Shown here: positions 1 to 64,000 of the stretch, piece by piece
Numbering within the stretch: position 1 is the stretch's first letter
How the letters are laid out: each line of letters starts with the position of its first letter
Origin: Tenacibaculum sp. L6
Lineage (GTDB): Bacteria > Bacteroidota > Bacteroidia > Flavobacteriales > Flavobacteriaceae
Reading direction: 5' to 3'
Length of the DNA stretch: 64,000 nt
Assembly (NCBI RefSeq): GCF_028823685.1
Contig: NZ_JAPEHZ010000004.1
Span: 1 to 64,000, forward strand
The notes under the pieces: generated by a model
The model's database searches: none
Seen by the model: only the letters and a program-made list of their open reading frames with translations
Told to the model about the DNA's origin: nothing
Translations under genes and position numbers: made by a program

Positions 1-383
1 GCGCCCGCATGAGAAGTTTCATCGATAAAACCGCTTTCAGCTAAGGCTAAAAATTTAAAATCATCAGGTAAGCCATGTTTTTTTAACAATGGTTCTAAGA
101 TAGGAAAGTACTTGTTGGCGCGTTTTATTAAAAGTAATCCGTTTGATTGCCAATAGGTGTTTACTAATAATTCACGATCCATTCGTTCTTTAATGTCTGG
201 TTTCTCTAACGGAACACGCTCACCTGCTAAATTTAAATTCTCAGGTAATTTTAAAGCTTTTACTTCGTAGGTTTCAGCTACACTTTTAATAGTTGGTTCG
301 TTAGATTTACTAATAGTATTGGTAAATAAAATTCCTACGAATACTATAGTTATGATTGATAAAAAGCGGATTGACTTATTCAT
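1..383 (-). CDS. Lytic transglycosylase (MltD/SLT type), N-terminal part only
   Basis: The reading frame starts at the ATG complementary to 381-383 and runs off the left edge of the window, so only about 127 residues are visible. It opens with a hydrophobic signal segment (residues about 5-22), then a spacer. Near the edge is a segment reading KYFPILEPLLKKHGLPDDFK followed by FLALAESGF and SHAGA. That ALAESGF pattern with a following SxAGA is the start of the SLT lysozyme-like domain of MltD-type murein transglycosylases, and the Glu is the expected catalytic acid. The family cleaves peptidoglycan glycan strands in the periplasm. LysM repeats often follow the SLT domain, but they would lie outside the window. 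It is the last gene of a minus-strand group with the hydrolase and mtaB. Confidence 0.85.
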   Translation of the reverse strand, partial: MNKSIRFLSIITIVFVGILFTNTISKSNEPTIKSVAETYEVKALKLPENLNLAGERVPLEKPDIKERMDRELLVNTYWQSNGLLLIKRANKYFPILEPLLKKHGLPDDFKFLALAESGFIDETSHAG

Positions 384-420
384 TTTTTTCTTTAGTTTTT
401 GTTGAAATTGGGTGTGGTAT

Positions 421-1086
421 TTAATCCATCAAAAAACATTCCTTTTCTAAGATTTTAGAAATAGTTTTTGCTTTGTTCAGTATCATTACATGCGTACCAT
501 TCTCAATTTCAATAGAATTCTTAATATGTTTAATAGGAAAAACTTCGTCTTTTTTTCCATGAATATGAGTTATATCTTTTAGTGGTTCTTTTTGCTGCCA
601 ATGTAGCACGTTGTATATAGCCCATTGCAAATAATCTTTATCTCTTATCGATAAATATATTTTATAAAGTTCTGCTCTTTTTTTAAAATAATCATTGAAA
701 AAATAGTGTTCGTAATTTTCAATATTAGCAATAACTTTTGAAGGGAAAAGTTTATAGGCTTTTGTTAGTTGAGCTAGTTTTAAACGTTTTGGAAGTTCTT
801 TATTGCTTTTTATACTAGAAATAATAATTACCTTTTTACAATCGATAATTTTACTCATTTCTTGCACCATAACTCCACCAAAAGAAACTCCCACTAAGAT
901 AGGGTTTTTATGTTGAATTTTAGCACACAATCGTTGCGCATATTCTTGAATAGTTTCATTAATAGAAGTTGGCATCAACCAATCTAAAAAATGCAATTCA
1001 AACTGTTCTTCTGGTAAAGAAATACGCTCAAATATTTTGGTGTTGGCAGCTAAACCAGGAACAAAATATAGGTGAGTTTTTGGCAT
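421..1086 (-). CDS. Alpha/beta hydrolase
   Basis: This 221-residue protein has an alpha/beta hydrolase fold: an N-terminal strand with the oxyanion-hole pattern FVPGLAAN, a nucleophile elbow GVSFGG near residues 66-71, a candidate acid in GKKDEVFP, and a candidate catalytic His in NGTHVMIL near the C-terminus. It has no signal peptide, so it is probably cytoplasmic. The substrate cannot be read from the sequence. Its ATG overlaps the stop codon of the upstream lipoprotein gene by one base (TAATG), which suggests translational coupling in the mtaB operon. Confidence 0.85.
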   Translation of the reverse strand: MPKTHLYFVPGLAANTKIFERISLPEEQFELHFLDWLMPTSINETIQEYAQRLCAKIQHKNPILVGVSFGGVMVQEMSKIIDCKKVIIISSIKSNKELPKRLKLAQLTKAYKLFPSKVIANIENYEHYFFNDYFKKRAELYKIYLSIRDKDYLQWAIYNVLHWQQKEPLKDITHIHGKKDEVFPIKHIKNSIEIENGTHVMILNKAKTISKILEKECFLMD

Positions 1087-1835
1087 TATTCTATGAATTT
1101 TTTGTCGAATAAAATGTCAGCTACGTATTCATTAATATCAATTAATTCGTCAGGAATGTTGTTCCATAAACGAATTTGAATTTGCTTTCCGTTATGAATA
1201 ATATAAGTGCTGCCTAAATCTAAAACTTTAGGATTATCGTACACTTCTTTAAAACTAGCGAAATCTTTTTTATTGAGTTTTTCAGAAAGCTCTTGTAATT
1301 GATTATCGGTAAGAGTAAAACTTTGAGTTCCTTTTATGAGTACATAATCAATACCGTTATATATTACGTTTCCATCTTTATCAATCGAAACGCTATAGGT
1401 AGGACACTCGCCAAAACACGGTGTTTTTCTAATTCTTAGTAATGAGTTTTTTTCTTCGGAAATGATCTTCGCTAACTTTTCTTCAGTATTGATGTCAACA
1501 GTTCTAAACTCTCCGCTCTCTTGTAATTTCCCTACCCAAAACTCACGTTTTCCTTCAGGAACTTTAACAATCCCAACTTTAGAAGCATCAGTTTCAAAAG
1601 CCATTTTGTTCCAAGTTAAACCGCTATTTTTCACAAGAGATTTAACATCGTCAATGCTTTTAGCATTGTTAAGAACAATGATTAGTTCGTTTTGAGGCGC
1701 AACAGGTTTTGTAGCTTTTTTTTCTTCTACGATTATTTCTTTTTCTGTTGGTTCTGTTAAGTTGGTTTCAGAACTTTTTTTAGGCATCCCACAAGAGATT
1801 CCTAAGGCTAAAAAAGAGTATAATACGTGTTTCAT
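1086..1835 (-). CDS. DUF6438-type lipoprotein
   Basis: I place the start at the ATG complementary to 1833-1835 because it gives a lipoprotein signal peptide (MKHVLYSFLALGISCG, lipid-accepting Cys at 15). A start 57 bases upstream would bury that signal. A Ser/Thr/Glu/Lys-rich linker follows. Residues about 150-245 match the DUF6438 pattern: LLRIRKTPCFGECPTYSVSI, a short FGxCPxYxxxI strand typical of proteins paired with ankyrin or lipocalin-like domains. No enzymatic function is known for the family. It probably sits at the periplasmic membrane face. It lies 37 bases downstream of mtaB and overlaps the next gene by one base. Confidence 0.75.
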   Translation of the reverse strand: MKHVLYSFLALGISCGMPKKSSETNLTEPTEKEIIVEEKKATKPVAPQNELIIVLNNAKSIDDVKSLVKNSGLTWNKMAFETDASKVGIVKVPEGKREFWVGKLQESGEFRTVDINTEEKLAKIISEEKNSLLRIRKTPCFGECPTYSVSIDKDGNVIYNGIDYVLIKGTQSFTLTDNQLQELSEKLNKKDFASFKEVYDNPKVLDLGSTYIIHNGKQIQIRLWNNIPDELIDINEYVADILFDKKFIE

Positions 1836-1872
1836 AGGTTGTTTTTGCTGATTTTGTAAACTAGTTGACAAG

Positions 1873-3207
1873 TTAAGCAATAACTTCAGCATCTACAAAA
1901 TCAAAACGCACTAAACCATCTTCATCAATCTTAGTTAAAGTAACCTTATGTAGAGTGTTTACCAAGTCTGGATTCCAAGCGGCTTTTACTTTAACGTAGT
2001 TTTCGGTAAATCCGTGAATGTAGCCTTCTTTATTTTCACCTTCAAATAAAACAGTAAGTGTGTTTCCTATTTGACTTTCGTAGAAAGCTCTACGTTTTTT
2101 AACAGACAACCCGCGTAACATTTTACTACGTTTTGTACGTACATTTTTAGGTACGACACCATCCATTTCAACCGCTTCTGTATTCGGTCTTTCAGAATAG
2201 GTGAAAACGTGTAAATAAGAAATGTCCATTTCACTTAGGTAGTTGTAAGTTTCTAAGAAAAGTTCATCTGTTTCTCCTGGAAAACCAACAATAACATCAA
2301 CACCAATACAAGCATTAGGCATTACTTCTTTAATTTTTGATACTCTATCGGTATAGACTTTGCGTAAATAACGACGCTTCATTTTCTTTAAAAGCGTGTC
2401 GCTTCCTGATTGTAATGGAATGTGAAAATGCGGAACAAAAGTATCTGAGTTAGAAACAAAATCAATCGTTTCATCTTTCAATAAGTTAGGTTCTATTGAA
2501 GAGATTCGTAAACGATGAATTCCTTCAACATTATCTAATGCTTGTACCAATTCTAAAAAGGTGTGTTCGTGTTTTTTATTTCCAAATTCACCTTTTCCAT
2601 AGTCACCAATATTAACTCCAGTTAATACAATTTCTTTGATTCCTTTTTCTGAAATCTCTTTGGCATTTTTCAATACATTTTCCAACGTATCACTACGAGA
2701 AATTCCGCGAGCTAGAGGAATAGTACAATAGGTACATTTGTAATCGCAACCATCTTGTACTTTTAAAAAGGCACGGGTACGATCGCCAATAGAATACGAA
2801 CCTACATAAAAATCAGCTTCTTCAATTTCGCAAGAATGCACTTCACCAATTTCATTTTTGGTTAAGTCGTTAATGTAACTAGTTACATTAAATTTTTCAG
2901 TAGCTCCTAATACTAAATCAACACCATCAACAGCAGCTAACTCTTCTGGTTTCAATTGTGCATAACATCCAACACCAATTACAAAAGCGTTTTCGTTTTG
3001 TTTTAAGGCAGATTTTACTATGGATTTAAAACGTTTATCAGCATTGTCAGTTACTGAGCACGTATTAATCACATATACATCTGCTTTTTCTTCAAATTCA
3101 ACACGTTCAAAACCTTCGTTAACAAAGTTTCTTGCAATAGTTGAGGTTTCAGAAAAATTTAATTTACAACCTAACGTATAAAAAGCTACTTTTTTATCTG
3201 CATTCAT
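1873..3207 (-). CDS. mtaB: tRNA t6A37 methylthiotransferase MtaB
   Basis: This radical SAM enzyme adds a methylthio group to N6-threonylcarbamoyladenosine-37 in tRNAs that read ANN codons. The 444-residue protein has the three-part MiaB-family layout. The N-terminal UPF0004 domain carries three cluster-binding Cys (C14, C50, C81). The radical SAM core has the CxxxCxxC motif at C154, C158 and C161 (GCDYKCTYCTIPLARG). A C-terminal TRAM domain follows. The TLGCKLNFSE start and the GCDYKCTYC context are those of the MtaB/YqeV branch rather than MiaB or RimO; rimO is a separate gene at 58673. It heads a four-gene minus-strand operon. Confidence 0.93.
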   Translation of the reverse strand: MNADKKVAFYTLGCKLNFSETSTIARNFVNEGFERVEFEEKADVYVINTCSVTDNADKRFKSIVKSALKQNENAFVIGVGCYAQLKPEELAAVDGVDLVLGATEKFNVTSYINDLTKNEIGEVHSCEIEEADFYVGSYSIGDRTRAFLKVQDGCDYKCTYCTIPLARGISRSDTLENVLKNAKEISEKGIKEIVLTGVNIGDYGKGEFGNKKHEHTFLELVQALDNVEGIHRLRISSIEPNLLKDETIDFVSNSDTFVPHFHIPLQSGSDTLLKKMKRRYLRKVYTDRVSKIKEVMPNACIGVDVIVGFPGETDELFLETYNYLSEMDISYLHVFTYSERPNTEAVEMDGVVPKNVRTKRSKMLRGLSVKKRRAFYESQIGNTLTVLFEGENKEGYIHGFTENYVKVKAAWNPDLVNTLHKVTLTKIDEDGLVRFDFVDAEVIA

Positions 3208-3315
3208 CTTTTCTCTATCCTAAATAAAAAATAAAAGTCTTGTACAAGTCTTCAATTTTTTAGAAGTTCGTATAGTTTATTTAATCTGCTACTGTTTTTA
3301 ACAGTTTAAGGTTTG

Positions 3316-3323
3316 CAAAAGTA
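3316..3323 (-). promoter_or_regulatory. Candidate -7 box for the mtaB operon
   Basis: The minus strand reads TACTTTTG, a perfect match to the Bacteroidota -7 consensus TANNTTTG, about 108 bases before the mtaB ATG. No TTG lies at the usual spacing upstream, so support is partial. The long leader contains two small palindromes (3239-3248 and 3291-3305). Confidence 0.4.
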
Positions 3324-3334
3324 CGATAATATTC

Positions 3335-3835
3335 ATGATTTTTGAAACTAAAAGACTATTAGTTAGAAAATTAAAACATTCTGATTTAGAGGCGTTTTAT
3401 GAGTTGGAAAGCAATCCGAAAGTATTGCAATACGCTACAGGTGAGCCTAAAAATTTAGAAGAAAGTAAGGAAGATTTAGAACAGTTGATAAAAAGGTATG
3501 ACGATCCAACGAATGATTTTTGGATTTATGCCGTAGAGAATGAACAAAATGAAGATTTTATTGGTACAATTGCATTAATAAAAGATGAAGAGGGAAATGA
3601 TGAAATAGGTTATCGATTTATTGAACGTTTTTGGGGAAATGGTTTTGCAACTGAACTTTGTGAAGGATTAATACAATATTGTAAATCCATAGGAATGAAG
3701 AAATTGATTGGATGCGTTGTAGATGAAAATGTAGCATCGGCAAAAATTTTACAGCGATTTAATTTTGTGGCAATAGAGAAATTTATCAGTGAAGATATTG
3801 GTTTGCCAGAAACAAAATATGAATTGATTTTATGA
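3335..3835 (+). CDS. GNAT family N-acetyltransferase (RimJ/RimL-like)
   Basis: The 166-residue protein has the acetyltransf_3 layout. It starts with the typical FETKRLLVRKLKHSDLEAF strand-helix and has a GYRFIERFWGNGFATE segment around residues 89-104, which is the acetyl-CoA binding loop (Q/RxxGxG/A degenerated to RFWGNGFA). A VDENVASAKILQRFNF segment follows, where the Asn-Ser pair packs on the cofactor. Members acetylate amino groups of ribosomal proteins, small molecules or antibiotics; the substrate cannot be inferred. It starts 127 bases from mtaB on the opposite strand. Confidence 0.88.
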   Translation: MIFETKRLLVRKLKHSDLEAFYELESNPKVLQYATGEPKNLEESKEDLEQLIKRYDDPTNDFWIYAVENEQNEDFIGTIALIKDEEGNDEIGYRFIERFWGNGFATELCEGLIQYCKSIGMKKLIGCVVDENVASAKILQRFNFVAIEKFISEDIGLPETKYELIL

Positions 3836-3918
3836 TAGTAGACACAACAATTTCCATATTATACAGTAATTATTACCACAAAACGGAAAGAGACTATGGT
3901 TTTAAACAATAAATAGGT

Positions 3919-4431
3919 ATGTACGTGACAATTTCTAATTTTTTAAAGAAGTACCTAAAACAGAGTACTATTTTTAAGTACGGATTCAATATTTCTCCCA
4001 TGTATAGAAGATCTACTGGGAAAATAAATTATGTTTCTGAAGACTTGTTGAAAGCACAAGTGAAAATTCCCATTACATACAAGAATAAGAATTATGTAGG
4101 GTCTATTTTTGGAGGGAGTTTATTTTCTGCTACAGATCCTGTTTTTATGATTCAATTAATGAATATTCTTGGAAATGACTATGTAGTTTGGGATAAAGAA
4201 GCGAGCATAAAATTTAAAAGACCTGTAAAACAAGATGCTTATGTTGATTTTATTTTTTCTGAAAATGAAATAAAGCAAATAAAAGAACAGGTTAAAAACG
4301 AACAAAAAATCGATCTGATTAAAGAGATTAAAATAACCAACAAAGACGAATCTGTTGTTTTTGCTGAAGTATCTAAAACCATTTACATTGCAGATAAAAC
4401 CTACTATAAAAATAAACGTAAGAAGAAATAA
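3919..4431 (+). CDS. DUF4442 domain protein (hotdog-fold, thioesterase-like)
   Basis: This 170-residue protein matches the DUF4442 family, a hotdog-fold relative of acyl-CoA thioesterases such as PaaI. The marker segments are IPITYKNKNYVGSIFGGSLF near residues 50-70 (the hotdog helix with GS and GG turns), then a DPVFMIQLM helix and a VVWDKEASIKFKRPV strand. No enzyme activity has been proved for most members; a role with acyl thioesters is inference from the fold. It overlaps the start of the downstream substrate-binding protein, which suggests co-translation. Confidence 0.8.
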   Translation: MYVTISNFLKKYLKQSTIFKYGFNISPMYRRSTGKINYVSEDLLKAQVKIPITYKNKNYVGSIFGGSLFSATDPVFMIQLMNILGNDYVVWDKEASIKFKRPVKQDAYVDFIFSENEIKQIKEQVKNEQKIDLIKEIKITNKDESVVFAEVSKTIYIADKTYYKNKRKKK

Positions 4432-6019
4432 AGTTGTCGTATTATTAAGCTTATTGATTCTTTTTTCATGTGCTAAAAGGAAATCAAAATATACAGACAA
4501 ACAAGTTTTCCGTTACAACGAACATTCTAATATTACTTCTCTTGATCCTGCTTTTGCAAAAGACCAGCGAAATATTTGGGCGGTAAATCAATTGTATAAT
4601 GGATTGGTACAATTTGATGATAGTTTGCAAGTAAAACCAGCAATAGCGAAAAAATGGACAATTTCTGAAGATGGAAAGAGGTATCAGTTTGAGTTAAGAA
4701 ATGATGTGCAATTTCACAAACATATTTTATTTGGAAAAGACTCTACAAGAAACGTTGTAGCAAAGGATTTTGAATATTCTTTTAATCGATTACTTGATAA
4801 AAATGTAGCATCTCCAGGTGGTTGGGTATTGCAAAATGTTGCTAATTTTAAAGCTGAAAATGATTCAACTTTTACGATTAATTTAAAGCAACCTTTTCCA
4901 CCTTTTTTAGGGCTGCTGGCTATGAAATATTGCTCGGTTGTACCAAGAGAAGCTATTGATTATTTTGGGAATGAGTTTAGAGCAAATCCGATAGGTACAG
5001 GACCTTTTCATTTTAAACTTTGGGTTGAAAATACAAAGTTGGTATTGAGGAAAAATCCACTCTATTTTGAAAAGGATGAAAATGGAAAACAGCTCCCGTA
5101 TTTAGAAGCAGTAGCAGTTACTTTTTTACCAGATAAACAAAGTGAGTTTTTACAGTTTATTCAAGGAAATATAGATTTTATGAAGAGTTTAGACGCTTCG
5201 TATAAAGATGATATTTTAAATACTGACGGAACCTTAAAAGAGAAATATGCGGATAAGGTACGCATGCAAACAGGAGCATATTTAAATACAGAATATTTAG
5301 GAATTTATCAGGATGGAGAAGAGGAACATCCAACAAAATCAAAACTGATACGACAAGCCATGAATTATGGCTTTGATAAGGAGAAGATGATCAAGTTTTT
5401 GCGAAATGGAATTGGTACACCTGCTACAAGTGGATTTATTCCGAAGGGATTACCGTCTTTTAATAATCAACAAGGATATTCATATCAACCAGAAAAGGCG
5501 AAGAGGTTAGTATCACAATACAAAGAAGAGACAGGAGATGAGAATCCACAAATTACAATTACCACCAATAGTAATTATTTGGATTTATGTGAGTTTATTC
5601 AGCGAGAACTGCAAAAAATAGGTTTGCAAACCAACGTAGATGTAATACCACCATCAACTTTACGTCAAGGTAAGGCGAGTGGTAAGCTTCCTGTTTTTAG
5701 AGCGAGTTGGATTGCTGATTATCCAGATGCAGAAAATTATGTATCCTTATTTTACAGCAAAAACTTTACACCTAACGGACCGAATTATACACATTTTAAA
5801 AACGAACTTTTTGATACTTTATATGAGCAATCTATCAAAGAAATTGATGTGTTAAATCGTCGAAAACTCTATCAACAAATGGATAGCATCATTATTGAAG
5901 AAGCTCCTGTAGTTCCGTTATATTACGATGAGGTGATTCGATTTACGCAAAAAAATGTACACGGTTTAGGTATCAATCCTATTGATTTGTTGGATTTGAG
6001 GAGAGTAAAGAAAAACTAA
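4355..6019 (+). CDS. ABC transporter substrate-binding lipoprotein (OppA/DppA family)
   Basis: The protein belongs to solute-binding family 5, which delivers peptides or related solutes to an ABC importer at the inner membrane. Visible features are a positively charged n-region, a hydrophobic stretch and a lipobox ending LILFSC. The SBP_bac_5 core has EHSNITSLDPAFAKD, KPAIAKKWTISEDGKRYQFE, and the closing half with APVVPLYYDEV. The start is unusual: the only ATG (4355) lies 77 bases inside the preceding gene and gives a long 38-residue leader before Cys. A TTG at 4388 would give a more normal lipoprotein leader. No permease or ATPase gene is adjacent. Confidence 0.88.
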   Translation: MFLLKYLKPFTLQIKPTIKINVRRNKVVVLLSLLILFSCAKRKSKYTDKQVFRYNEHSNITSLDPAFAKDQRNIWAVNQLYNGLVQFDDSLQVKPAIAKKWTISEDGKRYQFELRNDVQFHKHILFGKDSTRNVVAKDFEYSFNRLLDKNVASPGGWVLQNVANFKAENDSTFTINLKQPFPPFLGLLAMKYCSVVPREAIDYFGNEFRANPIGTGPFHFKLWVENTKLVLRKNPLYFEKDENGKQLPYLEAVAVTFLPDKQSEFLQFIQGNIDFMKSLDASYKDDILNTDGTLKEKYADKVRMQTGAYLNTEYLGIYQDGEEEHPTKSKLIRQAMNYGFDKEKMIKFLRNGIGTPATSGFIPKGLPSFNNQQGYSYQPEKAKRLVSQYKEETGDENPQITITTNSNYLDLCEFIQRELQKIGLQTNVDVIPPSTLRQGKASGKLPVFRASWIADYPDAENYVSLFYSKNFTPNGPNYTHFKNELFDTLYEQSIKEIDVLNRRKLYQQMDSIIIEEAPVVPLYYDEVIRFTQKNVHGLGINPIDLLDLRRVKKN

Positions 6020-6748
6020 ACGTTACTTGCTTCATTCCAGTAATAGCTGTCAGGATACACTCGTTCTCCAAATACAGCTGTTCCTACTCGTACAATAGTA
6101 GCACCTTCTTCAATAACAATTTCTAAATCGCCACTCATTCCCATAGAAAGTTCATTCATTTCTACATTGGGGATTTGAAGCGCTTTAATTTCTTCTTGAA
6201 GTTGTTTTAAAAGTTGAAAACATTTTCTAATTTCAGTCGATTCTGAACTTAATAAACCTATTGTCATCAATCCTTTGATATGAATGCTTTTAAATTCGGA
6301 TATTTTTTTAACCAATTCGATAGTCTCTTCTGGTTTTGCGCCAAATTTACTTTCTTCAAAAGACGTGTTTACTTGAATGTATACATCAATTTCTTTTTCT
6401 TCAAAAGTTAAACGTTCATGTAGTTTTTCAGCTATAGAAAATCGATCGATTGATTCTATACAACTAGTCCATTTAAGTGTCTCTTTAATTTTATTACTTT
6501 GTAAATGACCAATAAAATGAACTTCTGGTTTTAGTTCTTTTACAGCATCACATTTTTGTTTTAACTCCTGAACCTTATTTTCCCCGATAAGAGTTTCTCC
6601 TTGAGTAAGAGCGAAGTTAATTCTCTCAGGGGTTACGGTTTTGGTCGCTAATAATAAACGAACATCTTTAGGATTTCTGTTAGCTTTTTCACAGGCAAAT
6701 TGTATTCGCTGATGAATAATGTGTAAGTTATTTTTGAATATTATCCAT
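6016..6748 (-). CDS. yggS: YggS-family PLP homeostasis protein, frameshifted near the start
   Basis: The frame is open from about 6745 down to the stop at 6016 and matches the YggS/PLPBP family throughout. It has the PLP-lysine strand LLLATKTVTPERI, then GENKVQEL, HFIGHLQSNKIK, QVNTSFEESKFG, LMTIG and the hallmark LSMGMSGDLEIVIEEGATIV. However, no ATG, GTG or TTG occurs in this frame before a TTG at 6315, which would remove two thirds of the protein. The expected start, the ATG at 6748, is one base out of frame; adding one A to the five-A run at 6731-6735 would give MDNIQKNNLH joined to the rest. So the gene is either broken, misread by one base, or uses a rare ATA or ATT start. YggS binds PLP and buffers vitamin B6 pools. 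Confidence 0.85.
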
Positions 6749-7466
6749 TTACTAGTTGACTTTTCAATTCTTCTTTTTCTATAATTTTATTTTTCAAAGT
6801 TCTGAAGGTGATGTCTTTGGCTTCAGCATAAGAAATCCCGTATACAGGATTTATATCTCTAAATTCTTCAGGGAATTCTTGTAACAAAGCTTGATAATAA
6901 ATATCTAAATCAGCATCACTAGGAGCCTCAAATTGTAATCTTAATTGAAAACGTCTTAACAAAGCAGTATCAATAACACCAGAGTGATTGGTAGCAGCAA
7001 TCAATAAAACATCGTTAGGTAATTGATCTATTAATTGAATAACAGTGTTGACCAATCGTTTCATTTCAGCAGAATCTTTACTGTCGTAATCACGAGCTTT
7101 ACCTATGTAGTCAAATTCATCTAAAAATAATACAGCACTTTCACGAGTCGCTTTTTTAAAAACATCAGAAATATTTTTAGCAGTTTCGCCAAGTTTAGAA
7201 GAAACAATACTACCTAAATTTAAGGTGATTATTTTCTTGTTTAATGTTTTTGCAATGGCTTTTGCTGTGGTTGTTTTTCCACATCCGGTATGCCCAAATA
7301 ATAATAATTTGTTGTCTACAGGTAATTTGTATTGGTTTAAAACAGCAACATGTTTAAACTCTTTTAAAAGTTGGTTTAAAGAACTTCTGTTTTCCTTACT
7401 TAAATGAATTTTATGTAAGTCAATAGTTGTTTCATTCGAATGAAGAATAAAGTCGTGTATAGCCAT
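6741..7466 (-). CDS. AAA+ family ATPase
   Basis: This is a compact 241-residue AAA+ ATPase. The Walker A motif GHTGCGKTT lies at 58-66, Walker B is VLFLDEFD with D116-E117, sensor 1 is IAATN (N160), and two candidate arginine fingers are R171-R172 in LLRRF. The core resembles the classic AAA clade (FtsH, SpoVK, Rix7-like). There is only a short N-terminal segment of about 50 residues and no protease or membrane domain, so its substrate must come from a partner. Its stop overlaps the yggS start by eight bases, so the two are probably co-translated. The biological role is unknown. Confidence 0.85.
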   Translation of the reverse strand: MAIHDFILHSNETTIDLHKIHLSKENRSSLNQLLKEFKHVAVLNQYKLPVDNKLLLFGHTGCGKTTTAKAIAKTLNKKIITLNLGSIVSSKLGETAKNISDVFKKATRESAVLFLDEFDYIGKARDYDSKDSAEMKRLVNTVIQLIDQLPNDVLLIAATNHSGVIDTALLRRFQLRLQFEAPSDADLDIYYQALLQEFPEEFRDINPVYGISYAEAKDITFRTLKNKIIEKEELKSQLVNG

Positions 7467-7581
7467 TTTTGTTGTTTGTTTTTTTGATTAGCAAATATAC
7501 TAAGAGCTATCAAGAACAAGAAAGAGAACGTTAGATTTAAGAGAATCTTAAGATGAAATAAAAAAAGAAAGTAGGTGTTTT

Positions 7582-7608
7582 TTGAAGGAAAAAACTTCTG
7601 TAATTTTG
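7582..7608 (+). promoter_or_regulatory. Promoter of the histidine kinase operon
   Basis: TTG at 7582-7584 is followed after 16 bases by TAATTTTG (7601-7608), a perfect match to the Bacteroidota -7 element TANNTTTG. Transcription would begin about 7615, some 65 bases before the ATG at 7680. Confidence 0.6.
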
Positions 7609-7679
7609 ACAGTGATAATTGTTTCAGAAAAAAGAACTCATAATTGAAAGGATATAAAAATTGTTTTGGAAAAAATGAA

Positions 7680-9533
7680 ATGAAAAAGAATGTCTTAAAA
7701 CAACTAGTTTTAGGAGTCTTTTTATTACTTAATTATAAAATGTTGGCTCAGTCTGAAATGCAAAGTTTCAAGGCTTTTGGGGTAAATCCAACAATACCTA
7801 ATGATTCTCTTTTTAAAAATATCAAACAAGCAAAAGATTTTAAGGCAAAGTATGTCGGCATCTACGATCTTATTGAATTCCATCAACAAAAAGGGAATTT
7901 AGATTCAATTATACATTATGGTCACGAATTGTATGCTGAAACAACTAATGAAAAGCTTTTACCGAAGAAAGAAGAGCACTTATCTAAGGTTTCTTGTGCT
8001 ATTGCTGAAGGTAAACTAGAAAAAGGGTTGTTTGATGAAGCGTTAAAGTGGTTTTTAAAAGGAATAGAACATTCTAAAAAGAATTTTGATGACGAACTCT
8101 ATGTTAAAAACAGAATTGGATTAGGGGTTGTAAAATATGTTAGAGGGAACGAAGAAGAAGGAAAAGCAATAATAGAAGAATGCTCAGAAAACGCTCCTAA
8201 TGAAAAACTAAAACACGATGCTTTTTTTGAGGTAGGGTTTATTTATTATACAAAAGATGTCTTAGAAAAAGCAAAAGAAAACTATAACAAAGCAAAGATG
8301 TTTTATGTTTCTGAAGGATATTTAAAAAAAGCTTTAGAGGTTGATTTATGGCTTAGTAGAATATTAGAGAAAGAGGGCAATATTGAAGAAGCATTAAATG
8401 TTTGTTTTAATGTTTTTAACGAATCTTTGTCAAACGGTTTTTATACACTTTACGCAAAGACTGGGAATGTACTTGGTGGTTTTTATTTGAAAAAGAAAGA
8501 CTATGATGCAGCGAAAAAAATACTGTCTACGGTTTATATAAACTCTATTCAATGGGGAAATTTAGATATAGAGAGAAGAGTTGTTTTAGGACTTCAAAAT
8601 GCCTATGCTGAAACAGGAGATTATAAAAATGCTCATGCTTTAATGACTCAACTAAACAGTATAAATCATAAAATATTAACTAGTCAAAACAAACAGCAGG
8701 TTAATGAACTTGAAGTACAATACAAAACACTAGAGCAGAAACAAGAGATAGAACGACAGAGAACAATAAAAACAAATATATTAATAGGTTTTCTAATTGT
8801 TTTAATTCCTGTACTAGGCTTGTTGTATATGTATTATCAAAAACTTCAAACACAAAGTAAACTTACCAAAACCTTAGAAGAGGTTAGTCAACAAAAAATA
8901 ACAACACTATTAAAAAATCAAGAGTTAAAATTGGTAAAAGCATCGTTAGAAGGTCAGAATAATGAAAGACAACGTATTGCGAGAGAGCTTCATGATAGTA
9001 TTGGAGGAAATTTAGCAACCATAAAATTACAGTTATCAAACGATATTAAACCAGAAAAAGAAAATCTTATTCAGCAGGTTGATGACACTTACAATCAAGT
9101 AAGAGAACTGTCTCATAATTTAATGCCTAAGAAATTTAAAGATTCTGCATTTACATCAATAGTTTCAGAATATATAGATAATGTGAAGAATTTATCTAAC
9201 GAAGAAATAACATTACAAATTCATCCAAAAGAGGAGATTGATAAAATTGAAGAAAATTTAAAAGTAGAGTTGTACAAAATAATTCAAGAATTGTTGACGA
9301 ATGCTTTAAAGCATGCGAAAGCAGCTCAGATAGATATTCAGCTTTCCGTATTTAATAATAGTGTAAAGTTACTTTTTGAAGATGATGGAGTAGGATTTGA
9401 TCAAGAAAAAGTAAAGTACGGACTTGGCTTTCAAAACTTAAAAGATAGATTAAAAATCATTAAAGGAGAAATGTTTATAAATGCTTTTCCTGATAGAGGA
9501 ACGGTAATAGACATAGATGTACCTTTAAATTAA
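7680..9533 (+). CDS. TPR-containing sensor histidine kinase (NarX/DesK-type)
   Basis: The ATG at 7680 gives a good signal peptide (MKKNVLKQLVLGVFLLL ending LAQ), so I prefer it to the upstream in-frame TTG. The roughly 340-residue extracytoplasmic region is built of tetratricopeptide repeats. A transmembrane helix lies at about 364-386, then a coiled coil, then a HisKA_3 dimerisation helix with the phospho-acceptor His near 438 (RQRIARELHDSIGG). The HATPase domain has an N box QELLTNALKHAK, G1 EDDGVGFD and G2 GLGFQNLKDRL. The next gene, six bases downstream, encodes the cognate response regulator. The TPR sensor suggests protein or peptide binding outside the inner membrane, but no ligand can be named. 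Confidence 0.92.
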   Translation: MKKNVLKQLVLGVFLLLNYKMLAQSEMQSFKAFGVNPTIPNDSLFKNIKQAKDFKAKYVGIYDLIEFHQQKGNLDSIIHYGHELYAETTNEKLLPKKEEHLSKVSCAIAEGKLEKGLFDEALKWFLKGIEHSKKNFDDELYVKNRIGLGVVKYVRGNEEEGKAIIEECSENAPNEKLKHDAFFEVGFIYYTKDVLEKAKENYNKAKMFYVSEGYLKKALEVDLWLSRILEKEGNIEEALNVCFNVFNESLSNGFYTLYAKTGNVLGGFYLKKKDYDAAKKILSTVYINSIQWGNLDIERRVVLGLQNAYAETGDYKNAHALMTQLNSINHKILTSQNKQQVNELEVQYKTLEQKQEIERQRTIKTNILIGFLIVLIPVLGLLYMYYQKLQTQSKLTKTLEEVSQQKITTLLKNQELKLVKASLEGQNNERQRIARELHDSIGGNLATIKLQLSNDIKPEKENLIQQVDDTYNQVRELSHNLMPKKFKDSAFTSIVSEYIDNVKNLSNEEITLQIHPKEEIDKIEENLKVELYKIIQELLTNALKHAKAAQIDIQLSVFNNSVKLLFEDDGVGFDQEKVKYGLGFQNLKDRLKIIKGEMFINAFPDRGTVIDIDVPLN

Positions 9534-9539
9534 TGAAGT

Positions 9540-10181
9540 ATGGCATATAATATTATTCTGGTAGATGACCACAAAATGTTTTTAGACGGCTTGTTAAGCA
9601 TTTTTAATAATGAAGACGCTTACAATATTTTGTTAACAGCAAATAGTGGTGAAAATGTTATTAAGTATATAGATACAAACCCCAATCAACCAATAGATAT
9701 TGTAATTAGTGACATATCTATGCCAGATATTGATGGTATTACATTAAACGATTATATAAAGAAAGCTCGTTCTGAAATAAAAACATTGATTGTTAGTATG
9801 CATACCGATACAGGTATGATAGATACATTAATAAAAAGTGATGTTGATGGTTACTTGTCAAAAAACGCTACTCAATCAGAGTTACTTTTGGCTGTAAAAA
9901 CAATACTTGGTAACGATAAGTACTTTTCAGAATCGGTGAAACAAGCTTACATGAATAATGTCTTTAATAAAGGAAAGGACACAATGGTAACACTTACCAA
10001 ACGAGAAAAAGATGTACTTAAACTTATTGCTGAAGAATATACTACACAAGAAATAGCTGATAAACTTTTTTTAAGCAAACACACGATAGAGAGTTATAGG
10101 AAAAATTTGATATCGAAATTAAATGTGAAAAACTTAGCAGGTCTAACTAAATACGCAATAAAACTGGGCTTAGTAGAGTAG
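9540..10181 (+). CDS. NarL/FixJ-family response regulator
   Basis: The 213-residue protein has an N-terminal receiver domain with acidic pocket D9-D10 and phospho-acceptor D58 (VISDISMPDIDG). A C-terminal LuxR-type helix-turn-helix (residues about 148-210) reads LTKREKDVLKLIAEEYTTQE and then LSKHTIESYRKNL, the recognition helix. It is the DNA-binding output of the histidine kinase six bases upstream, probably in one transcript. The target promoters cannot be read from the sequence; the three small genes downstream (10290-11793) are plausible but unproven targets. Confidence 0.93.
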   Translation: MAYNIILVDDHKMFLDGLLSIFNNEDAYNILLTANSGENVIKYIDTNPNQPIDIVISDISMPDIDGITLNDYIKKARSEIKTLIVSMHTDTGMIDTLIKSDVDGYLSKNATQSELLLAVKTILGNDKYFSESVKQAYMNNVFNKGKDTMVTLTKREKDVLKLIAEEYTTQEIADKLFLSKHTIESYRKNLISKLNVKNLAGLTKYAIKLGLVE

Positions 10182-10289
10182 TTTTTACCTCTACCCCTGA
10201 AAACAGGGTATTAACTTTCGCTAGTTTCAGTCTATTTTAAGAAACACTTCCAACGCATCTTTGTACCGTAATTATTAAGCAATAAAGTT

Positions 10290-10631
10290 ATGGTCATTTT
10301 TGGATGGCGTGAAGCCAAAATAAACATACAACCTGTAAACAATCATAGTTGTAGTTATTGTAATACACCAGAGCGTTTATTTATTCAGGTAAATAGATTG
10401 TATGCGCATATATTTTGGATTCCTTTTTTTCCATTATTCAAAAAAACATATAGTATTTGCGGACATTGTAAATTAGAGATGAGTAAAAGTCAAATGCCTC
10501 CAGATTTACAAAAAAAAGCAAAGGATTTTAAGCAAATAAGTAAAACACCTTGGTGGATGTTCTTAGGGCTTATAATCATAACTTCATTAATGCTGTTTGT
10601 GTTTTCTTCAGCACTTTTAATTCATAAATAA
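10290..10631 (+). CDS. Zinc-ribbon membrane protein
   Basis: The 113-residue protein has two Cys pairs, CSYC near residue 21 and CGHC near 57, which form a probable zinc ribbon. A single C-terminal transmembrane helix at about 90-110 (WWMFLGLIIITSLML) follows. It resembles the zinc_ribbon_15 group, whose function is unknown. The 108-base gap to the response regulator has a near-consensus -7 box (CATCTTTG, 10256-10263), so it may be transcribed separately. Confidence 0.7.
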   Translation: MVIFGWREAKINIQPVNNHSCSYCNTPERLFIQVNRLYAHIFWIPFFPLFKKTYSICGHCKLEMSKSQMPPDLQKKAKDFKQISKTPWWMFLGLIIITSLMLFVFSSALLIHK

Positions 10632-10666
10632 AACAAATATATAAACCATTTAAATTTTAATTAAAC

Positions 10667-11086
10667 ATGATTTACGGAATTTCATTAGTATTTCTAAGTA
10701 TAGTGGCAGTACCGTCATTAATTTTAGCGAAAAAACCTAATGCAAAAGAGTTACTTGAAAAAATAGAGCCTTACCAAGGATGGATCGGTCTTATTTTTTG
10801 TATCTGGGGAATTTGGGGGGTAATTTCAGCTATTTTAAACTTAGGTTGGTTAACTACTGCGCCAATTTGGTGGGTAACTTTATTAGCTGGTAGCGTAGTT
10901 GAAGCTGTTTTAGGATTTATGTTAGGATACGGAATGATAAACAAATTATTTTTATCAAAAAATGCTGAAGCTAAAGAAAAAGCAGAACAGTTGAGAGGGA
11001 AGATTGCGCCGAAACAAGGAAAGTTTGGAATATTAGGTATTATTGTAGGAGTTTGGATGATTGTTGCTTCATTCTTATTCATATAA
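10667..11086 (+). CDS. Small multi-pass membrane protein, function unknown
   Basis: This is a 139-residue protein with four predicted membrane helices at about 2-20, 36-58, 64-88 and 118-137. Two Gly/Pro-rich loops have similar patterns, [18 protein letters not shown] in the first half and [18 protein letters not shown] in the second, which suggests an internal duplication of a two-helix unit. I do not recognise a named family. It follows the zinc-ribbon gene by 35 bases on the same strand. Confidence 0.65.
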
Positions 11087-11120
11087 CCTAAAAAAGAAAG
11101 AAAAAGAAAAATATTTATAG

Positions 11121-11194
11121 CATTGCAAACTGAGGTAAAATATAGGTAGGGGTGTGGGGTTTCTATCAAAAAATCAAAAGCCTTGTTTGCAATG
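11121..11194. repeat. Inverted repeat between the membrane protein and lipoprotein genes
   Basis: CATTGCAAAC at 11121-11130 is the exact reverse complement of GTTTGCAATG at 11185-11194, with 54 bases between. A T-run follows on the plus strand (11194-11201). It could be a long-loop terminator for the upstream genes or the remnant of a small mobile element; the G-rich loop (11148-11160) is unusual for this AT-rich DNA. Confidence 0.5.
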
Positions 11195-11250
11195 TTTTTT
11201 TAAAACAAAAGGAAAGTTTACTTTTATAATCCGATAAAAAATTGTCGAAA

Positions 11251-11793
11251 ATGAAAAAGATAAAAAATGTTTTAACAATCATGGTAGCGTTTGTATTATT
11301 AGTAAGCTGCCAGAAAGAAACTCCGCAAAAAGTTGTTGAAAAAACAGTGTTAAAAGCCAATTTGTTAACGGCTAACTATGGTATAGGATATTTTGAACAA
11401 CTGAAAGAATTACAAAAAAATGAATATTTAAAGTATTATGATAATGATGGAGAAGAATACGCTGCAACATTCTCTCAATATCTTCATAAGGTAACAATTC
11501 CAGATTTAGAAAAAAGTTTAAAAGATGTTCAAAAGTTAGAAGTAAACGAAGACTCAAAAGAGTTGATAAATACTTCTATTGAATTGTTCGAGTTTTGTAT
11601 CGGTTTTTATAAAAAAGATTATGCAGAAATAGCCTACATGTACGACGAAGGAAAAACTCAGCAAGAAATTTATATCTTAATCAATGAGTTTGAAGCTAAA
11701 AGTTTTCAAGAGTTTAAAGAGAAAAACCTTAAACTAGATGAAGCGGCTAAAATTTATGCAGAGAAGAAAGGAGTAAAGTTGAAGTTTGTTTAA
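11251..11793 (+). CDS. Putative lipoprotein, helical, function unknown
   Basis: The ATG at 11251 gives a standard lipoprotein leader (MKKIKNVLTIMVAFVLLVSC); an in-frame TTG nine bases upstream only adds residues. The mature part of about 160 residues is Lys/Glu-rich and mainly helical, without a recognisable domain. The gene stands alone between the inverted repeat at 11121 and the terminator at 11795. I cannot assign a function. Confidence 0.6.
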   Translation: MKKIKNVLTIMVAFVLLVSCQKETPQKVVEKTVLKANLLTANYGIGYFEQLKELQKNEYLKYYDNDGEEYAATFSQYLHKVTIPDLEKSLKDVQKLEVNEDSKELINTSIELFEFCIGFYKKDYAEIAYMYDEGKTQQEIYILINEFEAKSFQEFKEKNLKLDEAAKIYAEKKGVKLKFV

Positions 11794-11794
11794 A

Positions 11795-11823
11795 AAAAGC
11801 AACCCTTTTGAGGTTGCTTTTCA
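11795..11823. terminator. Bidirectional intrinsic terminator
   Basis: AAAAGCAACC (11795-11804) pairs with GGTTGCTTTT (11812-11821) around a 7-base loop. A-rich and T-rich flanks let it serve both the lipoprotein gene and the convergent oxidoreductase gene. Confidence 0.85.
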
Positions 11824-11826
11824 TCT

Positions 11827-12969
11827 TTAAGAAACTAAATTTTTAATTCGTTTCGCAATGGTTTTTTTAATGTCTTTAGGATAACTTCTATCTCCGTGAA
11901 AAACATCTGCCATAGCTTCGCTAAACTGTTGGCCGTATTTTTTTAATACAATATTTCGAATACTTTTTTGTTCGTAAAACCATTTAGAAAGCCATAAACC
12001 AGTTTTTATTTCAGGAAGTAAGTTTTCCGATATTTTTTCTAAATATAATTTTTCAGCTAATTCAGACTTTTTTTCACTCTCAATGATAGCTTCAGCAGCC
12101 AATTTACCACTGTAAATAGCGTTAGAAATTCCTTCAGCTGTAATAGGATCAGCAAAACCAGCAGCATCACCAATTAAAAACACATTATTTTTAACAAAAC
12201 CATCTGTACGAGGGGCAACAGGGATTTGAAAACCATGTTGTGATTCGCTAACAATATTTGTAATCCCTAATGTTTTTAAATATTCTTGATAATATTCTTT
12301 CAAGTTAATTTTAGTCCTTCTAGCGGAAGCAACTCCAATAGATAAATGTTTTTTCTTCGGAAAATTCCAAGCATAGCCATTAGGAATGGCATCAATATCA
12401 AAACGAACTTCTTTTGATAAACGTTCAAAATCTTCGTCAGAAACTTCTACTTCATATTCTAGAGCAGGAATTAATTTACGGGTATCTTCTTTCCATCCAG
12501 CCATTTTAGCTGTTGGACTCAACGCTCCATCTGCAGCAATAACAAAATTAGCAGTAAAATTACCTTGAGAAGTTTCTAGAGTAATAATATCATCAGAAAA
12601 AGTTAAACCTTTTAATTTGTGATTTTCTAGTAAAGTAGCTCCAAATTCTTTTGCTTTTTGGGTAATAAGATTGTCAAAAGAATCACGCATGATCATAGAA
12701 ATTGTAGGCTCTTCTCTATGTGTTTTAAAGTGAAGTTTCTCTCCCAAATAAATATCAACAGTATGGAACTCTTTTTCTACTACCTCTTTAATATCAAAAG
12801 GTAAGTTTTTACGACCTCTAAAAACAAAACCTCCACCGCACGTTTTATAACGGGGTAAAGTTTCTTTTTCAATAATAACTGTTGAAATTCCTTTTTGAGC
12901 TAAGTAAAAAGCTGTTGAAGCTCCTGATGGTCCGCTACCAATAACAGCAACATCGTAGTGTTGTTTCAT
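11827..12969 (-). CDS. Geranylgeranyl-reductase-family FAD-dependent oxidoreductase
   Basis: The 380-residue flavoprotein has an N-terminal Rossmann motif VIGSGPSGAS (residues 9-18), an early TCGGG motif, a central DGALSP segment, and the second FAD-binding motif VFLIGDAAGFADPITAEGI around 260-280. This set is typical of the geranylgeranyl reductase family, which saturates isoprenoid double bonds in chlorophyll, archaeal lipid or menaquinone side chains. In a menaquinone-making flavobacterium an isoprenoid or quinone-related substrate is plausible but not shown. It is monocistronic and convergent with the lipoprotein gene. Confidence 0.85.
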   Translation of the reverse strand: MKQHYDVAVIGSGPSGASTAFYLAQKGISTVIIEKETLPRYKTCGGGFVFRGRKNLPFDIKEVVEKEFHTVDIYLGEKLHFKTHREEPTISMIMRDSFDNLITQKAKEFGATLLENHKLKGLTFSDDIITLETSQGNFTANFVIAADGALSPTAKMAGWKEDTRKLIPALEYEVEVSDEDFERLSKEVRFDIDAIPNGYAWNFPKKKHLSIGVASARRTKINLKEYYQEYLKTLGITNIVSESQHGFQIPVAPRTDGFVKNNVFLIGDAAGFADPITAEGISNAIYSGKLAAEAIIESEKKSELAEKLYLEKISENLLPEIKTGLWLSKWFYEQKSIRNIVLKKYGQQFSEAMADVFHGDRSYPKDIKKTIAKRIKNLVS

Positions 12970-13025
12970 AGATTTATTTTTAATTCGGATAAAAATACAT
13001 TTTTATTCCGTACAAAATAATAAAT

Positions 13026-14040
13026 CTACCAGTGTAAACGAGTCATAATAGGATGATGATCAGACAATTCTAAATCGGTATACGTTTTAAAATGGTTGAT
13101 AGTTGTGTTTTTGTCAGCCAAAATAAAGTCGATTCGCATAGGATAGATGTAACGAAAAGATTTACCCATACCCATACCAGCTTCAATAAAAGCATCTTTT
13201 TTATCGGTGGCTAGTTGGTTGTATGCCCATGAATAGGCAGTGTTGTTAAAATCTCCGCAAATTACTTTTTTGCCTTTCCAAGTGGCTTCGTGTTGAGTTA
13301 TCAAATCAACCTGATCAACTTGTTTCAAAAAACCATTTTCTAAGCGTTTAAATAAACGTTCAGAACTTTTTTCGCCAAAATTTTCCTTTTTTCGGATTAA
13401 GTTTTAACGATTCTAAATGTACATTGTATACACGAACGGTGTCTTTCTTTACGACAATATCAACAAAAATAGTGTTGTTGGCACTGCTTTTAAAATTAAG
13501 AGAACCGGAGTTAATGATAGGGTATCTTGAGTAAATCGCTAGCCCGAACTTATTTGTTTTGGTTTTAGTTTTTATGTACTTGTAAGGAAGTTTTATGTCT
13601 AAAAGTTTTGAGTTGTAAAACTCTTGAAAAGCAATGACATCGGGAGTTTTGTCATTAATGAACTTGTATATTTTTTGCTCGGTTGTAGCATCATTTTCAT
13701 GTTTGTAATGATTAAACAAACGAACATTATAACTCATTATTTTTAAATCATTATTAAGTATAATTTCCTTGTTCGTAAACTTAATTAGGGGAGTAGAAAT
13801 AAACCATCCTATAATTAAAACAAGAAATGATAATAAAGTATTCTTATGAATTTTAATCAACCAATAAATAAAAAAGCAAATATTAGTAACAACTAGTAAT
13901 GGAACAGTTAAACTAAAAACTGAAAGAAAAGGAATTGTTTTTGGAGAAATATATGGAAGCGCATACGAAAGCAATAAAACAGTTGCAAAAACTGAATTAA
14001 TGAAAAATAAAAATTTATGAGCTATCGAATACTTTCTCAT
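13026..14040 (-). CDS. Endonuclease/exonuclease/phosphatase-family membrane protein, frameshifted
   Basis: Two adjacent frames together make one EEP-family protein. The N-terminal frame (13360-14040) has three membrane helices, then the first EEP motifs (IMSYNVRLFNHY, DVIAFQEF, YNVHLESLKLNPKK). It then hits a stop. The next frame (13026 to about 13390) carries the remaining motifs CGDFNNTAYSW and LSDHHPIMTRL. An extra base in the GG pair at 13385-13386, within A-rich sequence, explains the break: removing it joins LNPKKENFGEKSSERLFKRL to the second part. The intact form would be a metal-dependent phosphodiesterase facing one side of the membrane. It starts directly after the rhomboid gene with no gap. 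Confidence 0.85.
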
Positions 14041-14901
14041 TTAGTTTTTTCCTTGTTTGAATAAAAATTCTTTTTCACTTTTACTAAGTGTATCGTAACC
14101 AGACTTGCTTATTTTATCTAAAATAGCATCAATATCTTGTTGATTTTGTGTTTTATTAGCGCTTTTTTTAGGAGTTTTGTTACCCGATTTATATACTGTT
14201 TTAAGTTTTGGTTCTTTTTTAGCAAAGAATTTTTTAATCGATTCAAAAATATCCAACTCTTTATTGCTGGCACTACGAACGTAGAAAAAACCAAATGAAG
14301 CACCGCCAATGTGTGCTAAATGTCCACCAGCATTACCAGCAGGAATTTGAATAATATCAATAGCTACCCAAATACATGCCAATACCCATAGTTTTACAAA
14401 ACCTATTAGTGGAAACTTTAATTCGTAATTAGGCATGTAGGTAGCAATACCAATAAAGATGGCAGAGATACCGGCCGAAGCACCTAACAAGATATTTATG
14501 TCAATCTCTTCAGCGAATACAGGAAAAAAATTATAGCTAGCTATAAAAACAATACCTCCAAAGAGAGTTCCTAATAAATAAAAACTAAGTAGTTGTTTAG
14601 AAGTAAAATATTGTTTGAATAAATGACCTATATAGAATAAAGCTATCAGGTTAAATAAAATATGTAAAAAACTAGTATGTAAAAAACCATAGGTAATAAT
14701 CGTCCAAGGTTTGGTTAAAAAGTCATCAAAGTTGGCAGGTAAAGCAAACCACTTTACTAAAAAATTAGTTCTTGATTTAAAGAAAAAATTGAAAACATTT
14801 GTTACGTGTACCAATAAAAATACGGCAAGGTTTACATAAATAAGTTTTTCAACTACACCTGCGTGTTTAAATCTATATTTTAAGTTATCTAGTATATTCA
14901 T
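14041..14901 (-). CDS. Rhomboid-family intramembrane serine protease
   Basis: The 286-residue protein has six membrane helices and rhomboid motifs: HxxxN in TSFLHILFNLIAL, the catalytic Ser in LLGASAGISAIF, and the catalytic His in AGGHLAHIGGASFGF. A hydrophilic tail of about 80 residues ends with DIDAILDKISKSGYDTLSKS, a C-terminal motif common in flavobacterial rhomboids. Rhomboids cut membrane-protein substrates within the bilayer. It is the second of two adjacent rhomboid genes downstream of mutL, 32 bases after the first. Confidence 0.92.
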   Translation of the reverse strand: MNILDNLKYRFKHAGVVEKLIYVNLAVFLLVHVTNVFNFFFKSRTNFLVKWFALPANFDDFLTKPWTIITYGFLHTSFLHILFNLIALFYIGHLFKQYFTSKQLLSFYLLGTLFGGIVFIASYNFFPVFAEEIDINILLGASAGISAIFIGIATYMPNYELKFPLIGFVKLWVLACIWVAIDIIQIPAGNAGGHLAHIGGASFGFFYVRSASNKELDIFESIKKFFAKKEPKLKTVYKSGNKTPKKSANKTQNQQDIDAILDKISKSGYDTLSKSEKEFLFKQGKN

Positions 14902-14933
14902 TATATATAGCTCCTTTTTATAAATATACTAAA

Positions 14934-15659
14934 TTAATGAAATCTGAATTGATTTTTCTTCCAGTACCATGCTATAATAAAACCGATAATAGCCCCACCA
15001 ACATGGGCAAAATGTGCAATATTACCAATAGAGTAACTCGTCATACCAAAGAATAAATCACTCAAAATAATTAAGGGAATAAAGTATTTTGCTGCTATTG
15101 GAACAGGGAAGAAGATCAAAGCTAGTTTAGCGTTAGGATAGGTTAATCCAAAAGCTACCAAGACACCGTAAACTGCACCTGAGGCACCAACAGCTGGAGA
15201 ATTGTATAAGCTGTAAAATTCACTCATTTCTTTGTTAGAAAGTGTGATTAAGCTATCGTTATACCTTCCCATATCTAAAATTTGTTGTATTTCAGCAGGC
15301 GATACTCCCATACCGATTAATTGCTCATAAATTCCATTAAACTGATAGTAATTGGCAAGTGTATAAATTAATCCAGCTCCAATTCCAGCAGAAAAATAGA
15401 AGAAAATGAACTTATTTCTACCCCACATTTGTTCTAATGGGGTACCAAAAGCCCATAAACCATACATGTTAAAAAGTAAATGTGCAGGACCTCCATGCAT
15501 AAACATATGTGTAATATATTGCCAAAAACCAAAATGCTCATTTGCAGGATAGTGCAAAGCAAACAGATTGGTTAAATCCATATTTAATAACTGCGGAGCA
15601 AAAAATAGAATCACGTTAATGATTATTAAATGCTTTATGGCTTGTGTTAATCTAGGCAT
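14934..15659 (-). CDS. Rhomboid-family intramembrane serine protease
   Basis: The 241-residue protein carries the full rhomboid signature: HLLFNMYGLWAFG (HxxxN helix), the catalytic motif GASGAVYGVLVAF, and HFAHVGGAIIGF with the catalytic His. A loop of about 50 residues between helices 3 and 4 (EQLIGMGVSPAEIQQILDMG) is longer than in GlpG-like enzymes. It follows mutL after eight bases and is cotranscribed with it. It differs clearly from the next rhomboid, so the pair is an old duplication. Confidence 0.93.
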   Translation of the reverse strand: MPRLTQAIKHLIIINVILFFAPQLLNMDLTNLFALHYPANEHFGFWQYITHMFMHGGPAHLLFNMYGLWAFGTPLEQMWGRNKFIFFYFSAGIGAGLIYTLANYYQFNGIYEQLIGMGVSPAEIQQILDMGRYNDSLITLSNKEMSEFYSLYNSPAVGASGAVYGVLVAFGLTYPNAKLALIFFPVPIAAKYFIPLIILSDLFFGMTSYSIGNIAHFAHVGGAIIGFIIAWYWKKNQFRFH

Positions 15660-15667
15660 ACAATTTT

Positions 15668-17518
15668 TTATTTATTGAAAACGGCATCAATTTCATTTAA
15701 AGACAAGGTCTTAAAAGTTGGTTTGCCAAATGGTGAAATAGTCGGTTCTTTACAAGAAAACAGATTGTTAACTAAATTTTCTTGCTCTTTCATATTTAAA
15801 GAAGTACCAGTTTTTATAGCTAATGATTTAGCAAAAGATTTAGCCATTACATCAAAGTGGCTAAAGCTAGTATCGGGCACTTCTAATTTTATATCGTCTA
15901 ATAACTGTTCTAAAATTAGCGTTATTTGACTTTCAGTTATTGAAGTTGGAATTCCTGCAATAACCACACTTTCTTTTGTGAATTCATCAAACATAAAACC
16001 AGCACTTTCTAAATCAGATTTTATACTGTAAATCATTTCAATATCTGATGAAGAAAATGAAATATTTACAGGAAATAGTAATTGCTGACTGCTAGCTTCT
16101 TTAACGGTAATATTCTCTAAAAATTCTTCATACAAAACACGTTGATGTGCTAAAGATTGATGAATTAATACCACTCCTGATTTTATAGAGCTCAACAAAT
16201 ATTTCTTTTGAATTTGAAAAGTTTTTCCTGTCTCAGTTTCTTGTTGAGTTTCAAAAAGCTGTTCTTGTTGAATAGGTTCAACAGTATCTATATTTGTGTA
16301 TAAAGCTTCCCAACTACCTGTATCTTTTTTAAAGTTTGATTGATAGCTGTGTGTACTAACGCTTATAGAAGAACCATTGGTAGAAGGTTCTTTGTAGCTA
16401 GTTTCTGTTTTAAACGGGTTAAAAGTAGGATCTACTGTTATCGGAGGAATAGAAGAACCGCTTTTTTTACTATAATCATACGGAGTATCTAAAGTGGCAT
16501 CTCTATCGAAATCCAATACAGGAGCAACATTGTATTGCCCTAAACTATGTTTTACCGTAGCACGTAAAATAGCATAAAGAGCCTTTTCGTTGTCAAATTT
16601 AATCTCCGTTTTTGTTGGATGGATATTGATATCAATTGTGTTTGGTGGTACTTCTAAATACAAGAAATACGACGGATGCGCTCCTCCTTCCAACAAGCCT
16701 TCAAACGCATTCACAACTGCATGATTCAAATACGAACTTTTGATAAAACGATTGTTGACAAAAAAGAATTGTTCACCACGTTTTTTCTTAGCAAATTCAG
16801 GTTTAGCTACAAATCCGTTTACGGTAATAATATCGGTTTGCTCGTTAATAGGAACTAATTTTTCATTCATTTTAGTTCCAAAACTAGCTACGATGCGTTT
16901 ACGAAGATTACTCTTTTTTAAATGGTAAACTTCGTTATTGTTATGGTGTAGTAAAAAAGTAATATTCGGATGCGCTAAAGCAACACGCTGAAATTCATCA
17001 ATAATATGGCGTGTTTCAATGGTGTCTGACTTTAAAAAATTTCGACGGGCAGGAATGTTAAAAAATAAATTTTTAACAGCAATGCTTGTTCCTTTTGCTG
17101 TCGAAACTACTTCTTGAGAAACGATTTCACTACCTTCAATTTTTATTTGTGTACCTAATTCATCTTCTTCCTGTTTGGTTTTTAGCTCAACATGTGCAAT
17201 AGCAGCTATTGAGGCTAAAGCTTCACCACGGAATCCTTTAGTGTTTAGGTTGAATAAATCTTGTGCGTCTTTAATTTTAGAAGTAGCGTGACGTTCAAAA
17301 CTTAAACGAGCATCAGTAGGACTCATTCCTTTACCATCATCAATTACCTGAATTAAAGTTTTTCCAGCATCTTTTAATAATAAAGTGATTGAAGTAGCAC
17401 CTGCATCAATAGCGTTTTCAATCAATTCTTTTACTACAGAAGCGGGACGTTGTACCACTTCACCAGCAGCAATTTGATTGGCAACATGATCAGGAAGTAA
17501 CTGTATGATATCTGACAT
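15668..17518 (-). CDS. mutL: DNA mismatch repair protein MutL
   Basis: MutL couples mismatch recognition by MutS to strand excision. The 616-residue protein has a GHKL ATPase N-terminus with IAAGEVVQRPASVVKELIEN (15-34), DDGKGMS and the TKGFRGEALASI loop. A variable linker of about 100 residues follows, then the C-terminal dimerisation domain. The nuclease-type C-terminus would carry DQHAAHER and DxHAxxERxxYE. Here the equivalent reads IHQSLAHQRVLYEEFLENI, so an H/Q-altered but recognisable version is present; endonuclease activity is uncertain. It is second in the operon starting at 17801. Confidence 0.95.
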   Translation of the reverse strand: MSDIIQLLPDHVANQIAAGEVVQRPASVVKELIENAIDAGATSITLLLKDAGKTLIQVIDDGKGMSPTDARLSFERHATSKIKDAQDLFNLNTKGFRGEALASIAAIAHVELKTKQEEDELGTQIKIEGSEIVSQEVVSTAKGTSIAVKNLFFNIPARRNFLKSDTIETRHIIDEFQRVALAHPNITFLLHHNNNEVYHLKKSNLRKRIVASFGTKMNEKLVPINEQTDIITVNGFVAKPEFAKKKRGEQFFFVNNRFIKSSYLNHAVVNAFEGLLEGGAHPSYFLYLEVPPNTIDINIHPTKTEIKFDNEKALYAILRATVKHSLGQYNVAPVLDFDRDATLDTPYDYSKKSGSSIPPITVDPTFNPFKTETSYKEPSTNGSSISVSTHSYQSNFKKDTGSWEALYTNIDTVEPIQQEQLFETQQETETGKTFQIQKKYLLSSIKSGVVLIHQSLAHQRVLYEEFLENITVKEASSQQLLFPVNISFSSSDIEMIYSIKSDLESAGFMFDEFTKESVVIAGIPTSITESQITLILEQLLDDIKLEVPDTSFSHFDVMAKSFAKSLAIKTGTSLNMKEQENLVNNLFSCKEPTISPFGKPTFKTLSLNEIDAVFNK

Positions 17519-17522
17519 TTAG

Positions 17523-17801
17523 TTATTTTTTAGGGAAAAAGATTGAAAGATCAAAATCGATAATGAATAAGAAAATAAGCGTTAAAATCAATGCGATAAT
17601 TACGATTGTTTTATTAAATCGGTATCCTGACTCTTTAAGATCGTCTAAAGCAGCGTTGAATTTTCCTTTTAAATTCTTCTTCTTTCCAATAGTAGTTCTA
17701 TACTGATCAAACTTTTGTTTTATCTCATAAGGATTCCCTTCTCCTTGATAATAACGAGGTTTGTAATCGAACTTTTTATTTTCTCTTTTGATAAATCCCA
17801 T
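17523..17801 (-). CDS. Small conserved membrane protein (often labelled riboflavin synthase beta subunit)
   Basis: This 92-residue protein has a basic N-terminal half (FDYKPRYYQGEGNPYEIKQK) and one C-terminal transmembrane helix (IVIIALILTLIFLFIIDF). In flavobacterial genomes this gene is commonly named after riboflavin synthase because it sits next to ribH, but it lacks any lumazine-synthase sequence, so that label is almost certainly an error. It is the first gene of the mutL-rhomboid operon and is preceded by a good promoter. Confidence 0.8.
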   Translation of the reverse strand: MGFIKRENKKFDYKPRYYQGEGNPYEIKQKFDQYRTTIGKKKNLKGKFNAALDDLKESGYRFNKTIVIIALILTLIFLFIIDFDLSIFFPKK

Positions 17802-17862
17802 AAAAATGTTGCTTCATTAATAGCTTATGTGGAACAAAAATCACACCAAATAAGTCGAAATT

Positions 17863-17893
17863 CAAAGTTACTGAATTATAGAGAGGTGGTCAA
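17863..17893 (-). promoter_or_regulatory. Promoter of the mutL operon
   Basis: On the minus strand TTG (17891-17893) is followed after 20 bases by TAACTTTG (17863-17870), a perfect TANNTTTG. The start point would be near 17856, about 55 bases before the 92-residue ORF. Confidence 0.65.
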
Positions 17894-17920
17894 AAATTGT
17901 GGATAAATTAAAGTTAAAAA

Positions 17921-17958
17921 AGAAGCGAGAAACCTTTTTAAGATTTCTCGCTTTTTTA
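17921..17958. terminator. Intrinsic terminator downstream of ribH
   Basis: AGCGAGAAA (17924-17932) pairs with TTTCTCGCT (17944-17952). An A-run on the left (17916-17921) and a T-run on the right let it act on either strand; the minus-strand ribH transcript is the obvious user. Confidence 0.85.
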
Positions 17959-17978
17959 TGCTGTTCTTTTTTAAGAAA

Positions 17979-18485
17979 TTAAAATCCTAATGAGTTAGAG
18001 GTGCGCTCTTGGTTTTTAATAGCAGCCATTTTAATAGCAGCTACAGCGCATTCAATTCCTTTGTTTCCTAATTTTCCACCAGAACGATCAAGTGATTGTT
18101 GCTTGGTGTTGTCAGTCAACACACAGAAAATTACAGGAACATCGTACTTAATGTTTAAATCTACAATTCCTTGTGTTACTCCTTCACATACAAAATCAAA
18201 ATGCTTTGTTTCACCTTGAATAACGTTTCCAATTGCGATAATAGCATCTAATTTTTGAGTTTCAATCATTTTTTTGCATCCGTACACTAATTCAAAACTA
18301 CCAGGAACGTCCCAAGAAATAATGTTTTCTTGTTCAGCGCCACAGTCTACTAAAGTTTCAATAGCGCCTTTATGAAGGTTTTGAGTGATTTCAGGATTCC
18401 ATTCTGAAACAACAATCCCAAATCGAAAAGATTTCGCATTTGGGATTGAAGCTTTATCGTAATAAGATAAATTTGTTGTTGCCAT
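17979..18485 (-). CDS. ribH: 6,7-dimethyl-8-ribityllumazine synthase
   Basis: RibH condenses 5-amino-6-ribitylamino-uracil with 3,4-dihydroxy-2-butanone 4-phosphate in riboflavin synthesis. The 168-residue protein has the family motifs: VVSEWNPEITQNLHKGA (substrate Trp), VPGSFELVYGCKK, AIIAIGNVIQGETKHFDFVC with the catalytic His, and GVLT-like IFCVLTDNTKQQSLDRSGG. The length is typical. Its ATG overlaps the stop of the TPR gene by one base, so it is translated from the TPR transcript; other rib genes are elsewhere. Confidence 0.97.
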   Translation of the reverse strand: MATTNLSYYDKASIPNAKSFRFGIVVSEWNPEITQNLHKGAIETLVDCGAEQENIISWDVPGSFELVYGCKKMIETQKLDAIIAIGNVIQGETKHFDFVCEGVTQGIVDLNIKYDVPVIFCVLTDNTKQQSLDRSGGKLGNKGIECAVAAIKMAAIKNQERTSNSLGF

Positions 18486-19270
18486 TACTGAGCGTATTTT
18501 GCGCTGTTGATATATTTTTCAATATCTCTTCCTTGATCAGAATCAGCGTATTTTTCTTTAATGGTTGTGTATAATTTTTCAGCTTTACTGTACTCTTTTA
18601 AATCCATAGCGATTTGAGCTGCTTTGAATAAGAATAAAGGAGTTGTAAATTGATTGTCTTTTTTGTTGGCTGCTTGTTGGTAGTAATCTAAAGCTTCTTT
18701 TGGTTGGTTGATGTCTGCAAAAGCATCACCAATAGCACCTAAAGCAGTAGGGCCTAATAATTCGTCGTCAGATTTAAAGCTGCTTAAATAGTCTATAGCT
18801 TCTTCATACTTTTTCATTTTTAAGTAAGAAATACCAGCATAATAGTTTGCTAAGTTACCTGCTTTTGTACCGCTAAATTGATCAGCAATATCAATAAAAC
18901 CGTATTTACCATCAACTCCTCCTATTAAAGCTAAGTTGTAGATAGAATCTGCTTTAGTACCAGCAAAAGTAGCAGCTTCATCAAATAAAGCTCTTGGATA
19001 AGCTAATTCATTTGAAGCTTCTTGTTGCTTAGGTTCAGCAATAAACTTGCTATAAGCTAAGTACACTAAAATTAAAGCTGCAATAGCTACCAATCCGTAA
19101 AATAATGGCTTGCTGTTTTTCTCAATCCATTCCTCTGATTTGTTTGCAGTTTCGTCTAAAGTATTAAATACTTCAGCGGTAGTACTTTGCGTTTCATCAA
19201 ATGTTTCTTCTACTTCTTGTGTAACCTTTTCTTTCTTAGGTTTATAACCTCTTTTCTTGTATGTAGCCAT
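18485..19270 (-). CDS. Membrane-anchored tetratricopeptide repeat protein (YfgM-like)
   Basis: The 261-residue protein begins with a charged, disordered 50-residue segment, then one transmembrane helix (PLFYGLVAIAALILVYLAY, about 54-72), then TPR-type helices to the C-terminus (YAGISYLKMKKYEEAIDYL, ALDYYQQAANKK, KAAQIAMDLKEYSKAEKLY). This is the topology of YfgM/tetratricopeptide_2-like proteins, which assist periplasmic folding or envelope assembly. The precise role is inference. It is upstream of ribH with a one-base overlap. Confidence 0.8.
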   Translation of the reverse strand: MATYKKRGYKPKKEKVTQEVEETFDETQSTTAEVFNTLDETANKSEEWIEKNSKPLFYGLVAIAALILVYLAYSKFIAEPKQQEASNELAYPRALFDEAATFAGTKADSIYNLALIGGVDGKYGFIDIADQFSGTKAGNLANYYAGISYLKMKKYEEAIDYLSSFKSDDELLGPTALGAIGDAFADINQPKEALDYYQQAANKKDNQFTTPLFLFKAAQIAMDLKEYSKAEKLYTTIKEKYADSDQGRDIEKYINSAKYAQ

Positions 19271-19294
19271 AGTTGCTTAAAAAATTAGTGGCGA

Positions 19295-19302
19295 CAAAAA
19301 TA
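19295..19302 (-). promoter_or_regulatory. Candidate -7 box for the TPR-ribH operon
   Basis: The minus strand reads TATTTTTG, a perfect TANNTTTG match, 24 bases before the TPR gene start. No TTG is found at the expected spacing. Confidence 0.45.
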
Positions 19303-19384
19303 GTTTTTTTAATTGGATTTTAAAAGTCGTTTTTTCGTAAATTTTCGATAATTTGCGCATTCTTTTTTGAAACAACGCTTATTC

Positions 19385-20464
19385 ATGTATTTGCAGAAAA
19401 TATCATTGGTTAACTTTAAGAATATCGAATCGCAAACTTTTGATTTTCAAAAGAAAATAAACTGTTTTGTGGGAAATAATGGTATTGGTAAAACCAATAT
19501 ATTAGATGCAATTTATTACCTGTCTTTTGCTAAAAGTTACTTTAATTCGATAGCTGGACAGAATATTCGTCATGGTCAAGAATTTTTTATGATTGAAGGC
19601 GATTATTTACTGCATGATAGACAAGAGAAGATTATTTGTTCTTTAAAAAGAGGGCAAAAAAAGGTGTTAAAGCGTAACGGTAAAGCCTACGAAAAGTTTT
19701 CTGAACATATTGGGCAATTACCACTTGTAATTATTTCTCCTGCTGATAGAGATTTAATTGTTGAAGGAAGCGAAACGCGTCGTAAGTTTATTGATGGTGT
19801 AATTTCGCAACAAGACAAACAGTATTTACAAGCTTTAATATCGTACACAAAGATTGTAAGTCAACGAAATGCCTTGTTGAAATACTTTGCTGCAAACAGA
19901 ACGTTTGATGCACTGAACCTTAAGGTGTACGATGAACAGTTGATTGAATATGGAACGATTATTTATAATAAACGAAAAGTATTTTTAGAAGCATTTGTAC
20001 CTATTTTTAATGCAAAGCATCAAATTATTTCAGGAGCGAAAGAAGAGGTGAATTTGCGTTATAAAAGTCAGTTGCATGATATGTCTTTAGAGTTGTTATT
20101 GCAACAAAATTTAGAGAAAGATAAAATTTTGCAGTACACATCGGCAGGAATTCATAAAGATGATCTAAGTTTTGAAATAGGAGAGCATCCGATTAAGAAA
20201 TTTGGGTCGCAAGGACAACAAAAATCATATTTAATAGCGTTAAAGTTAGCGCAATTTGAGTTTATCAAACAGCAATCTAACGTAACACCAATTTTGTTGT
20301 TAGATGATATTTTTGATAAGTTAGATGAAAATAGGGTAGCTCAGATTGTAGATTTGGTGAATAGTGATGAGTTTGGTCAGATTTTTATTACTGACACCCA
20401 TGCAGAACGCACAGAGGATGTGATTAAACAGAGTAATCAAGAATATCAGATTTTTAAATTATAA
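19385..20464 (+). CDS. recF: DNA replication and repair protein RecF
   Basis: RecF is an SMC-like ATPase that loads RecA at single-strand gaps through RecOR. The start at 19385 ([15 protein letters not shown]) gives the normal N-terminus; an in-frame TTG 18 bases upstream is not needed. The 359-residue protein shows Walker [10 protein letters not shown] (30-38), the signature region with [18 protein letters not shown], Walker [14 protein letters not shown] and the D-loop, in family order. It is followed 35 bases later by a DciA-like gene, a typical pairing. Confidence 0.96.
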
Positions 20465-20499
20465 AGGCGTTGCTAGGAGCAAGGCACAAAGTAGAATAA

Positions 20500-20796
20500 A
20501 TGGCTAAAAGAGAAAACGATAGTTTTTCGTTAAAAGACTTAATGGGAAGTTTTATTGAGGAGAATAATTTAAAAAAGGGATTTCAAAAAATTCAAATAGA
20601 CGAGGCTTGGGCGAAATTGATGGGTGCAGGAGTTGCTTCATATACAAGTGAGGTAAAGCTACAAAACGGAACCTTAATTGTTCGTTTATCTTCCTCTGTG
20701 TTACGAGAAGAGTTAAGTTACGGAAAAGACAAAATTGTTCGTATGATTAACGAAGAAATGGGAGAAGAGCTTGTTAAAAAGTTAATGTTGGTGTAG
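20500..20796 (+). CDS. DUF721 protein (DciA-like)
   Basis: The 98-residue protein matches DUF721: a helix LKDLMGSFIEENNLKKGFQK, then DEAWAKLMGAGVASYTSEV and a C-terminal strand pair GTLIVRLSSSVLREEL. DUF721 includes DciA, the ancestral loader of the replicative helicase DnaB. Its position behind recF agrees with a role in replication or repair. Functional equivalence in Bacteroidota is inference from the family. Confidence 0.88.
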   Translation: MAKRENDSFSLKDLMGSFIEENNLKKGFQKIQIDEAWAKLMGAGVASYTSEVKLQNGTLIVRLSSSVLREELSYGKDKIVRMINEEMGEELVKKLMLV

Positions 20797-20806
20797 TTTT
20801 ACTTTT

Positions 20807-21448
20807 TTAAGAGTTAAGTTGCTTGTGAGAGCCATCGCAGTTAGGCATTCTTTTAGAAAGTCCGCAAACGCAATCATTCAACCCTTTACCATTTAAAATT
20901 CTATTAGTACAGCTTTTAATTCTTGCTGTTCGTGTTTTAGCTTGCTTAGGTTTAGAGAAATGTAAGAGGTAACCTCTTTGTCTTCCTGGAGTTAAATTGT
21001 TAAAAGCATTTTTTAAAGTTACATCTTCTTCAAAGGCCTCTGTTAGTTCTTTAGGAACCTCAAAGTCAGTAGTTTTTTTCATGGCAACTTCTAAGCCAGC
21101 TTTTTCAATTTCTATTGCTTCAAAAATATATTGTTTTATAATGGTTTTTTGATTTGCAATTTCTGTAAGATTTGTAAATCTTATTTGACGAGCAGCTTGA
21201 ACATTTTCTGTTATTTTCACCAGTACTTTATGAGAGTCTGATAATAAAGCGCCTTTAACAAAACCTAAAGCACAATAATTTTTAAAATCTTGTAGTAACA
21301 CAATATTCTTTTTTTGAAAAGTATAGCAAGGGTGCATCCATTTATAATCTTCTATAAGGTTACATTCAAGAGCTATTTTTCTTAATAGTTTTATTTCTTT
21401 CTGCCATTTTTCAAGATTTTTTATATAATCATCAACTTTTGAATTCAT
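20807..21448 (-). CDS. YdeI-family protein fused to a C-terminal CDGSH iron-sulfur motif
   Basis: The 213-residue protein starts with a DUF1801 domain (KWQKEIKLLRKIALECNLIE, then YKWMHPCYTF and GFVKGALL). A YdeI/OmdA C-terminal region follows (VPKELTEAFEEDVTLKNAF, NLTPGRQRGYLLHFSKPKQ). The last 25 residues carry CVCGLSKRMPNCDGSH, which fits the CDGSH signature CxCxxSxxxPxCDGSH exactly, including the fourth ligand His. CDGSH domains bind a 2Fe-2S cluster with three Cys and one His. YdeI relatives are linked to envelope or peptide resistance; the purpose of the iron-sulfur tail is unknown. The gene is single and flanked by the terminator at 21535. Confidence 0.82.
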   Translation of the reverse strand: MNSKVDDYIKNLEKWQKEIKLLRKIALECNLIEDYKWMHPCYTFQKKNIVLLQDFKNYCALGFVKGALLSDSHKVLVKITENVQAARQIRFTNLTEIANQKTIIKQYIFEAIEIEKAGLEVAMKKTTDFEVPKELTEAFEEDVTLKNAFNNLTPGRQRGYLLHFSKPKQAKTRTARIKSCTNRILNGKGLNDCVCGLSKRMPNCDGSHKQLNS

Positions 21449-21530
21449 CTTTTTCGGTTTTCTTTTTAAGAAACTATTGAAGACTAAGGTATAGCATTTT
21501 GAAGGAATTGTGTTGGGAATTAAGCGTAAA

Positions 21531-21566
21531 AAAAAAATATCGTTACAATTTTTGTAACGAGTTTTT
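21531..21566. terminator. Bidirectional terminator downstream of ndk
   Basis: CGTTACAA (21541-21548) pairs perfectly with TTGTAACG (21552-21559) around a 3-base loop. It is flanked by a long A-run on the left and TTTTT on the right. It fits termination of the minus-strand ndk transcript. Confidence 0.75.
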
Positions 21567-21567
21567 A

Positions 21568-21615
21568 ATATCTATAATTCTAAGAATCTAACGATCTAAA
21601 AATCTAGTAATCTAA
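21568..21615. repeat. 8-bp period array of nnATCTAA units
   Basis: Six tandem 8-base units occupy 21568-21615: ATATCTAT, AATTCTAA, GAATCTAA, CGATCTAA, AAATCTAG and TAATCTAA. The last six positions keep ATCTAA or a one-base variant while the first two vary. A second short array lies at 60100-60131. It sits just after the ndk stop codon. Confidence 0.7.
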
Positions 21616-21620
21616 ACAGA

Positions 21621-22040
21621 TTAAAACATTTCTCTTCCTGAAAAATGGAAAGCACCTTCGATAGCTGCGTTCTCATCAGAATCAGAACCGTGTACTGCAT
21701 TTTCACCGATAGAAGTAGCGTATAACTGACGGATAGTTCCTTCCGCAGCTTCAGCTGGGTTAGTAGCACCGATTAAAGTTCTAAAATCTTCAACAGCGTT
21801 ATCTTTTTCTAAAATAGCAGCGATGATTGGTCCACGAGTCATAAACTCAACTAATTCACCAAAGAAAGGACGTTCGCTGTGTACTCCGTAAAAAGTTTCA
21901 GCATCACGCTTAGTCATTTGAGTTTTCTTCATAGCTACGATTCTAAATCCTGCAGCATTAATTTTTTCTAAAATTGCACCAGTGTGTCCGTTTTCAACAG
22001 CATCTGGTTTAATCATTGTAAAAGTTCTATTTGTTGCCAT
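21621..22040 (-). CDS. ndk: Nucleoside-diphosphate kinase
   Basis: Ndk transfers the gamma phosphate of ATP to NDPs and dNDPs. The 139-residue protein has the normal length, an N-terminal TMIKPDAV strand, the nucleotide-binding region with [15 protein letters not shown], and the catalytic His in [12 protein letters not shown] near residue 116. It is monocistronic, with the best promoter in the window and a 10-base inverted repeat in its leader. Confidence 0.98.
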
Positions 22041-22091
22041 TATTAAATGTAATAATTATCAATAAAATGATAAATTCCTTAATTGTTGTTG

Positions 22092-22112
22092 TTTATACAA
22101 ACTTTGTATAAA
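22092..22112. promoter_or_regulatory. Perfect palindrome in the ndk leader
   Basis: TTTATACAAA (22092-22101) and TTTGTATAAA (22103-22112) are exact reverse complements around a single central base. It lies just downstream of the predicted ndk transcription start (near 22112). It could be a repressor operator or an RNA hairpin. Confidence 0.5.
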
Positions 22113-22118
22113 TCGGCG

Positions 22119-22148
22119 CAAAAATACACTTTTTAATGTTATCTACAA
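22119..22148 (-). promoter_or_regulatory. Promoter of ndk
   Basis: On the minus strand TTG (22146-22148) precedes TATTTTTG (22119-22126) by 19 bases, a full match to the Bacteroidota promoter consensus. It overlaps the end of the PhoD-like gene upstream. Confidence 0.7.
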
Positions 22149-22149
22149 G

Positions 22150-23148
22150 TTAAGGGTATATTTCGTTGATTTCTTGCAAGATAGCTCCATCTTTACCGCG
22201 CATTTGTAAGGTAGCTTTTTTAGTTTTTAAATTTAAAAGTAACGTGCCATAGCTTAAAGAGTTTACAACTTTTCCAATTCGGTAGTCATTTTTTTCAGAA
22301 GTAAAAGAAGAATACGCATGTGTTAAACCGCTTGAAGTGAAATCAATAACAGGGTATTTTAATCCTTCGACAGTTGTTTTAGAGAATTCAGAAATATGTC
22401 TATCTCCTGAAAGAAGGATTACATTTGTGTTTTTAGCTTCTTTAATTAAGTTGAATAACTTATCTACTTCATGAGGGAAGTTACCCCATTTTTCAAAACC
22501 GTGTTCTTTTGATAATATTTGAATACTGCTTACAACTACTGTGAAAGTAGCGGTAGAGTTGGTAAGTTCGTCTTTGAGCCATTTCCATTGTATGTCCCCT
22601 AAAACAGTACCTTCGTTATAGTTGTTTGGTTGAAAACGTTGTCCGTTAGTTCCCTTAGTTAAAGCGGTTCTGAAGTAGCGTGTGTCAAGTACAATTACTT
22701 TAACATCTCCATTTTTGGTATTAAATGTTTCGGAGTGATATACGCCTTTTTGTTTTCTTCTTGGAGAGTCATTAGGTACATCTAAAAAATCTAAAAATAA
22801 CTGCTGACTTTCATCTTTCATCACAAATTCTACTCCAGCATCGTTTTTACCATAATCATGATCATCCCAAGTAGCAAGTATAGGAGTTGCAGAACTTAAT
22901 TCTTTGTAACCTTTTATGTTTTTTTGAGTTTTATACATGCGTTTCATTTTACGCATATTGTTGGTGTCGGCATAAATATTATCACCCCCCCAAATCCATA
23001 CATCGGGTTGTAATGAAACGATATCTTGCCAAAAAGGATTGTCAAGTTTTTGGTTGTTACATGATCCAAAAGCAATGGTGAAATTTTCTTGTCCAAATGA
23101 GGTGATAGAAAAAGTAACTAAGAGTACAAATGAAATTATAGATTTCAT
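22150..23148 (-). CDS. PhoD-like alkaline phosphatase-family metallophosphatase, secreted
   Basis: The 332-residue protein has a signal peptide (MKSIISFVLLVTFSITSFGQ) when started at 23148; an alternative ATG nine bases upstream adds three residues. The metallophosphatase core has FGSCNNQ, WGGDNIYAD, TWDDHDYGKNDAG and LLSGDRHISEFS, the metal-binding motifs of PhoD phosphatases and phospholipase D-type phosphodiesterases. It is a calcium/iron-dependent periplasmic phosphoesterase by family knowledge. It would release phosphate from organic esters; the exact substrate is not visible. Confidence 0.9.
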   Translation of the reverse strand: MKSIISFVLLVTFSITSFGQENFTIAFGSCNNQKLDNPFWQDIVSLQPDVWIWGGDNIYADTNNMRKMKRMYKTQKNIKGYKELSSATPILATWDDHDYGKNDAGVEFVMKDESQQLFLDFLDVPNDSPRRKQKGVYHSETFNTKNGDVKVIVLDTRYFRTALTKGTNGQRFQPNNYNEGTVLGDIQWKWLKDELTNSTATFTVVVSSIQILSKEHGFEKWGNFPHEVDKLFNLIKEAKNTNVILLSGDRHISEFSKTTVEGLKYPVIDFTSSGLTHAYSSFTSEKNDYRIGKVVNSLSYGTLLLNLKTKKATLQMRGKDGAILQEINEIYP

Positions 23149-23238
23149 AAATGTCATGATGTTTTAAATTTTATACGAAGAAACAAAAAGAAAAGCTTAA
23201 AAAGGTTAATAAAGCATTAATTTGTATCTTCGCCACTT

Positions 23239-24267
23239 ATGATTTTAAAGCACTTTACAGAACTAAAGCAATTTTTATCACAATCTAGAAATATTGTGAT
23301 TATAGGACATAGAAATCCTGATGGAGATGCAATTGGCTCAACCTTAGGGTTAAAACATTATTTAGATAAAAAAGGACATACTACTCAAGTGTTGATGCCA
23401 AATGAATATCCTGATTTTTTACATTGGATTCCGGGTTCAGAAACAGTTAAGCGTTTTGATAGACAAAACAAGCAATCTGTTAAAGCTTTAGCAAAATCAG
23501 AGATCGTTTTTTTATTAGATTTTAATGCTTTGCATAGGGTTGGAGATGATATGCAAAATACCTTAGAGCAATATGAAAATGAATTTGCATTGATAGATCA
23601 TCATCAACAACCAGATGAATTTATGTACATGTATTCAGATACTTCAATGTCTTCTACTTGTCAAATGGTCTATAATTTCATAGAAATGATGGGTGATGTT
23701 GAGTTGATAGATAAAAATATTGCTACTTGTTTGTATACGGGTATTATGACGGATACTGGTTCTTTCCGTTTTCGTTCTACAACGAGTACAACCCACAGAA
23801 TTATAGCTGACTTAATAGATAAAGGAGCTGAAAATGATAGAATTCACAGCAATGTGCATGATTCGAACTCGTACAATAGGTTGTTGTTGTTAGGGCAAGC
23901 TTTGAGCAATATGAAGGTGTTGCCAGAATATAAAACAGCATTTATAACACTTACAGAGGAAGAAAAGAGAAGGTTTAATTACGAAAAAGGAGATACGGAA
24001 GGAGTTGTGAATTATGCACTATCTTTGAAAGGAATTGTATTTGCTGCTATTTTTATTGAAGATGAAGAGCAAGGAATTATAAAAATATCTTTCAGATCTA
24101 AAGGGAATTTTTCAGTAAATCAGTTTGCTCGTAACTATTTTAATGGAGGAGGGCATGACAATGCTGCAGGTGGAAGAAGTGATGAAAGTTTAGAGGATAC
24201 GATAGTAAGATTTAAAACGTTATTAACTTCGTATCAACAAGAATTACAGAATTCGTATGAAGCATAA
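23239..24267 (+). CDS. DHH/DHHA1 phosphoesterase (NrnA-like)
   Basis: The 342-residue protein has the DHH motifs GHRNPDGDAIGSTLG (H24, D28, D30), LLDFNALHRV, and IDHHQQPD (D120-H121-H122). The DHHA1 domain ends with FNGGGHDNAAGG. This layout is that of NrnA, which degrades nanoRNAs and dephosphorylates pAp. It is cytoplasmic and starts a plus-strand group in which gldI overlaps its end by 11 bases. In flavobacteria the gldI neighbourhood commonly carries this gene. Confidence 0.92.
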   Translation: MILKHFTELKQFLSQSRNIVIIGHRNPDGDAIGSTLGLKHYLDKKGHTTQVLMPNEYPDFLHWIPGSETVKRFDRQNKQSVKALAKSEIVFLLDFNALHRVGDDMQNTLEQYENEFALIDHHQQPDEFMYMYSDTSMSSTCQMVYNFIEMMGDVELIDKNIATCLYTGIMTDTGSFRFRSTTSTTHRIIADLIDKGAENDRIHSNVHDSNSYNRLLLLGQALSNMKVLPEYKTAFITLTEEEKRRFNYEKGDTEGVVNYALSLKGIVFAAIFIEDEEQGIIKISFRSKGNFSVNQFARNYFNGGGHDNAAGGRSDESLEDTIVRFKTLLTSYQQELQNSYEA

Positions 24268-24748
24268 AACAATACTTTTTATTCTTATAACTTTAGTGGT
24301 GGTTGTTGCGTGTGAAAAACCTGAAGCAAGAAGACCTAAGCAACACGGTACAACAAATTTTTATAATGAAGTTCTTAAAGAGAATAAAAAATTATTAGCG
24401 TCGCCTCATGGTTTTTGGTATACTTATGTTACAAAAGATACCTTAGGGTTAAGTAGCCCTGAACCAGAAGATGTAGTTTTATTATCATATAGTATTTCAG
24501 ATATGAGCAACGGACTTATTTATGAAAGAAGAGAAAAAACTTATAAAGTAGATAAAGAAGATTTTATTCCTGCATTACAAGAAGGAGTAAAGTTGATGAA
24601 AAAAGGAGAAACTATTACATTTGTAATTCCATCATATAGAGCTTTTGGGGTTACAGGTGATGGAAATAAAATCGCTGTTAATCAGCCAATACAGAGTACA
24701 GTAACACTAATCGATATTAAATCAAAAAAAGACAATGAAATTAACTAA
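24257..24748 (+). CDS. gldI: Gliding motility-associated peptidyl-prolyl isomerase lipoprotein GldI
   Basis: The 163-residue lipoprotein has a leader ending LVVVVACEK with the Cys at 19, then an FKBP-type domain: KVDKEDFIPALQEGVKLMKK and FVIPSYRAFGVTGDGNKI. GldI is a lipoprotein required for gliding motility in Flavobacterium johnsoniae, probably folding other gliding or type IX secretion proteins in the periplasm. Two in-frame overlaps tie it to its neighbours (11 bases with the DHH gene, 14 with the next FKBP gene). No other gld genes occur in the window. Confidence 0.9.
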   Translation: MKHKTILFILITLVVVVACEKPEARRPKQHGTTNFYNEVLKENKKLLASPHGFWYTYVTKDTLGLSSPEPEDVVLLSYSISDMSNGLIYERREKTYKVDKEDFIPALQEGVKLMKKGETITFVIPSYRAFGVTGDGNKIAVNQPIQSTVTLIDIKSKKDNEIN

Positions 24749-25460
24749 TATTTTAGCAGCTACGGTAGTAGGTTTATCAGTTGTATCTTGTAGCAACGGC
24801 CAATTCCAACAAAAAAGTTCATTAGCAACAGAAGTAGATTCTGTAAGCTATGCTTTAGGGTTAGATATGGCAAATAAAATTAAAGTAAACTTTGATGATA
24901 TGGATCAAGGTTTATTCGTTCAAGGTTTTAAAAACGGAATGGATTCTACCAACTTATTAATAGAGTCAAAAGACATCAACAATATTTTAAGAACATTCTT
25001 TCAAAAGAAACAACAAGAAAGAATGAAAGAAATGCAAGAAGAGCAAGCTAAAAAAGCAGAAGCTGAGTTTGGAGATAACAAAAAAGCAGGAGAAGAGTTT
25101 TTAGCAGAAAACAAAACTAAAGACGGAGTACAAACTACTGAAAGTGGCTTACAATACATCGTTTTAAAAGAAGGTGAAGGAGAGGCTCCTACTGCAAGTT
25201 CTAGAGTTAAGGTTCATTATCATGGTACTTTAACTGACGGAACTGTTTTTGATAGTTCAGTTGAAAGAGGAGAGCCAAGTGAGTTTGGAGTAGGTCAGGT
25301 AATTAAAGGATGGACAGAAGGTTTACAGTTAATGAAACCAGGAGCAAAATACAAGTTTTTCATCCCTCAAGATTTAGCTTACGGAGCACAACAAAGAGGG
25401 CAGCATATTAAACCTTTTTCAGCTTTAGTTTTTGAAGTTGAGTTATTAGAGGTAAAATAA
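24735..25460 (+). CDS. FKBP-type peptidyl-prolyl isomerase lipoprotein (FkpA/Mip-like)
   Basis: The 241-residue lipoprotein has a leader ending VVSCSN. An N-terminal dimerisation helix region follows (residues about 30-130, with DSVSYALGLDMANKIK and a Gln/Lys/Glu-rich helix). The C-terminal FKBP domain has KVHYHGTLTDGTVFDSS, GWTEGLQLM and the AYG segment of the active site. This is the Mip/FkpA layout of periplasmic foldases. It overlaps gldI by 14 bases and is translated with it. Confidence 0.93.
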   Translation: MKLTNILAATVVGLSVVSCSNGQFQQKSSLATEVDSVSYALGLDMANKIKVNFDDMDQGLFVQGFKNGMDSTNLLIESKDINNILRTFFQKKQQERMKEMQEEQAKKAEAEFGDNKKAGEEFLAENKTKDGVQTTESGLQYIVLKEGEGEAPTASSRVKVHYHGTLTDGTVFDSSVERGEPSEFGVGQVIKGWTEGLQLMKPGAKYKFFIPQDLAYGAQQRGQHIKPFSALVFEVELLEVK

Positions 25461-25481
25461 AATTAAACTCAAAAGGTTGAT

Positions 25482-25520
25482 AATTAATTAGGTTAGCACT
25501 GGTTGTTAACCTAATTAATT
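25482..25520. other. 14-bp perfect stem-loop between two isomerase genes
   Basis: AATTAATTAGGTTA (25482-25495) pairs with TAACCTAATTAATT (25507-25520) around an 11-base loop. No T-run follows, so it is a weak terminator candidate. It may act as an mRNA stability or processing element between the FKBP and cyclophilin-FKBP genes. Confidence 0.6.
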
Positions 25521-25552
25521 GTTTATAAAAGTAATTTTTTAAAAACAAATTA

Positions 25553-26617
25553 ATGAAACTATTTAAAATTCTACTATTCGTGTCAGTGTTGTTTGTGTCA
25601 GTGTTGTTTGTGTCATGTAAAACAACAAAATATTCTGATTTAGAAAATGGATTGTATGCTGATATTCAAACCAATCAAGGTGATATTTTAGTAAAATTGT
25701 TTGATAAAGATGTACCTATGACGGTGGCTAACTTTGTAGCTTTAAGTGAAGGAACGCACCCTAAAATGACCGATTCTTTAAAAGGAACTCCTTTTTACGA
25801 CGGGGTTATATTTCATAGGGTGATTAAAGATTTTATGATACAAGGAGGAGATAGAACTGGTAAAGGAAGTGGAGATGCAGGGTATACGTTTCCTGATGAG
25901 TTTCCTACGAACGAAGAAGGGGAGTTATTACATAAGCACGATGGGCCAGGTGTTTTATCTATGGCTAACTACTCAAGACCAGTAACAAACTCTAGTCAGT
26001 TTTTTATTACACATAAAGCGACTCCTTGGTTAGATAATGGACATTCTGTTTTCGGACGTGTTTTAAAAGGTCAAATGGTGGTAGATACTATCCAAAAAGG
26101 GGATGTTATTAATAAAGTAGAGATTCTAAGAATAGGAGAGAATGCAAAAAAATTCGATGCACCATTAGTGTTTGAGCAAGAGTTAGCAAATGCAGAGAAG
26201 ATGGAGGTAGAGCGTAAACAAAAATTAGAAGAGCTAAAAAAGAAATACCAAGAAGAGCAAGGAATTAACGATGCAATTACTACTAATTCAGGATTGAAAA
26301 TTTTATCGTTACAAAAAGGAAATGGGAAAAAAGTAAATCCAGCTTTGCCTACCACTGCACATTATACATTATATTTAACAGACGGAAGAAAAATAGATTC
26401 TAGTTTAGATAAAGGTGAAGCTTTTGTTTTTACAGTTGACGATGAAAATTTTCCGTTAATAGCTGGTTGGAAAGAAGGGGTAAAAACGATGAGAGAAGGA
26501 GATAAAGTACGTTTATTTATTCCTTATTATTTAGGATATGGAGACCAAAGAATGGGGCCAATTCCTCCTAAATCAGATTTAATTTTTGAAATAGAAGTTT
26601 TAAAAGTAGGAAAGTAG
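25553..26617 (+). CDS. Cyclophilin-FKBP fusion peptidyl-prolyl isomerase lipoprotein
   Basis: The 354-residue lipoprotein carries two isomerase folds. Residues about 36-200 are a cyclophilin (FYDGVIFHRVIKDFMIQGG, NSSQFFITHKATPWLDNGHS). Residues about 240-352 are an FKBP domain (TTAHYTLYLTDGRKIDSS, GWKEGVKTMREGDKVRLFIP, YYLGYGD). A charged coiled-coil linker (KQKLEELKKKYQEEQ) joins them. Such dual-family immunophilins are known in flavobacteria and some protists. The signal peptide contains a repeated VSVLF stretch encoded by a 15-bp tandem repeat. It follows gldI and fkpA-like genes, which makes this a periplasmic proline-isomerase cluster. Confidence 0.92.
   Translation: MKLFKILLFVSVLFVSVLFVSCKTTKYSDLENGLYADIQTNQGDILVKLFDKDVPMTVANFVALSEGTHPKMTDSLKGTPFYDGVIFHRVIKDFMIQGGDRTGKGSGDAGYTFPDEFPTNEEGELLHKHDGPGVLSMANYSRPVTNSSQFFITHKATPWLDNGHSVFGRVLKGQMVVDTIQKGDVINKVEILRIGENAKKFDAPLVFEQELANAEKMEVERKQKLEELKKKYQEEQGINDAITTNSGLKILSLQKGNGKKVNPALPTTAHYTLYLTDGRKIDSSLDKGEAFVFTVDDENFPLIAGWKEGVKTMREGDKVRLFIPYYLGYGDQRMGPIPPKSDLIFEIEVLKVGK
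25580..25615 (+). repeat. 15-bp tandem repeat in the signal peptide of the fusion isomerase
   Basis: Two exact copies of GTGTCAGTGTTGTTT (25580-25594 and 25595-25609) are followed by a partial third copy (25610-25615). In-frame copy changes would alter the hydrophobic length by five residues (VSVLF), so slippage could tune export. Confidence 0.8.
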
Positions 26618-26619
26618 TT

Positions 26620-27198
26620 TTGATAGAGAATATTATACAAAAAGATAAAGAGCTTTTAATTTATCTTAATAATTTAGGAAGTGAACAATGGGACGGTTTT
26701 TGGATAACAATAACCAATCAGTTTACTTGGACTCCTTTATTTGTTTTTGTGCTCTTTTTAGTGTTTAAGCAATTTGGGTGGAAGAAAGGTTTGTTTACAG
26801 TCTTATTTATAGCTGTTATTGTAGCTTTTTCAGATCAGTTTACCAACTTAATAAAAAACACTACCGAAAGAGTAAGGCCTTGCAATGCAGAGGGTATAAA
26901 AGAGTATTTACGCCAAATAAAATACAGATCTGGCGGGTATAGCTTTTGGTCAGGACACGCGTCATTGTCAACCACAGTAACAACGTTTATGATTTTATTG
27001 TTAAGAAAGCATTTTAAGATGATTTACTTAATGATTTTATTTCCTTTAATATTTGGGTACAGTCGTATCTATTTAGGAGTGCATTTCCCTGTAGATGTAA
27101 CAACAGGGTATGTTACAGGAATCATATTAGGAACATTGTTTTACTTCGGATATTCAGCCTTAGAAAAGAAATTAGGATTAGTAAAAGAACAAGAGTAG
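26620..27198 (+). CDS. PAP2-family membrane phosphatase
   Basis: The 192-residue protein uses a TTG start two bases after the previous stop; no ATG is available. It has five or six membrane helices and the three PAP2 motifs: KNTTERVRP (a variant of KxxxxxxRP), FWSGHASLSTT (PSGH-type) and SRIYLGVHFPVDV (SRxxxxxHxxxD). The family removes phosphate from lipid phosphates such as phosphatidic acid or undecaprenyl pyrophosphate. It is the last gene of the isomerase cluster and is closed by the terminator at 27227. Confidence 0.92.
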   Translation: MIENIIQKDKELLIYLNNLGSEQWDGFWITITNQFTWTPLFVFVLFLVFKQFGWKKGLFTVLFIAVIVAFSDQFTNLIKNTTERVRPCNAEGIKEYLRQIKYRSGGYSFWSGHASLSTTVTTFMILLLRKHFKMIYLMILFPLIFGYSRIYLGVHFPVDVTTGYVTGIILGTLFYFGYSALEKKLGLVKEQE

Positions 27199-27226
27199 TA
27201 TAAGACTTTAAATACTTATTAAAATC

Positions 27227-27260
27227 AAAAAAAGCTTACGTAATTGTAAGCTTTTTTTTC
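27227..27260 (+). terminator. Terminator of the isomerase-PAP2 operon
   Basis: AGCTTAC (27233-27239) pairs with GTAAGCT (27246-27252), extended by A/T pairs, and a run of eight Ts follows. The remaining non-coding part of this 486-base gap holds the tRNA, its terminator and two promoter candidates. Confidence 0.9.
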
Positions 27261-27271
27261 TTTAATCCCCT

Positions 27272-27300
27272 AAAAAAAAATCCGAAGCTTTCGCTTCGGA
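27272..27300 (-). terminator. Terminator of tRNA-Ser
   Basis: On the minus strand TCCGAAG (27300-27294) pairs with CTTCGGA (27287-27281), and a U-run encoded by 27280-27272 follows. It lies four bases after the tRNA. Confidence 0.9.
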
Positions 27301-27304
27301 CTAG

Positions 27305-27389
27305 CGGAGAAAGAGGGATTCGAACCCCCGGACCTGTTACAGTCAACGGTTTTCAAGACCGCCGCATTCGACCACTCTGCCATTTCTCC
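27305..27389 (-). tRNA. tRNA-Ser (anticodon UGA)
   Basis: The 85-base minus-strand sequence folds as a type II tRNA. The acceptor stem is GGAGAAA/TTTCTCC, the anticodon loop CTTGAAA contains TGA, the long variable arm is typical of serine tRNAs, and the T-loop is GGTTCGAATCC. The discriminator is G. CCA is not encoded and must be added. Confidence 0.97.
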
Positions 27390-27424
27390 TGAGCGTCTCA
27401 TCAGGTATTCCCTGATTGCGGGTG

Positions 27425-27432
27425 CAAATATA
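27425..27432 (-). promoter_or_regulatory. Promoter -7 box of tRNA-Ser
   Basis: The minus strand reads TATATTTG, a perfect TANNTTTG match, 36 bases upstream of the tRNA 5' end. A TTG exists upstream but only 11 bases away, shorter than usual. Confidence 0.5.
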
Positions 27433-27603
27433 TGACCTTTTTTCAATTCTAAAAAAGTTTTTACCTACTTTTTTTAAGTTTTTTTTCAATCAAAAAGTAA
27501 AGGTAATTATAACACTTTTGCAATCAGTTAGTTTGCTTTAACTTGAAGAAGAAAAAAAATACTGTTTTTTTTATTGAATCTAATGATGGGTTAGGTAAAA
27601 CAG

Positions 27604-27611
27604 TAGCTTTG
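27604..27611 (+). promoter_or_regulatory. Candidate -7 box for aroC
   Basis: TAGCTTTG matches TANNTTTG, 73 bases upstream of the aroC ATG. The nearest upstream TTG is 27 bases away, so the match is incomplete. A second weaker box (TACCTTCG, 27660-27667) lies closer to the gene. Confidence 0.35.
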
Positions 27612-27684
27612 TAAGGAAATAATAGACCTTTAAATGTAGATTTTTTATAAAATAATTCTACCTTCGTTCTTAAATTTAATAAGT

Positions 27685-28746
27685 ATGTTTAATTCGTTTG
27701 GAAATATTTTAAAAGTGACTACTTACGGAGAATCTCACGGAGTGGCAATAGGAGGTGTTATTGATGGATTCCCCGCAGGAATGAAAGTAGATTTTGAAGC
27801 AATTCAGTATGAATTAGATCGTCGTAAGCCAGGTCAGTCAAAAATTGTAACTCAACGTAAAGAACCAGATACAGTTGAGTTTTTATCAGGGGTTTTTGAA
27901 GGTGTTACTACAGGAGCTTCTATTGGTTTTGTAATTAAGAATACCAATCAGAAAAGTAAAGATTACAATCATAATACCGACGTGTACCGCCCTTCACATG
28001 CTGATTATACCTACGACAAAAAATATGGTATTAGAGATCATAGAGGTGGAGGAAGAACCTCTGCGCGTGAAACTGCCAATTGGGTAGTAGCTGGAGCGTT
28101 GGCAAAACAGTTAATCAATCATATAAATATTAATGCATTTACCTCGTCTGTAGGTGATGTATTTATGATGAAACCATACCAAGATTTAGATTTTTCAAAG
28201 ACAGAAAGTAATATAGTTCGTTGTCCTGATGAACAATCTGCTGAAATCATGATTGATAAAATCAATGAAATACGTAAAGCTGGTGATACTATTGGAGGAA
28301 CTATTACTTGTGTGGCACAAAATGTACCTGTAGGTTTAGGAGAACCTATCTTTCATAAGTTACATGCTGAGTTAGGGAAGGCAATGTTATCTATCAATGC
28401 AGTAAAAGGATTTGAGTTTGGAAGCGGTTTCTGCGGAGCGAAAATGCAAGGTTCTGAACATAACGATATTTTTAATCCAGACGGAACAACTCAATCTAAT
28501 TTATCAGGAGGTATTCAAGGAGGAATTTCTAACGGAATGGATATTTACTTCCGCGTAGCGTTCAAACCTGTGGCTACCATCATGCAAAATCAAGCAACAA
28601 TAAACTCAAAAGGAGAAGCTACCGATATTCATGGAAAAGGACGCCACGATCCTTGTGTGGTGCCGAGAGCGGTGCCTATTGTAGAAGCGTTGACAGCTTT
28701 GGTACTAGCGGATTTTTGGTTGTTAGACAGAACTAGAAGAATATAA
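27685..28746 (+). CDS. aroC: Chorismate synthase
   Basis: AroC makes chorismate from 5-enolpyruvylshikimate 3-phosphate with reduced FMN, the last step of the shikimate pathway. The 353-residue protein has the three signatures: [18 protein letters not shown] at the N-terminus, [18 protein letters not shown] in the middle, and [17 protein letters not shown] at the C-terminus. The length is normal for the family. It is transcribed alone and convergent with the pyruvate dehydrogenase genes; aroE lies at 40723. Confidence 0.97.
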
Positions 28747-28879
28747 ATTAAAGATGGGCATTGTTCAGTTTTTTTGTTTATCAAACCTTTTCTTTAATTA
28801 TGATTAAATGTTTATGGATAATTTTAAGCTGAACTTCTAAAGTTGACAAATATCAAATCAATCTAACAATTTTGTTTTA

Positions 28880-28934
28880 ATAAAAAAAAGCTCACCATTG
28901 GTGAGCTTTGCTCACCATTGGTGAGCTTTTTTAG
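28880..28934. terminator. Tandem-duplicated bidirectional terminator
   Basis: The 20-base unit GCTCACCATTGGTGAGCTTT occurs twice without a gap (28890-28909, 28910-28929). Each copy forms a 7-bp hairpin (GCTCACC/GGTGAGC). The left side has an A-run and the right side a T-run. It separates convergent aroC and pdhC. Confidence 0.88.
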
Positions 28935-28952
28935 TTATAATTTTATTGAAAA

Positions 28953-30593
28953 CTATGCTAACATCGTAACAGGGTTTTCAATATACGTTTTTAAAGTTTG
29001 TAAAAACTGAGCCCCAACAGCACCGTCAACCGTTCTGTGGTCACATGCTAAGGTTAATTTCATTGTGTTACCTACAACGATTTCTCCGTTTTTAACTACT
29101 GGTTTTTGTACAATTGCACCTACTGATAAAATAGCAGAGTTAGGTTGGTTAATGATTGAAGTGAAACTTTCAATACCAAACATTCCTAAGTTAGAAACCG
29201 TAAATGTACTTCCTTGCATTTCTGCAGGAGTAATTTTCTTAGTTCTAGCCTTACCAGCTAAATCACGTACTGCAGCCCCAATTTGAGTTAAACTTAAAGC
29301 ATCAGTATGTTTTACTACTGGTACTACTAAGCCTTCATCTACAGCAACTGCAACACCTACGTTAATGTGGCTGTGGAATAACGTATCGTTATCTGTCCAG
29401 CTAGTATTTACTTGTGGGTGCTTTTTCAATGCCATTGCACATGCCTTTACTACCATATCGTTGAAAGATATTTTAGTATCAGGAATTGCATTAATGGTTT
29501 TACGAGAAGCCATTGCATTGTCCATATCTACTTCAATATTTAAGTAGAAGTGAGGAGCAGAGAATTTAGAGTTGCTTAATGCCTTAGCAATCGCTTTACG
29601 CATTTGAGAATTCTTAACTTCTGAAGTATTTTCTTCTCCTGCAATTGCAAAATTAGTTACAGCTGATGGAGTAGAAGCAGTACTTGTAGCTATAGGAGCT
29701 TCAACTTTAGCTGCTGGCGTATAATTTTCTACATCTTTTTTAACGATACGACCGTTTTCTCCAGAACCTTTAACATCTGCTAAATTGATTCCTTTGTCTT
29801 TTGCTATTTTCTTAGCTAAAGGAGATGCAAAAATTCTTCCTCCACTAGTATTTGATTCAGTTGCTACAGGAGCAGCTACTGTTTCTGTTTTGTTTTCTGT
29901 TACAGATTTAGGAGCCTCCTCTTGTGTTTCAGCAGAAGTAGAATTTGTTAAAGTACCTGCTTTATGTGCATCTACTAATGAAGAAACATCAGTTCCAGCT
30001 TCACCAATAATAGCTAATAAACTGTCTACAGGAGCGCTTTCACCTTCTTGAACACCGATATGTAATAAAGTTCCTTCGTTGAAAGACTCGAATTCCATGG
30101 TAGCTTTATCAGTTTCGATTTCAGCTAGAATATCACCTTCTTCAACTTTGTCTCCTACTTTTTTCAACCAAGAAGCAACAGTACCTTCAGTCATCGTATC
30201 ACTTAAACGAGGCATCGTAACAACTTTTACTCCTTCAGGAATAGTTGTGTTTGAACTTGCTGCTTTAGGCTCTTCAACTTTAGGAGCTTCTTCTGTTTTT
30301 GCTTCTGCAGGAGCCGAAGTATTTCCTCCGTTTAATAATCCAGAAATATCTTCACCTTCTTCGCCAATAATAGCTAATAGGCTATCAACAGGGGCTGTTT
30401 CACCTTCTTGAACTCCGATATGTAATAAAGTACCTTCGTGAAAAGATTCAAACTCCATCGTAGCTTTATCCGTTTCGATTTCAGCTAAAATATCACCCTC
30501 TTCAACTTTATCTCCAACATTTTTTAACCAAGAAGCTACTACTCCTTCTTCCATCGTATCGCTTAAGCGAGGCATGTTTATAATTGTAGCCAT
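28953..30593 (-). CDS. pdhC: Pyruvate dehydrogenase E2, dihydrolipoamide acetyltransferase
   Basis: E2 moves acetyl groups from E1 to CoA on a swinging lipoyl arm. The 546-residue protein has two nearly identical lipoyl domains with lipoyl-Lys at 43 and 163 (ETDKATMEFES in both) and Ala/Pro/Glu-rich linkers. An E1/E3-binding domain follows (FASPLAKKIAKDKGINL, about 255-290), then a C-terminal catalytic domain with DHRTVDGAVGAQFL carrying the active-site His. It is three bases after pdhA; E1-beta and E3 are not in the window. Confidence 0.96.
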   Translation of the reverse strand: MATIINMPRLSDTMEEGVVASWLKNVGDKVEEGDILAEIETDKATMEFESFHEGTLLHIGVQEGETAPVDSLLAIIGEEGEDISGLLNGGNTSAPAEAKTEEAPKVEEPKAASSNTTIPEGVKVVTMPRLSDTMTEGTVASWLKKVGDKVEEGDILAEIETDKATMEFESFNEGTLLHIGVQEGESAPVDSLLAIIGEAGTDVSSLVDAHKAGTLTNSTSAETQEEAPKSVTENKTETVAAPVATESNTSGGRIFASPLAKKIAKDKGINLADVKGSGENGRIVKKDVENYTPAAKVEAPIATSTASTPSAVTNFAIAGEENTSEVKNSQMRKAIAKALSNSKFSAPHFYLNIEVDMDNAMASRKTINAIPDTKISFNDMVVKACAMALKKHPQVNTSWTDNDTLFHSHINVGVAVAVDEGLVVPVVKHTDALSLTQIGAAVRDLAGKARTKKITPAEMQGSTFTVSNLGMFGIESFTSIINQPNSAILSVGAIVQKPVVKNGEIVVGNTMKLTLACDHRTVDGAVGAQFLQTLKTYIENPVTMLA

Positions 30594-30596
30594 AGT

Positions 30597-31592
30597 TTAC
30601 TTAGATTTTATGAATGGATAATCTTCTTGTTCGTATACCATATCGTATAATTGATTTAATTCTGGATATGGAGATTCTTCAGCGAACTTTTCACATTCCT
30701 TTACTAAATCTTTTACTTCTTTATCAATCGCTTTGATTTCATCTTCAGTAGCATACTCCTTTTCTTTGATGATATCTAAAACTTGAGTGATAGGATCTAT
30801 TTTTTTGTACTCTTCAACTTCTTCTTTAGTACGGTAATGTTGCGCATCAGACATAGAGTGACCTCTATAACGATACGTTTTCATTTCTAAGAAAGTTGGT
30901 CCGTCACCACGACGTGCTCTTTGAATAGCTTCGTCAACTGCTTCAGCAACTTTAATAGGATTCATTCCGTCAACAGGTCCACAAGGCATTTCGTACCCTA
31001 AACCTAATTTCCAAATATCTGTGTGGTTTGCAGTTCTTTCAACTGAAGTACCCATAGCATATCCATTGTTTTCAACAATAAATATTACAGGTAACTTCCA
31101 GTTCATTGCCATGTTAAAAGTTTCATGTAAAGAACCTTGACGAGCAGCTCCATCACCAAAATAACATAAAGTAACAGCATCGCTACCTTTGTATTTATCT
31201 CCAAAAGCAATACCAGCACCTAAAGGAATTTGTCCACCTACAATTCCGTGACCACCATAAAAACGGTACTCTTTAGAGAAAATATGCATTGAACCACCCA
31301 TACCATGTGAAGTACCAGTAGCTTTACCATATAACTCTGCCATAACACGTTTTGGATCTTCACCCATACCAATTGGTTGTACGTGGTTACGGTATGCAGT
31401 AATCATTTTATCCTTAGTCAAATCCATTGCATGTAATGAACCTGCTAAAACAGCCTCTTGACCGTTATATAAGTGTAAAAAACCTCTTACTTTTTGTTGA
31501 ATGTAAACAGCTGCTAGTTTATCTTCAAACTTTCTCCAAAATAGCATATCTCTATACCAGTTGATATAGGTTTCTTTGGTGATTTTCTTCAT
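30597..31592 (-). CDS. pdhA: Pyruvate dehydrogenase E1 component, alpha subunit
   Basis: E1-alpha binds thiamine diphosphate and decarboxylates pyruvate with E1-beta. The 331-residue protein has the expected length, YRNHVQPIGMGEDP, GMGGSMHIF and GGHGIVGGQIPLGAG. The ThDP motif GDGAARQGSLHETFN extends to VENNGYAMGTS (GDG and NN ends). RYRGHSMSDAQHYR marks the phosphorylation-loop region of the family. It is the first gene of a pdhA-pdhC operon; the beta subunit must be encoded elsewhere, as is common in Flavobacteriia. Confidence 0.96.
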   Translation of the reverse strand: MKKITKETYINWYRDMLFWRKFEDKLAAVYIQQKVRGFLHLYNGQEAVLAGSLHAMDLTKDKMITAYRNHVQPIGMGEDPKRVMAELYGKATGTSHGMGGSMHIFSKEYRFYGGHGIVGGQIPLGAGIAFGDKYKGSDAVTLCYFGDGAARQGSLHETFNMAMNWKLPVIFIVENNGYAMGTSVERTANHTDIWKLGLGYEMPCGPVDGMNPIKVAEAVDEAIQRARRGDGPTFLEMKTYRYRGHSMSDAQHYRTKEEVEEYKKIDPITQVLDIIKEKEYATEDEIKAIDKEVKDLVKECEKFAEESPYPELNQLYDMVYEQEDYPFIKSK

Positions 31593-31641
31593 TATATATT
31601 AGTTGTTTATTTTAAAGTTTGTTTATTAAAAAACGTAGCTA

Positions 31642-31649
31642 CAAAAGTA
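31642..31649 (-). promoter_or_regulatory. Candidate -7 box for pdhA-pdhC
   Basis: The minus strand reads TACTTTTG, a perfect TANNTTTG, 49 bases before the pdhA start. No TTG at standard spacing was seen. Confidence 0.4.
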
Positions 31650-31719
31650 AGTAGTTTTTAGTAATTTAAAAAAGGGTTATTCATAAAAGTTATGATAAGT
31701 TTTTTAGAACTTTTACGAT

Positions 31720-32394
31720 TTATTTTTCTTTTGCAACAATGATTGTAGCTTTTGCTCCTGTAGCTAAGTTCCATTCATTTGATGAAATTAGCATGCCAGC
31801 ATCATTGTAAATTTTAAAAGCAGCAGTATTAGGACCAGAAGTTCCTTGGTTTAGGGCAACAATTTTTATGGTGTTGATACCTTCATCTAAAGGAAGGTTG
31901 AAAGACTGATAACGTTGTTGAAGTGTTAGGTTACTTACAACAGGTACGTCATTTATATAGATGGTTACTCTGTCTCCATCAGGATATTGGTAATCTCTAC
32001 AAATAATATTTACACTACCACTTTTTGTTCTGAAACTTCCTAAATCTTGATCAATAACAGGGTATTGATACATTCCGTTTACTTGTTTAAAAGCGTTTAG
32101 GTGTCGTTCTTCGGCAATTTTAGCTCTTGTTAAAATTCCTTTATTCTCAAACTCACTTTTAGCTCGTTGTTTTTCAAGTTCTTTTTGTAGGTCGTTATGT
32201 GCAGTTTTAAAACCACTATCACTATTAAATTCTAAGCTCTTAGGTTTAGTAACTTCTTTTGCAGGCGCAGTAATAATTCCGAAGGAAGTATTTCTTTTTT
32301 CTTTACCGCCTATTGTACCATCCATTTGAGCAACAACATTAGATGTTATGCTGAATAAAAAAATGATAGCGAGTGTTGGTATAATTTTCATCAT
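31720..32394 (-). CDS. Secreted protein of unknown function
   Basis: I place the start at the ATG of 32392-32394, because the longer frame begins with a TTG inside the promoter -7 box. The 224-residue product has a signal peptide (MKIIPTLAIIFLFSITSNVVAQ). A Lys/Glu-rich region follows, then a beta-rich C-terminal domain, residues about 110-220, with IICRDYQYPDGDRVTIYIND and EGINTIKIVALNQG. That pattern resembles an Ig-like or carbohydrate-binding sandwich, but I do not recognise a named family. No neighbour gives a functional clue. Confidence 0.65.
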   Translation of the reverse strand: MMKIIPTLAIIFLFSITSNVVAQMDGTIGGKEKRNTSFGIITAPAKEVTKPKSLEFNSDSGFKTAHNDLQKELEKQRAKSEFENKGILTRAKIAEERHLNAFKQVNGMYQYPVIDQDLGSFRTKSGSVNIICRDYQYPDGDRVTIYINDVPVVSNLTLQQRYQSFNLPLDEGINTIKIVALNQGTSGPNTAAFKIYNDAGMLISSNEWNLATGAKATIIVAKEK

Positions 32395-32409
32395 TGCAAA
32401 AAAACTAAA

Positions 32410-32417
32410 CAAATATA
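32410..32417 (-). promoter_or_regulatory. Candidate -7 box for the secreted protein gene
   Basis: The minus strand reads TATATTTG, a perfect TANNTTTG match, 15 bases before the ATG at 32394. This makes a very short leader and rules out the upstream TTG start. Confidence 0.45.
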
Positions 32418-32461
32418 ATGCCGATTTTTAAGAGATTCTTTTAATAAAGAGTTAAAATTAA

Positions 32462-33127
32462 TTATTTTACAGGGAAATCAAAAAAAGTTTTAGGGAAAGG
32501 TTCACCTCTAAGAGTAAAATGCCACCATTCTTTACTGTAAGACCTGAATCCATGTTTATTCATAACTTTTTGTAGTAATTGTCTGTTCTTTTTTTGTTGA
32601 TCAGAAAGACTATCATAAGCGATATGAGATGAAATTCCAAAGAAATCATACGGACTTCCCATGTCTAATTCTTCTCCAGTTTCTAAATTGATGATGGTAA
32701 GGTCAACAGTACTACCTCTTGAATGTCCAGATTTAGAAGAAATATATCCTTTTTTAAACAGATGGCGCTTGTTTATTTTTGGATAGTATTGCTGTTTCAT
32801 TAAAGTGTCGTTTACTATTCGAGCCCATTTTACAAAATGATTAACAGCTGTTTGTGGGCGATACGCATCGTAAATTTTTAAGCCTAAGTTTTTGGTAGCT
32901 AACTCATCTTGTACTTTTTTCAAAGCTTGAGCAGTAGGAGTGGTAGTAATCAATATATTTTCTTCGTATCCATTAACTGGAACCCCCATAAAGTTGTTGT
33001 TATGGCAATATCTTAAATCAGCTTGTATTGTGGGAGAAATATCGTTTATGTATGAAAAACCTTTAGGTAGGTTTTGTGATTGAACTCCTAAAGAAGATAG
33101 TAGTAAAAAAGTTAAAATCCATTTCAT
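32462..33127 (-). CDS. D-alanyl-D-alanine dipeptidase (VanX/DdpX, M15D)
   Basis: The 221-residue protein has a signal peptide (MKWILTFLLLSSLGVQSQ) and the zinc-binding motifs of the family: SGHSRGSTVDLTI (zinc His and Asp) and EWWHFTL (catalytic Glu and zinc His). These enzymes hydrolyse D-Ala-D-Ala in the periplasm, either recycling cell wall peptides or, in VanX, conferring vancomycin resistance. No vanH/vanA partner is present, so cell-wall recycling is the more likely role. It lies 21 bases after tsaD and shares its transcript. Confidence 0.92.
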   Translation of the reverse strand: MKWILTFLLLSSLGVQSQNLPKGFSYINDISPTIQADLRYCHNNNFMGVPVNGYEENILITTTPTAQALKKVQDELATKNLGLKIYDAYRPQTAVNHFVKWARIVNDTLMKQQYYPKINKRHLFKKGYISSKSGHSRGSTVDLTIINLETGEELDMGSPYDFFGISSHIAYDSLSDQQKKNRQLLQKVMNKHGFRSYSKEWWHFTLRGEPFPKTFFDFPVK

Positions 33128-33148
33128 AGAGTGAGGGTAAAAGGGGAG

Positions 33149-34177
33149 TTATTCTGTGACTTTTAAACGTGCTTGAGCGGTTACTGAAATATCAGAATAA
33201 TCATTGTTTAAATATTTTAAATATCCAGCAATAGCAATCATAGCTGCATTGTCTGTGGTGTATTCGAATTTAGGGATATAGGTTGTCCATCCCCAATGTT
33301 TTTGAGCTGTAGTTAATCGTTTTCTAATTTCAGAATTAGCAGAAACACCACCAGCTATAGCTATGTGTTTTATGCCTGTTTGTTTTACAGTATTTTTTAG
33401 TTTATCCATTAAAATTTCAATAATGGTATGTTGAATAGACGCACAAACATCGTGTAGATTTTCTTTAATGAAATCAGGATTTTCTTTTGTGTTTTTTTGA
33501 ATGAAGTATAAGATTCCTGTTTTCAATCCACTAAAACTAAATTCTAAATCCCCAACTTTTGGTTTGGTAAATTTGAAAGCTTTAGGGTTTCCTAATTGCG
33601 CGTATTTATCAATTAAAGGACCACCAGGGTAAGGTAAGCCTAATATTTTTGCAGACTTATCAAAAGCTTCACCAACAGCGTCATCAATCGTTTCTCCTAA
33701 AATTTCCATTTCAAAATGATTGGTGATTTTTACGATTTGAGTGTGACCTCCACTAATAGTTAAGCAAACAAAAGGAAAAGGAGGAATCTTACTACCTTCT
33801 TCTTCAATAAAATGTGCTAAAATATGCGCTTGCATGTGGTTTACATCTATTAAAGGAATGTTTAATCCTAAAGCTAAAGATTTAGCAAAAGAAGTTCCGA
33901 CAAGTAATGAACCCATAAGCCCAGGGCCACGAGTAAAAGCAATAGCATTTAAGTCATGTTTTGTAATACCTGCTTGCTCAATAGCCTGTTGAACTACAGG
34001 AACGATATTTTGTTGATGTGCTCTTGAAGCTAATTCAGGAACTACACCGCCGTATTTAGCGTGTACTTCTTGGTTAGCAACAACATTACTTAGTACTTTT
34101 CCGTTGCAAATTACTGAGGCACTTGTATCGTCACAAGAGCTTTCAATTCCTAAAATATAAACAGTTTTGTTACTCAA
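33149..34177 (-). CDS. tsaD: tRNA N6-adenosine threonylcarbamoyltransferase TsaD
   Basis: TsaD transfers the threonylcarbamoyl group to adenosine-37 of ANN-decoding tRNAs. This is the step before MtaB, whose gene is in the same window (1873). The 342-residue protein has the ASKHA fold with LGIESSCDDTS at the start and metal-binding H114 and H118 (NHMQAHI). It continues with CLTISGGHTQIV, PYPGGPLIDKYA and IAGGVSANSEIR, then the C-terminal TTDNAAMIAIAG. The length is typical. It is divergent from tamB. Confidence 0.97.
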   Translation of the reverse strand: MSNKTVYILGIESSCDDTSASVICNGKVLSNVVANQEVHAKYGGVVPELASRAHQQNIVPVVQQAIEQAGITKHDLNAIAFTRGPGLMGSLLVGTSFAKSLALGLNIPLIDVNHMQAHILAHFIEEEGSKIPPFPFVCLTISGGHTQIVKITNHFEMEILGETIDDAVGEAFDKSAKILGLPYPGGPLIDKYAQLGNPKAFKFTKPKVGDLEFSFSGLKTGILYFIQKNTKENPDFIKENLHDVCASIQHTIIEILMDKLKNTVKQTGIKHIAIAGGVSANSEIRKRLTTAQKHWGWTTYIPKFEYTTDNAAMIAIAGYLKYLNNDYSDISVTAQARLKVTE

Positions 34178-34197
34178 ATTATTTCGGATTTAGACTA

Positions 34198-34205
34198 CAA
34201 AAATA
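34198..34205 (-). promoter_or_regulatory. Candidate -7 box for tsaD
   Basis: The minus strand reads TATTTTTG, a perfect TANNTTTG, 20 bases before the tsaD ATG. A near-consensus box on the plus strand (CATTTTTG, 34259-34266) probably serves tamB. Confidence 0.45.
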
Positions 34206-34283
34206 TTGATATTACGTTAGATTTTCGTTAAAATCAATATTTCTTTAAAATAAGGCAACATTTTTGCAGTTTGCTGATTACTT

Positions 34284-37200
34284 TTGTTTATTAAGATTAT
34301 AAAAAGGGAAATCATTAAAAGAGTAGGTAACATAATAGGTAGAATACTAAAGTACACGCTGCTTTTTCTACTCTTGCTTTTTATTTTGTTATCGCTTCCT
34401 TTTGTGCAAAGTAAAATAGCCAAGCAAGCTACAAATTGGGTAAACAAAGAGTTTAATACGAATATTGTAGTAAAACGAATAGATTTATCTTGGTTAGGTA
34501 AAGTTCAATTAAAAGAAATTGAAATTAGAGACCATCATAAAGATACCCTCATTTTTGTTAATAAACTAAGTACTTCTCTGTCGAATGTAAAGCGGATATT
34601 AGATAATAAAGTAGACTTAGGTGAAGCGTCTTTAACGGGAGTTCATTTTTATATGAAAACCTATAAAGGAGAGAAAAATGATAACATGTCTATTTTTATT
34701 GAAAGCTTTGAAGATGGTAAGCCTAGAGACAGTTTAGCAACTCCTTTTATTCTTAAAAGTGAAAAAATCGCTTTGGAAGATTTGACTTTTAAACTGATGG
34801 ATGAAAATAAAAGCGAATTACTTCAATTTGCAGCGTATGATGGAGGAGGAGAATTACAAGATTTTTCTATTATAGGACCAGATGTTTCTGCAAAAATTAG
34901 AAATCTACATTTTACAGAGAATAGAGGAATAAATATATCTAATCTATCCACGGATTTTACGTACACAAAATCATCAATGGATTTTGCAGAAACAGTACTT
35001 GAAACAGATAATGAAACCAAGTTACAAGCAGGGATAAAATTTACCTATGACAGAAAAGACTTCGTGAACTTTAACGACAAAGTAAAAATTAAAGCGAAGT
35101 TTCAAGAAAGTACGATATCGGTTAAAGACTTGAATAAACTCTATAATGAAATTGGTGGGAATGATTTTCTGTATCTGAGCGGAAGTATTAATGGGGTTCT
35201 TAATAATTTTAGTGCACATAGTGTTCGAATACATTCTAAAGGAGGTATGCGAATTATTGGCGATATGGGATTTGTTAATTCCTTTAATACTGATAGAGGT
35301 TTTGTTTTTGATGCAGATTTAGAAAACCTTACAGCAAATTATCATCAATTAAGAAATGTACTTCCGAATTTATTAGGTAAGACATTACCAACAGAATTTC
35401 AGCGATTAGGCGCTTTTACAATGAATGGTTTGGTAAAAGTAACTCCAGATCAAATGGATGCTACTTTGTCGGTAAAATCTGAAATAGGAACTGCTATCTC
35501 AGACCTTCAATTAACCAATATAGATAATATAGATAATGCTGAATACACCGGTGAAATTGAGTTTAAGAACTTTGATTTAGGAGTTTTTGCAAACGATCCT
35601 GTGCTAGGAACGGTATCATTAAAAGCTGATGTAAATGGAAGTGGATTTAATGTAGAGAATGTAAATACTATTATCATAGGAAAAGTAACTAGCTTGTATT
35701 TTAATAATTATGAATACAAGAATTTACTGGTGAACGGACAGTTTCAAAATAAAAAGTTTGATGGATTATTAAATGCTGAGGACGATAATTTTAAATTGAA
35801 TTTTGAAGGATTGGCAGATTTTTCATCAGAAATAAATAAGTTTGATTTTATAGCAAATGTCGATAGGGTTGATTTGAAAAAAACAAATCTGTTTACAAGA
35901 GATAGTATTGCTGTGTTAAAAGGAAATATCAATTTGAATATTTCAGGAAACACTTTTGATGATATTGTAGGTAAGGCAACGTTTAAAAACTTGGTGTATA
36001 CAAATCAAAAACAGAGTTATCCTTTTAAGAGTTTTGAAGTAAATTCATCGGTAAAAGATAGTATTAAAACGATAGAAGTAAATTCTGAAGATATTGTAAA
36101 AGGAGAGTTAAGAGGAAAATTTTCTTTTGAAGAATTATTACCGATAACTCAAAATGCATTGGGTAGTGTGTATACGAACTATCGTCCGCACGAAGTAGCT
36201 CCAAATCAATTTTTAGATTTTGATTTTACTATTTATAATCAAATTATCGATATCTTTTTACCTAGCATTTCAATAGGTAGCAATACGCGATTAAAAGGAA
36301 GAATCAATTCTGATAAAAACTCCTTAAAACTTACATTTGAATCGCCTGAAATTAACGCTTACAAGAATATAATTGAAGGAGTTGTTTTAAGGTTAGACAA
36401 TAAAAATCCATTATATAATACCCACCTAACAGCCAATAAAATTAATACAAAGTATTATAATATTGAAAAGCTCAACTTGTTAAACCGTACTCAAAACGAT
36501 ACACTGTTTTTTAAATCGGTTTTTAAAGGAGGTAAAGATTATGCAGAGAGTTTTAATTTAGATTTCTTTTACACGATTAATGAACTTCAAAAATCGGTTG
36601 TAGGAATTCAAAAATCAACCTTACACTATAGAGGGTTTGATTGGGTTGTGAATCCAAACGATGATAAAAATAACAAAGTAACTTTTGATTTACGAAAAGA
36701 CGATTTTAACATTAGTCCATTTGTATTTAAATCAGGAGAGCAACGAATAGATTTCAAAGGAATTGTAAAGGATAGTACTTATAAAGATTTACACGCCAAC
36801 TTTGATAAAGTAAAATTAGGTAGTTTTTTACAACCTATAGATAGTTTGAAGTTAGATGGAAAGTTAAACGGAAACCTAGAGTACAAACAAGATCAAGAAA
36901 CGATAACACCTAAAGGAAATCTATATATAGAAGACTTTTTTATTAATGATTACTCCCAAGGAAATCTAGCTTTAAATGTTATAGGAAACAACTCGTATGA
37001 AAAATATAATGTTGATCTTACTTTAGAAAATGACAATGCTAAAAGTATTTCAGCAACGGGAGGGGTAGATTTTTCAGGAGAAAGACCAACGATAGATTTA
37101 GAAATCTATCTAAAAGAATATGATATAGCAGCTTTTAGCCCTTTAGGAGAAGATGTTTTATCTAAGTTGAGAGGAAAAGTAACAGGAGATTTTACAGCGA

Positions 37201-38765
37201 GGGGTTATTTAGGGAGTCCAGATTTACAAGGAGAACTTAATTTTGAAAATGCAGGATTGGCATTTCCTTATTTAAACGTAGATTTTGACTTAAAAGGAAA
37301 CTCTAATGTTGTCTTAGAAGGACAAGAATTTGTTTTCAAAGATATTATTCTTGAAGATACAAAATATCTAACACAAGGAGATTTATCAGGAAGTATAGCG
37401 CATCAAAATTTTAAAGAATGGTATTTGAATTTTGATATCAATACCAGAAATTTATTAGTGCTAGACACACAAGAAAAAGAAGAGTCTCAATACTACGGAA
37501 CAGGTTTTTTAGATGGAGAAGCTAAAATTAGAGGACTTACAAGTAATTTAAATATTGACGTAAATGGTAGAACCAACAAAGGAACCTTATTCGTAATACC
37601 TTTAAGTGATGTTAAAACGATAGATAATTATAAGCTAATTCGATTTAAAACAGGAGAAGAAGGAGAAGAAACCAAAGGAAGAATAATTAAAGATATTAAA
37701 GGGTTAGATTTAAACTTAAATTTAGCGGTAACGAAAGATGCTGTTGCGCAAGTAGTAATAGATAAAGTTTCTGGAAGTGAGTTAAAAGGTAGTGGAGAAG
37801 GGAATTTATTTATAGATATTGATACCCGAGGTAAGTTTAATATGTTTGGAGACTTCACGGTAGATAATGGTTTTTATAACTTTAAGTACGCAGGAATCAC
37901 CAAGCCATTTATAGTACAAAAAGGAGGAACGATTTCATGGAATGGAGATCCTTATGATGCAGAATTAGATATTACTGCAGTATATAGAACTAAGGCGAAT
38001 CCAGCCCAATTGTTAGATAATATCAATTCCAACCGTAAAATTCCTATCGATTTATACACAAAAATTACTGGTGGTTTATTTAGCTCAACACAAGAGTTCG
38101 ATATTAAAATACCTAATGCGAATTCAACGGTAACTTCAGAGTTAGAGTTTATTCTAAATGAAAATGACTTGAACACTAAAATGCAGCATTTTTCATTCTT
38201 ACTAGCTTTTGGAACATTCTATAATGCGGATGCAATTGGAAATAGTGCAAGTGCAGGAATAGCAGGAACAGCATCAGGAATTGCCTCGAGTATATTAACA
38301 AATATGTTAAATAGTGATGGAAATAAGTTCCAATTAGGAGTAGGGTATACACAAGGAGATAGAGGTGAGGTAGATAATCTTAATTCAGATGATCAAGTTG
38401 ATATTTCTGTTTCTACGCAATTAAGTGATGGAGTTTTAGTAAATGGTAAGGTTGGTGTACCAGTAGGAACAAATACCCAAACTAGTGTTGTAGGTGAGGT
38501 AAAAATTGAGGTGTTGTTAAATGAAGAAGGAAATTTAAGAGGTACCGTTTTTAACCGTCAAAATGAAGTACAATATTCTACCGAAGAAGAAGGATATACG
38601 CAAGGAGTAGGTATTTCGTATCAAGTTAATTTTAATAACTTGCGCCAGTTAGGAAGAAAACTAGGGTTGAACAAAAAAAGAGAAAAGAAAGACACTATAA
38701 AAGACAGTATTCAACCAAAAAAGAAAAAAGGATTGATCAACTTTAAGTCTAAAGAAGAAAAATAA
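34284..38765 (+). CDS. TamB-like translocation/assembly module protein (AsmA family)
   Basis: This 1493-residue protein has one N-terminal transmembrane helix (about 28-48) and a very long periplasmic beta-rich region. It ends in the conserved TamB C-terminal domain (GTISWNGDPYDAELDITAVY and STVTSELEFILNEND). By family knowledge it bridges inner and outer membranes and moves phospholipids or helps outer-membrane protein assembly with a TamA-like barrel. No ATG is available in the first part; the start is probably TTG at 34284. The C-terminal tail is Lys-rich. It heads a plus-strand series with DUF368 genes, aroE and a DUF349 protein. Confidence 0.92.
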   Translation: MFIKIIKREIIKRVGNIIGRILKYTLLFLLLLFILLSLPFVQSKIAKQATNWVNKEFNTNIVVKRIDLSWLGKVQLKEIEIRDHHKDTLIFVNKLSTSLSNVKRILDNKVDLGEASLTGVHFYMKTYKGEKNDNMSIFIESFEDGKPRDSLATPFILKSEKIALEDLTFKLMDENKSELLQFAAYDGGGELQDFSIIGPDVSAKIRNLHFTENRGINISNLSTDFTYTKSSMDFAETVLETDNETKLQAGIKFTYDRKDFVNFNDKVKIKAKFQESTISVKDLNKLYNEIGGNDFLYLSGSINGVLNNFSAHSVRIHSKGGMRIIGDMGFVNSFNTDRGFVFDADLENLTANYHQLRNVLPNLLGKTLPTEFQRLGAFTMNGLVKVTPDQMDATLSVKSEIGTAISDLQLTNIDNIDNAEYTGEIEFKNFDLGVFANDPVLGTVSLKADVNGSGFNVENVNTIIIGKVTSLYFNNYEYKNLLVNGQFQNKKFDGLLNAEDDNFKLNFEGLADFSSEINKFDFIANVDRVDLKKTNLFTRDSIAVLKGNINLNISGNTFDDIVGKATFKNLVYTNQKQSYPFKSFEVNSSVKDSIKTIEVNSEDIVKGELRGKFSFEELLPITQNALGSVYTNYRPHEVAPNQFLDFDFTIYNQIIDIFLPSISIGSNTRLKGRINSDKNSLKLTFESPEINAYKNIIEGVVLRLDNKNPLYNTHLTANKINTKYYNIEKLNLLNRTQNDTLFFKSVFKGGKDYAESFNLDFFYTINELQKSVVGIQKSTLHYRGFDWVVNPNDDKNNKVTFDLRKDDFNISPFVFKSGEQRIDFKGIVKDSTYKDLHANFDKVKLGSFLQPIDSLKLDGKLNGNLEYKQDQETITPKGNLYIEDFFINDYSQGNLALNVIGNNSYEKYNVDLTLENDNAKSISATGGVDFSGERPTIDLEIYLKEYDIAAFSPLGEDVLSKLRGKVTGDFTARGYLGSPDLQGELNFENAGLAFPYLNVDFDLKGNSNVVLEGQEFVFKDIILEDTKYLTQGDLSGSIAHQNFKEWYLNFDINTRNLLVLDTQEKEESQYYGTGFLDGEAKIRGLTSNLNIDVNGRTNKGTLFVIPLSDVKTIDNYKLIRFKTGEEGEETKGRIIKDIKGLDLNLNLAVTKDAVAQVVIDKVSGSELKGSGEGNLFIDIDTRGKFNMFGDFTVDNGFYNFKYAGITKPFIVQKGGTISWNGDPYDAELDITAVYRTKANPAQLLDNINSNRKIPIDLYTKITGGLFSSTQEFDIKIPNANSTVTSELEFILNENDLNTKMQHFSFLLAFGTFYNADAIGNSASAGIAGTASGIASSILTNMLNSDGNKFQLGVGYTQGDRGEVDNLNSDDQVDISVSTQLSDGVLVNGKVGVPVGTNTQTSVVGEVKIEVLLNEEGNLRGTVFNRQNEVQYSTEEEGYTQGVGISYQVNFNNLRQLGRKLGLNKKREKKDTIKDSIQPKKKKGLINFKSKEEK

Positions 38766-38777
38766 CCAAACAATTTT

Positions 38778-39701
38778 ATGAGTAGAACAGTAAAAGATTA
38801 CATGGTAATCATGTTGAAAGGAATTGCCATGGGAGCTGCTGATGTTGTTCCTGGAGTTTCAGGAGGTACAATTGCATTTATTTCGGGTATTTATGAAGAA
38901 CTGCTGGGAACTATCAGTAACATCAATCTAAAATTATTAAAAACGTTAAAAGGAGAAGGATTAAAAGCGGCATGGAAACAAGCTAATGGAAACTTTTTAG
39001 CAGCACTTTTAACAGGGGTTTTTATTAGTATTGTTTCATTAGCGAAAGTATTATCTTGGTTATTAACGAACCATCCAATTTTAGTGTGGTCTTTTTTCTT
39101 CGGATTGGTATTAGCAAGTGTTATTTATATTGCAAAGCAAGTAACACAATGGAACGTTTTATCAGGAGTTTTACTAATTGTGGGAGCAATTGTAGCTTAC
39201 TATATCACTACATTAAATCCGTTAGTTTCTGAACATTCTTCTATGTCGTTTATGTTCTTAGCAGGAGCAATAGCAATTTGTGCGATGATTTTACCAGGTA
39301 TTTCAGGATCCTTTATTTTGGTGCTTTTAGGAGCGTATAAACCTGTTTTAGCAGCTGTAAATAATCGAGATTTAACAACGATAGCAGTTGTAGGGGTTGG
39401 AGCAATTGTTGGATTATTATCTTTTTCAAGGGTTTTAAAATATTTATTTGCTAATTATAAAAACTACACGTTGGTCGTATTGACAGGCTTTATTATTGGT
39501 TCATTAAATAAGATTTGGCCATGGAAAAAAGTGTTGACCTATCGTACAAACTCACATGGAGAGCAAGTTCCGCTTAATGAATTGTCAATTTCGCCATTTT
39601 CTTTTGAAGGAGATCCGCAATTAATGTATTCAGTTTTATTAGCGTTAATAGGTTTCGGATTGATATTATTACTCGAAAAATTAGCAGTAGAAAAGCAATA
39701 G
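38778..39701 (+). CDS. DUF368 membrane protein, undecaprenyl-phosphate transporter homologue
   Basis: The 307-residue protein has about eight helices in two inverted halves. Each half carries a DUF368 hallmark: MGAADVVPGVSGGTIAFISG at about 18-37 and MILPGISGSFILVLLGAY in the middle. DUF368 proteins (PopT) are established undecaprenyl-phosphate translocases that return the lipid carrier to the inner leaflet for cell wall and glycan synthesis. It starts 12 bases after tamB and is followed by a paralogue. Confidence 0.9.
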   Translation: MSRTVKDYMVIMLKGIAMGAADVVPGVSGGTIAFISGIYEELLGTISNINLKLLKTLKGEGLKAAWKQANGNFLAALLTGVFISIVSLAKVLSWLLTNHPILVWSFFFGLVLASVIYIAKQVTQWNVLSGVLLIVGAIVAYYITTLNPLVSEHSSMSFMFLAGAIAICAMILPGISGSFILVLLGAYKPVLAAVNNRDLTTIAVVGVGAIVGLLSFSRVLKYLFANYKNYTLVVLTGFIIGSLNKIWPWKKVLTYRTNSHGEQVPLNELSISPFSFEGDPQLMYSVLLALIGFGLILLLEKLAVEKQ

Positions 39702-39734
39702 AAAATAAGTAACTTAGCGTTCTAATCAAATAAT

Positions 39735-40742
39735 ATGTATAAAGAGCGTACGCTACTACAAAAAATCCATCTTTTTTTAAAAGGCTTAATCATGGGAGGT
39801 GCCAACAAAGTACCAGGGGTTTCTGGTGGTATGGTAGCCTTTGTTATGGGGTTTTATGAAGAGCTTATTTATACATTTCAAAGAATAAACGGTAAAGCTT
39901 TTAAACTGCTTTTTAATGGTAGGTTTAAAAGCTTTGCAGATTATACCAACTTACAGTTTTTAGTATGGGTAATGGCTGGAAGTATGTTTAGCTACTTTAG
40001 CGTTTCTTTGGTACTAGATTATTTTCTAAAAAATTACGAGTTATATGTTTGGTCATGGTTCTTTGGAATGATCATAGGCTCAATTTATTACATTTCAAAA
40101 GACTTTGGTGATTGGAAGCTTAAAACAGTAATTGGTTTACTCATTGGTGCTACAGTAGGTATGTCTATTAGTTTTATGACGCCAGCAACAGAAAACGATA
40201 ACTTATGGTTTGTGTTTGTGTGCGGAATTATTGGTGTTTCAGGAATGACATTACCGGGATTGTCAGGATCCTTTATTCTGATATTACTAGGGAATTATGT
40301 GTTGTTGTTGGTGGATAGTGTAAACGTTTTAGGAAACGTAATTACGAACTTAATTTCGGGTAATTTTGAAGTGTTGCAAGATGAGGTTAAAGTAAAATAC
40401 TTAAAAATAATAGCAGTTTTTACTGCGGGTTCAGCATTCGGATTGGTTTCTATTTCACATGTGTTAGGATACGTTTTAAAAAGATGGCACCAGATTGTAA
40501 CAGCAATTATTATCGGATTTATAACAGGATCTCTAGGGGTTGTTTGGCCTTGGAAAAAAACAATATATAAAACGGATGGAGCTTCTTTTTTGTTAGATCA
40601 GAACGGAAATAAGATCATCGAAAACTACCAAAGATTTATTCCTAATTTTAACAATCAAGAAACATGGATTTCAACAGGATTCATTATTATTGGAATCTCA
40701 TTAATCTTAATTATTGATTTTTATGACAGAAAAAGAAAATAA
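39735..40742 (+). CDS. DUF368 membrane protein, second copy
   Basis: The 335-residue protein carries the same hallmarks as its neighbour, GGANKVPGVSGGMVAFVMG near the N-terminus and MTLPGLSGSFILILLGNY in the middle. It also has a longer C-terminal loop with WPWKKTIYKTDGASF, similar to the WPWKKVLTYRTNSH of the first copy. The two are tandem duplicates that have diverged, possibly with different polyprenyl-phosphate or growth-condition roles. Its end overlaps the aroE start. Confidence 0.9.
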   Translation: MYKERTLLQKIHLFLKGLIMGGANKVPGVSGGMVAFVMGFYEELIYTFQRINGKAFKLLFNGRFKSFADYTNLQFLVWVMAGSMFSYFSVSLVLDYFLKNYELYVWSWFFGMIIGSIYYISKDFGDWKLKTVIGLLIGATVGMSISFMTPATENDNLWFVFVCGIIGVSGMTLPGLSGSFILILLGNYVLLLVDSVNVLGNVITNLISGNFEVLQDEVKVKYLKIIAVFTAGSAFGLVSISHVLGYVLKRWHQIVTAIIIGFITGSLGVVWPWKKTIYKTDGASFLLDQNGNKIIENYQRFIPNFNNQETWISTGFIIIGISLILIIDFYDRKRK

Positions 40743-41484
40743 GCATTTGTATGCTTTAGTAGGAAGAAATATTTCCTACTCATTTTCTCGTGGATATTTT
40801 ACAGAAAAATTTGAAAAATTAGACTTAGAAGATCATAAGTACATCAATTTTGATATTCAATCAATACATGAACTTCCTCAAAAGATAAAAGAAAATAAAA
40901 AAAGGTTAAAAGGAATGAATGTTACCATTCCTTATAAACTAGAAGTTTTTAATTTTTTAGATAGGATTGATAAAAAAGCGTTGAAGGTTGGTGCAGTAAA
41001 CACTATAAAAATTTCTAAAAAGGGAAGATTAAAAGGATACAATACCGACGTATACGGGTTTAAAAAATCACTAAAACCATTACTGAAAAAGAATCATAAA
41101 AAAGCATTGATTCTAGGAACAGGCGGAGCAGCTAAAGCTGTAGCCTTTGTGCTTGAAATGTTAGAAATTAAATACAAACAAGTTTCTAGAGCTCCAGAAG
41201 GTAAAAAGCAAATTTCTTATAGTGATATTACTGAAGAAATGATGAACTCATATCATCTAATTGTAAACTGTACACCATTAGGAACACATCCGAATGTAGA
41301 AAATTGTCCTGATATTCCTTACGAGTTTATTTCAGAAAAACACTTGTTATACGATTTAATATACAATCCGGCAGAAACTACCTTTTTGAAGAAAGGAAAA
41401 GAAAAAGGAGCAATTATAAAAAACGGATTAGAAATGTTAGAGCTTCAAGCCGAAAAAGCTTGGAAAATATGGAATGAGGACTAA
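40723..41484 (+). CDS. aroE: Shikimate dehydrogenase
   Basis: AroE reduces 3-dehydroshikimate to shikimate with NADPH. The start at 40723 gives MTEKENKHLYALVGRNISYS, whose shikimate-binding SYSFSRGY replaces the common SxSxSP pattern. The 253-residue protein has GMNVTIPYK with the catalytic Lys, NTD in KGYNTDVYGF, the nucleotide motif LGTGGAAKAVAF and IVNCTPLGTHP. The ATG lies 20 bases inside the second DUF368 gene. A slightly earlier in-frame start (40714) is possible. Confidence 0.93.
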   Translation: MTEKENKHLYALVGRNISYSFSRGYFTEKFEKLDLEDHKYINFDIQSIHELPQKIKENKKRLKGMNVTIPYKLEVFNFLDRIDKKALKVGAVNTIKISKKGRLKGYNTDVYGFKKSLKPLLKKNHKKALILGTGGAAKAVAFVLEMLEIKYKQVSRAPEGKKQISYSDITEEMMNSYHLIVNCTPLGTHPNVENCPDIPYEFISEKHLLYDLIYNPAETTFLKKGKEKGAIIKNGLEMLELQAEKAWKIWNED

Positions 41485-41570
41485 TCCTTTAAAATCGAAA
41501 ATAAAATTTGCTATTATATTAGAATCCGTATCTTTATAATCTAAATCAAAGGAACTTAAACATTGTAGAT

Positions 41571-43415
41571 ATGTTAGAAAATAACGAAGAGAAAGTAGAA
41601 AACCCAATTACAGAAGAACAAATCAACGCAAGTAAGGAAACTGAAAACGCAGTTAATGAAGTAGAAAATGAAGTGGCTAATGAATCTGAAAAGGCAGATG
41701 AAAAGCACGAAATCCCAATGCTTGATTATGCTTCGATGGAATTAGAAAAATTGGTTGATGAATTAAAAAAGTTGTTAAAAGATCATCCAGTACAACAATT
41801 AAAATCAAATGTAGATGCTTTAAAAACAGCATTCAACTCAAAGTTTGGAGCTTTACTTGCTAGTAAAAAAGAAGCTTTTTTAGCTGAAGGAGGTAATTCT
41901 ATTGATTTTCAGTTTTCTAGTCCTGTTAAAACAGAGTACAACAAATTACTTGGAGAATATAAAACCAGAAGAGACGCGTATTATTCTCAATTAGAAAAGC
42001 AATTAAAAGAGAATTTAGAAAGAAGAAATAATTTAATTGAAGAGTTAAAGAATTTAATCGAAAACGCTGATCCAAAAACAATGTATAACGATTTTCAAGA
42101 AATTCAAAATCGTTGGAAGAGCATTGGTCCAGTTCCTAAAACAAAGTATAACGATACTTGGAGAACTTATCACCATCACGTAGAGCGTTTTTACGATTTA
42201 TTACACCTAAATAAAGATTTTAGAGAGCTTGATTTTAAGCATAATTTAGAAGAAAAGCTACGATTAATTGAAAGAGCAGAGGCTTTAAATGAGATTGAAG
42301 ATGTAAATGTAGCTTTTAAAGAGTTACAAGAATTACACCGTTTATGGAAGGAAGAAGTAGGACCTGTTGCAAAAGAAAATAGAGAAGAAGTTTGGGGTAA
42401 GTTTAGCGAAGCCACCAAGAAAATACACGATAAACGTCATCAGTATTTTAGAGAGCTAAAATCAAAATATCAAGAAATGATTGATATTAAATTGGCAGTA
42501 GCAGCTGAAATTAAAGCTTATGATACTTCTAAAAATAAAACGCATAACGATTGGCAAAAGAGTATAGTAGAAATAGAAAAACTACGTAAGAAATACTTCG
42601 ATATAGGAAAACTTCCATATAGCAAGAGCGAAGCTGTTTGGCAAGAGTTTAAAGCTGCGACGAAAAAGTTTAATACTGCGAAAAATGCTTTTTATAAAAA
42701 TGAAAAAAGTGCGCAGAATGACAACTTAAAAAGAAAAATGGAATTGGTTGAACTTGCTGAAAGTTTAAAAGACAGTGAAGACTGGAATGAAACAACTAAT
42801 ACCATGAAGCGTATTCAATCAGATTGGAAAAAGATAGGACACGTGCCTAGAAAATTTTCTGATGATATCTGGAAACGTTTTAAAAATGCGTGTAATCATT
42901 ATTTTGATAGGTTACATGCTTTAAAAAATGAGCAAAACAAAGAACAATTAGCTACTGTAGAAGCTAAGAAAGATTATATTGAGCAAGTAAAATCTCAAGA
43001 CATTAAAACAGAAGAAGATGTTGAAAGAGTGTTAGGAGAGTGGAGAGATTTAGGAGCTTTACCTAGAAACGCTCGTCATTTAGACGAGAAATTCAACAAG
43101 GCGATGGATGCTCATTTAGAAAAATTGGATCTGAATAGAGTAGATGTTGAAATGATGAAGTTTAAGAATGTAGTAGATTCATATTTATCACAAGAAGATT
43201 ACAGAAAGTTAGATAGCGAGCAGTTCTTTATCCGTAAGAAGATTGATGAAACTGTAAGGGAAATGCAGCAGTTAGAAAATAATTTAAGCTTTATTTCTAA
43301 CGCCACAGAAGATAATCCTTTAGTAAAAAATGTTCGTAAGGGAATCCAAGAGTTTAAAGACCAATTAGACCTTTGGCAAGAAAAACTAGACTACTTAAAA
43401 AGATTAGATTACTAA
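41571..43415 (+). CDS. DUF349 domain protein
   Basis: The 614-residue protein has an acidic 50-residue N-terminus, then at least five DUF349 repeats marked by a Trp-Lys-x-Gly-Pro/His-Val-Pro pattern: RWKSIGPVPKTKYND, LWKEEVGPVAKENRE, DWKKIGHVPRKFSD and WRDLGALPRNARH. The repeats are long helical hairpins. Proteins of this type are frequent in Bacteroidota, but their molecular role is unknown; a link to RNA or chromosome organisation has been suggested. It is monocistronic and ends at a very strong terminator. Confidence 0.85.
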   Translation: MLENNEEKVENPITEEQINASKETENAVNEVENEVANESEKADEKHEIPMLDYASMELEKLVDELKKLLKDHPVQQLKSNVDALKTAFNSKFGALLASKKEAFLAEGGNSIDFQFSSPVKTEYNKLLGEYKTRRDAYYSQLEKQLKENLERRNNLIEELKNLIENADPKTMYNDFQEIQNRWKSIGPVPKTKYNDTWRTYHHHVERFYDLLHLNKDFRELDFKHNLEEKLRLIERAEALNEIEDVNVAFKELQELHRLWKEEVGPVAKENREEVWGKFSEATKKIHDKRHQYFRELKSKYQEMIDIKLAVAAEIKAYDTSKNKTHNDWQKSIVEIEKLRKKYFDIGKLPYSKSEAVWQEFKAATKKFNTAKNAFYKNEKSAQNDNLKRKMELVELAESLKDSEDWNETTNTMKRIQSDWKKIGHVPRKFSDDIWKRFKNACNHYFDRLHALKNEQNKEQLATVEAKKDYIEQVKSQDIKTEEDVERVLGEWRDLGALPRNARHLDEKFNKAMDAHLEKLDLNRVDVEMMKFKNVVDSYLSQEDYRKLDSEQFFIRKKIDETVREMQQLENNLSFISNATEDNPLVKNVRKGIQEFKDQLDLWQEKLDYLKRLDY

Positions 43416-43440
43416 TCAGATGTAATTTTACAAAACAAAA

Positions 43441-43472
43441 AAACTCGAATCAAATTGATTCGAGTTTTTTTG
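43441..43472 (+). terminator. Strong terminator of the DUF349 gene
   Basis: A perfect 12-bp stem (43441-43452 with 43456-43467) around a 3-base loop is followed by a T-run. An A-run precedes it, so it may also stop the convergent M1 peptidase transcript. Confidence 0.93.
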
Positions 43473-43488
43473 TTTTGTTTAACTGTTG

Positions 43489-45159
43489 TTAAACAGATTT
43501 AGAATACACATAAAAGTTTTCATCAACTTCAATGGAAGTTCCTTTCATCGTTTTTGTTTGCCAGTCTTCTGTTGGATATAATAATTCAGACTTTCCATTA
43601 ATAGTTATTCGTAAAGGCATGTTGAATCCTTTAACAACATTAGTCCAACGATATTTTAACTTGTTGTTTTCAATATGATATTCAAATTCAGGAATATCAA
43701 CCGTACGTAAGTATTGGTCAAAAATTTTACTTAAATCAATTCCTGATTTTTCAATCATATATTTTTCAATTTCTTGAGTGGTAACTGTTTGATGATAAAA
43801 ATCTGAGTTTAATCCGCGTAAAATTTGTCGCCATTTTTCATCATTATTTACTAGTTGACGAATGGTGTGCAACATGTTAGCTCCTTTGTAATACATGTCG
43901 CCAGAACCTTCGTTATTAACATCATAATGACCTATAATTGGTTTGTCATTTTGAATAGCATCACGAGTTCCTATAACATATTCCGAAGCTGCTTTTTTTC
44001 CGTAGTAATAATCTAAAAATAAGTTTTCAGAATAGGCAGTAAAACTCTCATGAATCCACATGTCCGCAATATCTACATTAGTAATGTTGTTGGCAAACCA
44101 TTCATGACCTGCTTCATGAATTATGATGAAGTCAAACTTTAATCCCCAACCAGTTCCTGATAAATCTCTACCTAAATATCCATTTTTGTATTGGTTTCCG
44201 TAAGTTACAGAACTTTGATGTTCCATTCCTAAATACGGAACTTCTACAAGTTTAAATCCATCTTCATAAAAAGGGTATTTACCAAACCAATGCTCAAAAG
44301 CTTTCATCATTTTAGGAGCATCTTTAAATTGCTCTTTTGCTTTTTCTAAATTGTCTCTAAGTACATAGTAGTTCATATCTAATTCACCATCTTCTCCTTG
44401 ATATTTCTCAGAAAAGTGAACATAATCTCCAATATTCACATTTACTCCGTAGTTATTAATAGGATTGTCTACAAACCAGTGGTATGTAGTTGTGTTGTCA
44501 TTGTGTTGTTCAATATTGCGTAAGCGACCATTAGAAACATCCATTAAGTTTTTAGGTACGCGAACACTAATTGCCATACTATCTACTTCATCGTACATGT
44601 GGTCTTTGTTAGGCCACCAAACACTAGCTCCTAAACCTTGGCAAGAAGTAGCAACAAAATGTTTTCCATTATTATCTTTTTTCCAAGAAAAACCTCCATC
44701 CCAAGGAGCTCTAATCGCTTCTTTAGGATTTCCTTCATAATAAATATCAATTGATTGAATTTCTCCTGTCTTTTGAGAATCTTGTAACTGAATGAAATGC
44801 GCATTTCCTTCAGAAACAACTTTTAATTCTTTATTGTTTTGGGTAACTTTAGTAATCTTTAAAGGAGATTGTAAGTCTATCTGTAAAACTTGATGAGGTT
44901 TTAAAACTTTGTATTGTACGGTGTTTTTTCCTTCAATGAATTTTTTATCAGGATTAACAGTAACATTCAAATGATAGTAGGTTAAGTCCCACCAAGATCT
45001 TTCTGGTGTAATAGATCCACGTAAAGAATCTTGACGTGTAAATGTTTCACTTTTTGAAAATAATGAAGTGCTTTTTTGAGCGGTTGTAGAAGAGCATCCA
45101 GCAATTAAAAAAGCCAAAGATGTCATAAAAACAGATAAGGAAAATGTTTTTTTATACAT
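43489..45159 (-). CDS. M1-family zinc aminopeptidase, lipoprotein
   Basis: The start at 45159 gives MYKKTFSLSVFMTSLAFLIA with the lipobox ending AGCSS; upstream in-frame codons overlap the divergent promoter region. The 556-residue protein has the exopeptidase motif YLGMEHQSS (GxMEN-like, with His for Asn) and the zinc site HEAGHEWFANN, about residues 347-357. The second zinc Glu lies in WIHESFTAYSE. It removes N-terminal residues from peptides outside the inner membrane. It stands alone between the DUF349 terminator and the SDR gene. Confidence 0.93.
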   Translation of the reverse strand: MYKKTFSLSVFMTSLAFLIAGCSSTTAQKSTSLFSKSETFTRQDSLRGSITPERSWWDLTYYHLNVTVNPDKKFIEGKNTVQYKVLKPHQVLQIDLQSPLKITKVTQNNKELKVVSEGNAHFIQLQDSQKTGEIQSIDIYYEGNPKEAIRAPWDGGFSWKKDNNGKHFVATSCQGLGASVWWPNKDHMYDEVDSMAISVRVPKNLMDVSNGRLRNIEQHNDNTTTYHWFVDNPINNYGVNVNIGDYVHFSEKYQGEDGELDMNYYVLRDNLEKAKEQFKDAPKMMKAFEHWFGKYPFYEDGFKLVEVPYLGMEHQSSVTYGNQYKNGYLGRDLSGTGWGLKFDFIIIHEAGHEWFANNITNVDIADMWIHESFTAYSENLFLDYYYGKKAASEYVIGTRDAIQNDKPIIGHYDVNNEGSGDMYYKGANMLHTIRQLVNNDEKWRQILRGLNSDFYHQTVTTQEIEKYMIEKSGIDLSKIFDQYLRTVDIPEFEYHIENNKLKYRWTNVVKGFNMPLRITINGKSELLYPTEDWQTKTMKGTSIEVDENFYVYSKSV

Positions 45160-45250
45160 AGTGTTTGTTCTTGAGAGATAAAACGCTAAGATAAGTTTTA
45201 AAGTTTTTTTATTGGAACTAACTTTAAGATATTTGCTTAAAATTACAAGC

Positions 45251-46051
45251 ATGTCAAAAACAGTTTTCATTACAGGAGCTTCTTCAGGAATAGGGAAATC
45301 TATCGCTTTATATCTGCATGACAAAGGATATACGGTGTTTGGAACAAGCAGGAATCCTGATAAGGTTAATGTCCCATTTCAAATGGTAGCTTTAGATGTT
45401 ACGAATGAAGAGTCGATTAAAAATGCGGTATTAGAAGTAGTAACGAAAGTAGGAAAAATTGATGTGTTGATTAATAATGCAGGAAAAGGAATTACTGGCC
45501 CTATTGAAGATACACCGACAGAAGAAATGAAAGAGAATTTTAATACGAATTTCTTCGGAGTTATTGATGTGATTAAAGCTGTGTTACCTTATATGCGCGA
45601 GCAGAAATCTGGAATGATTATTAACACTACATCGATTGCTGGTTATATGGGATTACCTTTTAGAGGAATTTATTCTTCGAGTAAAGGAGCTTTAGAATTG
45701 GTAACAGAAGCATTGAGTATGGAGGTTAAAAGCTTCGGAATTAAAGTGGTAAATGTAGCTCCAGGTGATTTTGCTACGAATATTGCGGCAGGAAGATATC
45801 ATACGCCAGTTTTTGAAAACTCTGCATACAAAGAAAAATATGCTGAAAACTTAGCGTTGATGGATGCCCATGTTGATTCTGGCGCAGACCCAAAAGTAAT
45901 GGCGAAAGCAATTCATCAAATTATACAAAATAAAAATCCGAAGATTCATTATAAAGTGGGTGGGTTTATGGAGAAATTCTCGATAGTTTTAAAAAGAGTA
46001 TTGCCTGATAAAGTTTACGAAAAACTCTTAATGAATCATTATAAGCTATGA
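45251..46051 (+). CDS. Short-chain dehydrogenase/reductase (SDR)
   Basis: The 266-residue enzyme starts at 45251 (MSKTVFITGASSGIGKS), where the nucleotide motif TGASSGIG begins at residue 8; an in-frame ATG 39 bases upstream is not needed. NNAG is in DVLINNAGKG, the catalytic Ser in TTSIAGYMG, and the YxxxK in YSSSKGALE. The Asn-Arg pair after the first strand (TSRNPDK) favours NADPH. The substrate cannot be determined. Its stop overlaps the next gene by four bases. Confidence 0.93.
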   Translation: MSKTVFITGASSGIGKSIALYLHDKGYTVFGTSRNPDKVNVPFQMVALDVTNEESIKNAVLEVVTKVGKIDVLINNAGKGITGPIEDTPTEEMKENFNTNFFGVIDVIKAVLPYMREQKSGMIINTTSIAGYMGLPFRGIYSSSKGALELVTEALSMEVKSFGIKVVNVAPGDFATNIAAGRYHTPVFENSAYKEKYAENLALMDAHVDSGADPKVMAKAIHQIIQNKNPKIHYKVGGFMEKFSIVLKRVLPDKVYEKLLMNHYKL

Positions 46052-46722
46052 GAAAAGTAATTACAATTACTATTTTAATCTTTTATTCATCAATTTCTAT
46101 GTCGCAAGAATTAAAAGGTAAGTGGTTAATGATGAAAGATGGTGATACCTATTCTGTACCTACCATCCCAATTCTAGAATTTACTAATAACACTATTAAT
46201 TTCTATGATTTTGATGAGCCGGATTATGAAATTAATCAAAATACATATGTGGTAAAGGGGGATTACATCGAAATTAAAAGGAATGCAAAAGAGGAAAAAG
46301 AGAGGTTTGAATTCTTAGAGGAAAACGTTCTTAAAATTTATCACAATGTTATTTATAATGAAAGAGATACTGTTCTTCCATCTTTTTATGTGAGAGTTTT
46401 ACCAACAAAAACTACTTTAAAGAAGGAAGAGATAGAGGAGGTTATTTATTCTGGTAATTTTAATAATAAAAAAATAGAGATTAAGTTTCGTAGAAAAATA
46501 GAAGAGTATTTAGCTGAAGTTAAGAAAGAAAGCAAATCTTTAAATTATTTAAAAAATGAGTTCTTTATAGAGAAGTTAGATGATACTTTTGTAGTGTCTT
46601 CTTATGGTAATGGGAAGCGTGAGTTAATTTTACTAATAGACGAAGTAGATTCTGAAAGCATAATCTTATCTGGTTTTATAAAAAAACCTTATCGTTTCAA
46701 ACTAAATAAAATTGCGGATTGA
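46048..46722 (+). CDS. Secreted protein of unknown function
   Basis: The 224-residue product has a signal peptide (MRKVITITILIFYSSISMSQ), then a beta-rich segment (KGKWLMMKDGDTYSVPTIPI and TYVVKGDYIEIKR) that resembles a lipocalin-like stress/META-type sheet. The C-terminal part is charged. I do not recognise a family. The ATGA overlap with the SDR gene suggests co-expression. Confidence 0.65.
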   Translation: MRKVITITILIFYSSISMSQELKGKWLMMKDGDTYSVPTIPILEFTNNTINFYDFDEPDYEINQNTYVVKGDYIEIKRNAKEEKERFEFLEENVLKIYHNVIYNERDTVLPSFYVRVLPTKTTLKKEEIEEVIYSGNFNNKKIEIKFRRKIEEYLAEVKKESKSLNYLKNEFFIEKLDDTFVVSSYGNGKRELILLIDEVDSESIILSGFIKKPYRFKLNKIAD

Positions 46723-46741
46723 TTTTTCATAACTATCTTTG
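46712..46741 (+). promoter_or_regulatory. Promoter of the fsa gene
   Basis: TTG (46712-46714) and TATCTTTG (46734-46741) are separated by 19 bases, a complete match to the Bacteroidota consensus. It lies at the end of the preceding gene; transcription would start about 46748, with a leader of about 40 bases. Confidence 0.7.
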
Positions 46742-46786
46742 TTTTTTATATAAATTTTTGAACACAACTAGATAAATATATACAAG

Positions 46787-47440
46787 ATGAAATTTTTTAT
46801 TGACACGGCTAACTTAGACCAAATTAGAGAAGCGCAAGCTTTAGGTATTTTAGACGGAGTAACAACCAATCCTTCATTAATGGCAAAAGAAGGAATTACA
46901 GGTGAAGAAAACATTATCAACCATTACAAAGCTATTTGCGAAATTGTTGATGGAGATGTTTCTGCTGAAGTAATTTCTACTGATTTTGATGGAATGATAA
47001 AAGAAGGTGAAGCGTTAGCTGCATTACATCCACAAATTGTGGTAAAATTACCTATGATTGCAGATGGTGTTAAAGCATGTAAATATTTCTCTGATAAAGG
47101 AATTAAAACAAACGTAACTTTAGTGTTTTCTGCAGGTCAAGCATTGTTAGCGGCAAAAGCAGGAGCAACTTATGTGTCTCCATTTATTGGTCGTTTAGAT
47201 GATATTTCTACAGATGGATTGAATTTAATTTCAGAAATCCGTCAAATTTATGATAACTATTTATTTGATACACAAATCTTAGCGGCATCTGTACGTCACA
47301 CAATGCATATTATCGATTGTGCTAAATTAGGAGCCGATGTTATGACAGGTCCTTTAAGTGCAATTGAAGGATTATTAAAACATCCATTAACAGATATTGG
47401 TTTAGCTAAGTTTTTAGAAGATTATAAAAAAGGAAACTAA
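46787..47440 (+). CDS. fsa: Fructose-6-phosphate aldolase / transaldolase-like protein
   Basis: The 217-residue protein belongs to the small transaldolase group (FSA/TalC). It has [28 protein letters not shown], the Schiff-base Lys in [28 protein letters not shown] and [11 protein letters not shown], then SVRHTMHII. Members cleave or form fructose 6-phosphate or act as transaldolases in the pentose phosphate pathway; the two activities cannot be told apart here. It has its own strong promoter. Next comes a short intergenic repeat and menD. Confidence 0.9.
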
Positions 47441-47468
47441 CCAACAAAGTTGGTTTTAGTATTTTGTC

Positions 47469-47488
47469 ATTCCCGCGAAAGCGGGAAT
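47469..47488. repeat. ATTCCCGC-GAAA-GCGGGAAT hairpin element
   Basis: ATTCCCGC (47469-47476) and GCGGGAAT (47481-47488) are perfect inverted repeats with a GAAA (GNRA-type) loop. The sequence is GC-rich in AT-rich surroundings and resembles dispersed palindromic repeats seen in many bacterial genomes. It lies in the menD leader, where a false upstream start would translate it as SFPRKRESH. Confidence 0.85.
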
Positions 47489-47505
47489 CTCATTTTTTAA
47501 AAGAT

Positions 47506-49117
47506 ATGTACCCAAAAAAGGAACTCGCACAACTTGTTATTACTGCATGTCATGAATTTGATGTTGATAATGTAGTTATTTCTCCAGGTTCTCGTAATGC
47601 ACCACTTACTGTCGGATTTTCAAATCATCCAAAAATAAATGCATTAAGTGTAGTAGATGAACGTTGTGCTGCTTTTTTTGCGTTAGGAATAGCGCAACAA
47701 ACTCAAAAACCTGTGGTAATTACATGTTCTTCAGGTTCGGCTTTATTAAACTATTATCCAGCAATTGCTGAGGCGTATTATAGTCAAATTCCGTTAATAG
47801 TAATTTCTGCGGATAGACCAAAACATTTAATTGATATTGGTGATGGACAAACCATTCGCCAAGAGAATGTGTTTGAAAATCATATTTTGTTTTCAGCGAA
47901 TTTGATAGAAGAAGATGAGCAGTTAAAAAATAACGCTGACTTATTGACAAAAGCGATGCAAACGGCTATCACTCAAAAAGGGCCAGTTCATATCAATGTT
48001 CCGTTTGATGAGCCTTTATATGAAACAGTAGAAGAACTAATCATCTTTTGATTTAGAAAAATTAGCTTCAATTTGGAATGCTTCAACTAGAAAAATGATT
48101 TTAGTAGGAAGTAGTTTTCCTAATGTTGAATTACAAAAGGTTTTATCGAAGTATGCAGAAGATGATTCCGTAATAATTTTAACTGAAACGACTTCTAATA
48201 TATATCATCCGAAGTTTATTAATAGTATTGATAAGGTAATTTTTCCTGTGTCTTCTGAGGAGTTTGAGGAATTTAAACCTGAAATATTGGTAACTTTAGG
48301 AGGAATGGTGATTTCAAAGAAAATTAAACAGCTCTTACGAAAATCACCGCCAAAACATCATTGGCATATTGATGAGCTTGGAGCAATGGATACTTATCAT
48401 TGTTTGTCAGAATTTGTACAAACTAATTCTGCTGAATTTTTAACAAGCTTGTTTGAAACGAACGAAAATGTTGAAAGCGATTATCAGCAAAAATGGTTAG
48501 AAGAAAAGGGTAGAAGGGCTGAGAAACATGAAGCGTACATGCAAAAATGTGAGTATTCAGATTTAAAAGTCTTTGAAGCAATCTTAGAAAAATTGCCTAA
48601 CGAATCACAGTTGCAAATTAGTAACAGTTCAACGATTCGATATTCTCAATTATTTGATGTGAATTCTACTTTAAGAGTATTTTGTAACAGAGGAACAAGT
48701 GGTATAGATGGTAGTACAAGTACTGCTGTTGGTGCAGCGTTTTCCGATGAGAAACCAACAACGTTTATTACAGGAGATTTAAGCTTCTTTTACGATAGTA
48801 ATGCTTTGTGGAATACAAATATTCCGAAGAATTTTAGAATTATAATATTAAACAATGCAGGAGGTGGCATTTTTAGGTTTATTCCTGGGCCATTGAAGAC
48901 GAATGCGGCAGATTATTTTGAAACTCCTCATAACTTAACGGCAGAACATTTGGCAAAAATGTATGGCTTTGAATATGTTCAGGTAGCAGATTTAAAAGAG
49001 TTGAATGCAGAGTTAAATGAGTTTTATTCAGAAACTGAACAACCAAAAATAATGGAGATATTTACTCCAAAAGAAATAAATGATGTAGTTTTAAAGAACT
49101 ATTTTAAAAACTTATAA
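47506..49117 (+). CDS. menD: SEPHCHC synthase MenD, frameshifted
   Basis: MenD makes 2-succinyl-5-enolpyruvyl-6-hydroxy-3-cyclohexene-1-carboxylate in menaquinone synthesis. The start at 47506 (MYPKKELAQLVITACHEF) avoids the upstream hairpin. Frame 1 contains SPGSRNAPLTV, the thiamine-enzyme Glu in ERC, and GPVHINVPFDEPLYE, then stops at 48049. Frame 2 (48055-49117) continues with the ThDP-binding GTSGIDGSTSTAVG, TGDLSFFYDSNALWN and NNAGGGIFRFIPG. Removing one T from the TTTT at 48046-48049 restores a continuous protein of about 536 residues. So the gene is complete apart from one base. Confidence 0.93.
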
Positions 49118-49118
49118 G

Positions 49119-49529
49119 ATGGAATTAAAAGAAGGTGATAAGGTAGATTTAGTTATTGGAGTTCAAACAGCTTTAGGTTATACGGTTTTAATTAATGAAT
49201 CGTATGAAGGTTTGTTGTATAATAACGAGGTTTTTAGCGATGTAGAAGAAGGAATGCGTACCGTGGGTTACGTAAAAAAGATACGTGAAGATGAAAAGAT
49301 AGATGTATCGTTACGTCCGCAAGGTTTTAAGAATGTAATTGATTCTGATGTAGATAAAGTATTACGAAAGCTAGAAGAGAAAGGCTTTTTATTATTGACA
49401 GATAAAAGCTCTCCCGAATCAATTAAATTTCACTTGCAAATGAGTAAAAAAGCATTCAAGAGAGCTATTGGCAGTTTGTATAAAGACAAAAAGATAGAAT
49501 TAGAAGAGGATAGAATAGTGTTAAAATAA
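49119..49529 (+). CDS. CvfB-like S1/winged-helix RNA-binding protein, short form
   Basis: The 136-residue protein starts one base after menD. Residues 1-65 form an S1-type barrel (EGDKVDLVIGVQTALGYTVL, ending DEKIDVSLRPQG). The C-terminal 65 residues are a winged helix (VDKVLRKLEEKGFLLLTDK, MSKKAFKRAIGSLYKDKKIE). This is the C-terminal half of the CvfB architecture, which has several S1 domains in firmicutes. CvfB affects RNA stability and virulence there; here only nucleic-acid binding can be inferred. Confidence 0.85.
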   Translation: MELKEGDKVDLVIGVQTALGYTVLINESYEGLLYNNEVFSDVEEGMRTVGYVKKIREDEKIDVSLRPQGFKNVIDSDVDKVLRKLEEKGFLLLTDKSSPESIKFHLQMSKKAFKRAIGSLYKDKKIELEEDRIVLK

Positions 49530-49530
49530 C

Positions 49531-50775
49531 CTATTCTTGACCTTCTTCTTCTTGTTGTTCTATGTTTTCATTTTCGATTATTTCTTCAGTAGGATTTTCT
49601 TTCTTTTCCGTTTTCATTAAATCGTTTACACGTTTAATATTTTCATAAAAAGCATCCGCATTAGGGTTTGAAGGATCCATTTTTCCGTAAGCAGCTTTAT
49701 AGTAAAAATCTGCTTTTTCATATTCTTTTCCTAACTCATAATACTTACCAATGTAAAAATCTCCCATGTGTGAGTCTGGGTATTTTATCATAACAAAGTC
49801 GCCTAAAACTCTAAGATAATCACCATCTTGTCTGTCAATAACGATATCTTCAATAACAAAAATATCATCCAAACGAACATTTAAATTTGATCCATATAAA
49901 TATTGAATATCTAAGTATTTTTTCTCAACATATTTAATAGCGTCTAGCGGAGCTAAGTCTTTAACATTCGCTTCAAATTCCTCTTTAGTGATTTTTGAAT
50001 ACAAAGCAAACATTTGATTGAATGCCCTTGGAATTGTTTCGGCAATAACCGCTAGGTGGTTAGGAGCATTAGGGAATTCATCAAAATTAACATGTAAGTT
50101 TTTAGCTTCGTAAGAAGTTACTAATGTTTTGATTTCACTGAACAAATTGTATTGCTTAGAGTCTATATATTTCTTGTTATTACTAGTGTATAAAAAGTAA
50201 GTGTTATCTATAGAACCTAATCTGTTTAAAGAATAAGATTCTATAATAGCAGGAGCAAATTGAGGAAACTCTGGGGTAATGCAAATAAGTGAGTTAAAAA
50301 CAGGTTGCTCATCTTTTAAGTAATGAGTTATAAAGTTAGCTGCTTTACCTTCACCAACAATTGTCATAAAAGGAGAAGTTCTAAAATTACCTTCCATAAA
50401 AGGAATTAACTCGTGTTTTATAAAGTTGAAAAAATGTGCCCCAGAAGTAGTTAAAGCATTGTTAGCAGGTATTATTGAAACATCCTTTCCGTAGGTTTCT
50501 TTCATGTCAATTCCAACAACAATTTGTCTAGGCGCTTTATCTACATTAGCATACAGTTTTGCGTTTCCTACATATAAATCAAAAAGGTACTCATCTCCTA
50601 ATACAATTGCTAACGGATAATTAGTAGTTTCGTTGGCATCATAACCTTGAGGAAGATAAATTTTAACATTTCTGCTTCCAATTAACTCATCAGAATTAAC
50701 TTTCTGAGAAATTATTTTTTGAGAGAAAAGAGTGGTACTAATTAAAAGGGCGAATAATAAATATAGTTGTCTCAT
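49531..50775 (-). CDS. Secreted esterase D-like alpha/beta hydrolase with degenerate nucleophile
   Basis: The 414-residue protein has a signal peptide (MRQLYLLFALLISTTLFSQ) and a putative esterase (PF00756-type) domain: NVKIYLPQGYDANETTNYPL, then LGDEYLF and FIKHELIPFMEGNFR. At the nucleophile elbow the usual GHSxGG reads GEGKAA, so the catalytic Ser is Gly. This predicts loss of hydrolase activity. A TPR-like helical C-terminal region (PDSHMGDFYIGKYYELGKEY) and an acidic tail follow. It is convergent with the CvfB-like gene, with one base between. Confidence 0.85.
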   Translation of the reverse strand: MRQLYLLFALLISTTLFSQKIISQKVNSDELIGSRNVKIYLPQGYDANETTNYPLAIVLGDEYLFDLYVGNAKLYANVDKAPRQIVVGIDMKETYGKDVSIIPANNALTTSGAHFFNFIKHELIPFMEGNFRTSPFMTIVGEGKAANFITHYLKDEQPVFNSLICITPEFPQFAPAIIESYSLNRLGSIDNTYFLYTSNNKKYIDSKQYNLFSEIKTLVTSYEAKNLHVNFDEFPNAPNHLAVIAETIPRAFNQMFALYSKITKEEFEANVKDLAPLDAIKYVEKKYLDIQYLYGSNLNVRLDDIFVIEDIVIDRQDGDYLRVLGDFVMIKYPDSHMGDFYIGKYYELGKEYEKADFYYKAAYGKMDPSNPNADAFYENIKRVNDLMKTEKKENPTEEIIENENIEQQEEEGQE

Positions 50776-50797
50776 ATTAGGGGTAAATTAGATCGTT

Positions 50798-50805
50798 CAA
50801 ATATA
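50798..50805 (-). promoter_or_regulatory. Candidate -7 box for the esterase-like gene
   Basis: The minus strand reads TATATTTG, a perfect TANNTTTG, 22 bases upstream of the ATG at 50775. No spaced TTG was found. Confidence 0.4.
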
Positions 50806-50830
50806 GAAAAGAAAAATAAAGTTATTATGT

Positions 50831-50838
50831 TATTTTTG
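50831..50838 (+). promoter_or_regulatory. Candidate -7 box for menB
   Basis: TATTTTTG matches TANNTTTG, 31 bases before the menB ATG. No TTG lies at the usual spacing. Confidence 0.45.
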
Positions 50839-50869
50839 TACATCTAAATAACGACAATATTTTAAAATT

Positions 50870-51709
50870 ATGATACAACCAGATTGGAAAGTTGCCAAAG
50901 AATACGAAGATATTACCTATAAAAAATCACATAATGTAGCAAGAATAGCATTTAACAGACCAAATGTGCGTAATGCATTTCGTCCTAAAACTACATCTGA
51001 ACTATTAGATGCTTTCCAAGATGCGCATGAAGACACCAATATTGGAGTTGTATTATTATCAGCAGAAGGACCATCAACCAAAGACGGGGTTTGGAGTTTT
51101 TGCTCTGGAGGAGATCAAAATGCACGTGGACATCAAGGTTATGTAGGAGATGATGGTTACCACCGATTAAATATTTTAGAAGTACAACGTTTAATCCGTT
51201 TTATGCCTAAAGCAGTAATCTGTGTGGTTCCTGGTTGGGCAGTAGGTGGTGGACATAGTTTACATGTAACTTGTGATTTAACGTTAGCAAGTAAAGAGCA
51301 TGCGATTTTTAAACAAACAGATGCCGATGTAACTTCGTTTGATGCAGGGTATGGATCAGCATATTTAGCTAAAATGGTAGGACAAAAGAAAGCGCGTGAA
51401 ATCTTTTTCTTAGGAAGAAATTACTCAGCGCAAGAAGCGTATGAAATGGGAATGGTAAATGCTGTTATTCCTCATGACGAATTAGAGCAAACAGCTTTTG
51501 ATTGGGCACAAGAAATTTTAGCAAAGTCACCAACTTCAATAAAAATGTTAAAGTTTGCAATGAACTTAACAGACGATGGAATGGTTGGACAACAAGTATT
51601 TGCAGGAGAAGTAACACGTTTAGCTTATATGACCGATGAAGCTAAAGAAGGACGTGATGCGTTTTTAGAAAAACGTAAGCCTAACTTCCCAAAAACTTGG
51701 ATACCTTAA
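50870..51709 (+). CDS. menB: 1,4-dihydroxy-2-naphthoyl-CoA synthase
   Basis: MenB closes the naphthoquinone ring in menaquinone synthesis. The 279-residue crotonase-family protein has the oxyanion-hole segments FCSGGDQNARGHQ and VPGWAVGGGHSLH, then TDADVTSFDAGYGSAYLAK, and the MenB-type ending KRKPNFPKTWIP. Length and motifs are standard. menD at 47506 supplies an earlier step; menC, menE, menF and menA are not in the window. It is followed by a dispersed palindromic repeat. Confidence 0.97.
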   Translation: MIQPDWKVAKEYEDITYKKSHNVARIAFNRPNVRNAFRPKTTSELLDAFQDAHEDTNIGVVLLSAEGPSTKDGVWSFCSGGDQNARGHQGYVGDDGYHRLNILEVQRLIRFMPKAVICVVPGWAVGGGHSLHVTCDLTLASKEHAIFKQTDADVTSFDAGYGSAYLAKMVGQKKAREIFFLGRNYSAQEAYEMGMVNAVIPHDELEQTAFDWAQEILAKSPTSIKMLKFAMNLTDDGMVGQQVFAGEVTRLAYMTDEAKEGRDAFLEKRKPNFPKTWIP

Positions 51710-51808
51710 AAGCCTACCCTAACCCTCCCAAAGGGAGGGCGTTAGTTTGAGTAAATTATAAAAATAAAAGAGTATTATTTTTCCCTTTGGGGAAATTAAA
51801 AGGGGCTT
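51710..51808. repeat. Dispersed palindromic element (CCCTCCC/GGGAGGG ends and second hairpin)
   Basis: The element lies between menB and the FAH-family gene. CCCTCCC (51723-51729) pairs with GGGAGGG (51733-51739), with CTAA/TTAG outside. TTTCCC (51780-51785) pairs with GGGAAA (51790-51795). AAGCC (51710-51714) and GGCTT (51804-51808) are inverted at the ends. The composition differs strongly from the flanking genes. Confidence 0.7.
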
Positions 51809-52417
51809 ATGAAAATAATTTGTATTGGTCGCAATTACGCAAAACATATAGAAGAATTAGCGAATGAAAAACCAGAAAACCCTGTAGTTTTCTTAAAACC
51901 AGATTCGGCTATTCTTCCAAAGAAAATGCCATTTTTTATCCCACCATTTTCAAATGATGTACATTATGAGGTAGAAGTATTGGTAAAAATAAACAAAGTA
52001 GGAAAACATATTTCTCCAAAATTTGCTCATAAATATTACGATACTGTCGGATTAGGAATCGACTTTACTGCACGAGATGTACAAGCAGAGTGTAAAGAAA
52101 AAGGGTTGCCATGGGAAAAGGCGAAAGCTTTTGATGGCAGTGCCATTGTTGGAGAGTTTTATCCGAAAGAAGAGTTTGATTTAGAAAATATTTCTTTTCA
52201 ACTACAAAAGAATGATGAGGTGGTTCAAGATGGAAACACGTCTAGTATGTTATGGAAGATTGATGAGTTGGTAAGTTATGTGTCGCAGTATTTCACCTTA
52301 AAAAAAGGAGATATTATTTTTACAGGTACCCCAGCAGGTGTTGGTAAAGTAGTAGAAAACGACATATTAACAGGAACTATTGAAGGAAGACAAGCTTTTG
52401 AAATAAAAGTAAAATAA
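51809..52417 (+). CDS. Fumarylacetoacetate hydrolase-family protein
   Basis: The 202-residue protein has the FAH fold of small bacterial members: IGRNYAKHIEELANEKPENP, a metal-binding Glu pair in YEVEVLVKI, TARDVQAECKEKGLPWEKAK with FDGSAIVGE, and FTGTPAGVGKV. Relatives are oxaloacetate decarboxylases, acylpyruvases or isomerases of aromatic degradation. The precise substrate is unknown. The ATG follows the palindromic element directly, and a UUCG-loop terminator follows the stop. Confidence 0.92.
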   Translation: MKIICIGRNYAKHIEELANEKPENPVVFLKPDSAILPKKMPFFIPPFSNDVHYEVEVLVKINKVGKHISPKFAHKYYDTVGLGIDFTARDVQAECKEKGLPWEKAKAFDGSAIVGEFYPKEEFDLENISFQLQKNDEVVQDGNTSSMLWKIDELVSYVSQYFTLKKGDIIFTGTPAGVGKVVENDILTGTIEGRQAFEIKVK

Positions 52418-52420
52418 AAT

Positions 52421-52447
52421 ATCCCGCTTCGGCGGGATTCTTTTTTA
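52421..52447 (+). terminator. Terminator with UUCG tetraloop
   Basis: ATCCCGC (52421-52427) pairs with GCGGGAT (52432-52438) around TTCG, followed by a T-run. It ends the menB/FAH transcript just before cinA. Confidence 0.92.
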
Positions 52448-52458
52448 GAGATAACCAA

Positions 52459-53703
52459 ATGAATGCAGAAATTATAACGATAGGAGATGAAATTCTTATC
52501 GGGCAAATAGTGGATACCAATTCACAATGGATTGGTCAGGAACTCAATAAAATTGGAGTTTCGGTTTATCAAATATCTTCTATCCAGGACGAAAAACAGC
52601 ACATATTAAATGCGTTAAAAGAAGCAGAAAGTAGGGTAGATATAGTCATTATTACTGGAGGGTTAGGACCTACCAAAGATGACATCACAAAAAAAACAAT
52701 TGCTGAATATTTTCAAGATGAAAAGGTTGTTGAATATCCAGAGGTAATCAACCATATTAAACATTTATTCAAGAAGGTCAATCATCCATTTAATGAAGTT
52801 CAAAAATATCAAGCGCAGCTTCCCTCAAAAGCAACCTTGTTAATGAATCGTTTTGGAACGGCACCTGGAATGTGGTTTTATGAAAATAATACGGTTTTTG
52901 TATCGCTACCAGGAGTTCCCTATGAAATGAAAGGATTGATGAAAGAAGAAGTATTACCAAGACTTCAATCAACTTTTAAGTTACCTTTTATTTTGCATAG
53001 AACCATTATGACGGCAGGTACAGGTGAAACCATTATTGCTGAAAGAATTTCTGAATGGGAAGATAATTTACCTGATTTTATAAAACTAGCCTATTTACCA
53101 TCTTTTGGTAGTGTTCGTTTGCGTTTGTCAGCAAAAGGAAATGATAAAGAATTACTAACCCAAGAGATGGAGAAGCAAGTTGCAACGCTGTATACTCTGA
53201 TTCCAGAGATTATTGTTGGCGATGATAATGAAACTTCATTAGAAAAAGAAGTAGGGAAGTTGCTGCAACAATACGGAAAAACAGTTTCAACTGCTGAAAG
53301 TTTGACAGGAGGAAAAATTGCATCCACTATTGTTTCCGTTTCAGGGGCTTCTAATTATTTTACGGGCGGATTTATAACCTATACAGCTGATTTAAAACAA
53401 CAACTATTAGGAGTTTCAAAAGAAATAATTAATGAGTTTACTGTAGTAAGTAAAGAAGTTGCTGAAGCAATGGCAAAAGGATGTTTAGGTAAATTAAAAA
53501 CGGATTATGCCATAGCAGTTACAGGAAATGCAGGACCAACTACCGATCATAATGATAAGAGTGTAGGCTTGGTGTATATTGCCATTGCTAGTAAAAACGG
53601 AGTAGAAGTGCAAGAGTTTAACTTTGGGCAACCTAGAGAAAAAGTAATCAATAGAACGGTAACTAAATCTTTAGAACTTTTACAGTCAATCATATTAAAA
53701 TAA
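52459..53703 (+). CDS. cinA: CinA-family nicotinamide mononucleotide deamidase-related protein
   Basis: The 414-residue protein has an N-terminal MoaB/MogA-type domain (IITIGDEILIGQIVDTNSQW and ITGGLGPTKDDITKK) and a C-terminal PncC/CinA domain (KTVSTAESLTGGKIASTIVS and AVTGNAGPTTD). The C-terminal domain deamidates NMN in other bacteria, recycling NAD by-products; the N-terminal domain hydrolyses ADP-ribose in some homologues. The SxxxxGG catalytic pattern (ESLTGG) is intact. It lies between the UUCG terminator and the rpmB promoter. Confidence 0.95.
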   Translation: MNAEIITIGDEILIGQIVDTNSQWIGQELNKIGVSVYQISSIQDEKQHILNALKEAESRVDIVIITGGLGPTKDDITKKTIAEYFQDEKVVEYPEVINHIKHLFKKVNHPFNEVQKYQAQLPSKATLLMNRFGTAPGMWFYENNTVFVSLPGVPYEMKGLMKEEVLPRLQSTFKLPFILHRTIMTAGTGETIIAERISEWEDNLPDFIKLAYLPSFGSVRLRLSAKGNDKELLTQEMEKQVATLYTLIPEIIVGDDNETSLEKEVGKLLQQYGKTVSTAESLTGGKIASTIVSVSGASNYFTGGFITYTADLKQQLLGVSKEIINEFTVVSKEVAEAMAKGCLGKLKTDYAIAVTGNAGPTTDHNDKSVGLVYIAIASKNGVEVQEFNFGQPREKVINRTVTKSLELLQSIILK

Positions 53704-53800
53704 TTAGTATTTTTGCCGCCGTTACGCTTCCAAATAGGTTAGATGCTGAACCTAAGTTTTGAATGGATTAAAATAATTTAAAATTTAATCGAGAATATTT

Positions 53801-53830
53801 TTGTGCAATAAATTAAATTGCATAAATTTG
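53801..53830 (+). promoter_or_regulatory. Promoter of the rpmB-rpmG operon
   Basis: TTG (53801-53803), 19 bases, then TAAATTTG (53823-53830) match the Bacteroidota consensus fully. Start near 53837, with a leader of about 32 bases. Confidence 0.7.
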
Positions 53831-53868
53831 CACCTCGTTTAGAAATAACACTAAAAACTGTCAAGAAG

Positions 53869-54108
53869 ATGTCTAGAGTTTGTGAATTAACAGGAAAAAA
53901 AGCGATGGTAGGTAACAATGTATCTCACGCTTTAAATAGAACTAAAAGAAGATTTAACGCTAATTTAATGACTAAGCGTTTTTATATTCCAGAAGAAGAT
54001 AAATGGATTACTTTAAAAGTATCTGCTTCTGCATTAAAAAATATTAATAAAAAAGGAATCTCTGCGGTTATCAAAGAAGCAAGAGCTAACGGTTTCTTAA
54101 CTAAATAA
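53869..54108 (+). CDS. rpmB: 50S ribosomal protein L28
   Basis: The start at 53869 (MSRVCELTGKKAMVGNNVSH) gives the standard 79-residue L28; the longer frame would read through its promoter region. The conserved TKRRFNANLMTKRF and the Lys-rich tail are present. L28 binds near the exit region of 23S rRNA. The gene order L28-L33-DUF4295-FtsY is a Bacteroidota hallmark. Confidence 0.98.
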   Translation: MSRVCELTGKKAMVGNNVSHALNRTKRRFNANLMTKRFYIPEEDKWITLKVSASALKNINKKGISAVIKEARANGFLTK

Positions 54109-54136
54109 TTCCTTACTTAGATAAAATTTTAGAGAG

Positions 54137-54319
54137 ATGGCAAAAAAAGGAAACAGAGTTCAAGTAATTTTAGAATGTACTGAGCACAAAGCATCTGGGC
54201 AACCAGGAACTTCTCGTTATATTACAACTAAGAACAAAAAGAATACTCCTGATAGAATGGAATTAAAGAAATTTAATCCAATCTTAAAGAAGATGACAGT
54301 TCATAAAGAAATTAAATAA
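54137..54319 (+). CDS. rpmG: 50S ribosomal protein L33
   Basis: The 60-residue protein begins [20 protein letters not shown] and has the conserved [20 protein letters not shown]. Only one Cys is present, so it is the zinc-free form that lacks the CxxC pairs. It is translated in the rpmB transcript. Confidence 0.97.
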
Positions 54320-54346
54320 TTAGCTACGGCGTAAATTTTATATAAA

Positions 54347-54499
54347 ATGGCAAAGAAATCAGTAGCAACGTTACAAACAGGTTCGAAAAGATTAACCAAA
54401 GCTATCAAAATGGTAAAATCTCCAAAATCAGGAGCTTACACATTTGTTGAGGCTATTATGGATCCAACACAAGTAAACGACTTTTTTGCAAAAAAGTAA
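54347..54499 (+). CDS. DUF4295 small basic protein
   Basis: This 50-residue protein starts MAKKSVATLQTGSKRLTKAI and ends with a VNDFFAKK tail. It is the conserved DUF4295 protein found downstream of L33 in Bacteroidota. The high Lys content and setting suggest association with the ribosome, but the function is unproven. It ends before a 9-bp terminator stem. Confidence 0.9.
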   Translation: MAKKSVATLQTGSKRLTKAIKMVKSPKSGAYTFVEAIMDPTQVNDFFAKK

Positions 54500-54518
54500 T
54501 TCTTGTATACAGTTTAAA

Positions 54519-54556
54519 GAAAAGCTACTTTCGTTAGAGAGTAGCTTTTTTTTTTT
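54519..54556 (+). terminator. Terminator after DUF4295
   Basis: AAAGCTACT (54521-54529) pairs with AGTAGCTTT (54540-54548), and a long T-run follows. It separates the ribosomal operon from ftsY. Confidence 0.88.
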
Positions 54557-54595
54557 ATATTTACAAATTAGTACTCTGTGTGTAGTTAAAAATTT

Positions 54596-54680
54596 GGGCG
54601 TTACCCTAAAGGGTCGGGCTTTCGGCAGTCGCTTCCCGAAGCATCGGGAGAGCTCCAAAAAATGCCTCAATCCCTAACGC
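54596..54680. repeat. 85-bp dispersed element with GCGTTA/TAACGC ends
   Basis: GCGTTA (54598-54603) and TAACGC (54675-54680) are inverted at the ends. Inside are two hairpins: ACCC/GGGT (54603-54614) and TCCCGA/TCGGGA (54634-54649). The GGGCGTTA...CCCTAACGC form is a small non-coding repeat that I associate with Flavobacteriia. It has much higher GC than its surroundings and sits between rpmG/DUF4295 and ftsY. Confidence 0.75.
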
Positions 54681-54764
54681 AAGAGTAACCGTTTAATGAC
54701 AATTTGACTGTATTAATAAAATGGTATAGTTTTTAACCTATAATAGCCATTATAAAATTTAACA

Positions 54765-55718
54765 ATGAGTTTTTTTAAGAAAATCTTCTCAAAAGAGAAA
54801 AAAGAAACCTTAGATAAGGGATTAGAAAAAACCAAATCAAGTTTTTTCTCTAAATTATCAAAAGCAGTTGCAGGAAAAGCAAAGGTAGATGATGATGTGT
54901 TAGATAATTTAGAAGAAGTACTCGTGTCGTCTGATGTAGGAGTAGAAACTACCTTAAAAATTATTGATAGAATTGAAGAAAGAGTATCTCGTGATAAGTA
55001 TTTGGGTACCGATGAGTTAAATCAAATTCTACGCGAAGAAATTGCAGGTTTATTATCAGAAACCAATACTGGTGATGAAACCGATTTTACGATTCCAGCA
55101 AACACGAAACCGTATGTGTTAATGGTGGTTGGAGTAAACGGAGTAGGTAAAACAACTACGATTGGTAAGTTAGCTTCACAGTTTAAAAAGAAAGGTTTAA
55201 AAGTGGTTTTAGGAGCTGCTGACACGTTTAGAGCAGCTGCGATTGATCAATTACAAGTTTGGGCAGACAGAACAGATGTGCCAATTGTACGTCAAGAAAT
55301 GGGGTCTGATCCAGCTTCTGTAGCTTTCGATACTGTTCAGTCAGGAGTTAATCAAGATGCAGATGTAATTATTATTGACACCGCAGGTCGTTTACATAAT
55401 AAAGTTAACTTAATGAATGAGTTGACAAAGATTAAACGAGTAATGCAAAAAGTAGTACCAGATGCACCGCATGATGTATTGTTGGTTTTAGATGGTTCTA
55501 CAGGTCAAAATGCCTTTGAGCAAGCGAAACAATTTACCAAAGCAACGGAAGTAACTTCGTTAGCAGTAACCAAATTAGATGGTACTGCCAAAGGAGGAGT
55601 AGTTATAGGTATTTCTGACCAATTTCAAATTCCTGTAAAATATATTGGAGTAGGAGAAGGTATCGACGATTTACAAGTGTTTAACAAGCATGAATTTGTA
55701 GACTCGTTTTTTAAATAG
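54765..55718 (+). CDS. ftsY: Signal recognition particle receptor FtsY
   Basis: FtsY is the SRP receptor GTPase at the inner membrane. The 317-residue protein has GVNGVGKTTTIGKLASQ (G1), DTFRAAAIDQL, IIDTAGRLHNK and TKLDGTAKGG, the SRP-GTPase set, with a short N domain. The acidic A domain of proteobacterial FtsY is reduced to a basic helix (FKKIFSKEKKETLDK), the form common in this phylum. Its end overlaps the convergent LRR gene by eight bases. Confidence 0.96.
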   Translation: MSFFKKIFSKEKKETLDKGLEKTKSSFFSKLSKAVAGKAKVDDDVLDNLEEVLVSSDVGVETTLKIIDRIEERVSRDKYLGTDELNQILREEIAGLLSETNTGDETDFTIPANTKPYVLMVVGVNGVGKTTTIGKLASQFKKKGLKVVLGAADTFRAAAIDQLQVWADRTDVPIVRQEMGSDPASVAFDTVQSGVNQDADVIIIDTAGRLHNKVNLMNELTKIKRVMQKVVPDAPHDVLLVLDGSTGQNAFEQAKQFTKATEVTSLAVTKLDGTAKGGVVIGISDQFQIPVKYIGVGEGIDDLQVFNKHEFVDSFFK

Positions 55719-58587
55719 AAAATAAATAGGTGATAGTTCTAATATCATTTTTTTGTTTATTCGAAAGATCACTTAAATCATTCCAAAGGAGCAATAACTC
55801 AAAAGACCAAGTTTTAAGCTTGGTTTTTTTAGCTTGAATTTTTTGCTTTAGTTCTTCAAGGTTTTCATTAGAATAATTATTTACTGATATCTTTTCTACA
55901 AATTCAAGATATTCTTTTAGTAGTAAGTAATTGGAGTTTTTAGGAATTAAGGTTGACAATTCTTTGTTGAATTCATCAAACTCTTTATGTTTTCCTGCGA
56001 TGATGTAAACTTCAAGTAAACTTAAATGAGTTCCCCAAGATTTAGGGTTTTGTTGAGTTTGCTTATTATAAAAAGCTATTTGGTTATCAAAGTATAACTT
56101 ATAATTTGAATCGTTGATTTTTTTTGCCAATAGAGCGGTTCTTGACCAGTATTGAGGAGAGAATTTATCAGCTAATGTTTTAAATGTTTTGATAGCACTG
56201 ATAGTGTCTTTTAATCGTAGGTGACTTAAAGCTTTAAATCTAAAGTTAGGAACAACTGAGTTTAAAAATCGAATGTTTTGGCTTGTGTCTTTTTTAATGG
56301 TGATATCTGCGTAATGAATACAGTCTTTATAGTTTTTTGTTTTGTATAAAGCCTCTATATAGCTATCATCATACAAGGTTTTTAAAGCAGCTTCTTTATT
56401 TATTTCAATAGCTTTGTTTGCATAGGTAATATATTCTTCATATTTATTTTTTTTACTTGAGTAGCTTTTCTTATTAGCAACTTTAGCAAAAGCAATTGCC
56501 ATTTCGTCCGTTTTAGGTAAATCATTTTCAGAAATTATATTGTGTTCTAACAGTAGTAAACTAATCTGATTTTTATTATTTCTATAAGTATTTAAATTTT
56601 TTGAGTTCCTACTTATATTGAGAGAAGTTAAGTATTGAGCATTTTTAATGTCTTTAGGTAATTCAGTGATTAAATTATCAGAAAGATTTAAATCTTTTAC
56701 TTTAAAAGTATTCCAGTTATGGACAGGTAACTTCTTTATGGAACAATTCGAAACATCTAAAGTGTAGTTGTAAGAGTTACTATTTTCTAATATGTTAACA
56801 ACATTATTGAAGTCTATAGTGTTGTTAGATAAATCAATAAATTCAAGTTTGTTTAGCTTAGAAAAACTATCTGGAAGTGTAGTTAACATATTTTTCTTTC
56901 TAGCTAGTCTAGTATAAGTTGTATCCTTAATAAATTTACCTTTAAGATGATTGTACTTTTCAACTCTAAAAGCATGATTTTTCTTGTTATTTAAGTATAA
57001 CTTTTTTAAGCTATTTAGTCCACCAAAACTATCAGGTAAACTTGTAAGGTTGTTATGAGAGAGTTCTAGCCTTTCCAAAGAAGATAAGTCACCAAAACTA
57101 TCAGGTAGTGTGGTTAAAAAGTTCGAGTTTCCTTGTAGGGTAGATAGCTTTTTTAAATTTCCAAACTTTTTTGGAAGATAAGTAATGTCGTTTGCAGTAA
57201 TATTTAAAGTTTGTAAATTATGAAGTTTAGAAAAAGAGCTAGGTAATTTGTATAGTAGGTTTTGAGAAAGATTTAAGTAAGTTAAAGAACTAAGATTCCC
57301 GATATTTTTAGGTAGTTCTTTTATGTAGTTATCCTCTAAAAATAAAGTGTCTAGATTTTTAAGATTTGTTATGGATCTAGGAACAGAAGTTAACTTATTA
57401 TTGTTAATTTTAAAAAACGTAATGTTTTTTAAATCCCCTATTTCTTTAGGCAAACTTTTGAGTTGATTGTTATTAATTGAAAAATGCTTAAGAAGCTTTA
57501 ATTTTCCAATACTCTTAGGAAGGGTTTTTATTCTATTGTAATAAAGTTTTAAAGTGTTTAAACTAGATAGTTTATCTATTTCATTATCAATACTTATTAT
57601 ATTACTTCCTTGTATTTCGACTCTTTTTAAATTTTTTAAATCATAAAATGATTTCGGAAGTTTTTTGAACTTGTTATTAGAAGAATAAAAAAGTTCTAAA
57701 TTTTTGAAATATTTAATATTTTCAGATAGGCTGTCTAATTTACAATTAGTTAATTTTAACTCTTTTATTTTAGGATTATTTTCTCCTATTATTTTAAAAA
57801 AAGAATCACTGTTTTTTATAGGCGAATTAATAGTTAATTTTTCAAGACCTTGTAAATGTTTCAATTCTTTTAAAATAGAATCGTTCAAGTTTTCAAAACT
57901 AATGGATAAGTGTAGTTTTTTAAGATTGTTTTTTGAAAGAGCTTTTAAATATTGCTTCTTTTTATTTGGGTAATAGTCACATTTCAAAATTAAATTTTCA
58001 AAGGTGTTGTTTTCTGGGATTTGAGGGATATTTCTAGCAATGAAAGCAAGATCTCTTAGTTTTAGTTCTTGAAAATTTTTGTTCATCAAAATAGTTGGCG
58101 AAAAAGAATAAAAAGCAATTCCTTTTAAGCTTTTTACTTTTTTAAGTTCATAAAATCCCTTGTCGTAATCCCAATTATGAAAACTATAAAAAATTAGATT
58201 TTTTAACTTTGAAAGCTTGTTCAAGTTTTTAGGGAAATTTATTTTTGTAGTGTCACTTCCAAAAAGTTTTCCATTGTCAAATTTAATTAGCTCTATATTT
58301 GGGCACAAAGACAAATCATCTATAACTTCTTCTAGATTTATGTCTTTATTAATTTTAATATAAGCATATCGAATTTTTTCAAGTGTTTTTATATCATTTT
58401 TATAGGCTTCGATATCCTTTTTATTGTATTTGAAATAATAATGATACCCAAAACGATTTAGGCGTTCTATTGGTTCTGCTGATTTTGAATTGAAAAAAGT
58501 TAAATAATCGTTGTAATCTTCATAAAAATCTTGAGAGAAAATAAATAGAGTTTGAAATGTAAAAAGAAAGAGTAATATTTTTTTCAT
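55711..58587 (-). CDS. Large secreted leucine-rich-repeat protein
   Basis: I place the start at 58587 (MKKILLFLFTFQTLFIFSQ), which gives a signal peptide. The product is about 958 residues. Residues about 85-640 form LRRs of 23-residue periodicity, of the LPxxIGxLxxLxxLxLxxNxL type (LPKEIGDLKNITFFKINNNK, LPDSFGDLSSLERLELSHNN, LPDSFGGLNSLKKLYL). The C-terminal third is helical, TPR-like (AALKTLYDDSYIEALYKTKN, FKALSHLRLKDTISAIK). No membrane anchor or C-terminal type IX secretion domain was seen. LRRs of this sort bind proteins, so an adhesion or envelope-interaction role is possible. It overlaps ftsY's end by eight bases. Confidence 0.9.
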   Translation of the reverse strand: MKKILLFLFTFQTLFIFSQDFYEDYNDYLTFFNSKSAEPIERLNRFGYHYYFKYNKKDIEAYKNDIKTLEKIRYAYIKINKDINLEEVIDDLSLCPNIELIKFDNGKLFGSDTTKINFPKNLNKLSKLKNLIFYSFHNWDYDKGFYELKKVKSLKGIAFYSFSPTILMNKNFQELKLRDLAFIARNIPQIPENNTFENLILKCDYYPNKKKQYLKALSKNNLKKLHLSISFENLNDSILKELKHLQGLEKLTINSPIKNSDSFFKIIGENNPKIKELKLTNCKLDSLSENIKYFKNLELFYSSNNKFKKLPKSFYDLKNLKRVEIQGSNIISIDNEIDKLSSLNTLKLYYNRIKTLPKSIGKLKLLKHFSINNNQLKSLPKEIGDLKNITFFKINNNKLTSVPRSITNLKNLDTLFLEDNYIKELPKNIGNLSSLTYLNLSQNLLYKLPSSFSKLHNLQTLNITANDITYLPKKFGNLKKLSTLQGNSNFLTTLPDSFGDLSSLERLELSHNNLTSLPDSFGGLNSLKKLYLNNKKNHAFRVEKYNHLKGKFIKDTTYTRLARKKNMLTTLPDSFSKLNKLEFIDLSNNTIDFNNVVNILENSNSYNYTLDVSNCSIKKLPVHNWNTFKVKDLNLSDNLITELPKDIKNAQYLTSLNISRNSKNLNTYRNNKNQISLLLLEHNIISENDLPKTDEMAIAFAKVANKKSYSSKKNKYEEYITYANKAIEINKEAALKTLYDDSYIEALYKTKNYKDCIHYADITIKKDTSQNIRFLNSVVPNFRFKALSHLRLKDTISAIKTFKTLADKFSPQYWSRTALLAKKINDSNYKLYFDNQIAFYNKQTQQNPKSWGTHLSLLEVYIIAGKHKEFDEFNKELSTLIPKNSNYLLLKEYLEFVEKISVNNYSNENLEELKQKIQAKKTKLKTWSFELLLLWNDLSDLSNKQKNDIRTITYLFSI

Positions 58588-58644
58588 TTTCAATTTTTTA
58601 AGCAAAATAAGTAAAAAATCACATTTTTTAAAATGATTAAGCTG

Positions 58645-58652
58645 TATTTTTG
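58645..58652 (+). promoter_or_regulatory. Candidate -7 box for rimO
   Basis: TATTTTTG matches TANNTTTG, 20 bases before the rimO ATG. No spaced TTG is present. Confidence 0.45.
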
Positions 58653-58672
58653 CACTCGTTTAAACATATACT

Positions 58673-60025
58673 ATGCGTACTAAAACAACAAAACAAAACA
58701 AAATCAACGTAGTTACTTTAGGTTGCTCAAAAAACGTTTACGATAGTGAAGTGTTAATGGGGCAGTTAAAGGCCAATGGTAAAGAGGTGGTTCATGAAGA
58801 TGAAAATGACGAAGGAAATATTGTAGTAATCAATACCTGTGGTTTTATTGGTAAAGCCAAAGAAGAAAGTGTGGAGACTATTTTACACTACGCACAAAAG
58901 AAGGAAGAAGGTAAAGTTGATAAAGTATTTGTTACGGGTTGTTTAAGTGAGCGTTACAAACCAGATTTGGAAGCTGAAATTACCAATGTAGATCAGTATT
59001 TTGGTACGCACGATTTACCAAATTTGTTAAAAGTTTTAGAAGCAGATTATAAGCATGAGTTAATAGGAGAACGTTTAACAACTACTCCAGACCATTATGC
59101 GTATTTAAAAATTGCGGAAGGTTGCGATCGACCATGTTCGTTTTGTGCCATTCCGTTAATGCGTGGTAAACATGTTTCTACTCCAATAGAAGATTTGGTT
59201 ACTGAAGCTACCAAGTTAGCGGAAAAAGGTATCAAAGAAATCATGCTAATCGCGCAAGATTTAACTTATTACGGGTTAGATATCTATAAAAAACGTGCCT
59301 TAGCAGATTTATTAAAGGAATTGGTAAAAGTAGACGGAATTGAGTGGATTCGTTTACACTATGCTTTCCCAACAGGTTTCCCAATGGATGTGTTAGAAGT
59401 AATGAAGAACGAACCAAAGGTTTGTAATTATTTAGATATTCCGTTACAGCATATCAATACCGAGATTTTAAAATCGATGAAGCGTGGTACGACACACGAA
59501 AAAACAACAGCATTGATTCATAAATTCCGGGAGGCGGTTCCTGATATGGCCATTCGTACAACGTTAATTGTTGGATATCCAGGAGAAACTGAAGAGCAAT
59601 TCCAAGAATTGAAAGATTGGGTAGAGGAGATGCGTTTCGAGCGTTTAGGGGCTTTTGAGTACTCACACGAAGAAAATACCGGAGCGTATGTTTTAGAAGA
59701 CGATGTGCCTGCTGATGTAAAGTTCAGACGTGTGAACGAAATTATGGAAGTGCAATCGCAAATTTCTTGGGAATTGAATCAAGAGAAAATAGGAAAAACA
59801 TTCAAATGTTTATTCGATAGAAAAGATGGAGAGTACTATTACGGACGTACCGAATTTGACTCACCAGATGTAGATAATGACGTAATTGTTGATGCTCGTG
59901 AGTATTATATAAAGCTTGGAGAATTTATTGATATCGAGATTTTTGATGCAGGAGACTTTGATTTACATGGAAAGCCTGTGGTAAAACAAGAAAGACCAGT
60001 TCCTTTAAATCAGAAGAGAAAATAG
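58673..60025 (+). CDS. rimO: Ribosomal protein S12 methylthiotransferase RimO
   Basis: RimO methylthiolates an Asp of ribosomal protein S12. The 450-residue protein has the MTTase Cys residues C18, C56 and C90, the radical SAM motif at C151, C155 and C158 (GCDRPCSFCAIPLMRGKH, with the RPCSFC spacing of RimO), LQHINTEILKSMKRGTT, and a C-terminal TRAM domain. The GKHVS variant distinguishes it from MtaB at 1873. It is monocistronic or grouped with the Dph6-like gene. Confidence 0.95.
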   Translation: MRTKTTKQNKINVVTLGCSKNVYDSEVLMGQLKANGKEVVHEDENDEGNIVVINTCGFIGKAKEESVETILHYAQKKEEGKVDKVFVTGCLSERYKPDLEAEITNVDQYFGTHDLPNLLKVLEADYKHELIGERLTTTPDHYAYLKIAEGCDRPCSFCAIPLMRGKHVSTPIEDLVTEATKLAEKGIKEIMLIAQDLTYYGLDIYKKRALADLLKELVKVDGIEWIRLHYAFPTGFPMDVLEVMKNEPKVCNYLDIPLQHINTEILKSMKRGTTHEKTTALIHKFREAVPDMAIRTTLIVGYPGETEEQFQELKDWVEEMRFERLGAFEYSHEENTGAYVLEDDVPADVKFRRVNEIMEVQSQISWELNQEKIGKTFKCLFDRKDGEYYYGRTEFDSPDVDNDVIVDAREYYIKLGEFIDIEIFDAGDFDLHGKPVVKQERPVPLNQKRK

Positions 60026-60099
60026 TTTGGGGTGTAGGCTTCAGGCGGTATGCTATAAGCTTTTGGTTTTTTTGAGTTTGAATAATGATAAAAATTTAA

Positions 60100-60131
60100 C
60101 ATTCCAATAATCTAAGTATCTAATCATCTAA
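60100..60131. repeat. Short ATCTAA array
   Basis: Three 8-base units, TAATCTAA, GTATCTAA and TCATCTAA (60108-60131), follow a weaker unit CATTCCAA (60100-60107). It matches the 8-bp period of the array at 21568-21615. It ends seven bases before the next ATG at 60138. Confidence 0.55.
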
Positions 60132-60137
60132 GGTATA

Positions 60138-60896
60138 ATGAAAAAAGCCTATTTTAACTGGAGTTCAGGAAAAGACTCATCATTAGCATTGTATAAAATT
60201 GTACAACAAAAAGAATACGATGTACAAAAGTTGATTACGAATGTAAATCAAGACTATCAACGTGTTTCAATGCATGGCTTACATGAAGATTTGTTAGATG
60301 CACAGGCTGAAAGTATTGGAATTCCATTAGAAAAAATATATTTTCCTGCTGAAGTTACCATGGATTTGTACAATCAAAAGATGAAGGAGAAAACTGCTGA
60401 GTTAAAAGAAGCTGGACTTGTAAATGGTATTTTTGGTGATATTTTTTTAGAAGATTTAAGAGCTTATCGTGATTCGAAGCTACAAGAGGTTGGAATTACA
60501 GGAGTGTATCCACTTTGGAGACAAGATACTAAAGAGTTACTTAGAGAGTTTTTAGCTTTAGGTTTTAAAACGATTACTGTTTGTGTCAATGCTAAATTAT
60601 TAGGTGAAGAGTTTGTAGGAAGAGTTATTGATGAAGATTTTATCAATGAACTTCCTGATGGAGTTGATGTTTGCGGAGAGAATGGAGAGTTTCATACCTT
60701 TTGTTATGATGGTCCTATTTTTAAGAAACCAGTAGAATTTGAAATAGGAGTAAAGATGTTGAAGTCGTACACTTTACATACAAATGATGATGATAACTGT
60801 TATCAAGATTCAAAGAAAACTAAGAAGTCAGAAGAAACTACTAATAAAAACTATGATAGAAGTTTTTGGTATTGTGATTTACAGTTAAAAAAATAA
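60138..60896 (+). CDS. Diphthine-ammonia ligase-like ATP-binding protein (Dph6/DUF71)
   Basis: The 252-residue protein has the PP-loop-type start NWSSGKDSSLALYKIVQ (SGGKDS pattern), then VSMHGLHEDLLDAQAESIGI and GITGVYPLWRQDTKELLREF, and CVNAKLLGEEFVGRVIDEDF and DVCGENGEFHTFCYDGP. The DUF71/Dph6 family makes amide bonds from ATP and ammonia; in eukaryotes it amidates diphthine, but bacteria lack diphthamide. So the substrate here is unknown. A Lys/Cys-rich C-terminal tail of about 25 residues lies beyond the core. It overlaps the convergent DUF6122 gene by 12 bases. Confidence 0.88.
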   Translation: MKKAYFNWSSGKDSSLALYKIVQQKEYDVQKLITNVNQDYQRVSMHGLHEDLLDAQAESIGIPLEKIYFPAEVTMDLYNQKMKEKTAELKEAGLVNGIFGDIFLEDLRAYRDSKLQEVGITGVYPLWRQDTKELLREFLALGFKTITVCVNAKLLGEEFVGRVIDEDFINELPDGVDVCGENGEFHTFCYDGPIFKKPVEFEIGVKMLKSYTLHTNDDDNCYQDSKKTKKSEETTNKNYDRSFWYCDLQLKK

Positions 60897-61268
60897 ATTA
60901 CTTACTGTTTTTAGTAATTCTTTAGCAGGCGCATTTTCTAAACAAGAATTACACGCATTGTACATAAACAAGCAATCGATAAAATCGGTAAGCATATGAA
61001 GTAGCAATCCTAAACCAATAATATTATAAGGTCTTTTAAAAAAGAGCAATACAACATAGAAACCAATTGCGTAGTAGGAGTGGAGTATATGAAACCCAAA
61101 ACTACATCGATTGGGATCAAATATAGGGCTTGCTAATAAGTGATCTAAATCTACCAGCATAGTTGCTAGTAGTATTACAGCAACTTTTTTCCAATCTTTT
61201 CTAAAAAAGAAGAAAGCGATTAAAACAGGAAATCCGAAATGTAAAAAGTAGTGAATAAATGTCTGCAT
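60885..61268 (-). CDS. DUF6122 membrane protein
   Basis: This is a 127-residue protein with four membrane segments and conserved acidic/His-rich turns DLDHLLASPIFDPNRCSFGF and HSYY, then HMLTDFIDCLFM. This pattern matches DUF6122, whose D..DH and H...D sets resemble metal-dependent membrane hydrolases (YdjM/LexA-regulated type). No function has been proved. It overlaps the end of the Dph6-like gene. Confidence 0.8.
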   Translation of the reverse strand: MQTFIHYFLHFGFPVLIAFFFFRKDWKKVAVILLATMLVDLDHLLASPIFDPNRCSFGFHILHSYYAIGFYVVLLFFKRPYNIIGLGLLLHMLTDFIDCLFMYNACNSCLENAPAKELLKTVSNLFF

Positions 61269-61285
61269 TTACTTAACTTATAAGA

Positions 61286-61846
61286 TTAAACTACTTCTTT
61301 TTCTAAGGCTAAAAAGTGAGTAATCTTTAAATTATTACTATTGTGTAGAGGAATAATATGTAATTCACACTTATAAGTAGATTGGTCTTTTCTGTAATTG
61401 ATAATTACATCCTTAAAAGGTTTACCTTGTGAAAGTTTTGTTTGTATTCTTTTTCTAGTATTTTCTGTAGTTTTTTCGCCCTGTAAAAAACGTGGAGTTT
61501 TGTTTAAAGCAAACTCTTTTTTATACCCTGTCATTTTGGTAAAACCATTACTTACCCAAAGTATTTTTTTTTCAACATTAGTAAGAACTAAAGACTCATA
61601 ATAGTTCTCTTTTATAACTGTTGAAACATTGTCTTTCCAGTTGAAGTTCTCAGAGAAGGTCTTTATGGTGTCAAGATCATTGAATAGTTCTTTTTCAAAA
61701 AACAAGTCTTGAATTCCCCAGCTTAGAAGGTTTACACTTTTTTTAGAAGAAGGTTGAAGATCAGTGTTAATTTCTGAATACTTTTCTTCCTCTAAATTAG
61801 ATGCATAAATGTCTAAAGCCATCATTTTGGTTAGGTCATTTTTCAT
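61286..61846 (-). CDS. LOV-like PAS domain protein without effector
   Basis: The 186-residue protein has a charged N-terminal 75 residues and one PAS domain (about 80-186). It contains KKILWVSNGFTKMTGYKKEF and NKTPRFLQGEKTTENTRKRI, then IINYRKDQSTYKCELHIIPL. In plant and bacterial LOV domains the latter segment is GxNCRFLQG; here the photoreactive Cys is Pro, so flavin adduct formation is ruled out, though FMN binding is possible. There is no kinase, HTH or cyclase domain, so it may act by protein contact. Neighbouring genes give no partner. Confidence 0.85.
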   Translation of the reverse strand: MKNDLTKMMALDIYASNLEEEKYSEINTDLQPSSKKSVNLLSWGIQDLFFEKELFNDLDTIKTFSENFNWKDNVSTVIKENYYESLVLTNVEKKILWVSNGFTKMTGYKKEFALNKTPRFLQGEKTTENTRKRIQTKLSQGKPFKDVIINYRKDQSTYKCELHIIPLHNSNNLKITHFLALEKEVV

Positions 61847-61877
61847 GTCAACTAAATAAATACTTTTTTAGGAAAAA

Positions 61878-62642
61878 TTAAAATTTTTCAAAAACTCCTA
61901 ATCCAAATAAGGCAAAATCATATTTAACAGGGTCTTTAGCGTCAAAATCTCTTAAAGTAAGGTCTAGTTCTTGAATTGCTTTCCAATCATTTTGTTTTCG
62001 AGTAAGAATTTTTAGTTTTCGAGCAATATTTCCTGTATGAACATCTAACGGACAATGTAAATGAGCTGGTGAGTGGGTTTTCCATATGCCTAAATCAACT
62101 CCAGTGGTATTATCGCGAACCATCCAACGTAAAAACATGTTTATTCGTTTTGAAGCTGATCCTTTTAACGGATCAGAAACATGCTTTAAAGTTCTTGGTT
62201 GATGTGGGGTTTCAAAAAAGACTTGTTTGAAATGATGTATAGCGTGTTGGTAATTATCAGCGTTGTTTTTTGGTTGTAAGACAGTTTCTAATCCGCCATG
62301 ATTTTGATAGATGTTTTTTAACGATTGAACAAAAAACTTAAAATCATCGGCATTAAATGTTCTGTGTACAAATCCGTCAAAATTAGCAAGGTCTTCTTCA
62401 GAATGATTCATGATAAAATCGTACGGAGAATTCCCCATTAAATCCATCATTTTATGGGAGTTGTTAATAATCATTTTACGATTTCCCCAAGCAATGGTTG
62501 CTGCTAAAAAACCAGCAATTTCAATATCTTCTTTTACTGAAAATTGATGCGGAATTTGAATAGGGTCGCTATCAATAAAATCCGGATTGTTGTATTGTAT
62601 TACCTTTTCGTCTAAAAATTCTTTGAGTTCCGTTTTGTTCAT
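61878..62642 (-). CDS. TIGR02757-family protein
   Basis: The 254-residue protein matches the TIGR02757 family: SDPIQIPHQFS, EIAGFLAATIAWGNRKMI, NMFLRWMVR with DNTTGVDLGIW, HCPLDVHTGNIARKL and DAKDPVKYDFALFGLGV. The D/H-containing motifs and helical nature recall helix-hairpin-helix DNA glycosylases, with DVHTG.. and D..DPVKYDFALFGLG at the conserved acidic position. A glycosylase-like activity is inference. It is two bases from the CPBP gene's stop. Confidence 0.85.
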   Translation of the reverse strand: MNKTELKEFLDEKVIQYNNPDFIDSDPIQIPHQFSVKEDIEIAGFLAATIAWGNRKMIINNSHKMMDLMGNSPYDFIMNHSEEDLANFDGFVHRTFNADDFKFFVQSLKNIYQNHGGLETVLQPKNNADNYQHAIHHFKQVFFETPHQPRTLKHVSDPLKGSASKRINMFLRWMVRDNTTGVDLGIWKTHSPAHLHCPLDVHTGNIARKLKILTRKQNDWKAIQELDLTLRDFDAKDPVKYDFALFGLGVFEKF

Positions 62643-62643
62643 T

Positions 62644-63195
62644 TTACATTAAATCTCCTGCAAAACTAAGCAAAACGAAGAAAGCATTATAGCAAGCGTG
62701 TAATAAGATACTCCATGCTAAACCAAATCGAACTCTGATAAACCCAAGGTAACCTCCTAAAATAGTTTGAGGAGCCACCAATATGGGAGCTAATAACAAC
62801 ACGTTGGTAGTAATGTTGAAATTGGTTAAATGCACCAATCCGAAAAGTATAGCAAAAACATAAAAAGCTATTTTGAACGATTTTTTACTTTGGAATAAAG
62901 TGATTGGAGCTCTAAAAAATATTTCCTCTAATAAAGGAGCTAAGATTACAGCGATTCCAGCAATAAACCACTTAGAGTGCGTTTTTAGCAACTCTTCCAT
63001 AGCATGATCATCCATGTTTACCCAACCCAATTCTTCAATAAGCACAAAAAGAGGTGATAAAAGTGCACCTGTGACAATACTTATCGTGAGTAGATGTAAG
63101 AATTTTTGAAATCGATACGAAGCATTTTGATTTGCATCTTTTTCTAAAACAGGATTTTTTAAATAGGCAATAAGCTCGTAAAAAGTTTCTTTCAT
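62644..63195 (-). CDS. CPBP-family intramembrane metalloprotease
   Basis: The 183-residue membrane protein has the CPBP/Abi motifs: EExxxR in LLEEIFFRAPITL (about 100-112), FxxxH in FGLVHLTNF, and HxxxN in LLHACYNAFFVL. Members include the Rce1 CAAX protease; bacterial ones are linked to processing of peptides or to self-immunity. It has five or six helices. The substrate is unknown. Confidence 0.9.
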   Translation of the reverse strand: MKETFYELIAYLKNPVLEKDANQNASYRFQKFLHLLTISIVTGALLSPLFVLIEELGWVNMDDHAMEELLKTHSKWFIAGIAVILAPLLEEIFFRAPITLFQSKKSFKIAFYVFAILFGLVHLTNFNITTNVLLLAPILVAPQTILGGYLGFIRVRFGLAWSILLHACYNAFFVLLSFAGDLM

Positions 63196-63243
63196 AGTTT
63201 GGTTGATTTTATAATAGGTGTATAGAAACTTAAAAACGTTACA

Positions 63244-63906
63244 CTATTCAACAATAATTCCGTCTTTCATGGTAAGTGTTCTATCGGCCATTTCTGCCAA
63301 TTCTTTGTTGTGTGTAACTAACACAAAGGTTTGTCCAAACTCATCACGAAGTTTAAAAAATAATTCGTGTAAGTTTTTTGCTGAAGTAGAATCAAGGTTT
63401 CCTGATGGCTCATCAGCAAAAATAACAGAAGGCTCATTTATTAATGCTCTTGCAACAGCTACACGTTGTTGTTCACCACCTGAAAGCTCATTAGGTTTGT
63501 GGTTTTCTCTGTGTGATAATCCTAAAAAAGCTAATAATTCTTTCGCTCTCTTTTCAGTTGAAGCTTTTGCTTTTCCTCCAATAAAAGCTGGGATACAAAC
63601 ATTTTCTAAGGCTGTAAATTCAGGTAGTAACTGATGGAATTGAAAAATAAACCCGATGTGTTTATTTCTGAAAGATGAAACTTCTTTATCGTTTAAGTCT
63701 TTGATTGAAACTCCATTAACAAGTAATTCATAGTTTTTATCTTTTAAAGGTTTATCTAAGGTGCCTAAAATTTGAAGCAAGGTAGTTTTTCCAGCTCCTG
63801 ACGGACCAACAATAGCAACAATTTCTCCTTTTTTTATATGAAGATTTACTCCTTTTAAGATTTCAACATCTCCGTAGTGTCTATGAATATTTTTAGCAAC
63901 AATCAT
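63244..63906 (-). CDS. lolD: ABC transporter ATP-binding protein (LolD-type)
   Basis: The 220-residue ATPase has Walker [10 protein letters not shown] (34-42), a Q-loop ([12 protein letters not shown]), the signature [15 protein letters not shown], Walker [13 protein letters not shown] and the H-loop in LVTHNKELA. The [20 protein letters not shown] start and [13 protein letters not shown] are typical of LolD, which with LolC/E lifts lipoproteins from the inner membrane. LolC/E-type genes are not in the window, and the MacB group shares the motifs, so the assignment is probable rather than certain. Upstream (63907-64000) no gene or promoter was recognised. Confidence 0.88.
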
Positions 63907-64000
63907 GAGGTAATTTTCAAAGTAACGAATGTATAAAAAAGAAATCAGATAGACTTTATATAGACTCTAAGAAATAAGAGCCAAGAAACAAGACAAATAA

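Follow-up and report, generated by a model that had tools for sequence, protein, structure and literature searches.

The menD gene in the window (the whole 64,000-nucleotide stretch that was analysed) is split into two reading frames at the linker between domains I and II of the encoded enzyme. We consider it probable that two changes overlap at this point: the loss of about 42 bp that carried a REP-like palindrome, and the gain of one extra base, the latter probably an artefact or very recent. The source genome (G000; the window belongs to its contig C193) comprises 2.55 Mb in 248 contigs with 98.2% completeness, and its nearest named relative found is T. lutimaris.

The menD locus and its interrupted frame

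The features of the locus on the forward strand are as follows.

47466–47490, +, REP-like hairpin with an 8 bp stem and a GAAA loop, situated 15 bp ahead of the ATG of menD
47506–48051, +, menD ORF 1, complete N-terminal ThDP (PYR) domain I, ending with TGA at 48049–48051
48037–48060, +, menD junction with a 10 bp linker, one base over the frame-keeping length, this base being best placed upstream of TTTT
48046–48049, +, TTTT, part of a TCT TTT that is conserved in relatives
48050–49117, +, remainder of the gene, read in the +1 frame and comprising middle domain II and C-terminal ThDP (PP) domain III
48095–49117, +, second menD ORF in the case of a translational restart at ATG 48095, a codon located at the first strand of domain II

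ORF 1 is open from a TTG at 47464, and the conserved ATG is that at 47506. Against the family model TIGR00173, ORF 1 scores 226.6 bits and ORF 2 scores 141.6 bits; summed, the two halves score like the intact MenD of T. lutimaris (367.4 bits), whereas each alone lies under the cut-off of 244.2 bits, so that no one protein encoded here reaches it. Pfam places TPP_enzyme_N on ORF 1 and both TPP_enzyme_M_2 and TPP_enzyme_C on ORF 2, and all three domains of a ThDP enzyme are present. In the sequence of these domains the gene resembles MenD, the SEPHCHC synthase (TIGR00173; structures such as 2x7j and 2jlc), from which it differs in consisting of two ORFs in different frames and in having the linker between domains I and II cut to 10 bp. 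A second copy of menD was considered and rejected, as the second half of the gene matches only once in the genome at E <= 0.001.

The linker measures 48–99 bp, always a multiple of three, in all 77 other menD genes at the genus level (a set that leaves out G073, which gave no DNA match), and the frame between domains I and II is kept in 109 of 109 fetched loci, a set that overlaps the 77. The break in the window is on these grounds not a matter of chance. In the AlphaFold model of T. lutimaris MenD it would fall within a coil at residues 176–196 (mean pLDDT 85.5).

The preliminary description had held that menD is broken by one extra T in the run TTTT and is otherwise a fully conserved enzyme. 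The break is real, the run stands at 48046–48049 and one base is in excess; the run itself is nevertheless not the site of the surplus, since T. lutimaris has TCT TTT at both of the matching places and T. discolor has it at the left one. Nor is the gene conserved apart from one T. The T. lutimaris linker is 51 bp long, so that the junction in the window lacks a net 41 bp, and a linker of 10 bp is not that of an intact gene with one surplus base. Over the two menD halves the window and T. lutimaris are 94% and 91% identical.

Origin of the break

In T. lutimaris the piece that is missing from the window includes GTCATTTCGAGTGAAACAAAACAATCT, which is translated as VISSETKQS. In that species CAATCTTTT occurs twice, 42 bp apart, and flanks the element. 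The left flank in the window is the same as that of T. discolor over 23 nt save for one extra base upstream of TTTT, and the right flank is the same as that of T. lutimaris over 20 nt. The net loss of 41 bp is best read, from this comparison of sequences, as a frame-keeping loss of 42 bp together with one extra base upstream of TTTT.

In the first step, some 42 bp (14 codons) would have been lost from the part of the linker that bears the in-frame palindrome in the closest relatives, probably through slippage or recombination between the short direct repeats that flank the hairpin. This loss alone would have preserved the frame, and sequence of this kind is gained and lost at the same place in the genus. 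In the second step, one extra base at the junction would have shifted the frame such that translation stops at a UGA right after domain I. This base is most likely an error of assembly or consensus, or a very recent mutation, and not a settled state of the species.

A single deletion of 41 bp would account for the break with one event instead of two. It fits T. lutimaris almost as well as does the loss of 42 bp with one added base (6 versus 5 mismatches), and it is for this reason that we infer, and do not observe, two events. With T. discolor as the guide, the flanks favour the loss of 42 bp and one added base (11 versus 6 mismatches).

Pathway context and selection

If the 41 bp deletion were real, the strain would be a recent mutant of the menaquinone pathway or would use external precursors of the quinone. 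The men genes looked at beyond menD were menA, menB, menC and menF, and all four are open, which counts against such a deletion; the match to menC scores 116.6 bits, under its cut-off of 130.55. The intact state of menB claimed in the preliminary description is borne out:

50870–51709, +, menB, intact, 1,4-dihydroxy-2-naphthoyl-CoA synthase, TIGR01929 at 403 bits, over the cut-off

The futalosine route was rejected, as no MqnC in the genome passes the cut-off (one weak match of 35.5 bits versus 428.1).

Branch omega values were computed for 55 genes with one outgroup, T. caenipelagi. Pooled over these genes, the two lineages have the same omega (0.065 in that of the window and 0.062 in T. lutimaris), which is a further point against a strain with a decaying pathway. 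For menD the values are 0.12 in the window lineage and 0.15 in T. lutimaris. Omega is higher in the window lineage than in T. lutimaris for yggS (0.13 versus 0.07) and for the endonuclease/exonuclease/phosphatase (EEP) gene (0.12 versus 0.04), but not for menD. A menD that has long been dead is unlikely, and a long-standing pseudogene was rejected because selection on the gene is not relaxed. In favour of the single deletion are the eight of 183 compared genes that are broken by indels of mixed sizes, as would fit recent gene decay (see below), and the size of the genome, 2.55 Mb against at least 2.9 Mb in three named relatives. Weighing both sides, we regard the single real deletion as unlikely, though it is the best placed of the alternatives.

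Since four men genes are open and selection on menD is unrelaxed, the frameshift is probably an artefact or very recent. This agrees with the preliminary description in so far as an error in the assembly was suggested there.

The palindromic element in the linker of relatives

An in-frame REP-like palindrome lies in the menD linker of the two nearest relatives of the window. Relatives of its 27-mer are dispersed, with 10, 18 and 8 matches in T. lutimaris, T. caenipelagi and T. discolor, respectively, and one in the source genome (up to 2 mismatches), whereas a reversed control pattern gave no match in these four genomes at the same threshold. Across the genus, 45 of 78 genomes have matches to the 27-mer, and the control pattern has one match in total.

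One stem pair is GC in 11, CG in 6, UA in 5 and AU in 4 of 26 distinct copies and is never unpaired; the copies were collected by a pattern that fixes one side of this pair and leaves the other free, and complementary changes consumed allowed mismatches. The covariation score is 0.408, compared with 0.144 in shuffles (none of 500 as high), and 95.1% of cells are paired, above all 500 shuffles. Two of the five stem measures are unremarkable, namely the number of pairs in which both sides have changed (125 of 500 shuffles) and the number of additional pair types (453 of 500). The inner helix of 2 bp is paired in 82.7% of cells. As judged from these copies, the stem of the relatives' element is kept through compensatory change, whether by selection or by copying, as expected of a member of this class.

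As a REP-like palindrome, the element comes close to the CGTC-tagged REPs described by Di Nocera et al. 2013 (PMC3733652). The tag at one end, for which CGTC, TGTC and CCTC are the accepted forms, is present: the copy in T. lutimaris menD is preceded by T, giving TGTC, and an intergenic copy has CGTC. The menD-linker type shares with these REPs the GTC tag and an AT-ended stem, and it differs from the four described families in that its stem is interrupted by an internal loop (5 + 2 bp, instead of a continuous stem of 8–9 bp with a loop of 4–5) and in that it ends with CT and not CCA. The hairpin at 47466–47490 does match family 1, with its 8 bp stem and 4 bp loop. CGTC-tagged REPs are reported from Bacteroidetes among other phyla as dispersed and mostly intergenic repeats that sometimes lie within genes, and it is remarked that an insert placed in a flexible linker may be neutral (PMC3733652).

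The menD element of the relatives can also be compared with the Rickettsia palindromic elements, which are likewise palindromic repeats read in frame within housekeeping proteins (PMC10969869, PMC3733652). It differs in being about 9 codons long, in its recurrent gain and loss at one site in one genus, and in being gone in the window. In the literature searched, a body outside which most subscription papers fall, we met no account of REPs within menD or within genes of Tenacibaculum.

The linker as a hot spot

The REP pattern is found in 20 of the 77 other linkers, read in frame and in every case on the coding strand (up to 4 mismatches), compared with 11 matches in the other 187,660 bp of these loci. 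Behind the REP, several linkers of 78–99 bp have EITSSFTPRNDD or a like sequence, an inverted element of the same kind. In the menD linkers of L137, L138, L145, L154 and L166 a REP is followed by an inverted REP, and both are read in frame. In a menD tree from which the linker was excluded, there are no fewer than four changes of REP state across the 77; this is a quick tree in which 27 of 75 inner branches are starred and 20 are open. The window falls into one group with T. lutimaris and L009 (taken as T. caenipelagi) at an SH-aLRT of 99, and as both of these carry the element, the loss is placed on the branch of the window. In the sampled stretches, one of eight REP matches in T. lutimaris and one of three in T. 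caenipelagi lie inside an ORF of at least 100 codons, and both are in menD.

The hairpin at 47466–47490 sits between the transaldolase gene and menD and is identical in T. lutimaris and L006. In T. caenipelagi and two others its place is taken by another REP-like element. Counting that of the window, a REP-like element lies upstream of menD in 6 of 77 genes with upstream sequence. In another part of the source genome (L185, near 7310) there is no REP, and the T. lutimaris counterpart (L194) has one directly behind a stop codon.

Hairpins number three in 215 kb of the source genome, against 1.2 expected by chance. The scarcity of REPs in this genome could be biological or could reflect loss in assembly; it decides nothing here, as 33 of the 78 genomes of the genus are also without any match to the pattern.

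Function of the split gene

It is conceivable, though improbable, that a chain bearing the PYR domain and a chain bearing the middle and PP domains assemble into a working MenD. The break lies exactly at a domain boundary, both halves are under purifying selection and jointly they retain the whole family score. The ATG that stands at the first strand of domain II (48095) has A at –3 and –6, which in F. johnsoniae are positive determinants of initiation (PMC6847099); it lacks an A at –12 or –13, and its A-rich context belongs to conserved codons and is matched by 12 of 91 ATGs that lie inside other genes. In B. subtilis MenD the active site is built from domain I of one subunit together with domain III of its partner, as would suit a two-chain enzyme, but the linker between domains I and II makes the contact in the dimer of dimers (PMC2914249). 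Furthermore, none of the 77 relatives has a split gene. The case for a working split is thus fair but weak.

A more elaborate version of the same idea would take the MenD linker as a recurrent site of landing and excision for REP-like elements in the genus, at which the loss of the element here made two cistrons and, by gene fission, a working two-chain enzyme. We hold this to be slightly less probable still than the functional split as such.

Frame breaks elsewhere in the genome

About 215 kb of the source genome was compared with syntenic stretches of T. lutimaris, picked by synteny and convenience and not at random; the comparison comprises 183 T. lutimaris ORFs, with 179.7 kb aligned. In this sample 22 of the 183 ORFs were flagged, and eight were judged to be clear internal breaks: menD, EEP, yggS, and genes for a DUF34/NIF3 protein, a serine dehydratase, a cyclophilin-type isomerase, an Rce1-like protease and an AraC-type regulator. 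The family names come from Pfam matches of the open parts. The other 14 were set aside, five with the frame restored inside the gene, seven as differences at gene ends, one as divergent and one as an overlapping, probably spurious ORF. Alignments were viewed for menD, yggS, EEP and seven others (five breaks and two set aside), and the rest were judged by offsets. The broken genes other than menD are:

6016–6748, –, yggS, one surplus base near 6723 in the early part of the gene; the open portion matches Pfam Ala_racemase_N
13026–14040, –, EEP gene, one surplus base near 13386; each of the two parts matches Pfam Exo_endo_phos
Outside the window, DUF34/NIF3, cyclophilin-type isomerase, serine dehydratase, Rce1-like protease and AraC-type regulator, at L182 near 3228, L187 near 4395 and 19590, L188 near 18353 and L183 near 4061

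The broken gene for the Rce1-like protease adjoins menC. In the reverse comparison, 18 of 183 were flagged, consisting of seven mirrors of the same breaks and eleven gene ends or restored frames, and T. lutimaris has no clear internal break among the 183. Its only doubtful one concerns the gene at 43489, at the 5' end. This ORF (43489–45270, –), which we take to be peptidase-like, has its first 32 codons in another frame in T. lutimaris, either as a difference in start site or as a change on the T. lutimaris side.

The net changes of the eight breaks are –41, +1, +1, +2, –20, +4 and –35, with several changes in the remaining one. The preliminary description had proposed systematic homopolymer error in the assembly as the common cause, to be checked by a genome-wide count of homopolymer-associated frameshifts. 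The breaks in yggS and EEP that it named are there, each gene having one extra base relative to T. lutimaris. These are the two +1 changes, both in the window, and they adjoin A runs, as such an error would have it, without being a plain lengthening of the run. Five of the eight breaks are net indels of at least 2 bp and one is multiple, and the surplus base of menD is not within its T run. The count, run on the sample of about 215 kb, returned breaks that are not 1 bp changes in run length. Homopolymer error as a common cause was rejected on the mixed sizes of the indels, and we consider a systematic error of this type very improbable.

The excess of breaks in the source genome is real and has no homopolymer signature. 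It may stem from assembly faults of other kinds or from recent gene decay. Assembly faults are known to inflate counts of pseudogenes (Cooley and Wright 2024, PMC11017572). The source genome resembles the artefactual pseudogenes of draft assemblies in that frame breaks are in excess in a single assembly and selection is not relaxed, and differs from them in its mix of indel sizes. The +4 change is a clean tandem copy of TATG, and breaks such as this resemble ordinary mutations, which counts against reading them as artefacts. No letters other than A, C, G and T occur in the sample from the source genome.

Reading through the junction

Also very improbable, and the least probable of the readings, is ribosomal +1 slippage by which part of the ribosomes would read through at UUU UGA: UUU U would permit full pairing of the P-site tRNA after the slip and leave the next codon in the right frame, but the slip site is absent from all 77 relatives, on which a conserved programmed frameshift was rejected, and the RNA structure at the junction is not unusual (z = –0.77). 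We take the site to resemble that of prfB. A search of the whole window with Rfam at the gathering threshold returned only a tRNA.

Implications

As a caution on the assembly, about one gene in 23 of those compared (8 of 183) is clearly broken, by a cause other than homopolymers. For menD, what was supposed to be a sequencing slip of one base is recast as the turnover of a repeat inside a core enzyme. Should the split prove functional, it would show how the turnover of a repeat can lead to the fission of a gene. Of broader interest is the hot spot of REPs within menD, a fresh case of an already known phenomenon.
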